A DNA stretch of 43,235 nt, from contig JAUIHW010000033.1 in the NCBI GenBank assembly GCA_030431775.1, positions 1 through 43,235 of the forward strand. The letters are read 5' to 3'. The position numbers were made by a program, and so were the translations under genes. The DNA is from Gammaproteobacteria bacterium (lineage in GTDB: Bacteria > Pseudomonadota > Gammaproteobacteria > Pseudomonadales > JAUIET01). The notes under the pieces are model-generated. The model searched no databases and was not told the DNA's origin. It worked only from the letters and a program-made list of their open reading frames with translations. Positions 1 through 43,235 of this stretch are shown here, piece by piece; the first letter of the stretch is position 1, and every line of letters starts with the position of its first letter.

Positions 1-1
1 T

Positions 2-235
2 TTTGTCGCTGAGCTTGGGGATAAGACGCAATTGGCCACAATGTTGTTTGCGACCGATAAGGAAGTAAGCAAGTACACGGTATTTCTTGCCGCCTCAGCG
101 GCTCTCGTCGTCGCTTCAGCGCTGGGTATTCTGGCGGGCTCACTACTGTCTGAGTACATCAATCAGAGATATCTCCACTATGTTGCGGGTGCCGGATTTA
201 TTGGGATTGGCATGGTTACAATTTATAATACGTAA
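2..235 (+). CDS. GDT1/TMEM165 (UPF0016) family cation transporter, C-terminal part
   Basis: Open from the left edge: the frame beginning at base 2 reads FVAELGDKTQLATM, which contains the family signature E-x-G-D-K-T, and runs to a stop at 233-235. Two hydrophobic segments follow (a run near VFLAASAALVVASALG and one near HYVAGAGFIGIGMVT). Family members are inner-membrane Mn2+/Ca2+ exporters (MneA and GDT1 type), usually with two copies of this motif; this would be the second copy, with the first lost outside the window. The TTG at 32 is not a real start because the signature lies upstream of it. Family assignment is firm; the transported ion is inferred from relatives. Confidence 0.85.
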   Translation, partial: FVAELGDKTQLATMLFATDKEVSKYTVFLAASAALVVASALGILAGSLLSEYINQRYLHYVAGAGFIGIGMVTIYNT

Positions 236-355
236 AGCGCACCGCAATGCCGCCTGGCACGCTGATGCAATACACAGTTCTGCCGCGTAATGCGTTAATG
301 CCCGGCCTTGCCGCGAATCAGTTGATCATTTATCCAGTGCAGGGAGGTTCGCATT

Positions 356-721
356 TTGAAGCCAATTTTTAAGCCTGGAAAAAACATCGCTGTAAAAACA
401 CCAGCTCATGAATACGATTCAGTCGTGGCGTTCTACAGAGATGTATTGGGGTTCAGGCAACTACCCATTGATGAGCCCGACCCATTTGAATCGGCCTCTT
501 TTGAGTTTGGTGACAAGGTGCTATGGATTGACAGGATTGAAGGAATTAGCCAATCTGAGGTATGGCTCGAAGTCACTACGGATGACATCATTGCGGCGCA
601 GGAATATCTGAGAGCAAGCGGATGCAGTATTCGAAATGAAATTGAACGTTTGCCCGACTCGGTGAATGGCTTCTGGCTGAGCAGCCCTTCAAATATAATT
701 CATTTGGTGGTTGGCAGTTAG
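356..721 (+). CDS. VOC-family (glyoxalase/bleomycin-resistance fold) protein
   Basis: A 121-residue protein with one vicinal-oxygen-chelate module pair: N-terminal YDSVVAFYRDVLGF is the typical first helix after strand 1, and the C-terminal half has GFWLSSPSNIIHLV. The start is TTG at 356, supported by a strong AGGGAGG Shine-Dalgarno at 341-347, eight bases upstream. The expected metal ligands are not all evident (the second half ends in IIHLV rather than a clear Glu ligand), so substrate and activity are unknown. It precedes a second VOC gene, but with a 75-base gap. Fold assignment is good; function is not assigned. Confidence 0.8.
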   Translation: MKPIFKPGKNIAVKTPAHEYDSVVAFYRDVLGFRQLPIDEPDPFESASFEFGDKVLWIDRIEGISQSEVWLEVTTDDIIAAQEYLRASGCSIRNEIERLPDSVNGFWLSSPSNIIHLVVGS

Positions 722-796
722 CTATGCTGGCAACTCGAGTTAGCGTGCGAGCTTGAGTTTAGAGCGGAACACACAAAACAAACAGAGAGGTAGACT

Positions 797-1165
797 ATGC
801 TTGGTTACGTTACTTTGGGCTCAAACCAGTTCGAGCAGGCCGCATCGTTTTACGATGATCTGTTCGAGCTTTGCGGTGCAGGCCGCTTGATGGAACTTGA
901 CGGTTTTATTTTGTGGGGCACGTCATTGGACGAAGCTGCCGTCGCATTGACTAAACCCTACGATGGTCAACCAGCCACAGTTGGCAATGGAGTGATGGCG
1001 GCCATTCGAACTGACTCACAAGATGCCGTAAAGGCGCTTTACAGCAAGGCGCTGGAATTGGGTGGAACGGATGAAGGGGCGCCAGGTCAGCGCGGAGATG
1101 GTTTCTATGCGGCGTATTTCCGCGACCTGGATGGCAATAAGCTAAACGCTTTTTATTTGGGTTAA
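797..1165 (+). CDS. VOC-family protein
   Basis: A 122-residue protein with the sequence features of single-domain VOC proteins: MLGYVTLGSNQFEQAASFYDDLF at the start (strand 1 followed by the F-Y-D helix) and FYAAYFRDLDGNKLNAFY at the end, the usual F-x-D-P/L-D-G-N motif. The ATG at 797 follows an AGAGAGG ribosome site near 783. It is distinct in sequence from the VOC protein just upstream, so this is not a recent tandem duplicate. Substrate is unknown; relatives include glyoxalase-like and dioxygenase-like enzymes. Confidence 0.82.
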   Translation: MLGYVTLGSNQFEQAASFYDDLFELCGAGRLMELDGFILWGTSLDEAAVALTKPYDGQPATVGNGVMAAIRTDSQDAVKALYSKALELGGTDEGAPGQRGDGFYAAYFRDLDGNKLNAFYLG

Positions 1166-1196
1166 TTGCATCAGTGCTCGCACGCAGGTAGGCACC

Positions 1197-1607
1197 ATGG
1201 CAGGAATTACCGATCTGCAGGAGCTGATTGGCTCAATGTCGCCCGAGCTACAGCCTGGAGAATTTGTGTTTTGCACTGTGTCCGGGAAGTTGCAGGACTA
1301 TGTGCACATGAACTTGCTGGCTTCGTTTCAGGAACATGAGGGGCTGACCCTGGTTCTACCTTGTGCAGATGCAGACAATGCAAATCTGGAGTACAAAGGC
1401 AGGTTTCGCCAAATTACCTTGTCTGTACATTCCAGCCTGGATGCGGTTGGGCTGACGGCCACCGTTGCTGAGCAATTAACAAAATGTGGCATCAGCGCAA
1501 ATGTGCTGGCGGCCTATTATCATGACCATCTATTTGTGCAGACCGACAACGCCGAACGTGCGCTCACAGCGCTTAGAAAGCTGAGTAAGTCTGCGAGAGG
1601 TTTGTGA
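1197..1607 (+). CDS. ACT-domain-containing protein (COG3602-like)
   Basis: A 136-residue soluble protein. The N-terminal half (GEFVFCTVSG) and the C-terminal half (QITLSVHSSLDAVGLTATVAEQLTKCGIS, then VLAAYYHDHLFV) fit the two-ACT arrangement of small stand-alone ACT proteins; the second part matches the classic beta-alpha-beta ligand-binding pattern with a D-A-V-G-L turn. Such proteins are thought to bind amino acids, but no enzyme domain is attached. Gene starts 31 bases after the second VOC gene and may share its transcript. Family by pattern recognition; ligand unknown. Confidence 0.7.
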   Translation: MAGITDLQELIGSMSPELQPGEFVFCTVSGKLQDYVHMNLLASFQEHEGLTLVLPCADADNANLEYKGRFRQITLSVHSSLDAVGLTATVAEQLTKCGISANVLAAYYHDHLFVQTDNAERALTALRKLSKSARGL

Positions 1608-1657
1608 ATGTTGACGAGTTGCTGCATAAGCATCGCGGCTGGTTGATTGGTTATTGA

Positions 1658-2029
1658 ATGCCTGGAGAGAATGTATTGAACCCCGCCGACATCAAACCGG
1701 AAATAAATTTCGCCGACCTGGTAAAAATAGATGTTCGTGTGGGAACCATCGAACGGATAGAAGAGATTGAGGGCGCCGACAAGCTTATGCGCCTGTCAGT
1801 TGACTTTGGTGACCATACGCGCACGGTATTGGCCGGCATCAAACAGGAACGTGAACGACCGCAGGACATACAAGGCTTGCAGGCCTTGTTTGTTGTGAAT
1901 CTGCCACCAAGAAAAATCCACGGTGAAGTTTCCGAAGCCATGTTATTTGATATTGGCTATGAAGATGGTATTACGCCGGTACTGGCAATGCCTGAAATGC
2001 CGGTGCCGAACGGTACTCGCGCAGGTTAA
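1658..2029 (+). CDS. tRNA-binding OB-fold protein, CsaA/YgjH-like
   Basis: A 123-residue single-domain protein of the EMAP-II/tRNA-binding OB fold. Key pieces visible: FADLVKIDVRVGTIERIEEI (strand 1 with the D-V-R-V-G-x-I signature), DKLMRLSVDFGD, and the end motif NLPPRKIHGEVSEAML, which corresponds to the conserved N-L-x-P-x-x-x-x-G-x-x-S-E-x-M of this fold. CsaA and YgjH proteins bind tRNA structure and act as homodimers with a chaperone-like or trafficking role; this length is typical. The ATG at 1658 lies 50 bases after the ACT-domain gene. Assignment of fold is firm; the cellular role is inferred from relatives. Confidence 0.85.
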   Translation: MPGENVLNPADIKPEINFADLVKIDVRVGTIERIEEIEGADKLMRLSVDFGDHTRTVLAGIKQERERPQDIQGLQALFVVNLPPRKIHGEVSEAMLFDIGYEDGITPVLAMPEMPVPNGTRAG

Positions 2030-2137
2030 ACCGTTTCTATTACTGACACAGCACCCAGAAATGTCATTCGCCAGTGATCTAATCACTGGGCAGCGGCGTA
2101 ATTAGCTGCTCTGAATACTGGTTTGACTGCAACTTGA

Positions 2138-2986
2138 GGAGGGTGCCAGAAAACCAAGCAAGTTTTCGGTTCCAGCACAACTAATGCTCTAAGGCAACTC
2201 AAAATTGGCGTCGTTGGTTGTTCAGGGACGGGGAGCCCTACTGTAGAACTGCTTTTACGCTATCACACGAAAGAACTGGTCCTAATTGATTTTGATAGCA
2301 TTGAGGAAAGCAACTTAAACAGGATGCTAGTTTCTCGCAATCAGGATGCTGAGCTTAAGAGACCAAAGGTGGAACGAGCTGCGGAGTGGATAGAAGAATC
2401 AGGGCTTCCAACACGAGTCACGTCAATAGATGGCCTAGTCCCTTCAGATACTACAACAACTGCGCTCTCAGAGTGTGATGTCATTTTTGGCTGCGTTGAT
2501 AACGTCGTTGCAAGGCACGCAATCAACAAGATTGCCTGTGCTTACCTGATACCCTACTTTGATCTTGGAGTAGCTATCAAATCGAACAGGAATGGCGGTG
2601 ATATCCGGCATGCAGTTTCACGGTGCCACTATTTACAGCCTGACAGACCATGCCTATTGGATAGAGAGGCATACTCATCTGAAAGGCTTGCTGAAGAAAG
2701 CTACCGTCAAGATGACCCAGAGTTTCATAAGAACTTAAAGGAACTTGGCTACACCCAAGAACGAAATGAGATTCAAGCCGTTATGACTTTGACAATGCAG
2801 GCCGCCGTTATGGCTGTGGATGACTTGATGGCTCGCCTACATGGCTATAGAGTAGATTCGAACAGAAACTTTGATGAACAGGAGCATTCGTTTACTCATA
2901 CTCACTATGAACATAGAGCCCACGCCGGTGATAATTTCGCTCTGCGTAATTTTGTTGCGGCTGGGGATAGGCATGTGAGAATGTGA
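2138..2986 (+). pseudogene. 5'-truncated E1-like ThiF/MoeB-family adenylyltransferase
   Basis: The frame is open from just after a stop at 2135-2137 to the stop at 2984-2986 and encodes a complete E1-type adenylation core: VFGSSTTNALRQLKIGVVG (entry helix and first strand), C-S-G-T-G-S glycine loop, VLIDFDSIEESNLNR (D-x-D plus N-x-x-R), a lysine in KRPKVE, and FGCVDN. No ATG, GTG or TTG occurs in this frame before 2324, which lies downstream of the glycine loop, so a normal start codon is missing; starting at 2324 would delete the ATP site. I read this as a gene whose 5' end (possibly an extra N-terminal domain) was lost at a junction near 2.1 kb. E1-like enzymes adenylate the C-terminus of ubiquitin-like or sulfur-carrier proteins. 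The next gene, a DUF6527 protein, overlaps the stop. Confidence 0.75.
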
Positions 2987-3321
2987 TGTTAAAGTCTGCT
3001 AGGAAATTCATTCACCGGATATTCAGGCGGCTATCGGAATTTTTCGATAAGCCCTATTCAGTTATTTTTGTTGAAGGCCCGATAGATCACCCCAGCAATA
3101 AGGTTTTGTATGTCGTTGGTGTAAAAGATGAGCCTTGGCAAGTTGAAATGCTTTGCCCATGCGGTTGTGCGGAAAGAATCGTTCTGCCTGTGAACAACGA
3201 AATATCTCCAAGATGGACAGTGACTATTACAGATAGGCCGTCCTTATCACCATCGGTTTGGCGAACTAAAGGATGTAAGTCCCATTTCTTTTTAAGATCT
3301 GGAAGAATTAGATGGTGTTGA
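2986..3321 (+). CDS. DUF6527-family zinc-ribbon-like protein
   Basis: A 111-residue protein (ATG at 2986 overlapping the upstream stop as TGATG; a GTG at 2983 is the alternative). It shows the features I associate with DUF6527: a central W-Q-V-E-M-L-C-P-C-G-C-A-E-R-I-x-L stretch, then SLSPSVWRT, then GCKSHFF and a terminal GRIRWC. The Cys pattern C-P-C-G-C with a later GCxSH suggests a metal-binding knuckle. From memory, proteins of this family often sit beside ThiF/E1-like genes in ubiquitin-like conjugation loci of bacteria, which agrees with this context. Biochemical role unknown. It appears intact although its partner upstream is truncated. Confidence 0.75.
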   Translation: MLKSARKFIHRIFRRLSEFFDKPYSVIFVEGPIDHPSNKVLYVVGVKDEPWQVEMLCPCGCAERIVLPVNNEISPRWTVTITDRPSLSPSVWRTKGCKSHFFLRSGRIRWC

Positions 3322-3426
3322 ACCTTGGTGAGAAGAGAATTTCATCTCCACAGAGTTCAGGAATATCTCGTCAAATTCAGGAACATCACTATAGTTGAGT
3401 TGAGGGCTGGTTGAGCGACTCCCAGT

Positions 3427-3597
3427 TTATAACAGGCCTTTTTCTTCTGCTATTTCTTTCGATTTTTTCAGAATTTCTGCTGGTGTCAGTTGCGAATAGC
3501 CGCTGTTCTCGGCGCGAATAAATTTGACGCGTATCGCCTCTATGTTCCGGTTTTGATGCGCTGAACGTCTGGTTCGTTGTTCTGATTCTGTTGTCAT
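3427..3597 (-). CDS. Small (56-residue) third gene of the toxin-antitoxin operon
   Basis: ATG at 3597-3595 follows the antitoxin stop without a spacer base, and the frame runs to TAA at 3429-3427, giving 56 residues. The N-terminal 20 residues are polar and Arg/Gln-rich (SEQRTRRSAHQNRN); the rest reads IRVKFIRAENSGYSQLTPAEILKKS and resembles the C-terminal tail of ParD/CopG-type antitoxins (an A-E-x-S-G-x-S-x-L-T-P-E-I-L pattern) without an obvious ribbon-helix-helix. Tight packing argues for translation. It could be an accessory antitoxin or the leftover tail of a second antitoxin gene. Confidence 0.5.
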   Translation of the reverse strand: MTTESEQRTRRSAHQNRNIEAIRVKFIRAENSGYSQLTPAEILKKSKEIAEEKGLL

Positions 3598-3906
3598 TCA
3601 GATGCCCAGTCGAGCAGGCGTTAGTCGATAACCCATCGCCTTCATGATCGCGTTGATGTTTTCGAGACGGGGATTGCCTTTATTTGACAATGCCTTTTGT
3701 AGGCCTTGCCGAGTGATACCGATTTTTTCGGCCATAGCGGAAACGCCCTTAGCTCGCGCAATAATTCGCAAACCCGATAGCAGTGCCGCGCTGTCATCAT
3801 CCAGTGCGTAGGTTTCAAAAATCTCTGATAAAAAATCGTCAATTTCTTCCGGGTGCTGCGCGAAATAATCTTCGCTCAGTTCGTCAAATGATCTGTATTT
3901 AGTCAT
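3598..3906 (-). CDS. HigA-like antitoxin (HI1420/addiction module antidote family)
   Basis: A 102-residue protein with an N-terminal acidic toxin-neutralising region (DELSEDYFAQHPEEIDDFLSEIFE) and a C-terminal XRE-type helix-turn-helix (SAMAEKIGITRQGLQKALSNKGNP, then LENINAIMKAMGYRL). This is the pattern of the HI1420 antidote family (TIGR02684-like), where the second gene of the pair is the antitoxin. The start ATG at 3906 overlaps the toxin's 3' end by eight bases, so translation is coupled. It should bind the toxin and, through its HTH, the 18-bp palindrome upstream of the operon. Confidence 0.9.
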   Translation of the reverse strand: MTKYRSFDELSEDYFAQHPEEIDDFLSEIFETYALDDDSAALLSGLRIIARAKGVSAMAEKIGITRQGLQKALSNKGNPRLENINAIMKAMGYRLTPARLGI

Positions 3907-4237
3907 GGCTTAAATACTCCTTCCAATATATCTTTGCTGTTTCAATATCCTTATTTTGAGTTGACTTGTCGCCACCGGATAAAAGGACAACCAATGTTTT
4001 TCCATGTTCACCAAAGTAAATGCGGTAGCCCGGACCAAAATCCAGTCTTAACTCAAGGACTCCTTCCTGTAACGGTTTATAGTCGCCATAGTTACCACTT
4101 TGGACACGGGTAATGCGCTGTAATATCCGCCTGCGTGTGCGTGGATCGCGTAACCCATTAAGCCAGTCGGTAAATGGCTCTACGCCATTTTCATCGGCAT
4201 AAATAATGACCTCTTTAGGCGTTGCCTCCCGTACCAT
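3899..4237 (-). CDS. RelE/HigB-like toxin (HI1419/Gp49 family)
   Basis: About 112 residues from the ATG at 4237, chosen because a GGAAGG ribosome site lies just upstream; a TTG at 4252 in the same frame is less likely. Diagnostic pieces are PFTDWLNGLRDPRTRRRILQRI, then LQEGVLELRLDFGPGYRIYF and LLSGGDKSTQNKDI with a terminal A-x-I-Y-W. These match the phage-derived Gp49-like/HI1419 branch of the RelE/ParE superfamily, whose members are mostly ribosome-dependent mRNA interferases. Toxin-first order and overlap with the antitoxin are typical of this family. Activity is inferred from family membership. Confidence 0.9.
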   Translation of the reverse strand: MVREATPKEVIIYADENGVEPFTDWLNGLRDPRTRRRILQRITRVQSGNYGDYKPLQEGVLELRLDFGPGYRIYFGEHGKTLVVLLSGGDKSTQNKDIETAKIYWKEYLSHD

Positions 4238-4260
4238 AGTAATCCTTCCCAATAGCTTAT

Positions 4261-4289
4261 ATTTTACAGATGCAAACTATAGTTTGCAA
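4261..4289 (-). promoter_or_regulatory. Promoter and palindromic operator of the toxin-antitoxin operon
   Basis: A perfect 18-bp palindrome, TGCAAACTATAGTTTGCA, lies at 4271-4288, starting 34 bases before the toxin start. On the minus strand a sigma70-like promoter overlaps it: TTGCAA (4289-4284) as -35, a 17-base spacer containing most of the palindrome, and TAAAAT (4266-4261) as -10. This layout predicts autorepression by the antitoxin or the toxin-antitoxin complex. Sequence symmetry is directly visible; the binding partner is inferred. Confidence 0.75.
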
Positions 4290-4452
4290 CAAAATCTTAC
4301 CTCATAGATGATGTCTGTCACATTTGCCTCTATAAACAAGGATGTACCCCCCCCTGATATATTTATTGAGTCTTGCTTTTTCAACGATGATACCTTTGAT
4401 TCGATCGGTTTCTGACGGGCATCAGTAACTGGTCTTGCATGTTAATCCCTTA

Positions 4453-5571
4453 TCAAGACGCCTTCAGTTCGTACGGAGTGACCTCATTATTATCCACGGT
4501 GACCAGCTGAATCAGTTTTGGATGGATATACAGCCTCTCTCTACCGGCCTTTTGCTCAATCAGCACACCAATGCTCACCAATTTCTTTAGATATTCCGAC
4601 GCTGTTTGCCGTTTAGCTATATCTGCTTCCACCAAATTGGTTATGCGGCAATAGGGCTGCTCAAAAATAACATCGATTAGCTCTCGACTATAAATCTTCG
4701 GTAGCTGTTCTCGTACATAACCGGTCGTATGGTCAGCCAACTCACGAATGCTGAGAATTTTCTGTGTTGTCCACTGCGCCGTGCTTTCAACAGCCTCAAG
4801 CATATACAGCAGCCAGGGCTCCCAAGCCTGCTCTCGGGTCACAGCCAGCAGGCCGCTATAGTACTGAGCTTTATTAGCAATGATATAGCGACTCAAGTAC
4901 AAAATAGGCAGAGTAAGCAGCTCCTCTTGCACCAGATACAGGATATTGAGGATTCGGCCAGTACGACCATTGCCATCAGTAAAGGGGTGAATCGCCTCAA
5001 ACTGGTAGTGCATGACCGCCATACGAATCAGTGGGTCTAACTCCGGCTGCTCATGAAGAAAGCTTTCCCAATTGCTTAGCAGGTCTCGCAATACCTTTTC
5101 ACCTGCTGGCGGGGTGCTGATGATTTCGCCAGTTTTGTCGTTGGCCAGAGCGGTGCCCGGCACTTTGCGCACCGCCATTTCAACACCTTTAATCTGGCTA
5201 CAAATAGACTCGGCCATATTGGTGTTAATGGGTCTCTGCGCTAATGCCTGCCAACCTTCATATAGCGCTCTGCGGTAGCGAAGCGCTTCTTTAGTAGCCG
5301 TGTCAGCGTGGGCTTCATCATTATCTGCATACTGAAATAGCTTGTCAGTGGTAGTAACAATGTTTTCGATTTCTGAACTGTCTTTGGCTTCCAGTATAGG
5401 CAGAGTGTTGATCAGCATAGCCTGATTGGGAATAAGCTCAGCCGCTTGCTTAAGCTCAGCAAGGGCTACCCGTGCAGAAATACACTGCTTTAATACTGCC
5501 TTGGTTTCCAGCTCAATGCCTGGCGGCAATAAAGGAAGGTCGTTATATGGCTTTTCGGGGTGCCAGCTCAT
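4453..5571 (-). CDS. fic: Fic-family protein adenylyltransferase, SoFic-like
   Basis: A 372-residue Fic enzyme that transfers AMP from ATP to target hydroxyl groups. The active-site motif HPFTDGNGRTGR (residues about 195-206) is complete. An inhibitory motif of the N-terminal (class II) type, S-S-E-I-E-N at 65-70, should self-restrain activity by placing a Glu against the ATP site. The N-terminal Fic_N helix region (ALAELKQAAELIPNQ) and a C-terminal winged-helix-like region (CRITNLVEADIAKRQTASEYL) flank the Fic core. Length and sequence closely recall Shewanella oneidensis SoFic, also 372 residues as I remember it. The gene has its own promoter region with repeated operator boxes, so it is probably autoregulated. 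Targets are unknown. Confidence 0.93.
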   Translation of the reverse strand: MSWHPEKPYNDLPLLPPGIELETKAVLKQCISARVALAELKQAAELIPNQAMLINTLPILEAKDSSEIENIVTTTDKLFQYADNDEAHADTATKEALRYRRALYEGWQALAQRPINTNMAESICSQIKGVEMAVRKVPGTALANDKTGEIISTPPAGEKVLRDLLSNWESFLHEQPELDPLIRMAVMHYQFEAIHPFTDGNGRTGRILNILYLVQEELLTLPILYLSRYIIANKAQYYSGLLAVTREQAWEPWLLYMLEAVESTAQWTTQKILSIRELADHTTGYVREQLPKIYSRELIDVIFEQPYCRITNLVEADIAKRQTASEYLKKLVSIGVLIEQKAGRERLYIHPKLIQLVTVDNNEVTPYELKAS

Positions 5572-5591
5572 ATGTTTACTAAATTTATTTT

Positions 5592-5671
5592 TATCGACAT
5601 ATTCTGAGCATATGTCGATAGCATCGACACGTCAAGCAATTATGTCGATATATTTTATAAATATAGACATA
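5592..5671 (-). promoter_or_regulatory. Fic promoter with tandem inverted-repeat operators
   Basis: Two 29-bp inverted repeats sit side by side, 5592-5620 and 5622-5650, separated by one base. Each has the half-site TATCGACATA (left) and TATGTCGATA (right); the first pair has perfect 11-base arms around a 7-base centre, and the left arm of the second is weaker. A further near-perfect half-site lies at 5662-5671 (one mismatch), so boxes alternate in orientation along about 80 bases. A minus-strand promoter is embedded: TTGACG (5635-5630), 17 bases, TATGCT (5612-5607). Repressor binding here would block fic transcription; the Fic winged-helix region is the obvious but unproven candidate. Confidence 0.7.
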
Positions 5672-6042
5672 TAAGGTGGCTTTCCCTCAATAAATCCAGT
5701 TTTTGAGGAGATTAGAAGCGTTCTCCTTCGCAAACACAGGGTGCAGTGCAGGATACATACAACACTGAAAGTAACATCACAGTAATTGAAAAACCTAAAT
5801 CTCTTTCTAAATCAGATAGATAGACCTACCCATTGGGTCCTCTCCTGGGCACCATTACTATTTAACTAACGTAGCTCGATCTTCGGGGCCGCAGTTTCTG
5901 TACTCTAAATTCCCCAGAGGACTATTCAGTCAGGGCTCTCTATCCGCGCTACGCGCGTTAATGGTCCTGCCTCTCACATGACACACGTTGGCCCCACCAA
6001 CAAACCACTAACGACTGCGACTTTACTGAGCAGCAGATCACA
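5672..6042. other. Intergenic stretch without recognisable gene
   Basis: About 370 bases between the fic operators and the methyltransferase stop. I found no frame with a convincing start, ribosome site and protein-like composition, and no clear terminator or RNA structure. A short GC-rich run CGCGCTACGCGCG near 5947 has a look-alike near 13295, which I regard as compositional. The stretch may be debris from past insertions, in keeping with the accessory nature of the surroundings. Confidence 0.5.
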
Positions 6043-6798
6043 TCACACCATCGGCTTCTTTGAGACATAGACCCCGTAACTGTAGTAGTCGCGATACTTT
6101 TCGTAGAGGCTTGTTTCGTTCTGCTCCGCCTCAACGATGGCCACCGCCTCATCGCTCGCGCCATGCCGTTCGAGGAAGGCTTCAAACCGAGCTTGCATGG
6201 GCCGATAGTAGTTATCAAGCCAGCAATGGGCCGGCAGAACAAAGTATGCCTCCAGACTATAACCGTGCCGCTCAAGGATCTCGATCTTTGCCGAGGCGAC
6301 GTCGATCTCCGGGTACTCAGCCTCCCAATGGGACTGGAGCTCCGTCGGTCGTGTAGCGCTCAGCCATGTGATCTCGGAAACGATGAGCTTCCCACCCGGC
6401 TTCAGGAATCGGCCCCAGGCTGATATACCCGCCTCGAAGCCCATGTTGTAGACGGCCCCTTCGGACAAGATCACGTCGAATTCACCTTCATCAAACGGCA
6501 GGTCATCCATGGAACGGTTCAGCGTGGTGATCCTGTCCGCCACTCCGTAATCTCTGGCTCTGACTTGGAGCTCATCGAGAAACTCCGGCAGGAAGTCCAC
6601 GGCGGTGATGTCGGCATCCAGTTCCCTGGCCAGGAGAAGGGTTGATGCGCCGGTGCCGCAGCCAATATCCGCGACCTTCAAACGCCGCGAGCGATCGAGC
6701 CCCGCCAGCTCTAGCGCTCGTATTGTCTCAGCATCCCCACCTGGCCCCTGTCGTTCCGCAGGCCGGTGGAGATCCACGAGTAGTTGAAATTCGGTCAT
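6043..6798 (-). CDS. Class I SAM-dependent methyltransferase
   Basis: A 251-residue protein from the ATG at 6798 (MTEFQLLVDLH); the longer reading frame upstream has an unnatural composition. The Rossmann methyltransferase motifs are clear: VADIGCGTGASTLLLA (SAM-binding glycine loop), ITAVDFLPEF (acidic end of strand 2), DLPFDEGEFDVILSEGAVYNMGF, and LKPGGKLIVSEITWL. The C-terminal region is Tyr/Trp-rich and probably forms the substrate pocket, suggesting a small-molecule substrate. Its first codons lie inside a 40-bp repeat that recurs beyond hipB, so its original upstream region has probably been displaced. Substrate unknown. Confidence 0.88.
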   Translation of the reverse strand: MTEFQLLVDLHRPAERQGPGGDAETIRALELAGLDRSRRLKVADIGCGTGASTLLLARELDADITAVDFLPEFLDELQVRARDYGVADRITTLNRSMDDLPFDEGEFDVILSEGAVYNMGFEAGISAWGRFLKPGGKLIVSEITWLSATRPTELQSHWEAEYPEIDVASAKIEILERHGYSLEAYFVLPAHCWLDNYYRPMQARFEAFLERHGASDEAVAIVEAEQNETSLYEKYRDYYSYGVYVSKKPMV

Positions 6799-6817
6799 GG
6801 CCCTGTTTTGATCCTCA
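6778..6817. repeat. 40-bp direct repeat, copy A (overlaps methyltransferase start)
   Basis: The 40 bases at 6778-6817 recur at 8805-8844 in the same orientation with a single difference (T versus C near the right end). Both contain GAGTAGTTGAAATTCGGTCA followed by TGGCCCTGTTTTGA. Copy A holds the first seven codons of the methyltransferase and about 19 bases upstream; copy B holds the same fragment with no gene attached. The segment between the copies carries hipBA and a REP-like element. Confidence 0.9.
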
Positions 6818-6982
6818 TAAGTCGCCGGGTGTGCAGAGCCTGCGCGACAAGGACTGCTGGACGAACGCGTTCCCGGCACCCTTAGTGTGGTTGTGGTCGA
6901 GCAGGGAGATCAACGGCAGCGGCACGTGCTTGTGTCTGACTTCGGCCAGGGCGTCAAGGAACCAAAACCCTTCTACCCACAT
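6815..6982 (-). CDS. Possible 55-residue ORF, unrecognised
   Basis: A minus-strand frame from ATG at 6982 to TGA at 6817-6815 encodes 55 residues, with segments WVEGFWFLDALAEVRHKH and LISLLDHNHTKGAGNAF. Its composition is protein-like rather than random and it ends just ahead of the methyltransferase start (17 bases apart), so it could be a leader gene or the C-terminal remnant of a larger gene broken by rearrangement. I do not recognise a family and see no strong ribosome site. Low confidence. Confidence 0.3.
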   Translation of the reverse strand: MWVEGFWFLDALAEVRHKHVPLPLISLLDHNHTKGAGNAFVQQSLSRRLCTPGDL

Positions 6983-7033
6983 GATGGAAATTGCGCTTCT
7001 GCCGCCTGAGTATCGCTTTCCAGAATCTCGTAG

Positions 7034-8254
7034 TCAATCGCCTTGAATCGCTGTCGAGTAGACGGCGATGTCCGCCGCGCTCATGCCCAATTGACGCGCA
7101 GTGTTCTGCCACCCTTTCAACGCAGCGGAAACCTCGTCGATGATGGCTTCGGCCTGATCGTCTTTCAGCGCAAAATAGGGTGCTGCTCTACGCGCGATAT
7201 TCAGATCTGCGTCCGGCCCTTCTTCTGATATCCAGGTGGTGAGCTCACGAACTTTCTCTTCCGACGGCACGGGATTCAAATCGTAGGCTGGCGATAAACG
7301 CCACTTGTCTTCCCTGTCATACAGAAAGCCATGGTTGCGCAGATGGTCATCGAGATTGCCAATCAACACACTGAAGATAATCCGCCGCCACAGTTCATGC
7401 AGATCTTTGGTCGGTTCGCTGGAATACATGCGGATACATTCTGCAATGTCGGTGTAGGTCGCCTCGTCGCCATCATTGAGGCCCAGTAAACTCATCGCCG
7501 ACAAAAAGGGGAGACGACTCCCATCGTGCCGATCAAAACGCGTGATCAGGGCGACCGGTCGACCGGCCACGTCCTGCAGCCGGGCCCGCGCGGCATTGAT
7601 ACCTGCTCTGGCAGCCATCGTCATCGCCAGCACTTCACCATGGGTGATACTGCGAACATCATCGGGTTTCGGAAACTTGGCAATGGCCAGCGTGCCGTCA
7701 TTGTCCATGACGGCTGACTTCGGTCGAGCACCGCCGAGCGGTGATCCTTCGTTCAATAGAAGCTTTAAGTCCTCAGCCGTTTCCGTATTGGTTTGAACAG
7801 CATCGGCCGCATTAATGAGCGCCGGCAACTGGATCAGTGGTGGCACGCGGTAGTGGCCGATATCGTGATCGAAACTGTCCTCGCCTTCGCGCCTGAATCG
7901 CAATGCGCCAATCCGAGTTTGATCGGTGATCGCCAGCAGATAGTCAATTTCTGACAGGGTTCGGTTTTCGCCAGATTTACGAAACGCACGGCGGACCAGT
8001 TGTTGCCCCCAGCGATCGGGTGCGGTATCCCGCAGCGCACCAGGCAGGGCTGATTTATCAGAAGTAGTGTAGATCTGTCCGCCGTCCAGCGGCAGATTGG
8101 CGGGATCGAGAGCAAACGCATCCGTGGCGTCCAACCACTCCTCAGCGTATTCAAAAACGGAGCTCTGACTGTTTCGCTTGGCGACATAGCGGCATCGACC
8201 GACCAAATGTGTCGCGCCGTTATGGTCAATGTAGATTTCGATGGTGTCCGTCAT
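7034..8254 (-). CDS. hipA: HipA-family Ser/Thr kinase toxin
   Basis: A 406-residue HipA-type kinase with N-terminal HipA_N-like domain (to about residue 110) and kinase-like core. Visible motifs are GSPLGGARPKSAV (ATP-binding loop), AIAKFP (conserved Lys), ITRFDRH, the catalytic loop NLDDHLRNHGFLYD, and LSPAYDLNP (metal-binding Asp). All key residues are present, so the kinase should be active. E. coli HipA phosphorylates glutamyl-tRNA synthetase and induces dormancy; whether this one shares the target is unknown. The start overlaps the hipB stop by four bases (ATGA), so antitoxin is made first and translation is coupled. Confidence 0.93.
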   Translation of the reverse strand: MTDTIEIYIDHNGATHLVGRCRYVAKRNSQSSVFEYAEEWLDATDAFALDPANLPLDGGQIYTTSDKSALPGALRDTAPDRWGQQLVRRAFRKSGENRTLSEIDYLLAITDQTRIGALRFRREGEDSFDHDIGHYRVPPLIQLPALINAADAVQTNTETAEDLKLLLNEGSPLGGARPKSAVMDNDGTLAIAKFPKPDDVRSITHGEVLAMTMAARAGINAARARLQDVAGRPVALITRFDRHDGSRLPFLSAMSLLGLNDGDEATYTDIAECIRMYSSEPTKDLHELWRRIIFSVLIGNLDDHLRNHGFLYDREDKWRLSPAYDLNPVPSEEKVRELTTWISEEGPDADLNIARRAAPYFALKDDQAEAIIDEVSAALKGWQNTARQLGMSAADIAVYSTAIQGD

Positions 8255-8586
8255 GAGCGGCCTCGCTTACGGCTGCGCGGCTGAATCTTTTTCGGCAGGC
8301 GATCTTCATCGATATCCAGCCCCAGGGTATCGGTACGCCGATCGGCCACGTCTCCGAGGCCTTCCACCAATCCAAGAATAGAGAGCACCGTCGCGTAGAT
8401 ACCCATTGAGACCGAGGGATCACCCCTCTCGACCTTATAGAGCGTGCCCCGGCTGATGAATGCCCGCTCCGCCATGGATACCGTCGATATACGGCGTTTT
8501 TTGCGCGCAACTGCAATGTCCTCACCCAATTTGATAAGGGCTTGACGGGCTGCTCTTGGCAGCGTGTTGGTTGCCTGCGTTTTCAT
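8251..8586 (-). CDS. hipB: HipB-like XRE-family antitoxin
   Basis: A 111-residue DNA-binding protein. The helix-turn-helix spans roughly residues 20-75: LGEDIAVARKKRRISTVSMAERAFISRGTLYKVERGDP, with the typical S-R-x-T-L-x-x-x-E-x-G recognition helix. A basic C-terminal tail (KKIQPRSRKRGRS) follows. It should neutralise HipA and repress the operon. An inverted repeat directly upstream of the ATG at 8586 is the likely operator. This variant is larger than E. coli HipB (88 residues) and has a longer C-terminal tail. Confidence 0.88.
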   Translation of the reverse strand: MKTQATNTLPRAARQALIKLGEDIAVARKKRRISTVSMAERAFISRGTLYKVERGDPSVSMGIYATVLSILGLVEGLGDVADRRTDTLGLDIDEDRLPKKIQPRSRKRGRS

Positions 8587-8588
8587 AA

Positions 8589-8641
8589 AATGTCTTATTT
8601 AATGAACCATATAGATTTAACTGTTCACAATATAAGACATT
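8589..8641 (-). promoter_or_regulatory. Candidate HipB operator (inverted repeat)
   Basis: Perfect 10-base arms AATGTCTTAT (8589-8598) and ATAAGACATT (8632-8641) flank a 33-base AT-rich centre directly upstream of the hipB start. The spacing and position suit two dyad-related binding sites around the hipBA promoter. The symmetry is seen; the role is inferred from known HipB autorepression. Confidence 0.55.
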
Positions 8642-8692
8642 ATTGACTATAAGCCCGATCAAGTCCAGATTTGATCCAACCTATGGAATTCC

Positions 8693-8796
8693 GGGGACAG
8701 ATACCTATTTCTCCGTGCTGTTTCTAATCTGTTAGCCCAGCGGGTCGGCTTTGATAGAAGCTCTCTTTGGGCAGAAGAGTTGAGTATACTGTCCCC
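8693..8796. repeat. REP-like miniature element with GGGGACAG ends
   Basis: A 104-base segment bounded by GGGGACAGATAC on the left (8693-8704, preceded by GAATTCC) and GTATACTGTCCCC on the right (8784-8796). The ends are inverted copies of a motif I associate with REP sequences moved by RAYT (Y1) transposases in proteobacteria. No transposase frame lies inside, so this would be a non-autonomous remnant. The inverted ends are visible; the RAYT link is from memory. Confidence 0.5.
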
Positions 8797-8804
8797 AGAT
8801 TTCA

Positions 8805-8844
8805 GAGTAGTTGAAATTCGGTCATGGCCCTGTTTTGACCCTCA
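8805..8844. repeat. 40-bp direct repeat, copy B
   Basis: The second copy of the 40-bp repeat also present at 6778-6817 (39 of 40 bases identical, same orientation). It begins nine bases after the REP-like right end. Here the methyltransferase start fragment is orphaned: the sequence that follows toward the P-type ATPase gene (AATTAATTAAG) shows no coding continuation on either side. Confidence 0.9.
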
Positions 8845-8894
8845 ATTAATTAAGTAAACTTGTATCTTGATTTCCACATTGATCAAAATTGCTT

Positions 8895-11582
8895 CTAACA
8901 TATTCGATTAGTCCTGGCGAGAACCCGCTCTTTCTCTTTCACTTGCTTGCGCAAGTATACCTTGTGTATTTCTTCCACCAACAATAAAACCAAAGCAATG
9001 CCGGCGAGTACCAGCCACTGCTCAATGGAGATGGGGCTGAGATCCAGTACCTTGCTGATACCCGGTGTATACATAGCGCCCACATGCACCAATTGAGCTA
9101 CTGGTACCGCCAGCACCAGGAAGGGGTTGGCAAAAAACCTGATGGCAAACAGCGAACGTGTTTCCGAGCGGCTGCACAGGGCATGAATGTTGCCAAAAAG
9201 CACCATCAACATCAGTGTCAGGTTACGGGCGTCTTCAATGGCTGCACCAGTGTTCATCAGGTAGGAATAGGTAGCGAACGCAAGTACGCCCATCGTAGTC
9301 CCCATGATCAGCACATGTTGAATGATATGGCTTTCGAAGATTGGCTCGGTGGGCCTACGAGGCACCTGTTTCAGCTCGTCTCCCTCTTTGGGCTCAAATG
9401 CCAGAGCAACATCCTGTAGGCCGTTGGCAACCAGATTGAGCCATAACAGTTGTACCGCAGTCATCGGCATCGGCAGCCCGGCCACCACAGTACAGAAGAA
9501 CAGCAGTAGCGCCGAAGCTCCGGTCGCCACTAACAGGGATATTACTTTACGGATATTGTTGTATACGATACGACCTTGTTCGATGCCGTCTACGATCGAC
9601 GCGAAATTGTCGTCGGTGATTATCAGGTCAGCGGTTTCCTTGGCGACATCGGTACCGCGTTTGCCCATAGCAATGCCGGCATTAGCACGGCGCATGGCTG
9701 GCGCGTCATTGACGCCGTCACCGGTTACTGCAACAAAATGACCCTGGCGCATAAAGCTGTCGACGATCTGTTCTTTCTGCTGTGGTTCGATGCGGGCAAA
9801 CAGCCTGGCATCACGAATCAGCTTATCGGCAGCATATTCACCGGCCTTGCCAGCTTCCCGAATCATCTTTCCTGTTACTACCGTGTCCTCCTTGCTGCAC
9901 AAACCCAACTCCAGGGATATGGAACGAGCAGTAGCGGGATGATCACCGGTGATCATCGCCACTTCTATTCCACCTGCACGGCAACGACTTATTGCGGACT
10001 TGGCTTCCGGCCTGACCGGGTCGATCATGCCCACCATGCCCAGGTAGGTCATTTCTCCCAACTCATCCATGGCATGCTTACCGTTCACCTTGCGATGCGC
10101 CAGGGCAAGTACCCGATATCCCCTGCTGGCCAGGTTTTCGAATTGGTCTTCGATCTGCTCGTGATTGATTGGTTCGCGTCCATCCGTGCCTTCCTGCCAC
10201 CGACACAGTTCCAGGAGTTTTTCCGGACTTCCCTTTACGTAGAGATGGGGCTGACTGGCATCCAGGTTGAGACTGCCGCTGAAAGCGCGTTCCGATTCAT
10301 AAGGTATAAGATCAAGTTGACGATGATTGTTGCGCTCCTGGCTCAACGACAAACCAAGCTTCTTCGCCAATACAAGAAAGGCCACATCAACTATGTCTCC
10401 GTCCGACACCCATTCGCCGCCGGAATAATTGAGATGACTTTCGTTGGCCAGCAAACCCGTCAGGCAGAGGTTCCGAAGTCTGTCCAGTTTCTCTCCGATA
10501 ACTTCACCTCCGGGCGCCACTCCTTCACCGGTAATTCTGAAACTGGAACCATCGGGCAGTATCGCCGTACGAATAGTCAGCTCATTCACCGTCAAGGTGC
10601 CGGTCTTGTCCGAACAGATAAACGTACAGGAACCCAACGCTTCCACCGCTACCAGTTTGCGAATGATCACATTCAGTTTTGCCATGCGTCGCATGCCAAT
10701 GGCGAGTGCAACTGTCAGCGCAGCCGGCAATCCTTCTGGAATCGTTGATACCGCCAGTCCAATTGCCATCATGATCATGCCCTCGGTGCCGTAGCCACCG
10801 CGGATAATCATCATGCCAACCAACAGAAGAATGCCTGCCAGAATTGCGGCCGCCACCTGGTACGTGAAACGACGCACGCGGATCATCAAAGGTGGCTCTG
10901 ATATTCGCTCCGCAGTTACCCGGTGGGCAATGTGGCCCAGTTGGGTGTGCAGGCCGGTAGACATTACCTCGCCCTGACCACGACCGTGGGTCACGATGGA
11001 GCCGGCAAAACACTGATTGACCCGGTCGGCTAGTGGTGCGTGCTCCATAACAATGGCATCGGCGTTCTTGGTGACCGCGTTGGATTCACCGGTCATCAGA
11101 GATTCATCAATGGCAAGGCTGGCACTGGCCTGCAATTTGATGTCGGCGGGCACCTTGTCGCCAGACGACAAAAACACCCAGTCACCAGGCACTAACTCTT
11201 CTGCATCGATCTTGCGCGGCTCTCCATCACGAATAACGCGCGCCTCACCACGAGTCATCTCCCGCAGTGCTGCGGCGGAACGCTGTGCCGAGTATTCCTG
11301 CACAGTTCCTATGCTGGCGTTGAGCAGCAGCACCGCCATGATAAAAATCGCATTTGGCAATTGCGACAGCGCCAGCGAGGCAAGTGCTGCAATCAGCAGA
11401 ATATAAATAAAAGGGCTTAGAAACTGCCGCAGGAATATTTGAGGAACGCCTGGCAGCGGTGGCGCTGGCAGCCGGTTGTAGCCGTATTGCTCACGATGCT
11501 GCGCCACCTCCTCGGAGGACAATCCTACTCGAGGACTCTGCGGATTGCTCCCAGCTTCAACTTCTGCTGCCAGTTCGCTCAA
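8895..11582 (-). CDS. P-type ATPase, P2A-like cation pump with atypical ion site
   Basis: About 895 residues with all catalytic modules: actuator TGES (near 164-167), phosphorylation loop CSDKTGTLT (Asp about 325), and hinge motif TGDGVNDAPA. It has a cation-ATPase N-terminal piece (GLSSEEVAQHREQYGYN) and about ten membrane segments. PEGLP in M4 places it near Ca2+ pumps. However, aligned by eye to SERCA, the M5 ligands Asn768 and Glu771 are Gly and Ala (LLVATGASALL) and the M6 Thr799-Asp800 are Ala-Asn (NLVANGLQDVAL), so the transported ion is uncertain. The start is a guess: TTG at 11582 is the first candidate in frame and lacks a clear ribosome site; a TTG at Leu21 is another choice. Confidence 0.9.
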   Translation of the reverse strand: MSELAAEVEAGSNPQSPRVGLSSEEVAQHREQYGYNRLPAPPLPGVPQIFLRQFLSPFIYILLIAALASLALSQLPNAIFIMAVLLLNASIGTVQEYSAQRSAAALREMTRGEARVIRDGEPRKIDAEELVPGDWVFLSSGDKVPADIKLQASASLAIDESLMTGESNAVTKNADAIVMEHAPLADRVNQCFAGSIVTHGRGQGEVMSTGLHTQLGHIAHRVTAERISEPPLMIRVRRFTYQVAAAILAGILLLVGMMIIRGGYGTEGMIMMAIGLAVSTIPEGLPAALTVALAIGMRRMAKLNVIIRKLVAVEALGSCTFICSDKTGTLTVNELTIRTAILPDGSSFRITGEGVAPGGEVIGEKLDRLRNLCLTGLLANESHLNYSGGEWVSDGDIVDVAFLVLAKKLGLSLSQERNNHRQLDLIPYESERAFSGSLNLDASQPHLYVKGSPEKLLELCRWQEGTDGREPINHEQIEDQFENLASRGYRVLALAHRKVNGKHAMDELGEMTYLGMVGMIDPVRPEAKSAISRCRAGGIEVAMITGDHPATARSISLELGLCSKEDTVVTGKMIREAGKAGEYAADKLIRDARLFARIEPQQKEQIVDSFMRQGHFVAVTGDGVNDAPAMRRANAGIAMGKRGTDVAKETADLIITDDNFASIVDGIEQGRIVYNNIRKVISLLVATGASALLLFFCTVVAGLPMPMTAVQLLWLNLVANGLQDVALAFEPKEGDELKQVPRRPTEPIFESHIIQHVLIMGTTMGVLAFATYSYLMNTGAAIEDARNLTLMLMVLFGNIHALCSRSETRSLFAIRFFANPFLVLAVPVAQLVHVGAMYTPGISKVLDLSPISIEQWLVLAGIALVLLLVEEIHKVYLRKQVKEKERVLARTNRIC

Positions 11583-11877
11583 TTTGCTACCACAATAGCA
11601 ATCGGTATGGCACCGGGTGATCAGAGCCGGGCAGGCGCAACATGGAGCTGGGAATTCCTATGCAGCTATAGACCAGCAGACCGTCGTCTTCGAGTATTGA
11701 TTGTGAACCCATGCGGAGCACCATTCTTCACTTGAATTTCTCATCGAATAGAAAGTAAAAACCATGGGTTACAGAATTCTTACAACCGCGTAGCAGGGCA
11801 TTGACCTTTATCAAGAAAGTTACCGATTAATGCTGTTGTGCCTGCCTTGCCACACAGGTTCTCCAACGCAGGACGCT
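11583..11877. other. Intergenic stretch upstream of the P-type ATPase
   Basis: Roughly 295 bases between the ATPase start region and the DUF1214 stop. The ATPase frame stays open for some distance past 11582 but without ATG, so the true start or an earlier disruption could lie here. I see no other gene, no obvious terminator, and no repeat. Confidence 0.4.
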
Positions 11878-13077
11878 TTAGCGCGGCGCGATCTCGTCGA
11901 AGGGCACGACACGGGCCTTCGGCGTTTCGATCTCTCCTTCGGGCAGCATAAAGCGCCAATAGATCGACCCACTCCCGCGGCCTTCGGTGTCGAGCCAGTT
12001 GGGCACGCCAGGGTCGCGGTGCGCCACAACAATGCGAAAGCTCCCGTCGGGTTCAAGCTGGGTCTGGGCACGATTGAGTGAAATACGACGATTGGCGTAG
12101 TCTAAGGTCTGCCCCCACGCGTTCCACAACACCACGTTGGCCATGCGGCACTTGGGGAAGCGACCGGTGATCACCAACGCCTCGTCGGGGCCAAGAGCAA
12201 ATGGCGCCATGGTGTAGGCCGCGTCCGCGGCGGCGTAGGCGAGGGTTCCCGGCTTTTGCGGTGCGTTGAAGACGTTGGGCACCTCAGAGACCCAGCTCGG
12301 CATAGGGTCGGGAGTGGGCATGTCGACCGTGCGACTTCGCAGGTAATGGTCAACACGTCGGATGCTCGCGGCGATCGAAGCGTCGTTCGGCGTCGGGGGC
12401 GGTGGCCCGGGGTCGAGCACCTCGATCGAGATCGGTACGTGCACGTGATGGTCAGCAGCAACCGACGTCTTCTCTTCGAAGTAGTGGCGGGTCGTCACGC
12501 GCACGGCGTCCTCGGGCAGCGGGAACCAGTTTCGCTCCCGCGGCTCGCCGCCGAGGATAACTTCAAAGCTTCCATCTTCGGCGATGTCGTACTGGCTGTC
12601 GTTGATCACGCCAGCCACGCGACCGGAGTAGCCTTCGCTTCGCCCGCCGGCCTCGATTGTGATCGAGGAATAAACCGCACCGGCCTGGTTGCTCCGCACG
12701 CGATAGACCTGGCCGCCGTCGATCACGGCCGTCCAGTAGATTGCATCCGGGTTGTCGCCGTTCACCTTGCGGATCGGCGACACCTGATGCTCGAAACGCG
12801 GATGCGTGGGTGTGGCCTCGAGCTGGATCAAGAGCGCCTGCTCGAGGACGTGCATCAAGAAGCGATGCCCATCGGCGATGTCGGCGGCCCCGCGAATGCG
12901 CGGGTTTTCTTCGCTCAGGAAGTCGCGGCGCACGGTCTCGAGGGTCTCGAGCAGCTCGTCGAAAGCCTGCGCCGACTGCGTTTGTGGCTCTGTCGCGGTC
13001 GCCGGCTCGGGAACGGAACCGTCAGCCGAGGCGCAGACGAGCACGAACGGCACGGTCAAAAGAAAGAGGAAACGCAT
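11878..13077 (-). CDS. Exported DUF1214-domain protein
   Basis: A 399-residue protein from the ATG at 13077, which follows a GGAGAG ribosome site and opens a signal peptide (MRFLFLLTVPFVLVCASA). The N-terminal half has YRVRSNQAGAVYSSITIE; the C-terminal DUF1214 domain is very clear: AADAAYTMAPFALGPDEALV, CRMANVVLWNAWGQTLDY, and FRIVVAHRDPGVPNWLD, ending in WRFMLPEGE. Family members are exported or membrane-linked and of unknown function, often paired with DUF1254. The gene is markedly more GC-rich than its neighbours, which suggests horizontal acquisition. It stands alone. Confidence 0.85.
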   Translation of the reverse strand: MRFLFLLTVPFVLVCASADGSVPEPATATEPQTQSAQAFDELLETLETVRRDFLSEENPRIRGAADIADGHRFLMHVLEQALLIQLEATPTHPRFEHQVSPIRKVNGDNPDAIYWTAVIDGGQVYRVRSNQAGAVYSSITIEAGGRSEGYSGRVAGVINDSQYDIAEDGSFEVILGGEPRERNWFPLPEDAVRVTTRHYFEEKTSVAADHHVHVPISIEVLDPGPPPPTPNDASIAASIRRVDHYLRSRTVDMPTPDPMPSWVSEVPNVFNAPQKPGTLAYAAADAAYTMAPFALGPDEALVITGRFPKCRMANVVLWNAWGQTLDYANRRISLNRAQTQLEPDGSFRIVVAHRDPGVPNWLDTEGRGSGSIYWRFMLPEGEIETPKARVVPFDEIAPR

Positions 13078-13309
13078 GGTTGTTGGCTCTCCCAGGTTGA
13101 GGTGTAAGCAGAATAAACGCCATGTTGGCCACATACAAGCAAACGCGGAGTCGCTGCAGACGATGAGCTTGGGCAACTAGCCATGAGTAAGTAACCCGGA
13201 TCGAGCAGTTGTTGGCAACTGGCAGGCTAAAGCGCGCGCCGTTGGACGGAGCAAAAATTACAGCCGCACCTCGCTTAATCGCTGCACGCTCACCCAGCGC
13301 TACGCGCGC

Positions 13310-14239
13310 CTATGGTTTGTCTGCCACGTCCGCATTGTCGCCCGGCTCTTCCGCAGGCGGCTGTTCAACATAGACCAGCATTTGGTCTCCCTGGCGCTTG
13401 GCAATTTTGCGCAGTTTCTCAACCAGGATTTCGGTTAGCAGCTGGCCGGCGGGCAAAATGAGTATACCCTGGTCATTACAAAGATCGCGAGTGAGTGCCA
13501 TACCCGCGCGCAGACTGCCAGCCGTCAGCTTTTGCTCCTGTAAGGATTCCTGATACTGCTGCTCATTTACAATGTGGCTGAGGAAACGATCAACAATTTC
13601 TGCGTCGTAACGAGAAGACTTATTGCTGCTCAGGTACTCGATTGCTTCGTTAGTGGTCAGGCAGCTGTCCAGCAGCTTACCCCGCAGCAACGCATCAAAG
13701 TCTTTTGCAACACAAAGCACTTTGGCAAGAAGCTGTATTTCATCGCCCTTCAGGCCTTGCGGATAACCGCTGCCGTCGATTAACTCGCAGTGCTGATAAA
13801 TGGTTTCGGCGACCTTCTCTAATGGCTGCAGAACCATCAGAGCATCGTGGGCGATTTCCGGGTGGCGTCGGAATAGCTGAAATTCATCTTTGTCAAGCCT
13901 GACTACCGGAGAGGAGGTCAATGAGTCCGGCAAAGCCAGTTTGCCGATATCACAAAGTATCGCTGCCAGATACAGAGTTTGCGCGTCATCTTGGTTCAGT
14001 CCCAGCTCCAAGGCGAATTGCCGTGTTCGGTGGCCGAGACGCCGCAGAGACTCGGCGCTTCTACCGCTGCGTTCGCCGAACAAGCTGGAAAACACTTCCA
14101 CTGTTGCCGTATAGGCCGCTTCCAACGCCTGCTTCGACAAAAACAGCTCTCTGGAGCGGTTTTCCAACAACTGCTCAGCGTGTTTTCTGGCGGTGCGTTC
14201 GCGGTCAAGCGCGCGCTGCAGTCGCTCCGGTGTGCTCAT
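13310..14239 (-). CDS. Degenerate HD-GYP protein, likely partner of the H-NOX/c-di-GMP system
   Basis: A 309-residue protein. Residues 1-45 form an Arg/Glu-rich helix (LDRERTARKHAEQLLENRSREL) nearly matching the start of the histidine kinase HnoK downstream. Residues 45-220 are an HD-GYP domain, but the HD pair is Cys96-Asp97 (LCDIGK) and the HHE motif is H150-C151-E152; GYP at 158-160 and H126 (RRHPEIA) remain. Metal binding is therefore probably impaired. In Shewanella a degenerate HD-GYP, HnoD, tunes the phosphodiesterase HnoB; this protein differs by lacking a receiver domain. A C-terminal region (230-309) has a GMALTRDLCNDQGILILPAGQ module seen after many HD-GYP domains. Divergent from hnoB. 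Function inferred from context. Confidence 0.85.
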   Translation of the reverse strand: MSTPERLQRALDRERTARKHAEQLLENRSRELFLSKQALEAAYTATVEVFSSLFGERSGRSAESLRRLGHRTRQFALELGLNQDDAQTLYLAAILCDIGKLALPDSLTSSPVVRLDKDEFQLFRRHPEIAHDALMVLQPLEKVAETIYQHCELIDGSGYPQGLKGDEIQLLAKVLCVAKDFDALLRGKLLDSCLTTNEAIEYLSSNKSSRYDAEIVDRFLSHIVNEQQYQESLQEQKLTAGSLRAGMALTRDLCNDQGILILPAGQLLTEILVEKLRKIAKRQGDQMLVYVEQPPAEEPGDNADVADKP

Positions 14240-14444
14240 GGTTTGTACAAAGGGACCGGCGTTGTATTAATGACTGTTCTGTACTGTTCGTTAAGTCGGC
14301 AAGCTGTCGGAAAACTGTAGTCGTTTTCGACCAGCAGTCAGCTGCTCCTGAAGATCGGCTCACACGGGCTACGAAAGTGGCCTACACTCAATCAGATAGG
14401 CTGACGCAGATTTCAGCTTTCATGGAATGAAATGAGCCCGCAGT
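14240..14444. promoter_or_regulatory. Divergent control region of the H-NOX cluster
   Basis: About 205 bases between the HD-GYP gene and hnoB must hold both promoters. An inverted repeat TTTCAT-GGA-ATGAAA occupies 14418-14432, ending 12 bases before the hnoB start, where it would overlap the ribosome-binding area. I see no convincing FNR/DNR or NsrR-type site by eye. No small gene is apparent. Confidence 0.4.
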
Positions 14445-16070
14445 ATGGAAAACTGCAAGATTCTCCTTGTTGATGACGAGCCCAATATACTGCGCTCCGT
14501 CCGTCGGGTATTACGAACCGGCCCGTATCAGATATACAGCGCTGAAAGTGCAGCGGCCGCACTGGATATTCTGGAGCAGCAGCCGGTAGACATCGTGATC
14601 AGCGATCATCGCATGCCAGGCATGACTGGTTCACAATTGTTTGCTCGAATTCGCAATCAATTCCCTTCCGTGGTTGGCATCATGCTGAGTGGACAAGCGG
14701 ATATGGACTCCGTCATCGAGGCTGTCAATGAGGGAAATATCTATAAGTTTTTGCACAAGCCCTGGAGTAATGATGGCTTACGGCAAGTCGTTGAAGAAGC
14801 GCATGCGCTCAGCGTAAAAAGGCTTCATCAGCCTTCCGGCGTACTGACACTAGAGCAATTGTGCGAGCAACTGGATGTTGCTGAATTACGCTCCGAGAGT
14901 GTCATTCTGATGCTTGAATTGAGGAATGCGAATGAACTGCGAGGTCGTTCTGACCACACAGAGTGCAGAGCGCAGCTGAAAGAACTGTTGCAGCAAAGCA
15001 GCGTTGCTTCTTTCATGGGGCTCAGTTTTCCGGTTTCTGAGCTGGAAGGCGACCTGTTTGCTTTGGTGTGCAATGACCTTGGGGATGCTCAGCTCGAAAA
15101 ATTCCTGCGTGAATTATCATTACACACTCTAGGCAAATCAAACCCGTTTTCTCCGGTTTATGGCGTGGGTTATGCGCCTGTTCACAAAGAGCTGACGATC
15201 GTAAAAAGCTGTCGTAACGCGTTGAAGGCGCTTACTGCCAGTGTGACCAATGGTAATGCAATCCGCTACAGCGAAGACATTCGTAATAATCTGCACCAGC
15301 GACAGTCGCTGGAACATGATATGCGCCGGGGCCTGGATAATGGCGAGTTTTTTCTGATGCTCCAACCGCAAGTTCGCTGCAGTGACAGGCAGGTTGTTGG
15401 TGCAGAGGCTTTGTGCCGCTGGGTTCATGGCAACCGGGGAATGGTTTCACCACAGGTGTTTATTGATCTCGCAGAAGAAAATGGCTTTATCAATCAACTG
15501 GGATTCTGGATTATTGAAAAAGGCTGTCAAATTCTGTCGAATCTGGTGACGCAGGGCAGCTATCCTGGAAAGCTAAGTATCAACGTGTCCCCGCGTCAGT
15601 TTGGGCAGCGCGCCTGGGTTGATTTTTTGCTGACGTTTCTGGCCGAGGGTTCAATACCAGCCAGTCAGCTTGAGCTGGAAATAACCGAGAGCAGCATCAT
15701 GCTGGATGCTGAACATTCCAAAGTAGTGTTGCAGGAATTGCGCGATGCGGGAATTCGCATCGCAATGGATGATTTTGGAACTGGTCATTCATCACTGGGC
15801 CAGATCAGTGACCTGCAGGTAGACGTGCTGAAATTTGATCGCTCTCTGATTACCAATATCGAGCAGGACGAAAAAAGTCGTCGCTTGCTGCGCAACCTGG
15901 TGCTGATGGCGAATGACCTCGGACTGGAAACAATTGCTGAAGGTGTAGAGACGCCGGGACAAGCCCAAATGTGCACTGATTTTGGCTGCTCATTGATACA
16001 AGGCTATGCCTACTTCAAACCTATGAGCAAAGAAGACTTTTTAAGCCTCTTAAAGGACGGAGATAGCTAA
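14445..16070 (+). CDS. hnoB: REC-EAL response regulator, c-di-GMP phosphodiesterase (HnoB-like)
   Basis: A 541-residue regulator. The receiver domain (1-120) has D10-D11, phosphoacceptor D54 (VISDHRMPG), S82 (MLSGQAD) and K105 (HKPWS). Residues about 150-285 look like a degenerate GGDEF-type linker with no GGDEF motif. The EAL domain (285-541) has EALCRW (Glu about 321), INVSPRQF, LEITES, MDDFGTGHSSLG, LKFDRSL and AEGVET, i.e. the expected metal ligands and catalytic residues, so it should hydrolyse c-di-GMP. It heads the operon with hnoX (overlapping TAATG) and hnoK, matching the Shewanella HnoB arrangement in which HnoK phosphorylates HnoB and NO-bound H-NOX inhibits the kinase. Confidence 0.9.
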   Translation: MENCKILLVDDEPNILRSVRRVLRTGPYQIYSAESAAAALDILEQQPVDIVISDHRMPGMTGSQLFARIRNQFPSVVGIMLSGQADMDSVIEAVNEGNIYKFLHKPWSNDGLRQVVEEAHALSVKRLHQPSGVLTLEQLCEQLDVAELRSESVILMLELRNANELRGRSDHTECRAQLKELLQQSSVASFMGLSFPVSELEGDLFALVCNDLGDAQLEKFLRELSLHTLGKSNPFSPVYGVGYAPVHKELTIVKSCRNALKALTASVTNGNAIRYSEDIRNNLHQRQSLEHDMRRGLDNGEFFLMLQPQVRCSDRQVVGAEALCRWVHGNRGMVSPQVFIDLAEENGFINQLGFWIIEKGCQILSNLVTQGSYPGKLSINVSPRQFGQRAWVDFLLTFLAEGSIPASQLELEITESSIMLDAEHSKVVLQELRDAGIRIAMDDFGTGHSSLGQISDLQVDVLKFDRSLITNIEQDEKSRRLLRNLVLMANDLGLETIAEGVETPGQAQMCTDFGCSLIQGYAYFKPMSKEDFLSLLKDGDS

Positions 16071-16609
16071 TGAAAGGCATTGTATTTTGTTTGCTTAATG
16101 AAATGGTGGAAGAGCAGTTCGGCTTGGAAGCCTGGGATGATTTGCTGGACGCGGTTGGCACTGATGGAGTCTATGTGGCTACTGAAACCTATGATGATGC
16201 CGAACTCTTGGCGCTGGTTGCTGCGGCGGAAAAGGCAACCGGCATAGCGGCGGCCGATCTGGTCAGGCAGTTTGGCGCCTATATGATCCCGCATTTTGCA
16301 AAAAACTATGCAACTTTCTTTGAAAATCAGACGAGCCTGAAGGCTTTTCTGCTCAGTGTTGACCAGGTAATTCATGTTGAAGTTCGAAAATTATACCCGG
16401 ATGCCGGCTTGCCGACCTTCGACTATGAGGATGAGCAAGACAACGAGCTGACAATGATTTACAAATCACCGCGAAAGCTTTGTGCTTTGGCAGAAGGCTT
16501 AATTGCCGGATCTGCAGCACATTTCGGCGAACAATATGAACTGCGACATGACATCTGCATGCACAAGGGTGACGATCACTGTGCGCTGCACATGACGCTG
16601 ACATCCTGA
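16070..16609 (+). CDS. hnoX: H-NOX heme nitric-oxide sensor
   Basis: A 179-residue stand-alone H-NOX (HNOB) domain. The proximal heme ligand is H102 in DQVIHVEVRKLYPDAGLP, P115 is the conserved heme-distorting proline, and Y131-x-S-x-R135 (YKSPR) binds the heme propionates. There is no sign of an O2-stabilising distal tyrosine at the usual place, so NO selectivity is expected. C138, H160, C163 and C171 have exactly the spacing of the zinc/redox site described for Shewanella H-NOX. The start overlaps the hnoB stop by one base and hnoK follows after 13 bases, placing sensor, kinase and output in one operon. Confidence 0.95.
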   Translation: MKGIVFCLLNEMVEEQFGLEAWDDLLDAVGTDGVYVATETYDDAELLALVAAAEKATGIAAADLVRQFGAYMIPHFAKNYATFFENQTSLKAFLLSVDQVIHVEVRKLYPDAGLPTFDYEDEQDNELTMIYKSPRKLCALAEGLIAGSAAHFGEQYELRHDICMHKGDDHCALHMTLTS

Positions 16610-16622
16610 ACCGGGCGACCCT

Positions 16623-17576
16623 GTGTCCACAGTACTGGAACGCGCATTACAACGTGAGCGGCTTGCCAGAAAAACAGCAGAGTCACTACTGGAGGACAAA
16701 TCCAGGGAGTTGTACCAATCCTACAACCGGCTTGAGGCAGCCAATGAGGAACTGAAGCGCAATCAAATGCAGCTGGTGCAGGCTGAAAAGATGGCCTCAC
16801 TTGGTCTGCTTTCGGCCGGTGTTGCCCATGAAATTAATAACCCCATCGGTTTTGTGGCAAGCAACGTGGCCATTCTGCGCGAGTATGCCCCCAGGTTTTT
16901 TGCTACCTATGAGAAATTGCTGACGCTGCTGCAGCTGGATGAAAAAGACCCTGACTTCACACCGCTTAAAGCATCAATTCTGGCGTGGTTGAATGACCAG
17001 GATATCCCCTATCTTGTGGAAGATACGGGCGAGCTGTTGGACGAGATTGAGCAAGGGCTTATTCGTGTCCGGGAGATCGTAGAAAGCCTGCAGGCATTCG
17101 CTCGCAGCGGCACGGAGCAACAACAGGAGATCGACCTTCGAGCCTGTATCCGCAACACGATAGCTTTGGTGAAGAATGATTCCAGACGTCACTGCGAGCT
17201 GTTAGATGAGTTGCGGGAGATTCCACTGATTCGGGGCGATGGCAGCAAGCTCGGACAGGTTTTTCTTAACCTGATTGTCAACGCAATACAGGCGCATGAA
17301 GGCCAGGCAGGCACTGTTGTTCTGAGTTCTGAAAGCGACGACAAATGGGTGACCATTCGTGTAGCCGATACCGGCAAAGGGATGCCTGCGGAGATATGTG
17401 CGCGAATCTTTGAGCCCTTTTTCACAACAAAGGAGGAAGGTGAAGGAACCGGCCTGGGGCTTGCGGTAAGCAAAGGGATACTTGATGAGCACGGCGCCGA
17501 GGTGGCTGTAGAATCGCAGCCGGGTCAGGGCACGACCTTTGTTTTGCGTTTCCCGTTGATCGAAAGCGAAGACTGA
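16623..17576 (+). CDS. hnoK: H-NOX-associated sensor histidine kinase (HnoK-like)
   Basis: A 317-residue soluble kinase starting at GTG 16623. Residues 1-50 form a coiled-coil-like helix ([20 protein letters not shown]) that the divergent HD-GYP protein shares. The H box is [14 protein letters not shown] (His69), followed by the N box [11 protein letters not shown]1 DTGKGM, F box FEPFFTTK, and G2 GTGLGLAV. There are no membrane segments and no own sensor domain, as expected for a kinase governed in trans by H-NOX. NO-bound H-NOX should inhibit autophosphorylation. Predicted targets are the HnoB receiver, and perhaps others; the HD-GYP protein has no receiver and must connect differently. Confidence 0.92.
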
Positions 17577-17677
17577 TTTCGCATTCCTGTGCTCAGCATT
17601 GTAAACCGTCTACGTAACCATCGGCCGCTGCCTGACATGCGTTGCCGGCACTCATTCCATCACTCCATTACTCAAAT

Positions 17678-18151
17678 TCAGCTGCCGTAACCGGCCGCGG
17701 TGATGAACTCGCCGAAGGATTCACACCAGATCAAGACCGCCTTGTAGTCGGCGGGATTGATGCTCTTCGGCACCTCGAGGATGAAGTTGTCAAAGGTCTT
17801 GATATCGCCTATGTAGGCCGACTGCTCCTTGATTGGCAGGAACTCCGCTTCGGTGAGCGCCAGCTGCGGCGCGAGGTATAGACGGTAGTCAGGGCCGGGC
17901 GCGATTTCGCCGCTGAAACTTATGTATCCAGCGGAGATTGAAACCTCACCTTCGCCCCAATGCAAAAAGTCGCTGCCTGGTAGATCCTTGCGAAAACTGG
18001 TGCGGAACATTGCCTGCGCTGCGACGCTCGCAACCGCTGAGTCGCTGGGTGCGTCCGGCGCGGTGATGATTGGCAACAGATAAACGCCGAGTGCAAAGCC
18101 GGCGGCGATTGCGACGCCGTGCGAAACGAGAAATTTAATTCGCTCGAACAT
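17678..18151 (-). CDS. Membrane-anchored DM13-domain protein
   Basis: A 157-residue protein with one N-terminal membrane segment (HGVAIAAGFALGVYLLPII) and an extracytoplasmic DM13 domain: HWGEGEVSISAGYISFSGE, PGPDYRLYLAP, then FDNFILEVP and VLIWCESFGEFITAA. The W-C-x-x-F motif is diagnostic of DM13, a domain proposed to take part in electron transfer or hydroxylation. Its start overlaps the last 17 bases of eda on the same strand, so the two are co-transcribed, although a metabolic link is not obvious. It ends tail-to-tail with hnoK. Confidence 0.85.
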   Translation of the reverse strand: MFERIKFLVSHGVAIAAGFALGVYLLPIITAPDAPSDSAVASVAAQAMFRTSFRKDLPGSDFLHWGEGEVSISAGYISFSGEIAPGPDYRLYLAPQLALTEAEFLPIKEQSAYIGDIKTFDNFILEVPKSINPADYKAVLIWCESFGEFITAAGYGS

Positions 18152-18779
18152 GTTTTTGTGTCCTGATTGCCGCGCGCGCCAATCGCTCTATCTCTTCCCA
18201 CTGCCCGTTTTCAATCATGTCAGCTTTGACCATCCATGAACCGCCCACACAGGCCACGTTGTCCAGTGCAAGATAGTCTTGATAGTTTACTGCATTCAGT
18301 CCGCCCGTAGGGCAGAAACGAATCCCCGGGAATGGGCCTGCCAGGGACTTGACTAATGCAGTGCCCCCAATCGCCTCAGCCGGAAACAGCTTGAATAATG
18401 TTAATCCGCTGGCCATACCCAGCATAATCTCGCTTGCTGTGGCCACACCGGGAATCAAAAAAAGGTCACGCGCGCTGGCGGCTCGAATTATTTCGGTCGA
18501 TATGCCTGGGCTAACGACAAAATCCGCTCCCGCATTAACAGCTCGTGAAAGCGCCGAGGCATTCGTCACCGTACCTGCTGCAATTAGTAGCTCCGGTACG
18601 GCTTCCTTAATGGCCTTAATGCAGGCCAGGGCATTCTCCGTTCGCAGTGTCAGTTCGATTACTGGCATGCCAGCACGCTGAAGTACTTTTGCCAGAGTTA
18701 CGCTACGTTCCTCATCATCGCAAACGACTACCGGCAAAACACGACAGTTATTGACCGTCTCCACTATATTCATATTCAT
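18135..18779 (-). CDS. eda: 2-keto-3-deoxy-6-phosphogluconate aldolase
   Basis: About 214 residues from ATG 18779 (an in-frame ATG lies at 18773; starts further upstream add residues unlike the family). It cleaves KDPG to pyruvate and glyceraldehyde 3-phosphate in the Entner-Doudoroff route. Visible motifs: IELTLRT with the catalytic Glu, AAGTVTNA, TLFKLFPAE with the Schiff-base Lys, and FCPTGGL. No edd (dehydratase) or zwf is next to it, unlike many gamma-proteobacteria; a sugar-type MFS gene is divergent. It could equally serve the uronate (KDG) route. Confidence 0.92.
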   Translation of the reverse strand: MNMNIVETVNNCRVLPVVVCDDEERSVTLAKVLQRAGMPVIELTLRTENALACIKAIKEAVPELLIAAGTVTNASALSRAVNAGADFVVSPGISTEIIRAASARDLFLIPGVATASEIMLGMASGLTLFKLFPAEAIGGTALVKSLAGPFPGIRFCPTGGLNAVNYQDYLALDNVACVGGSWMVKADMIENGQWEEIERLARAAIRTQKHVRAN

Positions 18780-19034
18780 AGTCACCACACTACTGCACCG
18801 CCACAGCATCAACCCTCAGCACGACGGCAGTTTATCAGCACGCTGTAGATTGCCAAAATTTTCCACAGTCGAAAGTTGGCAAACCCAGGCAGTATCTCTT
18901 TTCAGTGTTGCGAACGGCAACAGAATGGATTAGCGTGCAGAAGCTCTGTACTACTGACCGGGTGTATCGCCGTTGCGAAAGTAGTACCATGGCAGCGCTT
19001 CGTTTTTTGATAACAATAATGCTCTATTCCGACC
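18780..19034. promoter_or_regulatory. Divergent eda/MFS control region with inverted repeats
   Basis: Two symmetric elements are visible: TGTTGC-GAACG-GCAACA at 18906-18922, and GTACTACT (18948-18955) paired with AGTAGTAC (18980-18987) across 24 bases. Either could be an operator for a sugar-catabolism regulator serving both directions; no regulator gene is next door. No coding sequence is supported in the 255 bases. Confidence 0.4.
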
Positions 19035-20333
19035 ATGCCAATAAACAATATGAATAACGACCTTATCAATCGTCGCCGACTGTACTTTGTTGGCAACCTA
19101 TCCATCTTCATGATCGGCCTGGGCTTTGCGGTGCGCGCCAATATTGCCCCCAATCTGCAGCACGAAATATTCGACAAAATTGATCTGGCAAACTCTGCTG
19201 CGCTGGTTGGCCAGGCACTTGGCGCCACCTTTACCGGGTTTGCTTTGACCTTGTTGTTCGGCAGCGCTCTGGTCGACTGGATTGGCATGAAGCGCATGCT
19301 GCTGTTATCCGCCTTGGGCTATATTATCGGGGCGTTGGGCTTGCTGTTGGCCTCTTACATGCCTGAAAGCGAGCATATCCAGGCGCTGGTTTTTGGCAGT
19401 CTGTTACTCACCGGCTTAGGTTGGGGGGCGGTGGAAGCCGCCTCCAACCCAATGGTTGCGGCACTGTACCCTGAAGAAAAAACCCATCGACTCAATGTGT
19501 TGCACGCCTGGTGGCCAGCGGGCATTGTGGTTGGCGGGCTGCTGGGGGTGTTTATCGGCAGGGCCGGCCTGCCCTGGGAGCTAAACGTTTTCATTTTAAT
19601 GCTGCCGGCCGTTCTGCTAGCCTGGCTGGTTGCAAGCTCTGCCTTCCCGGTTACCGAGCGTGTCGCTGCAGGCGTAAGCTATGGCGGCATGTTTGCCGAG
19701 CTGGTGAAAAAACCTCTGTACTGGGTGTTTTGGGGCTGCATGTTTCTTACGGCCGCGGCCGAACTGGCACCCGGCCAATGGGTGAACATTTCTTTGAGCA
19801 ATATCGTTGGCATGGAAGGCATCATTCTGTTGGTGTATGTCAGCGGCCTGATGTTTGTAATGCGCCATTTTGCCGGCACCCTGGCAAATCATCTGTCTTC
19901 GGTGGGCCTGATGTTCATTTCCTGTCTGGCTGCCGGTATCGGTCTTTACTTGCTCAGTCTTGCCAATACCCCACTGCTGGCGTTCGGCGCGGCCACGATA
20001 TGGGGTATTGGTGTGTGTTACATGTGGCCGACAATGCTGGCGATAACAGCCGAGCGCTTCGCGCGTGGCGGCCCGGTAGCGCTCGGGCTCATGGGCTTTG
20101 CCGGAGGCTTGTCCATGCAGTTTGTTCTGCCAAAAATGGGCGCTATTTTCGACAGCGCTAAAGCAGAAGCCGCCGGCGGCGCAGCCAATCTGGCTACCTT
20201 ATCGCCGGAAGCCATGCAGTCCGTGGTGCGCTATGCGTCGGTAGAATCATTCCAGGCTGTCGCCATCGTACCGTTGATCTTGCTGCCGGTATTCGGATTG
20301 ATATGGGTATTTGATCGCAAAAACGCGCGGTAA
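19035..20333 (+). CDS. MFS transporter, FHS sugar-porter-like
   Basis: A 432-residue protein with about twelve membrane segments. Typical MFS signatures are present: LVDWIGMKRMLLLSAL after TM2 (the D-x-x-G-x-K/R-R loop), and GWGAVEAASNPMVAALYPEEK, a motif shared with fucose/hexose (FHS) porters. The C-terminal half has GIGVCYMWPTMLAITAERF. It should sit in the inner membrane and import a sugar or sugar acid by proton symport. Divergence from eda hints that its substrate feeds KDPG or related intermediates; this is inference. Confidence 0.85.
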   Translation: MPINNMNNDLINRRRLYFVGNLSIFMIGLGFAVRANIAPNLQHEIFDKIDLANSAALVGQALGATFTGFALTLLFGSALVDWIGMKRMLLLSALGYIIGALGLLLASYMPESEHIQALVFGSLLLTGLGWGAVEAASNPMVAALYPEEKTHRLNVLHAWWPAGIVVGGLLGVFIGRAGLPWELNVFILMLPAVLLAWLVASSAFPVTERVAAGVSYGGMFAELVKKPLYWVFWGCMFLTAAAELAPGQWVNISLSNIVGMEGIILLVYVSGLMFVMRHFAGTLANHLSSVGLMFISCLAAGIGLYLLSLANTPLLAFGAATIWGIGVCYMWPTMLAITAERFARGGPVALGLMGFAGGLSMQFVLPKMGAIFDSAKAEAAGGAANLATLSPEAMQSVVRYASVESFQAVAIVPLILLPVFGLIWVFDRKNAR

Positions 20334-20436
20334 GCTGTGTGTTTCTGTCCACGGTCAATGGCTTGTCCGAAATGGTCATTCACTCTTGCGGTGTTTGTCA
20401 TACTATAAACACGCTACATCAACAGGGTCCAATACC

Positions 20437-21555
20437 ATGAGCAACCAGCAAACAGCCATTTTTCACGATGAACTGTGCCTGTGGCACAGCACGCCCGGGC
20501 TTTTTGCACTGGTATCCCCGGTCGGTGGGTGGGTACAACCGCCTGCTGGCGCGGGACTGGCTGAGTCGCCGGAATCCAAGCGGCGGGCAATTTCCCTGTT
20601 GCAGGTTTCCAGCCTGAAAGATGTCGTGAAGTGGCGCACTGCGGCCCAGGCCTCGGAGACAGACCTGATGCGGGTACACCCGGAATCCTATCTGCAGGAA
20701 TTCAAACGCGTCTCCGATGCTGGCGGCGGTGAACTGGGGCCTTTTGCCCCGTTTGGCAAGGGCAGTTACGAGATAGCCAGGCTGTCGGCGGGCCTGGCGA
20801 TACAGGCGATGGACGATGTCTGCAGCGGAGTGTTTAAAAACGCCTACTCCATGTCACGACCACCCGGCCACCACTGCACCCCGGACGAGCCGATGGGCTT
20901 TTGCCTGTTGTCCAATATCGCCATCGGCGTAGAAGCCACACTGGCTAATCACCAGCACATTAACAAAGTTGCGGTGCTGGATTGGGATGTCCATCACGGC
21001 AATGGCACTCAAGCCGCATTCTATGGCCGCAACGATGTGTTAACCATCTCCATCCATCAGGAAGGCTGCTTCCCACCCGGTTACAGCGGTGCTGAGGATC
21101 GCGGAGAAGGTGAGGGCGAAGGCTACAACATCAACGTGCCCTTGCTGCCAGGGGGTGGCCACGACTCTTACCTCTCCGCGATGAACAAGATTGCCGTACC
21201 GGCTATTAAAGCATTTGACCCGGACCTGATTGTTGTCGCCAACGGTATGGACGGGAATATTTATGACCCGCTCGCTCGTATGCTTGCGTACAGCGATACC
21301 TACCGGGCGTTGACCGAACAAACCGTGGCCCTGGCGGCTGAGTGCTGTGACCATCGACTGGTTGTGGTTCATGAAGGCGGTTACGCAGAATCCTACGTGC
21401 CCTTTTGTACGCTGGCGGTTATCGAAGGCCTGCTCGGCCAGAAAAGCAATGTACAGGACCCCGAGCTGGATATGGCGCTCGCCTGGCAACCCAATGCCCG
21501 CTTCCAGGCATTGCAAACAGAGTTACTTGATGAGCTGGCTGCCCAGGTTCTCTAA
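20437..21555 (+). CDS. Class II histone-deacetylase-like amidohydrolase
   Basis: A 372-residue zinc amidohydrolase from ATG 20437; the longer frame upstream runs into the MFS gene and is not used. Motifs: MSRPPGHHCTPDEPMGFC (tandem His), VLDWDVHHGNGTQ (zinc Asp and His), VANGMDGNIYDPLARM (second zinc Asp) and VVHEGGYAESYVPFC (transition-state region). Size and motifs resemble the bacterial HDAH of Alcaligenes/Bordetella type, in which the equivalent of GMD reads GFD. Substrates of such enzymes are acetyl-lysine-like or acetylpolyamine amides. It lies 103 bases behind the MFS gene and ends at a bidirectional terminator. Confidence 0.88.
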   Translation: MSNQQTAIFHDELCLWHSTPGLFALVSPVGGWVQPPAGAGLAESPESKRRAISLLQVSSLKDVVKWRTAAQASETDLMRVHPESYLQEFKRVSDAGGGELGPFAPFGKGSYEIARLSAGLAIQAMDDVCSGVFKNAYSMSRPPGHHCTPDEPMGFCLLSNIAIGVEATLANHQHINKVAVLDWDVHHGNGTQAAFYGRNDVLTISIHQEGCFPPGYSGAEDRGEGEGEGYNINVPLLPGGGHDSYLSAMNKIAVPAIKAFDPDLIVVANGMDGNIYDPLARMLAYSDTYRALTEQTVALAAECCDHRLVVVHEGGYAESYVPFCTLAVIEGLLGQKSNVQDPELDMALAWQPNARFQALQTELLDELAAQVL

Positions 21556-21634
21556 GCCAGAGGCCAGGGTAGCATTGGCAGCAAAATTTCTTTTGCCCAC
21601 AGCTGCACCGACCGAGCTTGCTCATTTAAAAACA

Positions 21635-21669
21635 CCGTAACGCATGCCTGGCGTAATGGCTATTTTTTT
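21635..21669. terminator. Probable bidirectional terminator between HDAC-like gene and phoU
   Basis: CCGTAACGC (21635-21643) and GCGTAATGG (21651-21659) form a nine-position stem with two mismatches around a 7-base loop. On the plus strand it is followed by CTATTTTTTT; on the minus strand by TGTTTTTAAA. It lies between convergent genes, and its T-run overlaps the end of phoU. Confidence 0.6.
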
Positions 21670-22373
21670 ACATGCTTGGCCATTTCTTTTAGGCCCACGT
21701 GGCGAACGTCTTTGCCTTTCACCAGATAAATCACATGCTCAGCAATATTGCGCGCGTGATCACCAATGCGCTCCAGGGAACGAAGCGCCCACATGATATT
21801 GAGCATTTTTGACAGCCCTCTGGGATCTTCCATCATCAGACTGACCACAACCCGCATCGCTGAACCGTAATACTTGTCCACTTGCTTGTCCTGACGCGCC
21901 ACAGTCAAAGCGAGCTCTTCATCCAATCTGGCGAAGGCATCCAGCGCATCGTGCAACATGCCACGGACACTGGTGCCCATGTGCTGAATCTCTGTATAGC
22001 CGCCCGGTGCCCGGCCCGCTTCACTGAGCTCGATGGTTTGCCTGGCAATTTTTCCCGCCTCATCACCAATGCGTTCGAGATCGGTTGACACCCGAGTGAT
22101 CGCCAGAACGAGACGCAGGTCACTGGCCGCCGGTTGTCGACGGGCAAGTATCCGCGCACACTCCTCGTCGATATAGGATTCCATTTGATTAATGGGTTCA
22201 TCATTCTTTAACACTTCTTCGGCAATGCCACTGTCACCTTCTCTGATGCCGGCCAGCGCCTCGGCAAGCAGCTCCTCCACACGCCCACCCATTTCGAGCA
22301 GGCTGCGTTTTACGTCTTCCAGCTCTTCATTGTACTGCTGGGAAATGTGTTGAGAATGTCCACTTTTGTCCAT
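21660..22373 (-). CDS. phoU: Phosphate-signalling adaptor PhoU
   Basis: A 237-residue all-helical protein with two PhoU repeats. Each carries the E/D-x-x-R-I-G-D-x-A-x-x-I/N metal-cluster motif: DLERIGDEAGKIA in the first and SLERIGDHARNIAEH in the second. PhoU links the Pst transporter to PhoR and keeps the Pho regulon off when phosphate is plentiful. It is the last gene of the phosphate block, 23 bases behind pstB, which is its usual place. Confidence 0.97.
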   Translation of the reverse strand: MDKSGHSQHISQQYNEELEDVKRSLLEMGGRVEELLAEALAGIREGDSGIAEEVLKNDEPINQMESYIDEECARILARRQPAASDLRLVLAITRVSTDLERIGDEAGKIARQTIELSEAGRAPGGYTEIQHMGTSVRGMLHDALDAFARLDEELALTVARQDKQVDKYYGSAMRVVVSLMMEDPRGLSKMLNIMWALRSLERIGDHARNIAEHVIYLVKGKDVRHVGLKEMAKHVKK

Positions 22374-22396
22374 GATGTGCTCCTGCCGGGCCGGTT

Positions 22397-23173
22397 TTAA
22401 CCGTATCGCCCTGTAATATAATCTTCGGTCTGTTTTTTTGTCGGATTGGTAAAAATTTTGTCGGTGTTACCAAACTCGATCAACTCACCAAGATACATAA
22501 AGGCGGTGAACTCAGAAACCCGCGCTGCCTGCTGCATATTGTGAGTTACGATGATGATGGTATACCGCGATTTCAATTCGTAGATCAGCTCTTCGATTTT
22601 CAGCGTTGATATCGGATCCAGCGCGGAGGCGGGTTCATCCAGCAACAGCACTTCAGGTTCAATTGCAATGGTTCTGGCAATCACCAAACGTTGCTGCTGG
22701 CCACCGGACAAACCCAGCGCTGAATCATGTAGCCGGTCCTTTACTTCATCCCAAAGCGCTGCATCTTGCAGTGATTTCTCGACCACTTCATCGAGTACGC
22801 GTTTTTTGTTCACTCCCTGAATGCGCAGCCCATACGCGACATTTTCGTATATCGACTTTGGAAATGGGTTGGGCTTCTGGAATACCATTCCTATGCGACG
22901 ACGCAAACGCGCCGGATCGACCTGCTTGTTATAAATATCAACACCATCCATCAAAATCTGACCTTCTACGCGACACCCGTCAACCAGATCATTCATTCGA
23001 TTGAAGCAACGCAACAAGCTGGACTTGCCACAGCCACTTGGGCCAATAAACGCAGTAACACGCTGCTTGGTGACATACATATCAATGTCTTTCAGGGCCT
23101 GTGTGTCTTTACCATAAAACAGGTTTAGCCCGCGTACTTCAAGACAAATTTCTTTTTCGGTGCTCACGTCCAT
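22397..23173 (-). CDS. pstB: Phosphate ABC transporter ATP-binding protein PstB
   Basis: A 258-residue ABC ATPase that powers phosphate uptake. Walker A is [13 protein letters not shown], the signature is [16 protein letters not shown], Walker B is [13 protein letters not shown], and the switch His lies in [11 protein letters not shown]. The segment [20 protein letters not shown] is characteristic of PstB. It lies eight bases downstream of pstA and 23 before phoU in the same operon. Confidence 0.97.
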
Positions 23174-23181
23174 TTACTGAC

Positions 23182-24921
23182 TCAATGTTCAAGTGCTTTG
23201 TATTTTTCCCGCAGATGATTGCGAATGCTCACTGCAGCGAAGTTTAAGACCGCGATGACAACGACCAACAGAAATGCCGTGGCATAAACCAGTGGTCGTG
23301 CGGCTTCCACATTTGGACTTTGAAAGCCCACGTCGTAAATATGAAAGCCCAAGTGCATGAATTTCTGATCCAGATGAAGATAGGGAAAATTCCCATCCAG
23401 TGGCAATGCCGGCGCCAACTTAACAACTCCAACCAGCATTAGCGGTGCCACCTCTCCGGCTGCGCGCGCAACGGCGAGAATTACCCCGGTCATCATCGCC
23501 GGGCTGGCCATTGGCAGTATGACTCGCCACAAAGTCTCGGCTTTTGTTGCTCCCAGAGCAAGGCTGCCTTCTCTGACCGCTCGCGGGATACGGGACAGGC
23601 CCTCCTCAGTCGCAACAATAACGACAGGCACGGTTAAGATCGCCAAGGTCAACGACGCCCATAGCAGGCCAGGCGTACCAAAGGTTGGGGCCGGCAGTGC
23701 GGCCTGAAAAAATAACTGGTCTATCTGCTCCCCTACTCCATACACAAAAAAGCCGAGCCCGAATACACCGTACACAATCGATGGCACGCCGGCCAGATTA
23801 TTCACTGCAATACGTATGGTTCGGGTCACAAACCCCTGGCGCGCATATTCGCGTAGATACACCGCAGCCACCACGCCAAACGGAGTGACCATGATCGACA
23901 TCAATATTACCATCAGTACGGTACCGAAAATCGCCGGAAACACACCACCTTCAGTGTTAGCCTCTCGCGGATCCTCGCTCAGGAAGCGACCGATTTTAGT
24001 GAACCAGACCCAGGTTTTCTCCACTGCGTTCAATTGGTTCGGCAAAAGCGCATCCACAATCTTCGCGAAAGGCAGGCTTAGCTGCCGGCCATCCGCCGTG
24101 ACAGCGGTGAACGAATCACGGTCTACCTGCTGATGCAAATCAGTTAGACGCGTCTGCAGAACCTCGTACTCCGCATCAATCTCGGCACGCTCTTGAGCAA
24201 TCTCCGCCATCGCAAGATTTTTTGCTAAAGCATCCAGCCCGATTTCCAACTCAAGCTCTCGTTCAGCTAAACGCAGACGCTCCAGACGATAATTCAACGC
24301 CCGGGTTTCGTGTTTTTCAATCGCCTTGATCGTATCATTAAGCTCGATGGCGCGTTTAAGGCGCGCCTCGAAAACCTGCCAGGTCTCAGGGTCAAATTCA
24401 GCGGGCTGCTGCGCCGCAATTTCTCGGCCTTGCTCTTTGACATTGAGCAGATAGCCGTAAAAGTTGCCCCACTCATACCGCTCGAGCACCATCAGGCCCT
24501 TGGGAAAACGAATATTGCGCATATTCTCGGACAGATACCAGCGAAAATCGCTTCCTGTAACATCCCTATTCCCGGTTTTGATCAGGTCACGCTGTCTAAA
24601 TTCACCACCTTCCTCAGGCAGCTGGAGGCCCGCTGACCGCAGCTGCTCTAAACTGACCTGCTCCGAATCGGTGATTTCACCAACCACAGTAGTCTGTTGG
24701 CCACTGCGTTCATCAAGATACTCAAATTCGATAATATCGGCTGGCCAAAAGTGACTGAGCCCGCGCACCAGCAGAATAAGCAACAGACCGACAACAGCAA
24801 TTACACTGGCAGCAACAGCAGAACCAGTAACCCAGATCCAGGGCTCACCGCTACCAAACCAGGCACCTACACTCTGTTTGCGCGACTTATACAGGCTGTT
24901 TTTTTCTTCTACAGTATTCAC
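23182..24921 (-). CDS. pstA: Phosphate ABC transporter permease PstA, long form
   Basis: A 579-residue permease, nearly twice the usual size (about 300). After TM1 (about residues 33-55) there is a roughly 260-residue periplasmic insert containing a strong heptad-like, charged coiled coil (about 175-260; AERELELEIGLDALAKNLAMAEIAQERAEI is part of it, given here as LERLRLAEREL and IAQERAEIDAEYEVL). The permease domain (about 325-575) is normal, with the EAA-type loop EGSLALGATKAETLWRVILP and AAGEVAPLMLVG. The start is GTG at 24921, 11 bases after pstC. Long PstA forms pair with long PstC forms in several marine gamma-proteobacteria. Confidence 0.93.
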   Translation of the reverse strand: MNTVEEKNSLYKSRKQSVGAWFGSGEPWIWVTGSAVAASVIAVVGLLLILLVRGLSHFWPADIIEFEYLDERSGQQTTVVGEITDSEQVSLEQLRSAGLQLPEEGGEFRQRDLIKTGNRDVTGSDFRWYLSENMRNIRFPKGLMVLERYEWGNFYGYLLNVKEQGREIAAQQPAEFDPETWQVFEARLKRAIELNDTIKAIEKHETRALNYRLERLRLAERELELEIGLDALAKNLAMAEIAQERAEIDAEYEVLQTRLTDLHQQVDRDSFTAVTADGRQLSLPFAKIVDALLPNQLNAVEKTWVWFTKIGRFLSEDPREANTEGGVFPAIFGTVLMVILMSIMVTPFGVVAAVYLREYARQGFVTRTIRIAVNNLAGVPSIVYGVFGLGFFVYGVGEQIDQLFFQAALPAPTFGTPGLLWASLTLAILTVPVVIVATEEGLSRIPRAVREGSLALGATKAETLWRVILPMASPAMMTGVILAVARAAGEVAPLMLVGVVKLAPALPLDGNFPYLHLDQKFMHLGFHIYDVGFQSPNVEAARPLVYATAFLLVVVIAVLNFAAVSIRNHLREKYKALEH

Positions 24922-24932
24922 TTGATGTTAAC

Positions 24933-27188
24933 CTAAAGACTTCCATAGCGTTCACGCAATCTTTGCCGAATCAATTCAGCTATCGTATTGACGAAAAACG
25001 TAAACATAAACAGCACAAATGCAGCCAGAAATAGGACGCGATAGTGACTACTGTCCACCTCGGCCTCTGGCACCTCAACTGCAATGTTAGCAGCCAAGGT
25101 GCGCATGCCCTCAAAAATATTGGCATCCATAATTGGCGTGTTGCCTGTGGCCATCAAAACAATCATGGTCTCGCCCACCGCTCGGCCCAAACCAATCATC
25201 ATCGCCGAGAAAATACCCGGGCTGGCTGTAGGCATAACCACGCGCAGCAGCGTTTGCCAGGGTGTTGCTCCCAATGCCAGAGACCCGTTGGTCAAGTGTT
25301 TCGGAACAGCGAAGATCGCATCCTCAGCAATACTGAAGATCGTTGGTATCACTGCAAAGCCCATCGCAACACCAACCACTAAAGCATTGCGTTGATCGTA
25401 GGAAACGCCCAGGTCATTGGTCAGCCAGGCGCGCGCATCGCCCTCAAAAAACAGCAGCTCCATGGATTGGCTCGCGGCAATACAGGCAGCGCCAAGCAAA
25501 GCAATAACCGGTATGAGCAGCAGTGCCTGCCAACCGTCGGGTAACAAGTTGCGCAGTCGCGCCGGTAGGCGGCTCCAGACAAATGCAAACAGTAAAATTG
25601 CTGGCGGCATCAGCAATAACATGGAAAACATCGCTGGCAGGTGTTTTTCTACAAACGGTGCTAACCATAAGCCGGCCAGGAATCCGAGGATGACTGTTGG
25701 CAGCGCTTCCATTAACTCAACCAGCGGCTTGATTTTTCGACGGATAGCAGGCGCCATGAAAAACGCGGTGTAGATCGCGCCGCAGATCGCCAGGGGTGCA
25801 GCCAGCAGCATGGAATAAAATGCCGCTTTCAGCGTACCAAAAGCCAGTGGGGAAAAACTGTATTTTGGCTCGAAGTCATTGTTAGACGCGGATGACTGCC
25901 AAACGTATTCAGGCTCGCTGTAACTCTCATACCAAACTTGCTGCCAGAGTGCGGAGAACGTGACCTCTGGGTGCGGGTTGTCAATTTGCCAGACTTTGAT
26001 CTTTCGCGTGTCATCTTCCAGTATCAACAAATTGGCACGCGGCGCTATTGCTGCCGCCACAGGCAAGCGCTTCAGCCCTGTATCAGCATCGAGGCTTGTC
26101 GAGCCGGATGTAGCATGGGCTAATTGCAAAGAACCCGTGTCACCAAGAACCACAAACCCCTTACGCCGCTGCTCTGTGACAATCCTGGCCGATCCTGGCT
26201 TCGTGGCAAATTCGCGCACTTTTTCGAGGCGTCGCAGCCCATCGAAAGACTGCCAAAACCATTGTGTGACTGCGCCACTGGAGTCGCTGACCAGCAGCGA
26301 TATGCCCCCAAGCAGGAATCGAATATCATTGACCATTGCGCCTGCCGTCAGTGTGTACTGGCCCACCACAGCATCGATCTCACTGCTGCGAGCCGCACGC
26401 AAATCGATTACTTTCAGCTCCGCCTGGCCACTGAGCACAAACAGGTATCGCTGGTCTTCACTGAGCAGGAGATAGCGCACAGAATCGCCAATATCATTCA
26501 GAGCGAAGCTCTTCTCCGTGAACTCCCATTCTTCTGACAGAAAATTCTGCTCTTTCTCAACTTGCATGATATGCAATGTATGGGCCTCGTCCAGCGCAGC
26601 TATAGTCGCCTGGTCCTCGCCGTCTCGAATGGCCAACACTCTGATTGCCGAGGAAGAGTCAGTAAGAATTCTTGGAAAGTCACCAATCGGGAAGCTGAGA
26701 CTGGGAACGATTTCCCTGCTCTCGCCGGTGTAAACAGGCTCGTAATCATGCTTTGCCACCAATACCGAGCCGTTACTGAGGCCCAGCCCAAAAACCCGGC
26801 TCTCCTCACTGGAGACCGCAAAACTGCTTACCCGAACACCACTCTCCAGCAAGGACTGCTGCTTGCGCACACCGCCGCTGTCGACTTCATGAAAATTGGC
26901 ATTACCCCCGGCGTCCAGACGCAGGAATAACTCGCCCTGCTCCTCAATGGCAAGGTGAACAGGATCATGGTCGCTGCTGATAGAATATTCCGCCTGCTCT
27001 TCAATGTCAGCCGATTGGAATAGCGGCATAATCTCATACAGCAGATACAGGAATATCAACAGAATTGCGCCGATGACAGCCAGACCTCCGCTGGCAATCG
27101 CATGGCGCGCAAAGCGGTCTTTAAAGCGACGCTTCGCCTGAAAAAAACTGTCACTTTCCTGAAGAAAGCTGCCGGATGGTTTATTCAT
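24933..27188 (-). CDS. pstC: Phosphate ABC transporter permease PstC, long form
   Basis: A 751-residue permease with TM1 near residues 33-53, a periplasmic region of about 370 residues, then the permease domain (about 445-745). The insert has repeated strand-rich units with D/S-turns (for example VRYLLLSEDQRYLFVLSG and VNDIRFLLGGISLLVSDSSGAV), suggesting a beta-propeller fold; that is my reading and not a family hit. The transporter part is standard: NGSLALGATPWQTLLRVVMP (EAA loop) and GLGRAVGETMIVLMATGN. Typical PstC has about 300 residues. Two stem-loops separate it from pstS. Confidence 0.93.
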   Translation of the reverse strand: MNKPSGSFLQESDSFFQAKRRFKDRFARHAIASGGLAVIGAILLIFLYLLYEIMPLFQSADIEEQAEYSISSDHDPVHLAIEEQGELFLRLDAGGNANFHEVDSGGVRKQQSLLESGVRVSSFAVSSEESRVFGLGLSNGSVLVAKHDYEPVYTGESREIVPSLSFPIGDFPRILTDSSSAIRVLAIRDGEDQATIAALDEAHTLHIMQVEKEQNFLSEEWEFTEKSFALNDIGDSVRYLLLSEDQRYLFVLSGQAELKVIDLRAARSSEIDAVVGQYTLTAGAMVNDIRFLLGGISLLVSDSSGAVTQWFWQSFDGLRRLEKVREFATKPGSARIVTEQRRKGFVVLGDTGSLQLAHATSGSTSLDADTGLKRLPVAAAIAPRANLLILEDDTRKIKVWQIDNPHPEVTFSALWQQVWYESYSEPEYVWQSSASNNDFEPKYSFSPLAFGTLKAAFYSMLLAAPLAICGAIYTAFFMAPAIRRKIKPLVELMEALPTVILGFLAGLWLAPFVEKHLPAMFSMLLLMPPAILLFAFVWSRLPARLRNLLPDGWQALLLIPVIALLGAACIAASQSMELLFFEGDARAWLTNDLGVSYDQRNALVVGVAMGFAVIPTIFSIAEDAIFAVPKHLTNGSLALGATPWQTLLRVVMPTASPGIFSAMMIGLGRAVGETMIVLMATGNTPIMDANIFEGMRTLAANIAVEVPEAEVDSSHYRVLFLAAFVLFMFTFFVNTIAELIRQRLRERYGSL

Positions 27189-27206
27189 ATAGTCTTAACA
27201 CACAAA

Positions 27207-27252
27207 GGCTGCCTGTGCGCAACACAGACAGCCAATACGGCCACAGGGGCCG
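27207..27252 (-). promoter_or_regulatory. Two stem-loops between pstS and pstC
   Basis: Just after the pstS stop the minus-strand transcript forms CGGCC-ACAGG-GGCCG (27238-27252) and then an 11-base stem with one mismatch, GGCTGCCTGTG with CACAGACAGCC on the plus strand (27207-27233), followed on the minus strand by TTTGTGTG. Such hairpins after a binding-protein gene usually protect the upstream mRNA or partly terminate, giving more PstS than permease. The structures are seen; the effect is inferred. Confidence 0.6.
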
Positions 27253-27260
27253 GTCAGGTT

Positions 27261-28238
27261 TTATTCAGCCCCGATTGCCGATAAAGTCCTCGCCGCTACT
27301 TTGGCAGGTAGAGGAATATAGCCATCTTTCAAAACCACTTCCTGGCCCACTTTGGATAATACCAGGCGCATGAATTCGCGTTCCAATGGATTAAGATCCT
27401 TGCTGGGATGCTTGTTTATGTAAACATAAAGGAAACGCGACAAAGGGTATTTCCCAGCGACGGCCATCGCAGACGTTGCTTCAATGTATTCACCACCCTG
27501 TTTCTTTGACAAAGGCAAAGCGCGCACGCTGGAAGTTCGATAGCCGATGCCGGAATAGCCAATTCCATTGACGGAGGTGGAAACCGACTGTACAACCGAT
27601 GCAGACCCTGGCTGCTCGTTTACGGTATCCTTGAAATCGCCTTTACACAAGGCAACTTTCTTAAAGTAACCATACGTTCCGGACACCGAATTGCGACCAA
27701 ACATTTGAATATCTCTGTTAGTCCAGGCATCGCCCAATCCGGTTCCGCCCCAAACACTGATGTCGTTCTTGAAACCACAGGTACGATTAGAAGAAAAGAT
27801 TGCATCCACCTGTGGCAGGCTTAAGCCTTGAAGGGGGTTGTCTTTATGGACATAAACAGCCAATGCATCAATAGCAACGGGGACTGCGGTCGGCTTATAG
27901 CCATGCTTTTTCTCAAAGGCCTCCAGCTCATTGTCCTTCATCTTGCGACTCATTGGCCCCAGATTGGAAGTTCCTTCAGTCAAAGCAGGTGGCGCGGTTG
28001 ACGATCCGGCCGCCTGGATTTGAATATTGACGCTCGGATATTCACGTTTGAACTCCTCAGCCCACAGCGTCATCAGGTTGGCCAGAGTATCCGAGCCTAC
28101 GCTGGATAGATTACCGGCAACACCGCTTACTTTACTGTAGTTGGGTAACGCCTCATCAACTCCTTCTGTGCTCGCCACATTTAGCGAGAACGCCGCGAAA
28201 AAAGTGGCAACTCCAGCCAGTAAATGGTTTAACTTCAT
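27261..28238 (-). CDS. pstS: Periplasmic phosphate-binding protein PstS
   Basis: A 325-residue exported protein with signal peptide ([23 protein letters not shown]). It belongs to the PstS family: [45 protein letters not shown], and [13 protein letters not shown], the phosphate-contacting loops. It captures phosphate and delivers it to PstCAB. It is the first gene after phoR, with its own Pho box 58 bases upstream, and is followed by stem-loops that likely raise its level relative to the rest of the operon. Confidence 0.95.
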
Positions 28239-28295
28239 CGCTTACCCCTATTGACGTACCAGTGCGTTTGCTAGCCCATACGTTAACGAGGAAAG

Positions 28296-28313
28296 ATGAC
28301 AGAAATGTGACAA
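28296..28313 (-). promoter_or_regulatory. Pho box upstream of pstS
   Basis: On the minus strand the 18 bases read TTGTCAC-ATTT-CTGTCAT, two 7-base direct repeats separated by four bases, in close agreement with the PhoB consensus. It lies 58-75 bases before the pstS start, between phoR and pstS. A lone half-site TTGTCAT at 28343-28337 is not in the 11-base phase. Confidence 0.8.
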
Positions 28314-28356
28314 AACGGCCAAAACCCGCAACTTTTATGACAACGCCCAAAGTCCC

Positions 28357-29649
28357 TCAGTCGCTCGCTTTACGAACGAGGCGTTGTTCCGGAAAATGGC
28401 AAATAAAAGTACTCCCCATACCGGGCGTACTATCGATTTCTAGCGCCGCCTGATGGCGCAGCAACACGTGTTTAACAATTGCCAGGCCAAGCCCCGTGCC
28501 TCCAGTGGAACTGTGCCGGGCGTGGTCAGCGCGGTAAAACCGTTCCGTCAAGCGTGGCAAATGTTGCGCCTCGATGCCAATACCGGAATCGTTGACAGCC
28601 AGGCTGGCACCGGTTGCATCCAGACTCCAGCTGATGCTGATCTTGCCATCGTCGGGGCTGTACTTGCTGGCATTGTGAATCAGATTGGAAAATGCGCTAT
28701 ACAGCTCAGCGTGACTGCCCAGCAGACCAGCATCGGTCTTGATTTTGAGTTTTAACTTTTGGTCGGGCTTACGAACGCTGATCTCGTCGAAAATCATGCT
28801 GATCATGGAGCGTATGTCCAAGACATCGTCCTGGGACTTCTGCGGCACCGATTCCAGCTTGTTCAATTGAGTCAGGTCCGCCAGCAGCGCCTCCATCCTA
28901 TGTGCCTGTTGAGCCATTTGCTCAAGCGCCGGTTGCCAGTCGGTGCCCTTGCCCAACATGGTTTCTATGTAACCAGAGATGACGGTCAGTGGCGTACGAA
29001 GCTCGTGGGACACATTGGCAACAAAATCGGACCGGGTACGCTCAAGACGCCTCACATCCGAAACATCCCTGACGAACAGCATACGATTGCCCGTACCAAA
29101 CCAGGTGATCAATAACTCCAGCTCCATGCTGTCGGATTGTGGAGACATCATTGATAATGGTCGACCGTATTCCCCCTCTTCGTAATAGGTAACAAACATC
29201 GGGTCTCGCAGCAGGTTCATCAGCTGCTGCCCCTGGTCCTGCGGATAGCTCAAACCAAGCAATCCGCCTGCTGCATCGTTACACCAGTCAATTTCGTCAG
29301 CACTATTCAGCAATACGACCGCATCATCCAGCGAGGCAAAGGAATTCTGCAGGTGAGTTATGTGCTGCTCCAACAGCTCGGTTTGCCTGAGATACCCCTT
29401 ACGAAGGCGATACAGGCCATCCAGCAGCTCTCCCCACTCGCCTTTACTTTCCGGCGGTTCGCTGCTGATGTCCTTCTGCAACCAGGCAGAGATTGCTCGC
29501 AAACGTCGCATGCTCAGCACCGAATAGACCAGCGACCCGGCCGCCAACCCCGTTGCAAGGCCAAGCCAGGTAAAACCCAGAAAAAGACTGGCGATAAGCA
29601 CTGTTACAAGCAACAGCGAGAACAGTAAAAGCGGTTCAGATCTGTTCAA
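28357..29649 (-). CDS. phoR: Phosphate-regulon sensor kinase PhoR
   Basis: A 430-residue kinase: two hydrophobic N-terminal segments (LLLFSLLLVTVLIASLFLG and the next), a PAS-like region (residues about 100-190, SFASLDDAVVLLNSADEIDWCNDAA), HisKA with FVANVSHELRTPLTVISGY (His about 217), and an ATPase domain with N box NLIHNASKYS, DSGIGI, and TGGTGLGLAIVKH. It starts at TTG 29649, directly after the phoB stop, with GGAG inside the end of phoB as ribosome site, so the pair is coupled. It phosphorylates PhoB when phosphate is scarce. Confidence 0.95.
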   Translation of the reverse strand: MNRSEPLLLFSLLLVTVLIASLFLGFTWLGLATGLAAGSLVYSVLSMRRLRAISAWLQKDISSEPPESKGEWGELLDGLYRLRKGYLRQTELLEQHITHLQNSFASLDDAVVLLNSADEIDWCNDAAGGLLGLSYPQDQGQQLMNLLRDPMFVTYYEEGEYGRPLSMMSPQSDSMELELLITWFGTGNRMLFVRDVSDVRRLERTRSDFVANVSHELRTPLTVISGYIETMLGKGTDWQPALEQMAQQAHRMEALLADLTQLNKLESVPQKSQDDVLDIRSMISMIFDEISVRKPDQKLKLKIKTDAGLLGSHAELYSAFSNLIHNASKYSPDDGKISISWSLDATGASLAVNDSGIGIEAQHLPRLTERFYRADHARHSSTGGTGLGLAIVKHVLLRHQAALEIDSTPGMGSTFICHFPEQRLVRKASD

Positions 29650-30369
29650 CTACAGCTCCATCACTGGCTTCGAGAACCGGTAACCCGTCCCTCGTATGGT
29701 TTGCAGGCAGCGGCTGTAATCTATTTCGTTATTGGCTGCCACGGACCCAAGCGCTGAGCGAAGCCGCTTCACATGTACATCAACAGTGCGCTCTTCCAGA
29801 TAGACGTTGCTTCCCCATACGTGATCGAGAATTTGTGAGCGGGTGTACGCCCGACCCTGGTGTCCCAGAAAAAACTCCAGCAAGCGGAACTCAGTTGGGC
29901 CAATATCAATTACCTGCCCCTGAATGGTGACGACATGGCCGTTCGAGTCCAAACGCAGGGCGGCGCATTCCAGACAGCCAGACGCTGCCTCCGGATAGGC
30001 TCTTCGCAATAGCGCATTGATTCTGGCAATCAACTCACGTGGGGAAAAAGGCTTGGTGACGTAATCATCAGCACCGACTTCGAGACCCCTAACCTTACTA
30101 TCCTCTTCGTTTCGAGCGGTCAACATGATCACAGGTATCTGCTCAGTCGCTGACTCACGCTTAAGCCGGCGTATCAGCTCGAGGCCATTGCCATCGGGCA
30201 ACATCCAGTCCAGTAAAATCAGATCGGGTTTTTCATCAAGCACCATCACATGCGCTTTATGTATATCGCCAGCCTCGGCACAATGGAAACCGGCCATTTG
30301 CAGGGCGCCCCGCAACATATCACGAATGGCTACCTCATCTTCAACAATCAGAAGTTTTCTGGCCGCCAT
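29650..30369 (-). CDS. phoB: Phosphate-regulon response regulator PhoB
   Basis: A 239-residue OmpR-family regulator. Receiver: VEDE near residue 10, phosphoacceptor in DLILLDWMLPDG (Asp about 54), TARNEE, and KPFSPREL. C-terminal winged helix: GPTEFRLLEFFLGHQGRAYTRSQILDHVWG, then EERTVDVHVKRLRSAL, the recognition helix typical of PhoB. It binds Pho boxes, two of which are visible here. The gene lies 82 bases after the porin; no Pho box is visible directly ahead of it, so some expression may come by read-through from the porin promoter. Confidence 0.97.
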   Translation of the reverse strand: MAARKLLIVEDEVAIRDMLRGALQMAGFHCAEAGDIHKAHVMVLDEKPDLILLDWMLPDGNGLELIRRLKRESATEQIPVIMLTARNEEDSKVRGLEVGADDYVTKPFSPRELIARINALLRRAYPEAASGCLECAALRLDSNGHVVTIQGQVIDIGPTEFRLLEFFLGHQGRAYTRSQILDHVWGSNVYLEERTVDVHVKRLRSALGSVAANNEIDYSRCLQTIRGTGYRFSKPVMEL

Positions 30370-30395
30370 ATCATCCGGGAAGATTTGTATACATT

Positions 30396-30436
30396 CATTG
30401 AATCATCATGGTTGCTACAGCAGCAATGATTCAATG
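30396..30436. other. Stem-loop between porin and phoB
   Basis: CATTGAATCA (30396-30405) pairs perfectly with TGATTCAATG (30427-30436); inside, TTGCT and AGCAA form a second stem, leaving a 6-base bulge. It lies 16 bases beyond the porin stop. There is no T-run on either strand, so it is more likely an mRNA-stabilising or processing element than a simple terminator. Confidence 0.55.
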
Positions 30437-30451
30437 AGTCTGATAAAGAAC

Positions 30452-31693
30452 CTAGAACGCATACTGCAGGCGCGCAACTATAGCATCTCCGTCATCCTGG
30501 CCGTTGATTGCTTCATCGGTCTTGGCATGCACGTAATTGAGAGCGACCTTAACGGTACTACTGTAGTACCAGTTTACTCCCAGGGTCAACGCTTCAGCGT
30601 CCCCACCATCAAAGCTAATCGTCGCATCCGCCTGCGTATCACTGACGTCTAACGCATCGTACCGTGCAAACACTTCCCAGGCACCACCAGACGAAGAGGG
30701 TTTCACCTTGTCGAACACACCAGCTTTGGTTTTATAGGAGCGCTGCTCGCCGGTCAAAACCCAACCCGCCTGAACGTAGTAGCCGCTAGCCTCCAGGTCA
30801 GGCGCCGCGGTAGCACCGCTGACGTCAGCCGAAAAATACTCGAACTGCAGATGTCCTGGGCCGAAAACAGCGGCTGCTTCGATATTCATTGCCTGCTGCT
30901 CATCGCCGTTTATATCTCCGTTGTAGCGCACGCGCCCCCGATTTGCAGTGCCGTCTTCACCGCCACGCACGCCCAGGCGTGCACCTAGAGAGTCAAATTC
31001 CCCATCGCGCTGCGTGAACGCAGCGCCGAGATGAACCAGTAAATCATCATTCATTATCGGCCTATACACAATGCGGCCAGTAAGTGCAGTGTCCAGAGAG
31101 TTGTCACCTGCATCAATGGATTCTTTATACATGCCAATGGAGTAACTGAATTGATTATTTGCGCCATGCAATTTGATGCCTACGTTATTCCCCGTATCAA
31201 ACGCATCCGATGCCATGGCACGCTCTATGCCAGTAATCCACTTGGATGAGCCAGTATCGTCCAGCCCGAAATCCTCCTTCTGCTGCCCGAAGGTCAGCAT
31301 GGCGGCTTCCCCAAAACCGGTGTAACTGGCATGCAATTGATCAATAGAGCCTCCACCCGTCAGATTGTAGGACATTACGTAACTCCAATCCTTGGCCTTA
31401 CCCTTGAGTTCAAGCCTGGCACGCCGGAAAAAAACATCACTGCCCGTTTCACCTTCCTGCCGGTTAATCACGCCATCATAATGGTTGTAATCCAGCATGA
31501 TTCGCCCACCAAGCTTGAAACTGTAGTCACCGTCTGCAGTAGCTATTTCGAAACCGCTTTTGGTTTTTAGCACCAGATCAGGTCCATCACTGCTCACCTC
31601 ACCGCCGTCGGCAGCGCTCGCCACCAAGCTGAAGATCATAAAGCGGACAGCCACCTGAAAGCATTTCATTAGTTTTCCATTGCACTTTGCCAT
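30452..31693 (-). CDS. Phosphate-selective porin, OprP/OprO family
   Basis: A 413-residue outer-membrane beta-barrel. The ATG at 31693 has a GAGGG ribosome site; a second ATG at 31669 opens a tighter signal peptide (MKCFQVAVRFMIFSLVASA). OprP-family marks are SFKLGGRIMLDYNHYDGV, FFRRARLELKGKAKDWSY, and a terminal aromatic strand VARLQYAF. OprP-type channels are trimers that pass phosphate or pyrophosphate under starvation. A Pho box array lies directly upstream, and phoB follows downstream, so it belongs to the Pho regulon. Confidence 0.9.
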   Translation of the reverse strand: MAKCNGKLMKCFQVAVRFMIFSLVASAADGGEVSSDGPDLVLKTKSGFEIATADGDYSFKLGGRIMLDYNHYDGVINRQEGETGSDVFFRRARLELKGKAKDWSYVMSYNLTGGGSIDQLHASYTGFGEAAMLTFGQQKEDFGLDDTGSSKWITGIERAMASDAFDTGNNVGIKLHGANNQFSYSIGMYKESIDAGDNSLDTALTGRIVYRPIMNDDLLVHLGAAFTQRDGEFDSLGARLGVRGGEDGTANRGRVRYNGDINGDEQQAMNIEAAAVFGPGHLQFEYFSADVSGATAAPDLEASGYYVQAGWVLTGEQRSYKTKAGVFDKVKPSSSGGAWEVFARYDALDVSDTQADATISFDGGDAEALTLGVNWYYSSTVKVALNYVHAKTDEAINGQDDGDAIVARLQYAF

Positions 31694-31758
31694 AAGTAAG
31701 CCCTCAATCTACGACACAAATTGGTGTATCCAACGACGAGGAAGTTTGGCGGGGATTT

Positions 31759-31798
31759 ATGACAATTAGATGACAGAATGGTGCAACTAAGATGACTT
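31759..31798 (-). promoter_or_regulatory. Extended Pho box upstream of the porin
   Basis: The minus strand carries CTGTCAT-CTAA-TTGTCAT (31776-31759), a near-ideal Pho box. Two more units continue in the same 11-base phase upstream: GTTGCAC (weak) and AAGTCAT, reaching 31798, so four half-sites are stacked. Another GTCAT lies further up out of phase. PhoB binding in tandem dimers is the likely function. Confidence 0.8.
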
Positions 31799-31874
31799 TT
31801 TGGCAGTTTGATGACGGAGGCGGTCCTCACCGCTATGCTGGAGTCGCTCCGAAAAGTCTATGCTGCCTCTGTGC

Positions 31875-32753
31875 TTAAACGCCAGCCTGATTCCTGGCGT
31901 CCTGTTCACTGCCTATTTGACCACGTTTCCCCTGCCAGTTTTTTTCTGGCGGCACCTCCAGAAAGCCCTGGCACTCACCATCGAACACCCCTAGCTGGTC
32001 ATCACCCCAGCCGTGCGGCATATAGCCCAAAAGGGCTCTCAGACGTGGACTGAATTTGGCAGCCACTTCAGGTGGCGTTTCCAGATACTGGTTCGACTCC
32101 TGGCGCAGCCAGCCAAGACAGTATGTATTGATTAAACCACTGCGCACTGTATCACTGTTGTTTGCGCCACCCCCGTGCCAGGTTGAGCCCAGGTAAAACA
32201 ACGCTGAGCCTTGGGGCATTTCAGCTGACACCCAGTTGGACACGTCCGGCAGATGCCAGGAACGCATAAACCGGTGTGAGCCTGGCACAATTCGGGTACC
32301 CCCGTTTTCAGCTGTAAAATCACTGAGTGCCCACATCACACCAATCTGCAGCTCCATACCGGCAAGCTCTACCGGATAGATGGAGTCATCACGGTGCAAC
32401 GCCTGGGCACTTTCACCAGGCATGATTTCTATGGCTGTCAGGCTGCCCACCTGATAGCTTATGCTGTGAGGCAGCAGCATTTCGTCGGCAACAGCCACAA
32501 CCAGGTCATGTTCAACCAATGGCGCTGCACTGGGGGCGGAACGCATAATGGCGCCAAAGCGCCGGGTTTTGTTCCCATCGAACGGGCTTGCCGAATCGAG
32601 CGCGGTTTGCCCGAGCCCAGGCTGCAGCTCCGCCCTGACTATATCAGCTATCGCAGGTTCTACCAGTTTATTGACAATGACAGCGCCATCTTCCCGCAAT
32701 GCGCTAACAATATCGCTCAGGGCTGCATTTTTTTCAAATATAGCAAGTGCCAT
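31875..32753 (-). CDS. Phytanoyl-CoA dioxygenase (PhyH) family protein
   Basis: About 292 residues from ATG 32753 (MALAIFEKNAALSD); a longer frame from 32819 adds a poorly fitting extension. It is a non-heme Fe(II)/2-oxoglutarate dioxygenase: the iron motif is LHRDDS (His-x-Asp), the distal His is in GSTWHGGGAN, and Arg in VRSGLINTY should hold 2-oxoglutarate. EDGAVIVNKLV is the usual N-terminal motif. Substrate unknown. It ends upstream of the porin's Pho box, so it is not obviously part of the Pho regulon, although some PhyH enzymes act on phosphonates. Confidence 0.88.
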   Translation of the reverse strand: MALAIFEKNAALSDIVSALREDGAVIVNKLVEPAIADIVRAELQPGLGQTALDSASPFDGNKTRRFGAIMRSAPSAAPLVEHDLVVAVADEMLLPHSISYQVGSLTAIEIMPGESAQALHRDDSIYPVELAGMELQIGVMWALSDFTAENGGTRIVPGSHRFMRSWHLPDVSNWVSAEMPQGSALFYLGSTWHGGGANNSDTVRSGLINTYCLGWLRQESNQYLETPPEVAAKFSPRLRALLGYMPHGWGDDQLGVFDGECQGFLEVPPEKNWQGKRGQIGSEQDARNQAGV

Positions 32754-32976
32754 AGATTCAACTTTTGTGGAACTTAAGTGACAACTCTCTACTGTTGACA
32801 AGAGTATTTTAAGAGGCATCTTAGCATGCCTGACGATACACTCGTCTATCCAGGGCTACTTTCTGAGACTATCTGCTTGCCTTGAGCCCCTGCTCATGCA
32901 TAGGGTTCATGCACAGGCAAAGCCAGAGTTCCTATCCAGGAGACGATTGAACAAGGTCCAGGGTAATAACACTGGC

Positions 32977-34584
32977 CTATAACTGTGGGCCCGCCGCAAG
33001 CAGGGATTTCCCTTCGGCATTGTCAGTAAACAACTGAAAGTTATCTATAAACAACTCGGCCAAATGAGTGGCTTTTTCCAGCCATTCAGCTTCGCTGTTG
33101 TAGGTGTCGCGAGGATCGAGAATATCCGTTTTGACTCCCGGCAAAGCCAGCGGCACGGAAAGATTGAATATGGGGATAGTCTTGCTGTCGGCCTTGTCGA
33201 CGTTGCCATCCAGAATTGCATCAATTATAGCCCGGGTGTCTTTTATGGAAATGCGCTCACCGGTTCCGTTCCAACCTGTATTAACCATATAGGCGGTGGC
33301 CCCGACTGCTTCCATTCTTGCAACCAACTTCTCGCCGTAAGTTGTCGGGTGCAATGTTAGAAAGGCCTTGCCAAAACAGGCGGAAAACGTAGGCGTAGGT
33401 TCTGTAATACCGCGTTCAGTGCCTGCCAGCTTCGCAGTAAAGCCTGACAGAAAATGATACTTGGTTTGCTCTGGCGTCAGTTTCGACACCGGTGGCAAAA
33501 CACCGAACGCATCAGCGGTCAGAAATATCACTTTGGTAGCGTGCCCACCTTTGGAAACCGGCTTAACAATATTATCGATGTGATAAATCGGATAGGAAAC
33601 CCGGGTGTTTTCGGTCACTGACTTGTCGGAATAATCGATTTTTCCGTTGCCATCCACGGTGACATTTTCCAGCAGGGCATCGCGCTTGATCGCGTTGTAA
33701 ATGTCAGGCTCGCTCTCCGGGTCGAGATTGATGGTTTTTGCGTAGCAGCCACCTTCAAAATTGAAGACGCCCTGATCATCCCAGCCATGCTCGTCATCGC
33801 CGATCAACTGCCGCTTTGGATCAGTCGACAGCGTGGTTTTCCCGGTACCGGAAAGCCCAAAGAAAATGGCAACGTCACCATCGGCGCCGACATTTGCCGA
33901 ACAATGCATGGATGCGATGTCCTTGAGCGGCAGATAGTAATTCATCATGGCGAATATGCCTTTCTTCATTTCGCCACCGTACCAGGTGCCACCGATGATC
34001 TGCATTTTCTCGGTCAAATTGAACACTGTGAACACTTCAGAATTCAGGCCCTGTTCCTGCCAATTCGGATTAGTCGCCTTGGCACCATTCAGGACCACAA
34101 AATCCGGCTCGCCATAGTTGTCCAGCTCTTCAGAGCTCGGGCGGATAAACATATTGGTGACAAAATGCGCCTGCCAAGCCACCTCCATGACAAACCTCAC
34201 CTTAAGCCGGGTGTCGGCATTCGCCCCACAAAATGTATCCACAACGAACAGGCGCTTGCCGGAAAGCTGATCACCCACCAGGGTTTTCAGGGACTGCCAG
34301 TGCTCCGGGGAAATGGGTTTATTGTCGTTTGGCGACTCCGGGGAATTCCACCAAAAGTGCTCCTCGCTAATCGCGTCCTTGACAATGTACTTGTCCTTGG
34401 GCGAGCGTCCGGTGAATACTCCGGTATTAACCGACACGGCACCACACTCAGTCACTACCCCTTTTTCATAACCTTCCAGGTCAGACCGGGTCTCTTCTGC
34501 ATAGAGCAGGTCATAGGATGGGTTGCGAATGATTTCCTCAACATTCTGAATGCCATATTTCGCCAATTCCGCGTGCAGAGTCAT
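32977..34584 (-). CDS. pckA: ATP-dependent phosphoenolpyruvate carboxykinase
   Basis: A 535-residue enzyme converting oxaloacetate and ATP to PEP, CO2 and ADP, the first step of gluconeogenesis. Visible: [11 protein letters not shown] (oxaloacetate binding), [18 protein letters not shown] (Mn/substrate site), the P-loop [11 protein letters not shown], and DDEHGWDD (metal-binding Asp). Length matches the ATP-using family. ATG at 34584. It appears monocistronic. Confidence 0.98.
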
Positions 34585-34885
34585 TAAACAGGTTCCGGGT
34601 TGTGAGAGTGGATAAATTCGGTGCTATCGTTACTAATGATAGCTGAGTGTGGCGGTCGTGTATTCTAAGCCAGCTGCATAAAATACCCAATGCCTGCGAA
34701 CAAGCAATAGACTGGCGGTAGTTTGCCGGGTTACGGCATTAAAAAAACGCCATCTGCAGCGAAACCATCGCTATTTACCGCCAAATCATCACAATTCTAG
34801 GCCACTATTTAGCCAGTGGTCATGCCTGATCGTTAATCAATGAGCGTCGGCCGGGTTTATTAGCCAAGCAACAGCCCGCGCGGCA
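34585..34885. promoter_or_regulatory. Region upstream of pckA with near-palindrome
   Basis: About 300 bases between pckA and the PepSY gene. A near-perfect dyad, GCTATCGTTA-C-TAATGATAGC (34623-34643, one mismatch per arm pair), sits 39 bases before the pckA start and could be an operator. Other short hairpins are weak. No gene is supported here. Confidence 0.4.
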
Positions 34886-35191
34886 TCAGTCCTCCTTCTT
34901 AAACAACACCGTTCCGCGGCGGCTGACCAGCAGCTTTTCAAGACTGATGGGGTCGAAGTAGGCCTCCACGCGATCACCCTCAGGCGTGGTTCCGTACACT
35001 TCGTAACAGCCACCGTCTACTTTCACCTTGCGTACTTTCCAGCCTTCGGCAAGGATTTTTTCCTGCAGCGCCTCTTTGCTTTGCCAGGTGCTGGAATCAC
35101 CGGAATCACAGGTCATGGAACCGGTGGCGTAGGTATTGGCCGCGGCAAGCAGCATGCCGGCCAGTGTCAGAGTTTGTAGATGTCGGATCAT
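34886..35191 (-). CDS. Periplasmic PepSY-like protein
   Basis: A 101-residue secreted protein with signal peptide (MIRHLQTLTLAGMLLAAANTYA) and one PepSY-like domain: KEALQEKILAEGWKVRKVKVDGGCYEVYG, then GDRVEAYFDPISLEKLL. Such domains often modulate membrane redox or protease partners. The gene follows the ferric-reductase-like gene by 33 bases on the same strand, a pairing seen for haem-containing membrane reductases with PepSY proteins. Confidence 0.78.
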   Translation of the reverse strand: MIRHLQTLTLAGMLLAAANTYATGSMTCDSGDSSTWQSKEALQEKILAEGWKVRKVKVDGGCYEVYGTTPEGDRVEAYFDPISLEKLLVSRRGTVLFKKED

Positions 35192-35224
35192 AGTCAGTCC
35201 TCGAGAGTTAGAAGGTAAAGATAA

Positions 35225-35815
35225 TCACGCCGATGCAGCGAGAAGCTTCCTGGATTTGAATACGCGGTATATTTCCAGCCCAGCCAGTGGGATGAAATGC
35301 GCCAGGGCCGGGCCCAGATTATTGTGCACAAATATCCAGTGAACAAGAGTCAATACCGCCGCGGGGTACACCCAGCGATGCAGGCGTTTCCATGAACGCC
35401 TCAGCAAGCGAACTGAATAGTCATTACTGGTAATGGCCAGGGGAATGAAAATCAGAAACGCAGCCCAAGCTGTCCAGATGCCCAGCGCCCAGAATTCCGC
35501 CAACATATTCGCCAGGGTTTCCATGGTCACCACGTACAGCAGGGTATGCAGCAGAGCGTAGCCGAATGCCGCTACACCAAGAGCGCGCCGCCGTGCTGCC
35601 AGCCAATCCAGCCAGGGAGTACGCGGAAACAACATCCTCAAGGGCGTCAGCATCATGGCGACAATCATGAAACGTGCAGCAAATTCACCACTTGGGTGTA
35701 AAAGATCTTCGAGGTGCTCCGGACCCTCCAGCACGCCCAGTATTTTCAACAGCATTGGAATAGCGGGCAGCGCCAGGAGGGCCCAGAAAAAATACACTGT
35801 ATTGAATAATCGCAT
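35225..35815 (-). CDS. Ferric-reductase-like transmembrane protein (MsrQ-like)
   Basis: A 196-residue membrane protein with about five to six helices and conserved haem-ligand-type histidines in FGYALLHTLLYVV, RLHRWVYPAAVLTLVHWIFVH. The pattern LGVAAFGYALLH...SWKRLHR...LTLVH is that of the ferric reductase-like transmembrane domain family. MsrQ normally pairs with MsrP; no msrP lies nearby, and a PepSY protein follows instead, so electron transfer to another acceptor is possible. Confidence 0.85.
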   Translation of the reverse strand: MRLFNTVYFFWALLALPAIPMLLKILGVLEGPEHLEDLLHPSGEFAARFMIVAMMLTPLRMLFPRTPWLDWLAARRRALGVAAFGYALLHTLLYVVTMETLANMLAEFWALGIWTAWAAFLIFIPLAITSNDYSVRLLRRSWKRLHRWVYPAAVLTLVHWIFVHNNLGPALAHFIPLAGLEIYRVFKSRKLLAASA

Positions 35816-35907
35816 GCGTCAAAGTTTACGCCGGGCAGTCAGTCGCATTCCTATGCTATCAGCACTTTATGACAAGCCAAGACTTGCAATGTAAAGAAAC
35901 GGTAAAT

Positions 35908-36879
35908 TCAGGTCAGCGCCGATCCCAGCCATTCGATCACCCAGTGCGACGCGAATGTAAGAGTATATAGCTGTACGCACCAGAGGCTCAGCAATAAAAA
36001 CAGCGCCTTGAAGCTGGCAGCCAGCTCAACTGTTTCTTGACTGTTCGCAAGGCGCAGCTTTTCCAGCCTCAACTGAGCATCGCTGCAATCGAAGCCCGAT
36101 CCGGACCGCTGCTCACCAGCAGGACAGCTGCGACTCAACTGAGTCATTCTCAGAATAACAGCCGCGACTTGCCCTGGCCCGGCAACGGTTCTTGCGGCCT
36201 CGAGGTCACCGGCCTGTTCAGCGTCGTCCCGGCTGTCCTGGCGGGCGCGCTGCCGCTGGCGTACTGGCCAGAACAAGGTTGCCCAGTGGACCAGCAGGTT
36301 GCGCAGGTTATCGAGCCGGGTCACGTGCGCCTGTTCATGTGCCAGGACAATCCGCAGCTCATCAGAGTTCAAGCTCTCCAGCAAGCCACGCGTGATAATG
36401 ATCTGTGGCTTAAAGATGCCGACGCAAGCGGCCAGTGGCTCTGCACTGTCCAAAGTTTGGTAACCAGCCGTCGAGCCCTCGGAAAATGCTGTCAGCGCCT
36501 GAAGTTGTCGACGCCCCCGAAATATTGCCCACAGAAGCAGCCCCGACAGTAATAAAAACACCAGGCCGCTCAATGAAGCCAGGGCCAGCAGTGGCAACGA
36601 GCCTTCAGCGTACACCGGGGCGTGCTCACCGCAGAGGCCTACGTGGCAGTGTTCAGGAATAAGAAACCCCGCAATCGAAGGCCGGCTGACCAGAATCAGC
36701 ACCAGGCACGAAACCACGGGCGCAGCGCTGACAAAGAGCAAACGAAACAAGGAACGCCTGGAAGGACCGGCGGCACTTATCCAGCGACGGAATAGTGGAT
36801 AAGCCGCAGCGCTGAGCAGGCTGGCCAGCACTGCCAATAGGAGCCACCACCCACTTAGCTCAAAAATGCGCTCAATCAT
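35908..36879 (-). CDS. M56-family (BlaR1-like) membrane metallopeptidase
   Basis: A 323-residue protein with several membrane segments (residues 10-60, 90-125, 300-320) and a cytoplasmic zinc protease motif HEQAHVTRLDN (H-E-x-x-H), preceded by IIITRGLLESLNSDELRIVLA. This is the M56 pattern of BlaR1/MecR1 proteases. It lacks the extracellular penicillin-sensor domain, so the signal is not beta-lactam in an obvious way. It should cleave or inactivate the BlaI-type repressor encoded just upstream, whose gene overlaps it by eight bases. Confidence 0.88.
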   Translation of the reverse strand: MIERIFELSGWWLLLAVLASLLSAAAYPLFRRWISAAGPSRRSLFRLLFVSAAPVVSCLVLILVSRPSIAGFLIPEHCHVGLCGEHAPVYAEGSLPLLALASLSGLVFLLLSGLLLWAIFRGRRQLQALTAFSEGSTAGYQTLDSAEPLAACVGIFKPQIIITRGLLESLNSDELRIVLAHEQAHVTRLDNLRNLLVHWATLFWPVRQRQRARQDSRDDAEQAGDLEAARTVAGPGQVAAVILRMTQLSRSCPAGEQRSGSGFDCSDAQLRLEKLRLANSQETVELAASFKALFLLLSLWCVQLYTLTFASHWVIEWLGSALT

Positions 36880-37327
36880 CGCTGCGACCGGTATCTTTCT
36901 TTTCCGATAAGGTCTTTCGCTGTAAAGATTGGCTCAGCGTAGCGGCGATATCAGGTTGTTCCGATGAAATGAAGTTGATAAAGCCGGAGATCATCGGGGC
37001 AAGGTCACCACCGCTGAATTGCTGCGCCATGTCATTCAATAATCCACTGATCAGCTCAGAGCGATCTAATGTCGCCGAATAATGATACGCACGGCCGACT
37101 TTACAACGCTCAACCAGACGCTTGCGATGCAGGCGCTCCAAGGTGCTTTGCACGGTCGACAGCGAGACATTCTTGTCCGGCATTTCATTGAGGACGCTCT
37201 GCGCGGAAGATTCACGGCGCCGCCACAACACCTCAAGCACCAGGAGTTCCCGCTCGCCAAGATCGGGTAAACGCCTTGCCTTGCCGGCACCCAGTGCCCG
37301 CGCAATTAGAGGTAGCTTCGTTTTCAT
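36872..37327 (-). CDS. BlaI/MecI/CopY-family repressor
   Basis: A 151-residue repressor from ATG 37327 (MKTKLPLIARALG). The winged helix runs through LGERELLVLEVLWRRRESSAQSVLNEM and VSLSTVQSTLERLHRKRLVERCKVGRAYHYSA, which are classic for BlaI/MecI. The C-terminal helices (SGLLNDMAQQFSGGD) dimerise and include the site usually cut by BlaR. It is divergent from the TonB receptor, and the shared region has an inverted repeat, so the receptor is its probable target. Confidence 0.9.
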   Translation of the reverse strand: MKTKLPLIARALGAGKARRLPDLGERELLVLEVLWRRRESSAQSVLNEMPDKNVSLSTVQSTLERLHRKRLVERCKVGRAYHYSATLDRSELISGLLNDMAQQFSGGDLAPMISGFINFISSEQPDIAATLSQSLQRKTLSEKKDTGRSDD

Positions 37328-37361
37328 TGCGCCATGGTATCGCAATTTGGCTTCCGCATTA

Positions 37362-37382
37362 ATAACAACACCGAGCTGTTAT
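37362..37382. promoter_or_regulatory. Candidate BlaI-type operator
   Basis: ATAACA (37362-37367) and TGTTAT (37377-37382) form a perfect inverted repeat with a 9-base centre, in the 127-base gap between the divergent repressor and TonB receptor genes. A second, looser pair GTGGTA (37398-37403) and TACCAC (37422-37427) lies nearby. Position supports joint control of both promoters; binding is inferred. Confidence 0.5.
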
Positions 37383-37454
37383 CGGTTTTCCTCTCAAGTG
37401 GTAAAACCCCACGCTTACGGATACCACCGCTTTTTATAAACAAGAGGACAAATT

Positions 37455-39506
37455 GTGCGCAACAGCAAATACCAAACCCTGATTGCAGTGTTCCTGATGG
37501 GAGCCGCTGCTTCCAGCCAAGCAAATGAAGGCCAGCTGACTGAAGAAGTGCTGGTAGAGGGCCGCAGGCTGGCCCTGGTGGGTGAAGCGCGGTCCGCATC
37601 GGAAGGCGTAGTTGGCCAGCTCGACCTGGCCCTGCGCCCACTGTTACGCCCCGGCGACGTGCTGGAAGCGGTGCCGGGCATGATCGTCACGCAACACAGC
37701 GGCTCAGGAAAATCCAACCAGATGTTCCTGCGCGGCTTTAATCTGGACCACGGTACGGATTTCGCTACCTGGGTGGATGGCATGCCGGTGAACATGCGCA
37801 CTCACGGGCACGGCCAGGGTTACACCGACATCAATTTCCTGATTCCGGAAACCATCCAGTCGCTGCGTTTTGTAAAAGGCCCCTACCACGCCGAGCTGGG
37901 CGATTTCTCTTCGGCCGGCGGCACACACTTACAGAGCTTTCACCGCATGCCCAACAACCGAGTGAAGCTTGGCCTGGGCGAGAATGGCTTCCAGCGCGTG
38001 CTGCTGATGGGCGGCGTGGATTTCAACGACCTGCATTTATCCGGCGCTTTGGAAACTCAGGGTTACGATGGCCCATGGCAGGACATCGACGAAAACGTGG
38101 AAAAGATCAACGGGCTGTTCACACTGAGCCATGGCGATCAAGCGGACAACTGGAAGCTTACCGCAATGGTCTACGACAATGAGTGGGATTCCGCCGATCA
38201 GATACCGCAACGAGCCGTTAATCAGGCAATTATCGACGAGCTTGGTTCTCTGGATACCAGTCTTGGAGGCAATTCCCGACGGGCCAGTTTGTCCGGTCAG
38301 CTTCGCCGGCAGAGTGAACATGGCCGCTACTCGCTGAACGCCTATGTAATTGATTACCGCATGCAGCTCTGGTCGAATTTTACCTACCTGCTGGACGACC
38401 CTGTTCAGGGAGACCAGTTTGAGCAATTTGATGACCGTTTGATTTGGGGCGGCAGTGGCCAATACGCCTGGTCATCCGGGTCACAGCAACAATTTACCCA
38501 CAGCCTTGGCATGGAGCTGCGTTACGATGATATTGATACAGTGGGACTGTATCGCGCCCAGCAGCGTAGCCGCCTGGACACCATTCGCGAAGACAGCGTG
38601 GAAGAAACCAGCCTGGGGGTTTACTACGAATTGCAATGGCAGCTTGGCCCGCAATGGCGCAGCATCGTTGGTTTGCGGGGCGACTACTACCGCTTTGATG
38701 TTCAAGCGAATGATCCGGTCAACTCAGGTGACGAATCAGACCAGATAGTCAGCCCGAAATTCAGCCTGATTTATGCGTTCTCAGATACCACCGAAGCGTA
38801 CTTCAGTGCCGGCCGCGGCTTTCATTCCAACGATGCGCGCGGCACGACCATACAGCTTGACCCGGCCAGCGGCGAGCCAGCCGACAGAGTTGATCCGCTG
38901 GTTGCCTCCACCGGGGCGGAGATTGGTCTTAAAACGACCTGGCGGGAGCGCTGGAACGGCTCGCTGGCGCTGTGGTATCTGGAACTCGATTCGGAGCTGT
39001 TGTTTGTCGGCGATGCAGGTAATACCGAGGCTTCGCGCCCGAGTCGCCGCTGGGGGCTGGAATTCAACAACTTCTGGGCAGTCAACGACGTTTGGGCTGT
39101 GGAAGCAGACTTCAGCTGGAGCGACGCAAACTTTGATGACCAGGCACCGGAAGGGGATGAGATTCCAGGCGCCATACCCTTTGTGGCTTCCGCCGCGATC
39201 ATCGCCGATTATCCGAACGGTTGGTTTGGCTCATTTCGCATCCGCCACTTCTCGTCGTATCCGCTGATCGAAGATGATAGTCAGGAATCCGACGGCTCAA
39301 CCATTGCCAATCTGGCACTGGGGTGGAAAAACAAACAGTGGAGTGTGCAGCTGGATGCGCTGAACCTGTTTGATTCCAGCGATCACGACATTGATTACTT
39401 CTACGCTTCCCGCCTGACTGGCGAGCCTGCAGACGGCGTGGAAGATATTCATTTCAAAATATTTGAACCCCGGCAGTTTAGAGTGTACCTGAGTTACTCT
39501 TTCTAG
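37455..39506 (+). CDS. TonB-dependent outer-membrane receptor
   Basis: A 683-residue receptor starting at GTG 37455 with a GAGG ribosome site. Signal peptide to about residue 22 (MGAAASSQA), TonB box-like EEVLVEG, plug domain (about 45-160) with DVLEAVPGMIVTQHSG, MFLRGFNLDHGTDFATWVDG and SLRFVKGPYHAELGDFSSAGG, then a 22-strand type barrel ending in FRVYLSYSF. The plug stretch NMRTHGHGQGYTDINFLIPE is His-rich and conserved-looking, and may touch the substrate or a metal. The substrate is unknown. Control by BlaI/M56 is suggested by the divergent pair. Confidence 0.92.
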   Translation: MRNSKYQTLIAVFLMGAAASSQANEGQLTEEVLVEGRRLALVGEARSASEGVVGQLDLALRPLLRPGDVLEAVPGMIVTQHSGSGKSNQMFLRGFNLDHGTDFATWVDGMPVNMRTHGHGQGYTDINFLIPETIQSLRFVKGPYHAELGDFSSAGGTHLQSFHRMPNNRVKLGLGENGFQRVLLMGGVDFNDLHLSGALETQGYDGPWQDIDENVEKINGLFTLSHGDQADNWKLTAMVYDNEWDSADQIPQRAVNQAIIDELGSLDTSLGGNSRRASLSGQLRRQSEHGRYSLNAYVIDYRMQLWSNFTYLLDDPVQGDQFEQFDDRLIWGGSGQYAWSSGSQQQFTHSLGMELRYDDIDTVGLYRAQQRSRLDTIREDSVEETSLGVYYELQWQLGPQWRSIVGLRGDYYRFDVQANDPVNSGDESDQIVSPKFSLIYAFSDTTEAYFSAGRGFHSNDARGTTIQLDPASGEPADRVDPLVASTGAEIGLKTTWRERWNGSLALWYLELDSELLFVGDAGNTEASRPSRRWGLEFNNFWAVNDVWAVEADFSWSDANFDDQAPEGDEIPGAIPFVASAAIIADYPNGWFGSFRIRHFSSYPLIEDDSQESDGSTIANLALGWKNKQWSVQLDALNLFDSSDHDIDYFYASRLTGEPADGVEDIHFKIFEPRQFRVYLSYSF

Positions 39507-39545
39507 AAGGGACACAGACCGTTTGGGTGTGCCTGTACTCTACAT

Positions 39546-39950
39546 TCAAAAGTCAAAACTAACCGATTGCTTTAGGTTTGGGTGCAGACTCATGGCCACC
39601 GGGCAGCTCAGTGCTGCCTCTTTCAGGGCGGAGATCAACTCCGGGTCATCCGGGGGATTATTCCAGCGCAGGCTGATTTGTATTTCGCCCACGCGCCGTG
39701 GGTCCTGCGCCATCACTTTGGTGGTTTCTGCCGCCAGACCAGTGATTTCCACACCGCGCTTGCCCGCCTGAATGCCCATAATAGTCATCATGCAGCTGCA
39801 TAACGCGGCTGCTAACATATCGGTGGGGGAAATTGACTCACCTTTGCCATGGTTATCCGTGGGGGCATCGGTAATAAGCCGCTGACCGGACTGCAGATGA
39901 GTCGCTTCGGTGCGCAATTGGCCCTGATAATCTGTGCTGATGGTTGGCAT
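39546..39950 (-). CDS. OsmC-family protein
   Basis: About 134 residues from ATG 39950, which has a GGAG ribosome site eight bases upstream. OsmC/Ohr fold with two cysteines in the expected places: SPTDMLAAALCSCMMTIMG and LSCPVAMSLHP. This family reduces organic hydroperoxides through that Cys pair; the C-S-C variant in the first helix belongs to the YhfA/OsmC-like branch. It ends tail-to-tail with the TonB receptor. Confidence 0.88.
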   Translation of the reverse strand: MPTISTDYQGQLRTEATHLQSGQRLITDAPTDNHGKGESISPTDMLAAALCSCMMTIMGIQAGKRGVEITGLAAETTKVMAQDPRRVGEIQISLRWNNPPDDPELISALKEAALSCPVAMSLHPNLKQSVSFDF

Positions 39951-40081
39951 ACTGATCACTCCAAATACTCACTATAGGAACAGGACACTAGCACACATCA
40001 AGCAAGCATCGCCACGGCACCTGCGGCCAACAAAGCTTCGGTGCGCTACAATACTGCGCGACATGCGACTACCGTACCACT

Positions 40082-40834
40082 ATGAACTTTGCTGAAAGCC
40101 TCGCTTCACTGATCTGCGATAGCGAACATTGCGTGGTGTTCACTGGCGCCGGTATGAGTACTGAATCCGGTATTCCTGATTTTCGTGGACCGCAAGGCCT
40201 GTGGAAAAAGATGAAACCGGTGGACTTCAATGACTTTGTCAGTTCCGAAACGGTTCGCCAAAATACCTGGCAATCATGGTTTGAGCACAGCAGCGGCTTG
40301 CTGCGCGCAGAACCCAACGCCGGCCACCGGGCGATCGCAAACCTGGTACTCAGCGGGCATGTGTCGGCAGTCATCACCCAAAATGTTGACAACCTCCATC
40401 AACAATCCGGTGTGCCCGCTGAGCGGGTTATTGAGCTTCATGGTAACGCCAGTTACGCAAAATGCCTGAGTTGTGGCCGCCGCTCGGAACTTGCTGACAT
40501 AGAACGAGAGTTCGCTGCTACGCGGGCCGTCGCGCCCTGTTCCGACTGTGGTGGCATCATCAAAACGGCTACTATCTCTTTCGGCCAGATGATGCCGGAA
40601 GAACCGATGCGCCGCTGTGAACAGGAAACTCTGGAAAGCGACTTGTTTATTGTGTTAGGTTCGTCACTCACGGTGTACCCGGCCGCTGGCTTTCCACAAC
40701 TGGCTGCCAACAATGGTGCAAAACTGGTGATCATTAACCAAGAACCCACGGCGTTGGACTCAGTCGCCGACCTGACAATCAGTGACAGCATTGGCAAGGT
40801 GGTCACAGCGGCTGCCGAGATTGTTCTGCGATAA
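40082..40834 (+). CDS. cobB: Sir2-family NAD-dependent protein deacylase
   Basis: A 250-residue sirtuin. NAD-binding GAGMSTESGIPDFRG, ITQNVDNLHQQSG, catalytic His in ELHGNAS, and a zinc ribbon with CLSCG and CSDCGG are all present, as are GQMMPEE and LGSSLTVYPAAGFP. It removes acetyl (possibly other acyl) groups from lysines. It reads toward the bicupin gene, with three bases between the two stops. Confidence 0.95.
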   Translation: MNFAESLASLICDSEHCVVFTGAGMSTESGIPDFRGPQGLWKKMKPVDFNDFVSSETVRQNTWQSWFEHSSGLLRAEPNAGHRAIANLVLSGHVSAVITQNVDNLHQQSGVPAERVIELHGNASYAKCLSCGRRSELADIEREFAATRAVAPCSDCGGIIKTATISFGQMMPEEPMRRCEQETLESDLFIVLGSSLTVYPAAGFPQLAANNGAKLVIINQEPTALDSVADLTISDSIGKVVTAAAEIVLR

Positions 40835-40837
40835 AGT

Positions 40838-41584
40838 TTAAGCGCTGCTTGCTAACAGTTGGCTATACACTATTGTGGCCGTTTCAAATACCTGTACGGA
40901 GTGTTCAGTACCTGCTGGTACAAAAAAGGCCTCACCATTCACGAACAAGTGCTCCGACTCTCCCTGAGCAGTGCACTCGCTCAACTTGATCGAGCCCTTT
41001 TGAACATAGCCCAACTGGTGATACGGGTGGGCTGTCGCTTCGGTCCGCAGCACACCACTGGTCCAGGTTCCGGCACTAAAGCGCTTGGTGATGTCGACAT
41101 AAGCCACATGATTCTGAGGTTGGGATGCCGCAGTAGTAAGCCCTGCTTCATGGCCCGGCAACACGACAATTCCCGGATAAGCGGGCACTTCGGGCATGGG
41201 CTCTTCCGGGTGCTCCGAGATAAAATAATATTTTCTCAAGTACCCTTTCTGCTGCCATTGGCAATCATAGCCCTTTGGTATGACAAAGGCCTCGCCCGCT
41301 TTGACCTTGGCAAATTGACCAGACTCGTTATTGCGGATGGACACCTCACCTTCGAGCAACACCATAAACTCATCGCAGCTGTAAGGTCCCCCGGCCTCAA
41401 CCATGTCATCGGTATCCCAAACGCCTACATACAAGCCAATATCATCGTCTTCATAGTAGCTATGACTGTGCTGAGTGGGTAGCTCAGAGACAAACATCTC
41501 GGCATCCAGCTTATCCGGTTTATCACCAAAGCCTTCGGGGTTTGCCGCCAGGCGAATGATAGAAGTGTCAGCTTGTCCCGCCAT
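40838..41584 (-). CDS. Bicupin (EutQ/DUF861-like) protein
   Basis: A 248-residue protein with two cupin domains. The first (about 60-120) has YSCDEFMVLLEGEVSI and AFVIPKGYDCQW; the second (about 165-245) has HPYHQLGYVQKGSIKLS and AFFVPAGTEHSVQVF. The patterns E-x-x-x-x-L-x-G and P-x-G fit the DUF861/COG3450 cupin class. Substrate and metal are unknown. Confidence 0.85.
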   Translation of the reverse strand: MAGQADTSIIRLAANPEGFGDKPDKLDAEMFVSELPTQHSHSYYEDDDIGLYVGVWDTDDMVEAGGPYSCDEFMVLLEGEVSIRNNESGQFAKVKAGEAFVIPKGYDCQWQQKGYLRKYYFISEHPEEPMPEVPAYPGIVVLPGHEAGLTTAASQPQNHVAYVDITKRFSAGTWTSGVLRTEATAHPYHQLGYVQKGSIKLSECTAQGESEHLFVNGEAFFVPAGTEHSVQVFETATIVYSQLLASSA

Positions 41585-41620
41585 TGCCAGTTTCTCCTGT
41601 GTCAGCCAACGTACTACCCA

Positions 41621-42259
41621 CTAGGCATAAAGCAGAGTCAACGCCAGCAGGAACTGACTCACATAGTACAACGGTAAACCCCAGAGCACATTAACAAAGC
41701 CAGGCTTAACAAAACGATCACGGGCAACCGACAGATCCGACACCGCAAACATCAATGCCGCAGTAGCTGCCAGGCTACCCGCACCCACGGCACACGCCAA
41801 CATCAAACCGATGGCAAGGCAATAAGCAAGCACCGCTTTGCTCATTAACGCGTCCAGGTATGGGCGCAGCCAAAGTACCACGCGCCAGAGAAACAGAAGC
41901 ACTAAAGGTATGAGCGCCAGCATTAGCGTGCCATGAGCTTGCACTGTTAAGAACGCCAGAGCGTACAGCACATGGCCCAATAGAAACGCGGCGATGCCGG
42001 CTATAAATAATCGCCCCTGCCCGGGCTTCACCAGTAAGACATCCCCCAGCCAACACAGCGCCATTCCGGCGAACAGCAGCCTTCCGTAACTGGACTGCAA
42101 AGCACCCAATGACAGCGCAAACCACAGAAAACAGCTGGAAGCCGCGGTCTTACTGCAGGCGCGCAGACAATACAAGTCACGCTTCTCCGCGGCCAGTAAA
42201 CCGGCCAATGCGACTGAACCAAGCCCCAGGGGCAGTAATTGAGCAACACTCAGACTCAT
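41621..42259 (-). CDS. YhhN-family lysoplasmalogenase-like membrane protein
   Basis: A 212-residue protein with about eight membrane segments. YhhN marks: CSKTAASS near residue 35 (the K-P/T-x-x motif), MALCWLGDVLLV, GHVLYALAFL, and MFAVSDLSVA. The human relative TMEM86B cleaves the vinyl-ether bond of lysoplasmalogens; the bacterial role is less known. The start overlaps the DnaJ-protein stop by four bases (ATGA). Confidence 0.85.
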   Translation of the reverse strand: MSLSVAQLLPLGLGSVALAGLLAAEKRDLYCLRACSKTAASSCFLWFALSLGALQSSYGRLLFAGMALCWLGDVLLVKPGQGRLFIAGIAAFLLGHVLYALAFLTVQAHGTLMLALIPLVLLFLWRVVLWLRPYLDALMSKAVLAYCLAIGLMLACAVGAGSLAATAALMFAVSDLSVARDRFVKPGFVNVLWGLPLYYVSQFLLALTLLYA

Positions 42260-42996
42260 TGCGAAGCCAATAGCAAATCGCGAGCCTGATTCAGCTTGCC
42301 GGCAAGATAGTCGTTCCCACCACGATCGGGGTGCAACTTCTGCATCAGTGAACGGTGTGCCGCCAGAATATCTGCTTTGCTCGCACTCTCTTGAAGCCCC
42401 AAAATCGCCAGGGCCTCCTGGCGGTTCATTTTGCCTGAAGAGTCTTGCCGCCTCTCTTCCGATTCCGTCTCATCCTGGGCGTCGGATTGGTCAAATTCCT
42501 CGGCGAAGCGCCGTTGCAGATAGCTTTCCAGCAGGCGAGCGGAATCACGATCCTGCCGACGGTAGACCTTCAGCAGCTCACGGAGCTGTTCAGGCGATAA
42601 GTCATCCAGCGCACTTCCCGCATGCTGTCCTTGCAAAACACGGCCTGTCAAATCACCGCTTTCATGATCAAGCTGCATTTCTATAAACTGTGCGCGCACG
42701 GTGGATTGATGCTGTGCGCGGTTGGTGGCGTAGCGTTGATACAATTGCGCCAACAATGGAATATTCCGCAATGCCAAATGCAACAGTGGCTTTAAGATGG
42801 GCACTACCGCCGCCAGCGCAGCGCCCAACCAGTGCATGCGGCCTGTTACGACCAACAGCACAATAAACACACCGGCTGCCATGAGAACCGCCTGGCCCCA
42901 TGTCCGCCGCCTTGCTTGTGCGTTAGGCTGGTTGCGCAGTTGCAACCAGAGCAGCACAGCACCGACCAGAGCCACCAGTACCAGAATTCGGCTCAA
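42256..42996 (-). CDS. Membrane-anchored J-domain protein
   Basis: A 246-residue protein with two N-terminal membrane segments (ILVLVALVGAVLLWL and VLMAAGVFIVLLVV) and a C-terminal J domain (about 188-246): EALAILGLQESASKADILAAHRSLMQKLHPDRGG, with the HPD tripeptide that stimulates DnaK. The middle is acidic and Gln/Arg-rich. The layout with J domain at the C-terminus is that of DjlA/TIM14-like co-chaperones. Overlaps both neighbours by four bases. Confidence 0.88.
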   Translation of the reverse strand: MSRILVLVALVGAVLLWLQLRNQPNAQARRRTWGQAVLMAAGVFIVLLVVTGRMHWLGAALAAVVPILKPLLHLALRNIPLLAQLYQRYATNRAQHQSTVRAQFIEMQLDHESGDLTGRVLQGQHAGSALDDLSPEQLRELLKVYRRQDRDSARLLESYLQRRFAEEFDQSDAQDETESEERRQDSSGKMNRQEALAILGLQESASKADILAAHRSLMQKLHPDRGGNDYLAGKLNQARDLLLASQ

Positions 42997-43235
42997 GGTT
43001 TTTCCAACTGCTGTTGCAAATGAACCAGCCTTGGCCGCTGTTTAACGTGATCAGCCAGGGCGGCCCGCCCGCCGCTAGCATACACGGCAACCGCCGACAA
43101 CAGCTCGACTAACAGCTCTGCACTGCTGCTGTCAAAACGGCAATAGGCGCCACCACTGCGCTGCGCCAGCGCTTCAAACACGCTGGCTGTACGGCTGTCG
43201 CGCCCCTCCTGGAACATAAATAATGGGGTGTTCAG
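42993..43235 (-). CDS. VWA-domain protein, C-terminal part
   Basis: Open from the right edge (frame begins at 43235) to the stop at 42993, giving 80 residues. It reads NTPLFMFQEGRDSRTASVF, GGAYCRFDSSSAELLVELLSAVAVYASGG, the end of a von Willebrand A-like domain protein of a type found beside DnaJ genes, as I recall. The metal-ion (MIDAS) motif would lie outside the window. It is the first visible gene of the minus-strand operon with the DnaJ and YhhN genes. Confidence 0.65.
   Translation of the reverse strand: MNTPLFMFQEGRDSRTASVFEALAQRSGGAYCRFDSSSAELLVELLSAVAVYASGGRAALADHVKQRPRLVHLQQQLEKP

Follow-up and report, generated by a model that had tools for sequence, protein, structure and literature searches.

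The window, meaning the whole 43,235-nucleotide stretch of DNA that was analyzed, carries an H-NOX operon of three forward-strand genes and a divergent gene beside it. The operon begins with a gene for an HnoB-type REC-EAL phosphodiesterase (14445..16070; Pfam Response_reg and EAL), continues with the gene for the H-NOX sensor (16070..16609; Pfam HNOB, E 4e-44), whose closest solved structures are 2kii, 4u9b and 4u99, and ends with the gene for an HnoK-type histidine kinase (16623..17576), which matches Pfam HATPase_c and falls slightly under the cut-off for HisKA. Coordinates, genes and Pfam matches agree with the assignment of this operon to the H-NOX network in the preliminary description. 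The H-NOX, kinase and REC-EAL genes of the S. oneidensis-type H-NOX/HnoK/HnoB network lie together both here and in a congeneric genome, G001.

The divergent gene (13310..14239, reverse strand) encodes a receiver-less, degenerate HD-GYP protein of 309 aa, assigned to the HnoD/NosR type by Pfam HD_5, NF053512, its position in the tree and its G001 ortholog. It lies 1.9 kb from the H-NOX gene and is separated from the REC-EAL gene by a 205-bp gap. No FNR-like box was found between the divergent genes at up to two mismatches; matches to such a box in the whole window number 21 versus 19.6 expected. The G001 ortholog is 52% identical and closes an operon hnoB-hnoX-hnoK-hdgyp, where its gene starts 14 bp past hnoK and 1.1 kb downstream of the H-NOX gene on the same strand. 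The gene order therefore differs between the two species, yet the HD-GYP gene has been kept in the locus. Between the two HD-GYP proteins, identity is 66% in an N-terminal helix, 83% in the junction that follows and 47% in the HD part.

Only two genomes, both of uncultured bacteria, are known to combine the helix with a receiver-less HD-GYP. Surveying 258 genomes of the class gave no third case among the matches listed (E down to about 7e-21), and a scan of genome contigs with the single HD-GYP protein found nothing. Besides the G001 record, a second contig scan returned a single further HD-GYP, which is 32% identical over residues 79-220, and the best five matches of a phage search were all unannotated contigs at 26-29%.

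A degenerate HD-GYP protein without a receiver

The HD-GYP protein has three parts, all on the reverse strand: the helix (residues 8-43, 14111..14218), recognized by profile A2; a degenerate HD-GYP domain (residues 58-226, 13562..14068); and a C-terminal domain (about residues 227-296, 13352..13561), recognized by the local profile HDC, which matches residues 235-291. The preliminary description had called it a divergent HD-GYP without a receiver, and the domain searches bear this out. There is no Pfam Response_reg match in the protein, HD_5 covers residues 58-215 (E 6e-35) with no Pfam match upstream, and the NCBIfam model NF053512 (REC-HD-GYP 'NosR') aligns through its positions 153-422 only, with 222.5 bits against a curated cut-off of 400. 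The receiver part of that model is matched by the REC of the window's REC-EAL protein (positions 1-117, 166 bits). Loss of the receiver through an assembly error or frameshift was rejected because of the 205-bp intergenic gap here and the start of the G001 gene directly behind hnoK.

The metal-binding site of the HD-GYP domain has also changed. Replacement of the HD histidine and of the second HHE histidine by cysteine, as noticed earlier, corresponds to H96C and H151C, to which H64S and D179K have to be added, and the same four changes are present in the G001 protein. The full ligand set of catalytic HD-GYP phosphodiesterases is thus absent, which rules out a catalytic HD-GYP; all seven ligand positions checked are kept in 22 of the 56 HD-GYP domains of the common alignment. 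GYP, H126, H150, E152 and D182 are unchanged in both species.

The C-terminal domain is common to REC-HD-GYP proteins of H-NOX loci, and the window's protein clusters in the tree with the REC-HD-GYPs that bear it (30 rows on one side of a branch, 100/99). All 25 of these REC-HD-GYPs have lost at least one of the seven ligand positions, and none of the 25 in the fetched loci carries the helix; one protein (L034_0) was dropped from the counts, its REC being absent as the contig begins there. An AlphaFold2 model of the window's protein is poor overall (mean pLDDT 43) and contains a single helix spanning residues 4-58; block means across the first 30 residues are 71-84.

A helix that tracks the H-NOX sensor

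The N-terminal helix noted as common to the HD-GYP protein and HnoK is confirmed: the first ~42 residues of the former match the N-terminus of the latter at 27 of 42 positions (64%; BLASTP E 7e-10 as a single comparison), and a search of the window's own genome with the 44-residue helix at E <= 10 returned only itself and HnoK. The kinase helix (16638..16754, forward strand) matches profile A2 with E 6e-16, itself being one row of that profile. A2 was built from the helices of H-NOX partner proteins with HD-GYPs excluded; also left out were a row with faulty alignment (L105) and ten partners with helix cores that the regular expression failed to catch. The profile matches the HD-GYP helix with E 1.5e-12. 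Among the 16 columns conserved at >=75%, 14 are identical in both HD-GYP helices, and R, E and A positions are among those conserved best. A PDB search with the kinase helix found no chain bearing it, and its two matches were to unrelated proteins: a C-type lectin (E 7e-6, with no stretch passing alone) and DctB (E 0.2).

Is this helix a general module unlinked to H-NOX, as the preliminary description had considered? The surveys answer otherwise. At the order level (390 genomes), A2 found the helix in 68 genomes, 67 of which also carry H-NOX, which occurs in 102 of the 390 (Fisher p 6e-48); after subtraction of the 22 genomes that supply A2 rows, the figure is 45 of 46. The single helix genome without H-NOX (G193) has a weak match. 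Helix sites lie directly downstream of H-NOX, at <400 bp, in 68 of 82 cases; the other 14 include the two HD-GYPs, and 13 of them are in H-NOX genomes. In a phylum-wide sample of 299 genomes, H-NOX is present in 30 of 30 helix genomes versus 80 of 299 overall (p 6e-20, or 3e-18 without three profile-feeding genomes); of the 33 helix sites in this sample, 9 have no H-NOX gene immediately upstream. The HD-GYP's 44-residue helix, searched against 72,556 plasmid records, matched 10 of them at E <= 1, of which nine stand directly behind an H-NOX gene (seven in Vibrio, two in Persicobacter, Bacteroidota). One of the nine strong class-wide matches (L109), an H-NOX partner, carries the helix internally and not at its N-terminus, and weak matches of 14-16 bits inside kinases (L115, L116, L117 and L120) have a generic look. 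Because matches to the profile are nearly restricted to H-NOX genomes, a generic coiled coil or S-helix was judged an insufficient explanation by itself.

The helix is carried by kinases, hybrid kinases and GGDEF/EAL enzymes. Among 105 H-NOX reading frames (a count in which one split H-NOX gene, L160, was entered twice and 7 frames have no downstream gene), the helix partner is a kinase in 60 and a GGDEF/EAL enzyme in 11, giving 71 helix partners, and the GGDEF/EAL partners rule out a kinase-specific helix. HNOBA matches were found on 0 of 70 helix partners and on 20 of 24 helix-less H-NOX partners. The helix thus tracks the sensor and not the kinase, since it is also present on non-kinase partners and stands where others have HNOBA. 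Covariation between H-NOX and the helix is strong, with 12 of the top 20 pairs in H-NOX residues 8-43 and the rest at 90-165, but it follows a quick H-NOX tree with only 3 changes and so does not demonstrate contact.

H-NOX and a predicted second client

What would such a helix do on a dead HD-GYP protein? The tie to H-NOX, the varied outputs and the lack of overlap with HNOBA make the helix most simply an H-NOX-coupling element, and docking to the sensor would most simply account for its tracking H-NOX rather than the kinase. We hypothesize that a stand-alone H-NOX probably grips and controls its partners via this N-terminal helix, and that the HD-GYP protein is an HnoD-like brake whose receiver was swapped for the helix and which H-NOX would bind directly. 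The ancestor was probably of the HnoD type, which would have been a response regulator with a REC and a dead HD-GYP that restrained HnoB allosterically; within this genus, the H-NOX-partner helix would have taken the place of the receiver and sensor docking that of the phosphate input. H-NOX would then have both HnoK and the HD-GYP protein as binding targets, such that the NO state could reach the brake directly and without phosphate while HnoB would stay under HnoK control by phosphotransfer. From the sequences we infer that the helix physically binds H-NOX and that the HD-GYP protein acts on HnoB; any direction given to the NO effect would be a prediction of the same kind.

The preliminary description had preferred mixed coiled coils, in which the HD-GYP helix pairs with that of HnoK and the kinase controls the HD-GYP protein in hetero-oligomers without phosphotransfer. 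The high identity of the two helices fits such pairing, both run on towards their output domains, and coiled-coil signaling helices upstream of kinases and HD-GYP are described in PMC1592074. However, the 11 GGDEF/EAL enzymes among the 71 helix partners, the position of the helix in HNOBA's place and a distribution that follows H-NOX displace this as the best reading, and the conserved R, E and A columns appear to exceed the needs of a hydrophobic heptad; we now regard it as unlikely. Kinases of the HnoK kind are dimers, so the helix might instead be a parallel dimer bound by H-NOX, with HnoK/HD-GYP heterodimers as a common H-NOX platform. The present data do not separate docking from dimerization, but this demands two functions from one 40-residue helix, and we hold it to be slightly less probable still.

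Two further readings give the HD-GYP protein a smaller part. With four ligands gone from the HD site, it could merely titrate H-NOX away from HnoK and have no output of its own, since an additional free protein able to dock would be a competitor of the kinase; retention of the HD and C-terminal domains, with the unchanged residues listed above in both species, makes such a decoy improbable. That the helix is a fusion leftover without a partner role, on a constitutive brake or c-di-GMP receptor, would suit an arrangement known from two genomes, but the helix is better conserved between the species than the HD domains and the gene has stayed in the locus through a change of gene order, so that we find this very improbable.

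The locus resembles that of S. oneidensis in having a degenerate HD-GYP beside HnoB, H-NOX and HnoK. HnoD is described in PMC6335343 as a response regulator with a degenerate HD-GYP that suppresses HnoB through direct interaction, and PMC8738867 words its dead domain as a DGC instead; compared with HnoD, taken here by description, the window's protein has the H-NOX-partner helix in place of the receiver. The NosR family of NF053512 joins REC to a degenerate HD-GYP in the NosP system (PMC12570481), of which the window's protein shares the HD-GYP region without REC and below the cut-off. A NosP/FIST input to the HD-GYP protein was ruled out by the lack of a FIST match in the window's genome and in G001. 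As in the H-NOX-associated c-di-GMP enzymes (HaCE), a helix-bearing c-di-GMP output protein adjoins H-NOX; unlike in HaCE, the output is a dead HD-GYP that shares its H-NOX with a kinase. Like HNOBA (PF07701), the helix sits at the N-terminus of H-NOX partners, but it is a ~40-residue segment and was not found with HNOBA on one protein (0 of 70). The N-terminal domain of HnoK is reportedly the H-NOX site. HDX-MS maps the HnoK contact to H-NOX helices A-C and F (PMC7108781). The S-helix, also about 40 residues long and preceding output domains (PMC1592074), is widespread and usually lies between two domains, whereas the present helix stands at the N-terminus in most cases and occurs almost exclusively in H-NOX genomes.

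With the HD-GYP protein in its predicted role as a second direct client of H-NOX, the H-NOX/HnoD circuit would take a new form. A wider reading, to which we give an even chance, takes the helix as a portable docking tag of ~40 residues, an alternative to HNOBA that is spread across Pseudomonadota and occurs in one or more genera of Bacteroidota, and which on a dead HD-GYP would here create a two-armed NO circuit with one arm free of phosphate. If true, sequence alone would tell which proteins H-NOX speaks to, be they kinases or not, near or far, and a response regulator would be able to give up phosphate as its input and rely on docking to a sensor instead. The short common helix makes transfer of the NO state from a stand-alone H-NOX to unlike partners directly testable with peptides or helix swaps.

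A receiver-less HD-GYP protein beside H-NOX

The genes for an HnoB-type REC-EAL protein (14445-16070), H-NOX (16070-16609) and an HnoK-type kinase (16623-17576) follow one another on the plus strand; the gene for a 309-residue HD-GYP protein (13310-14239, minus strand) is divergent from them, with 205 bp between. The preliminary description was correct in reading these genes as an H-NOX network. The protein set agrees with the NO network of Shewanella oneidensis, where the response regulator HnoD, whose HD-GYP domain is degenerate, suppresses HnoB through direct contact (PMC6335343; PMC8846402).

No receiver domain was found in the window HD-GYP protein, whose residues 21-291 align in an NCBIfam search to NF053512 (NosR, a REC-HD-GYP family) at positions 153-422; the HnoB REC domain aligns to positions 1-117 of the same model. 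Burkholderia NosR is a REC protein that undergoes phosphorylation and whose HD-GYP motif is altered (PMC12570481). A tree of 56 HD-GYP domains, rooted for drawing only, groups the window domain with that of G001, the congeneric genome (support 100/99), and places both in a branch of 30 rows (100/99) with all 25 REC-HD-GYPs that share the C-terminal domain, apart from the other 26 rows. The two species lack the same four of the seven ligands and have the same residues in their place (S64, C96, C151 and K179); all seven are kept in 22 of the 56 domains. Each of the 25 REC-HD-GYPs has lost at least one ligand position, so degeneracy is usual for this type whereas the absent receiver is unusual. 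Among the matches listed in a survey of 258 genomes of the class (down to E about 7e-21), the 26 others extending to at least residue 280 are all in open frames of 409 aa or longer; the frame of the window protein has 318. Neither genome showed a second HnoD-like protein: in the window's own genome the other four HD-GYP matches align from residue 74 at the earliest (27-29%), and G001 gave no further HD-GYP match at E <= 1e-20.

The genus has one further member among the genomes compared, G001 (record JAUIET010000007.1, a gammaproteobacterial MAG), which has an equivalent receiver-less HD-GYP protein of 297 aa with 52% identity to the window protein. Its genes run hnoB-hnoX-hnoK-hdgyp, with the HD-GYP gene last, such that gene order differs but gene company is the same. 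Identity amounts to 25/38 in the N-terminal helix, 15/18 in the following 18 residues and 78/165 in the HD part. The same protein in the same company indicates that a receiver-less, helix-bearing HD-GYP is no accident. The arrangement is a new variation on the known H-NOX circuit; no receiver-less HD-GYP of H-NOX loci was described in the open literature searched, which is weak evidence of absence.

Distribution of the partner helix

The helix is a segment of ~40 residues common to the N-termini of HnoK, the window HD-GYP and other H-NOX partners; none of the 25 REC-HD-GYPs sharing the C-terminal domain of the window HD-GYP carries it. A first profile of five rows, two of them HD-GYPs, was run on 274 genomes of the class irrespective of H-NOX and gave nine matches of at least 31 bits outside the window's own genome. 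In all nine loci (L102-L110) the helix protein directly follows an H-NOX gene, and the helix is N-terminal in eight and internal in L109. Weaker matches were mixed, with H-NOX in 1 of 11 further loci examined (L119).

Profile A2, built from 28 partner N-termini and no HD-GYP, detects both HD-GYPs (E 1.5e-12 and 2.2e-10). It and the Pfam HNOB model were run on one set of 390 genomes from the order: A2 found the helix in 68 genomes (82 sites), and HNOB found H-NOX in 102 (126 sites). H-NOX is present in 67 of the 68 helix genomes, the exception, G193, being a weak match (E 5e-4); by subtraction of the 22 genomes that contributed rows, the count is 45 of 46. Sixty-eight of the 82 sites lie directly downstream of H-NOX, within 400 bp, and 68 of the 126 H-NOX genes have the helix directly behind, an adjacency of similar proteins that is partly built in because H-NOX neighbours were the source of A2. 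That the helix is almost missing elsewhere does not follow from how the profile was made. Of 299 genomes sampled across the phylum, 30 have the helix, all of them among the 80 with H-NOX, and 24 of 33 helix sites adjoin it. Searched against 72,556 plasmid records, the window HD-GYP helix alone (44 aa) matched 10 at E <= 1, nine of them directly behind H-NOX (seven Vibrio, two Persicobacter); since just one has E < 0.01, the weight lies on their location and not on their scores. Local profiles found neither H-NOX nor helix in the 8.1 kb region of the tenth, from Rhizobium sullae (E 0.3). On this distribution the helix is a mark of H-NOX partners. No account of it was met in the open literature searched, which is weak evidence of absence given the many H-NOX papers beyond that reach.

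Proposed coupling of the HD-GYP protein to H-NOX

The protein sequences bear out the earlier observation of an HD-GYP beside H-NOX with no receiver, lost ligands and a helix as on HnoK, and that helix is conserved and linked to H-NOX. The likeness to HnoK had suggested mixed kinase/HD-GYP coiled coils, and the question is whether the helix serves kinase dimerization or coupling to H-NOX. Among 105 H-NOX reading frames in the loci examined, a non-random set in which one split gene counts as two, 71 are directly followed by a helix partner, which is a kinase in 60 cases and a GGDEF/EAL enzyme in 11. HNOBA (PF07701), found at the N-terminus of other H-NOX partners, occurs in 0 of 70 helix partners versus 20 of 24 helix-less signalling partners (Pfam, first 260 residues, E <= 0.01), several matches being under Pfam's own cut-off (5 of 7 viewed singly). 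Three of the four helix-less partners without HNOBA can be accounted for: L119 does carry a helix, though a weak one (14 bits); the L169 gene is split, with the helix on its first piece; and L135, a metal hydrolase, was wrongly called a signalling protein. The helix is carried by kinases of Vibrio coralliilyticus and Pseudoalteromonas xiamenensis and by GGDEF/EAL proteins of Bradyrhizobium, Comamonadaceae and Sinorhizobium (split). Because helix and HNOBA were not found together, and the helix sits on very different outputs, an H-NOX coupling element fits better than a kinase dimerization element, and we infer that direct docking of the HD-GYP on H-NOX ranks above the mixed coiled coil, which is demoted.

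The H-NOX contact on the HnoK side is said, by Rao in 2017, to be the HnoK N-terminal domain. We hypothesize that the HD-GYP helix docks on H-NOX, whereby the NO state would reach this putative HnoD-like brake on HnoB directly. On the H-NOX side, helices A-C and F touch HnoK (PMC7108781). One possible sense, its sign hypothetical, is that NO would halt HnoK, giving less phospho-HnoB, and also set the HD-GYP brake; such double action would sharpen the c-di-GMP rise.

Covariation appeared strong in 67 non-redundant H-NOX/helix pairs, with a top-20 mean of 0.257 versus 0.149 in shuffles. The helix class changes just three times on the H-NOX tree, so this covariation shows that the pair descends together and is no evidence of contact. 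Two co-inherited classes involve H-NOX residues 8, 22, 39 and 43 (numbered as in the window protein) and, in the helix, the residue three positions ahead of RER: with A there, E/D39 occurs in 23/28 and D43 in 27/28; with R/K, G39 in 36/38 and E8 in 29/38. The window HD-GYP helix belongs to the class of its own H-NOX.

Further candidate helix clients and minor observations

Locus L070 (G225, 5019-6874) has one H-NOX and two kinases in succession behind, each starting with the partner helix, apparently another instance of one sensor with two helix clients. L108 (G631) has two H-NOX genes in tandem, with a helix-bearing hybrid kinase after each. Helix kinases without adjoining H-NOX, in genomes with H-NOX elsewhere, occur at L123/L124 (G012, G053), L122/L125 (G051, G010) and L126/L127 (G313, G365) and are possible clients in trans; an Hpt protein precedes those of L122 and L125, and in that of L123 the helix is followed by a PAS domain. 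Hybrid kinases of family f247 (L143-L147) have a weak N-terminal helix (20-22 bits) and lie in H-NOX genomes, not adjoining H-NOX; in the two f247 genomes with an H-NOX locus examined (L151, L152), H-NOX is paired with an HNOBA-GGDEF protein that lacks the helix.

H-NOX or its helix partner is split over two frames at L160 (G910, 1090-1654) and L169 (S. fredii, 4513-6521), which are decayed or mis-sequenced copies. An FNR-like palindrome with one mismatch (11801-11814) lies ~220 bp before the start of a P-type ATPase-like gene, named by eye (8895-11582, minus strand), such matches being at chance level in the window. In G193, the one helix genome in which H-NOX was not matched, L130 (4448-7446) has a kinase with a weak helix match, divergent from a degenerate-type REC-HD-GYP, as if the pair had survived loss of the sensor. 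At L154 (G753, 393-3756), H-NOX and a helix hybrid kinase are followed by a REC-HD-GYP that, unlike the degenerate type, keeps all seven checked ligand positions.
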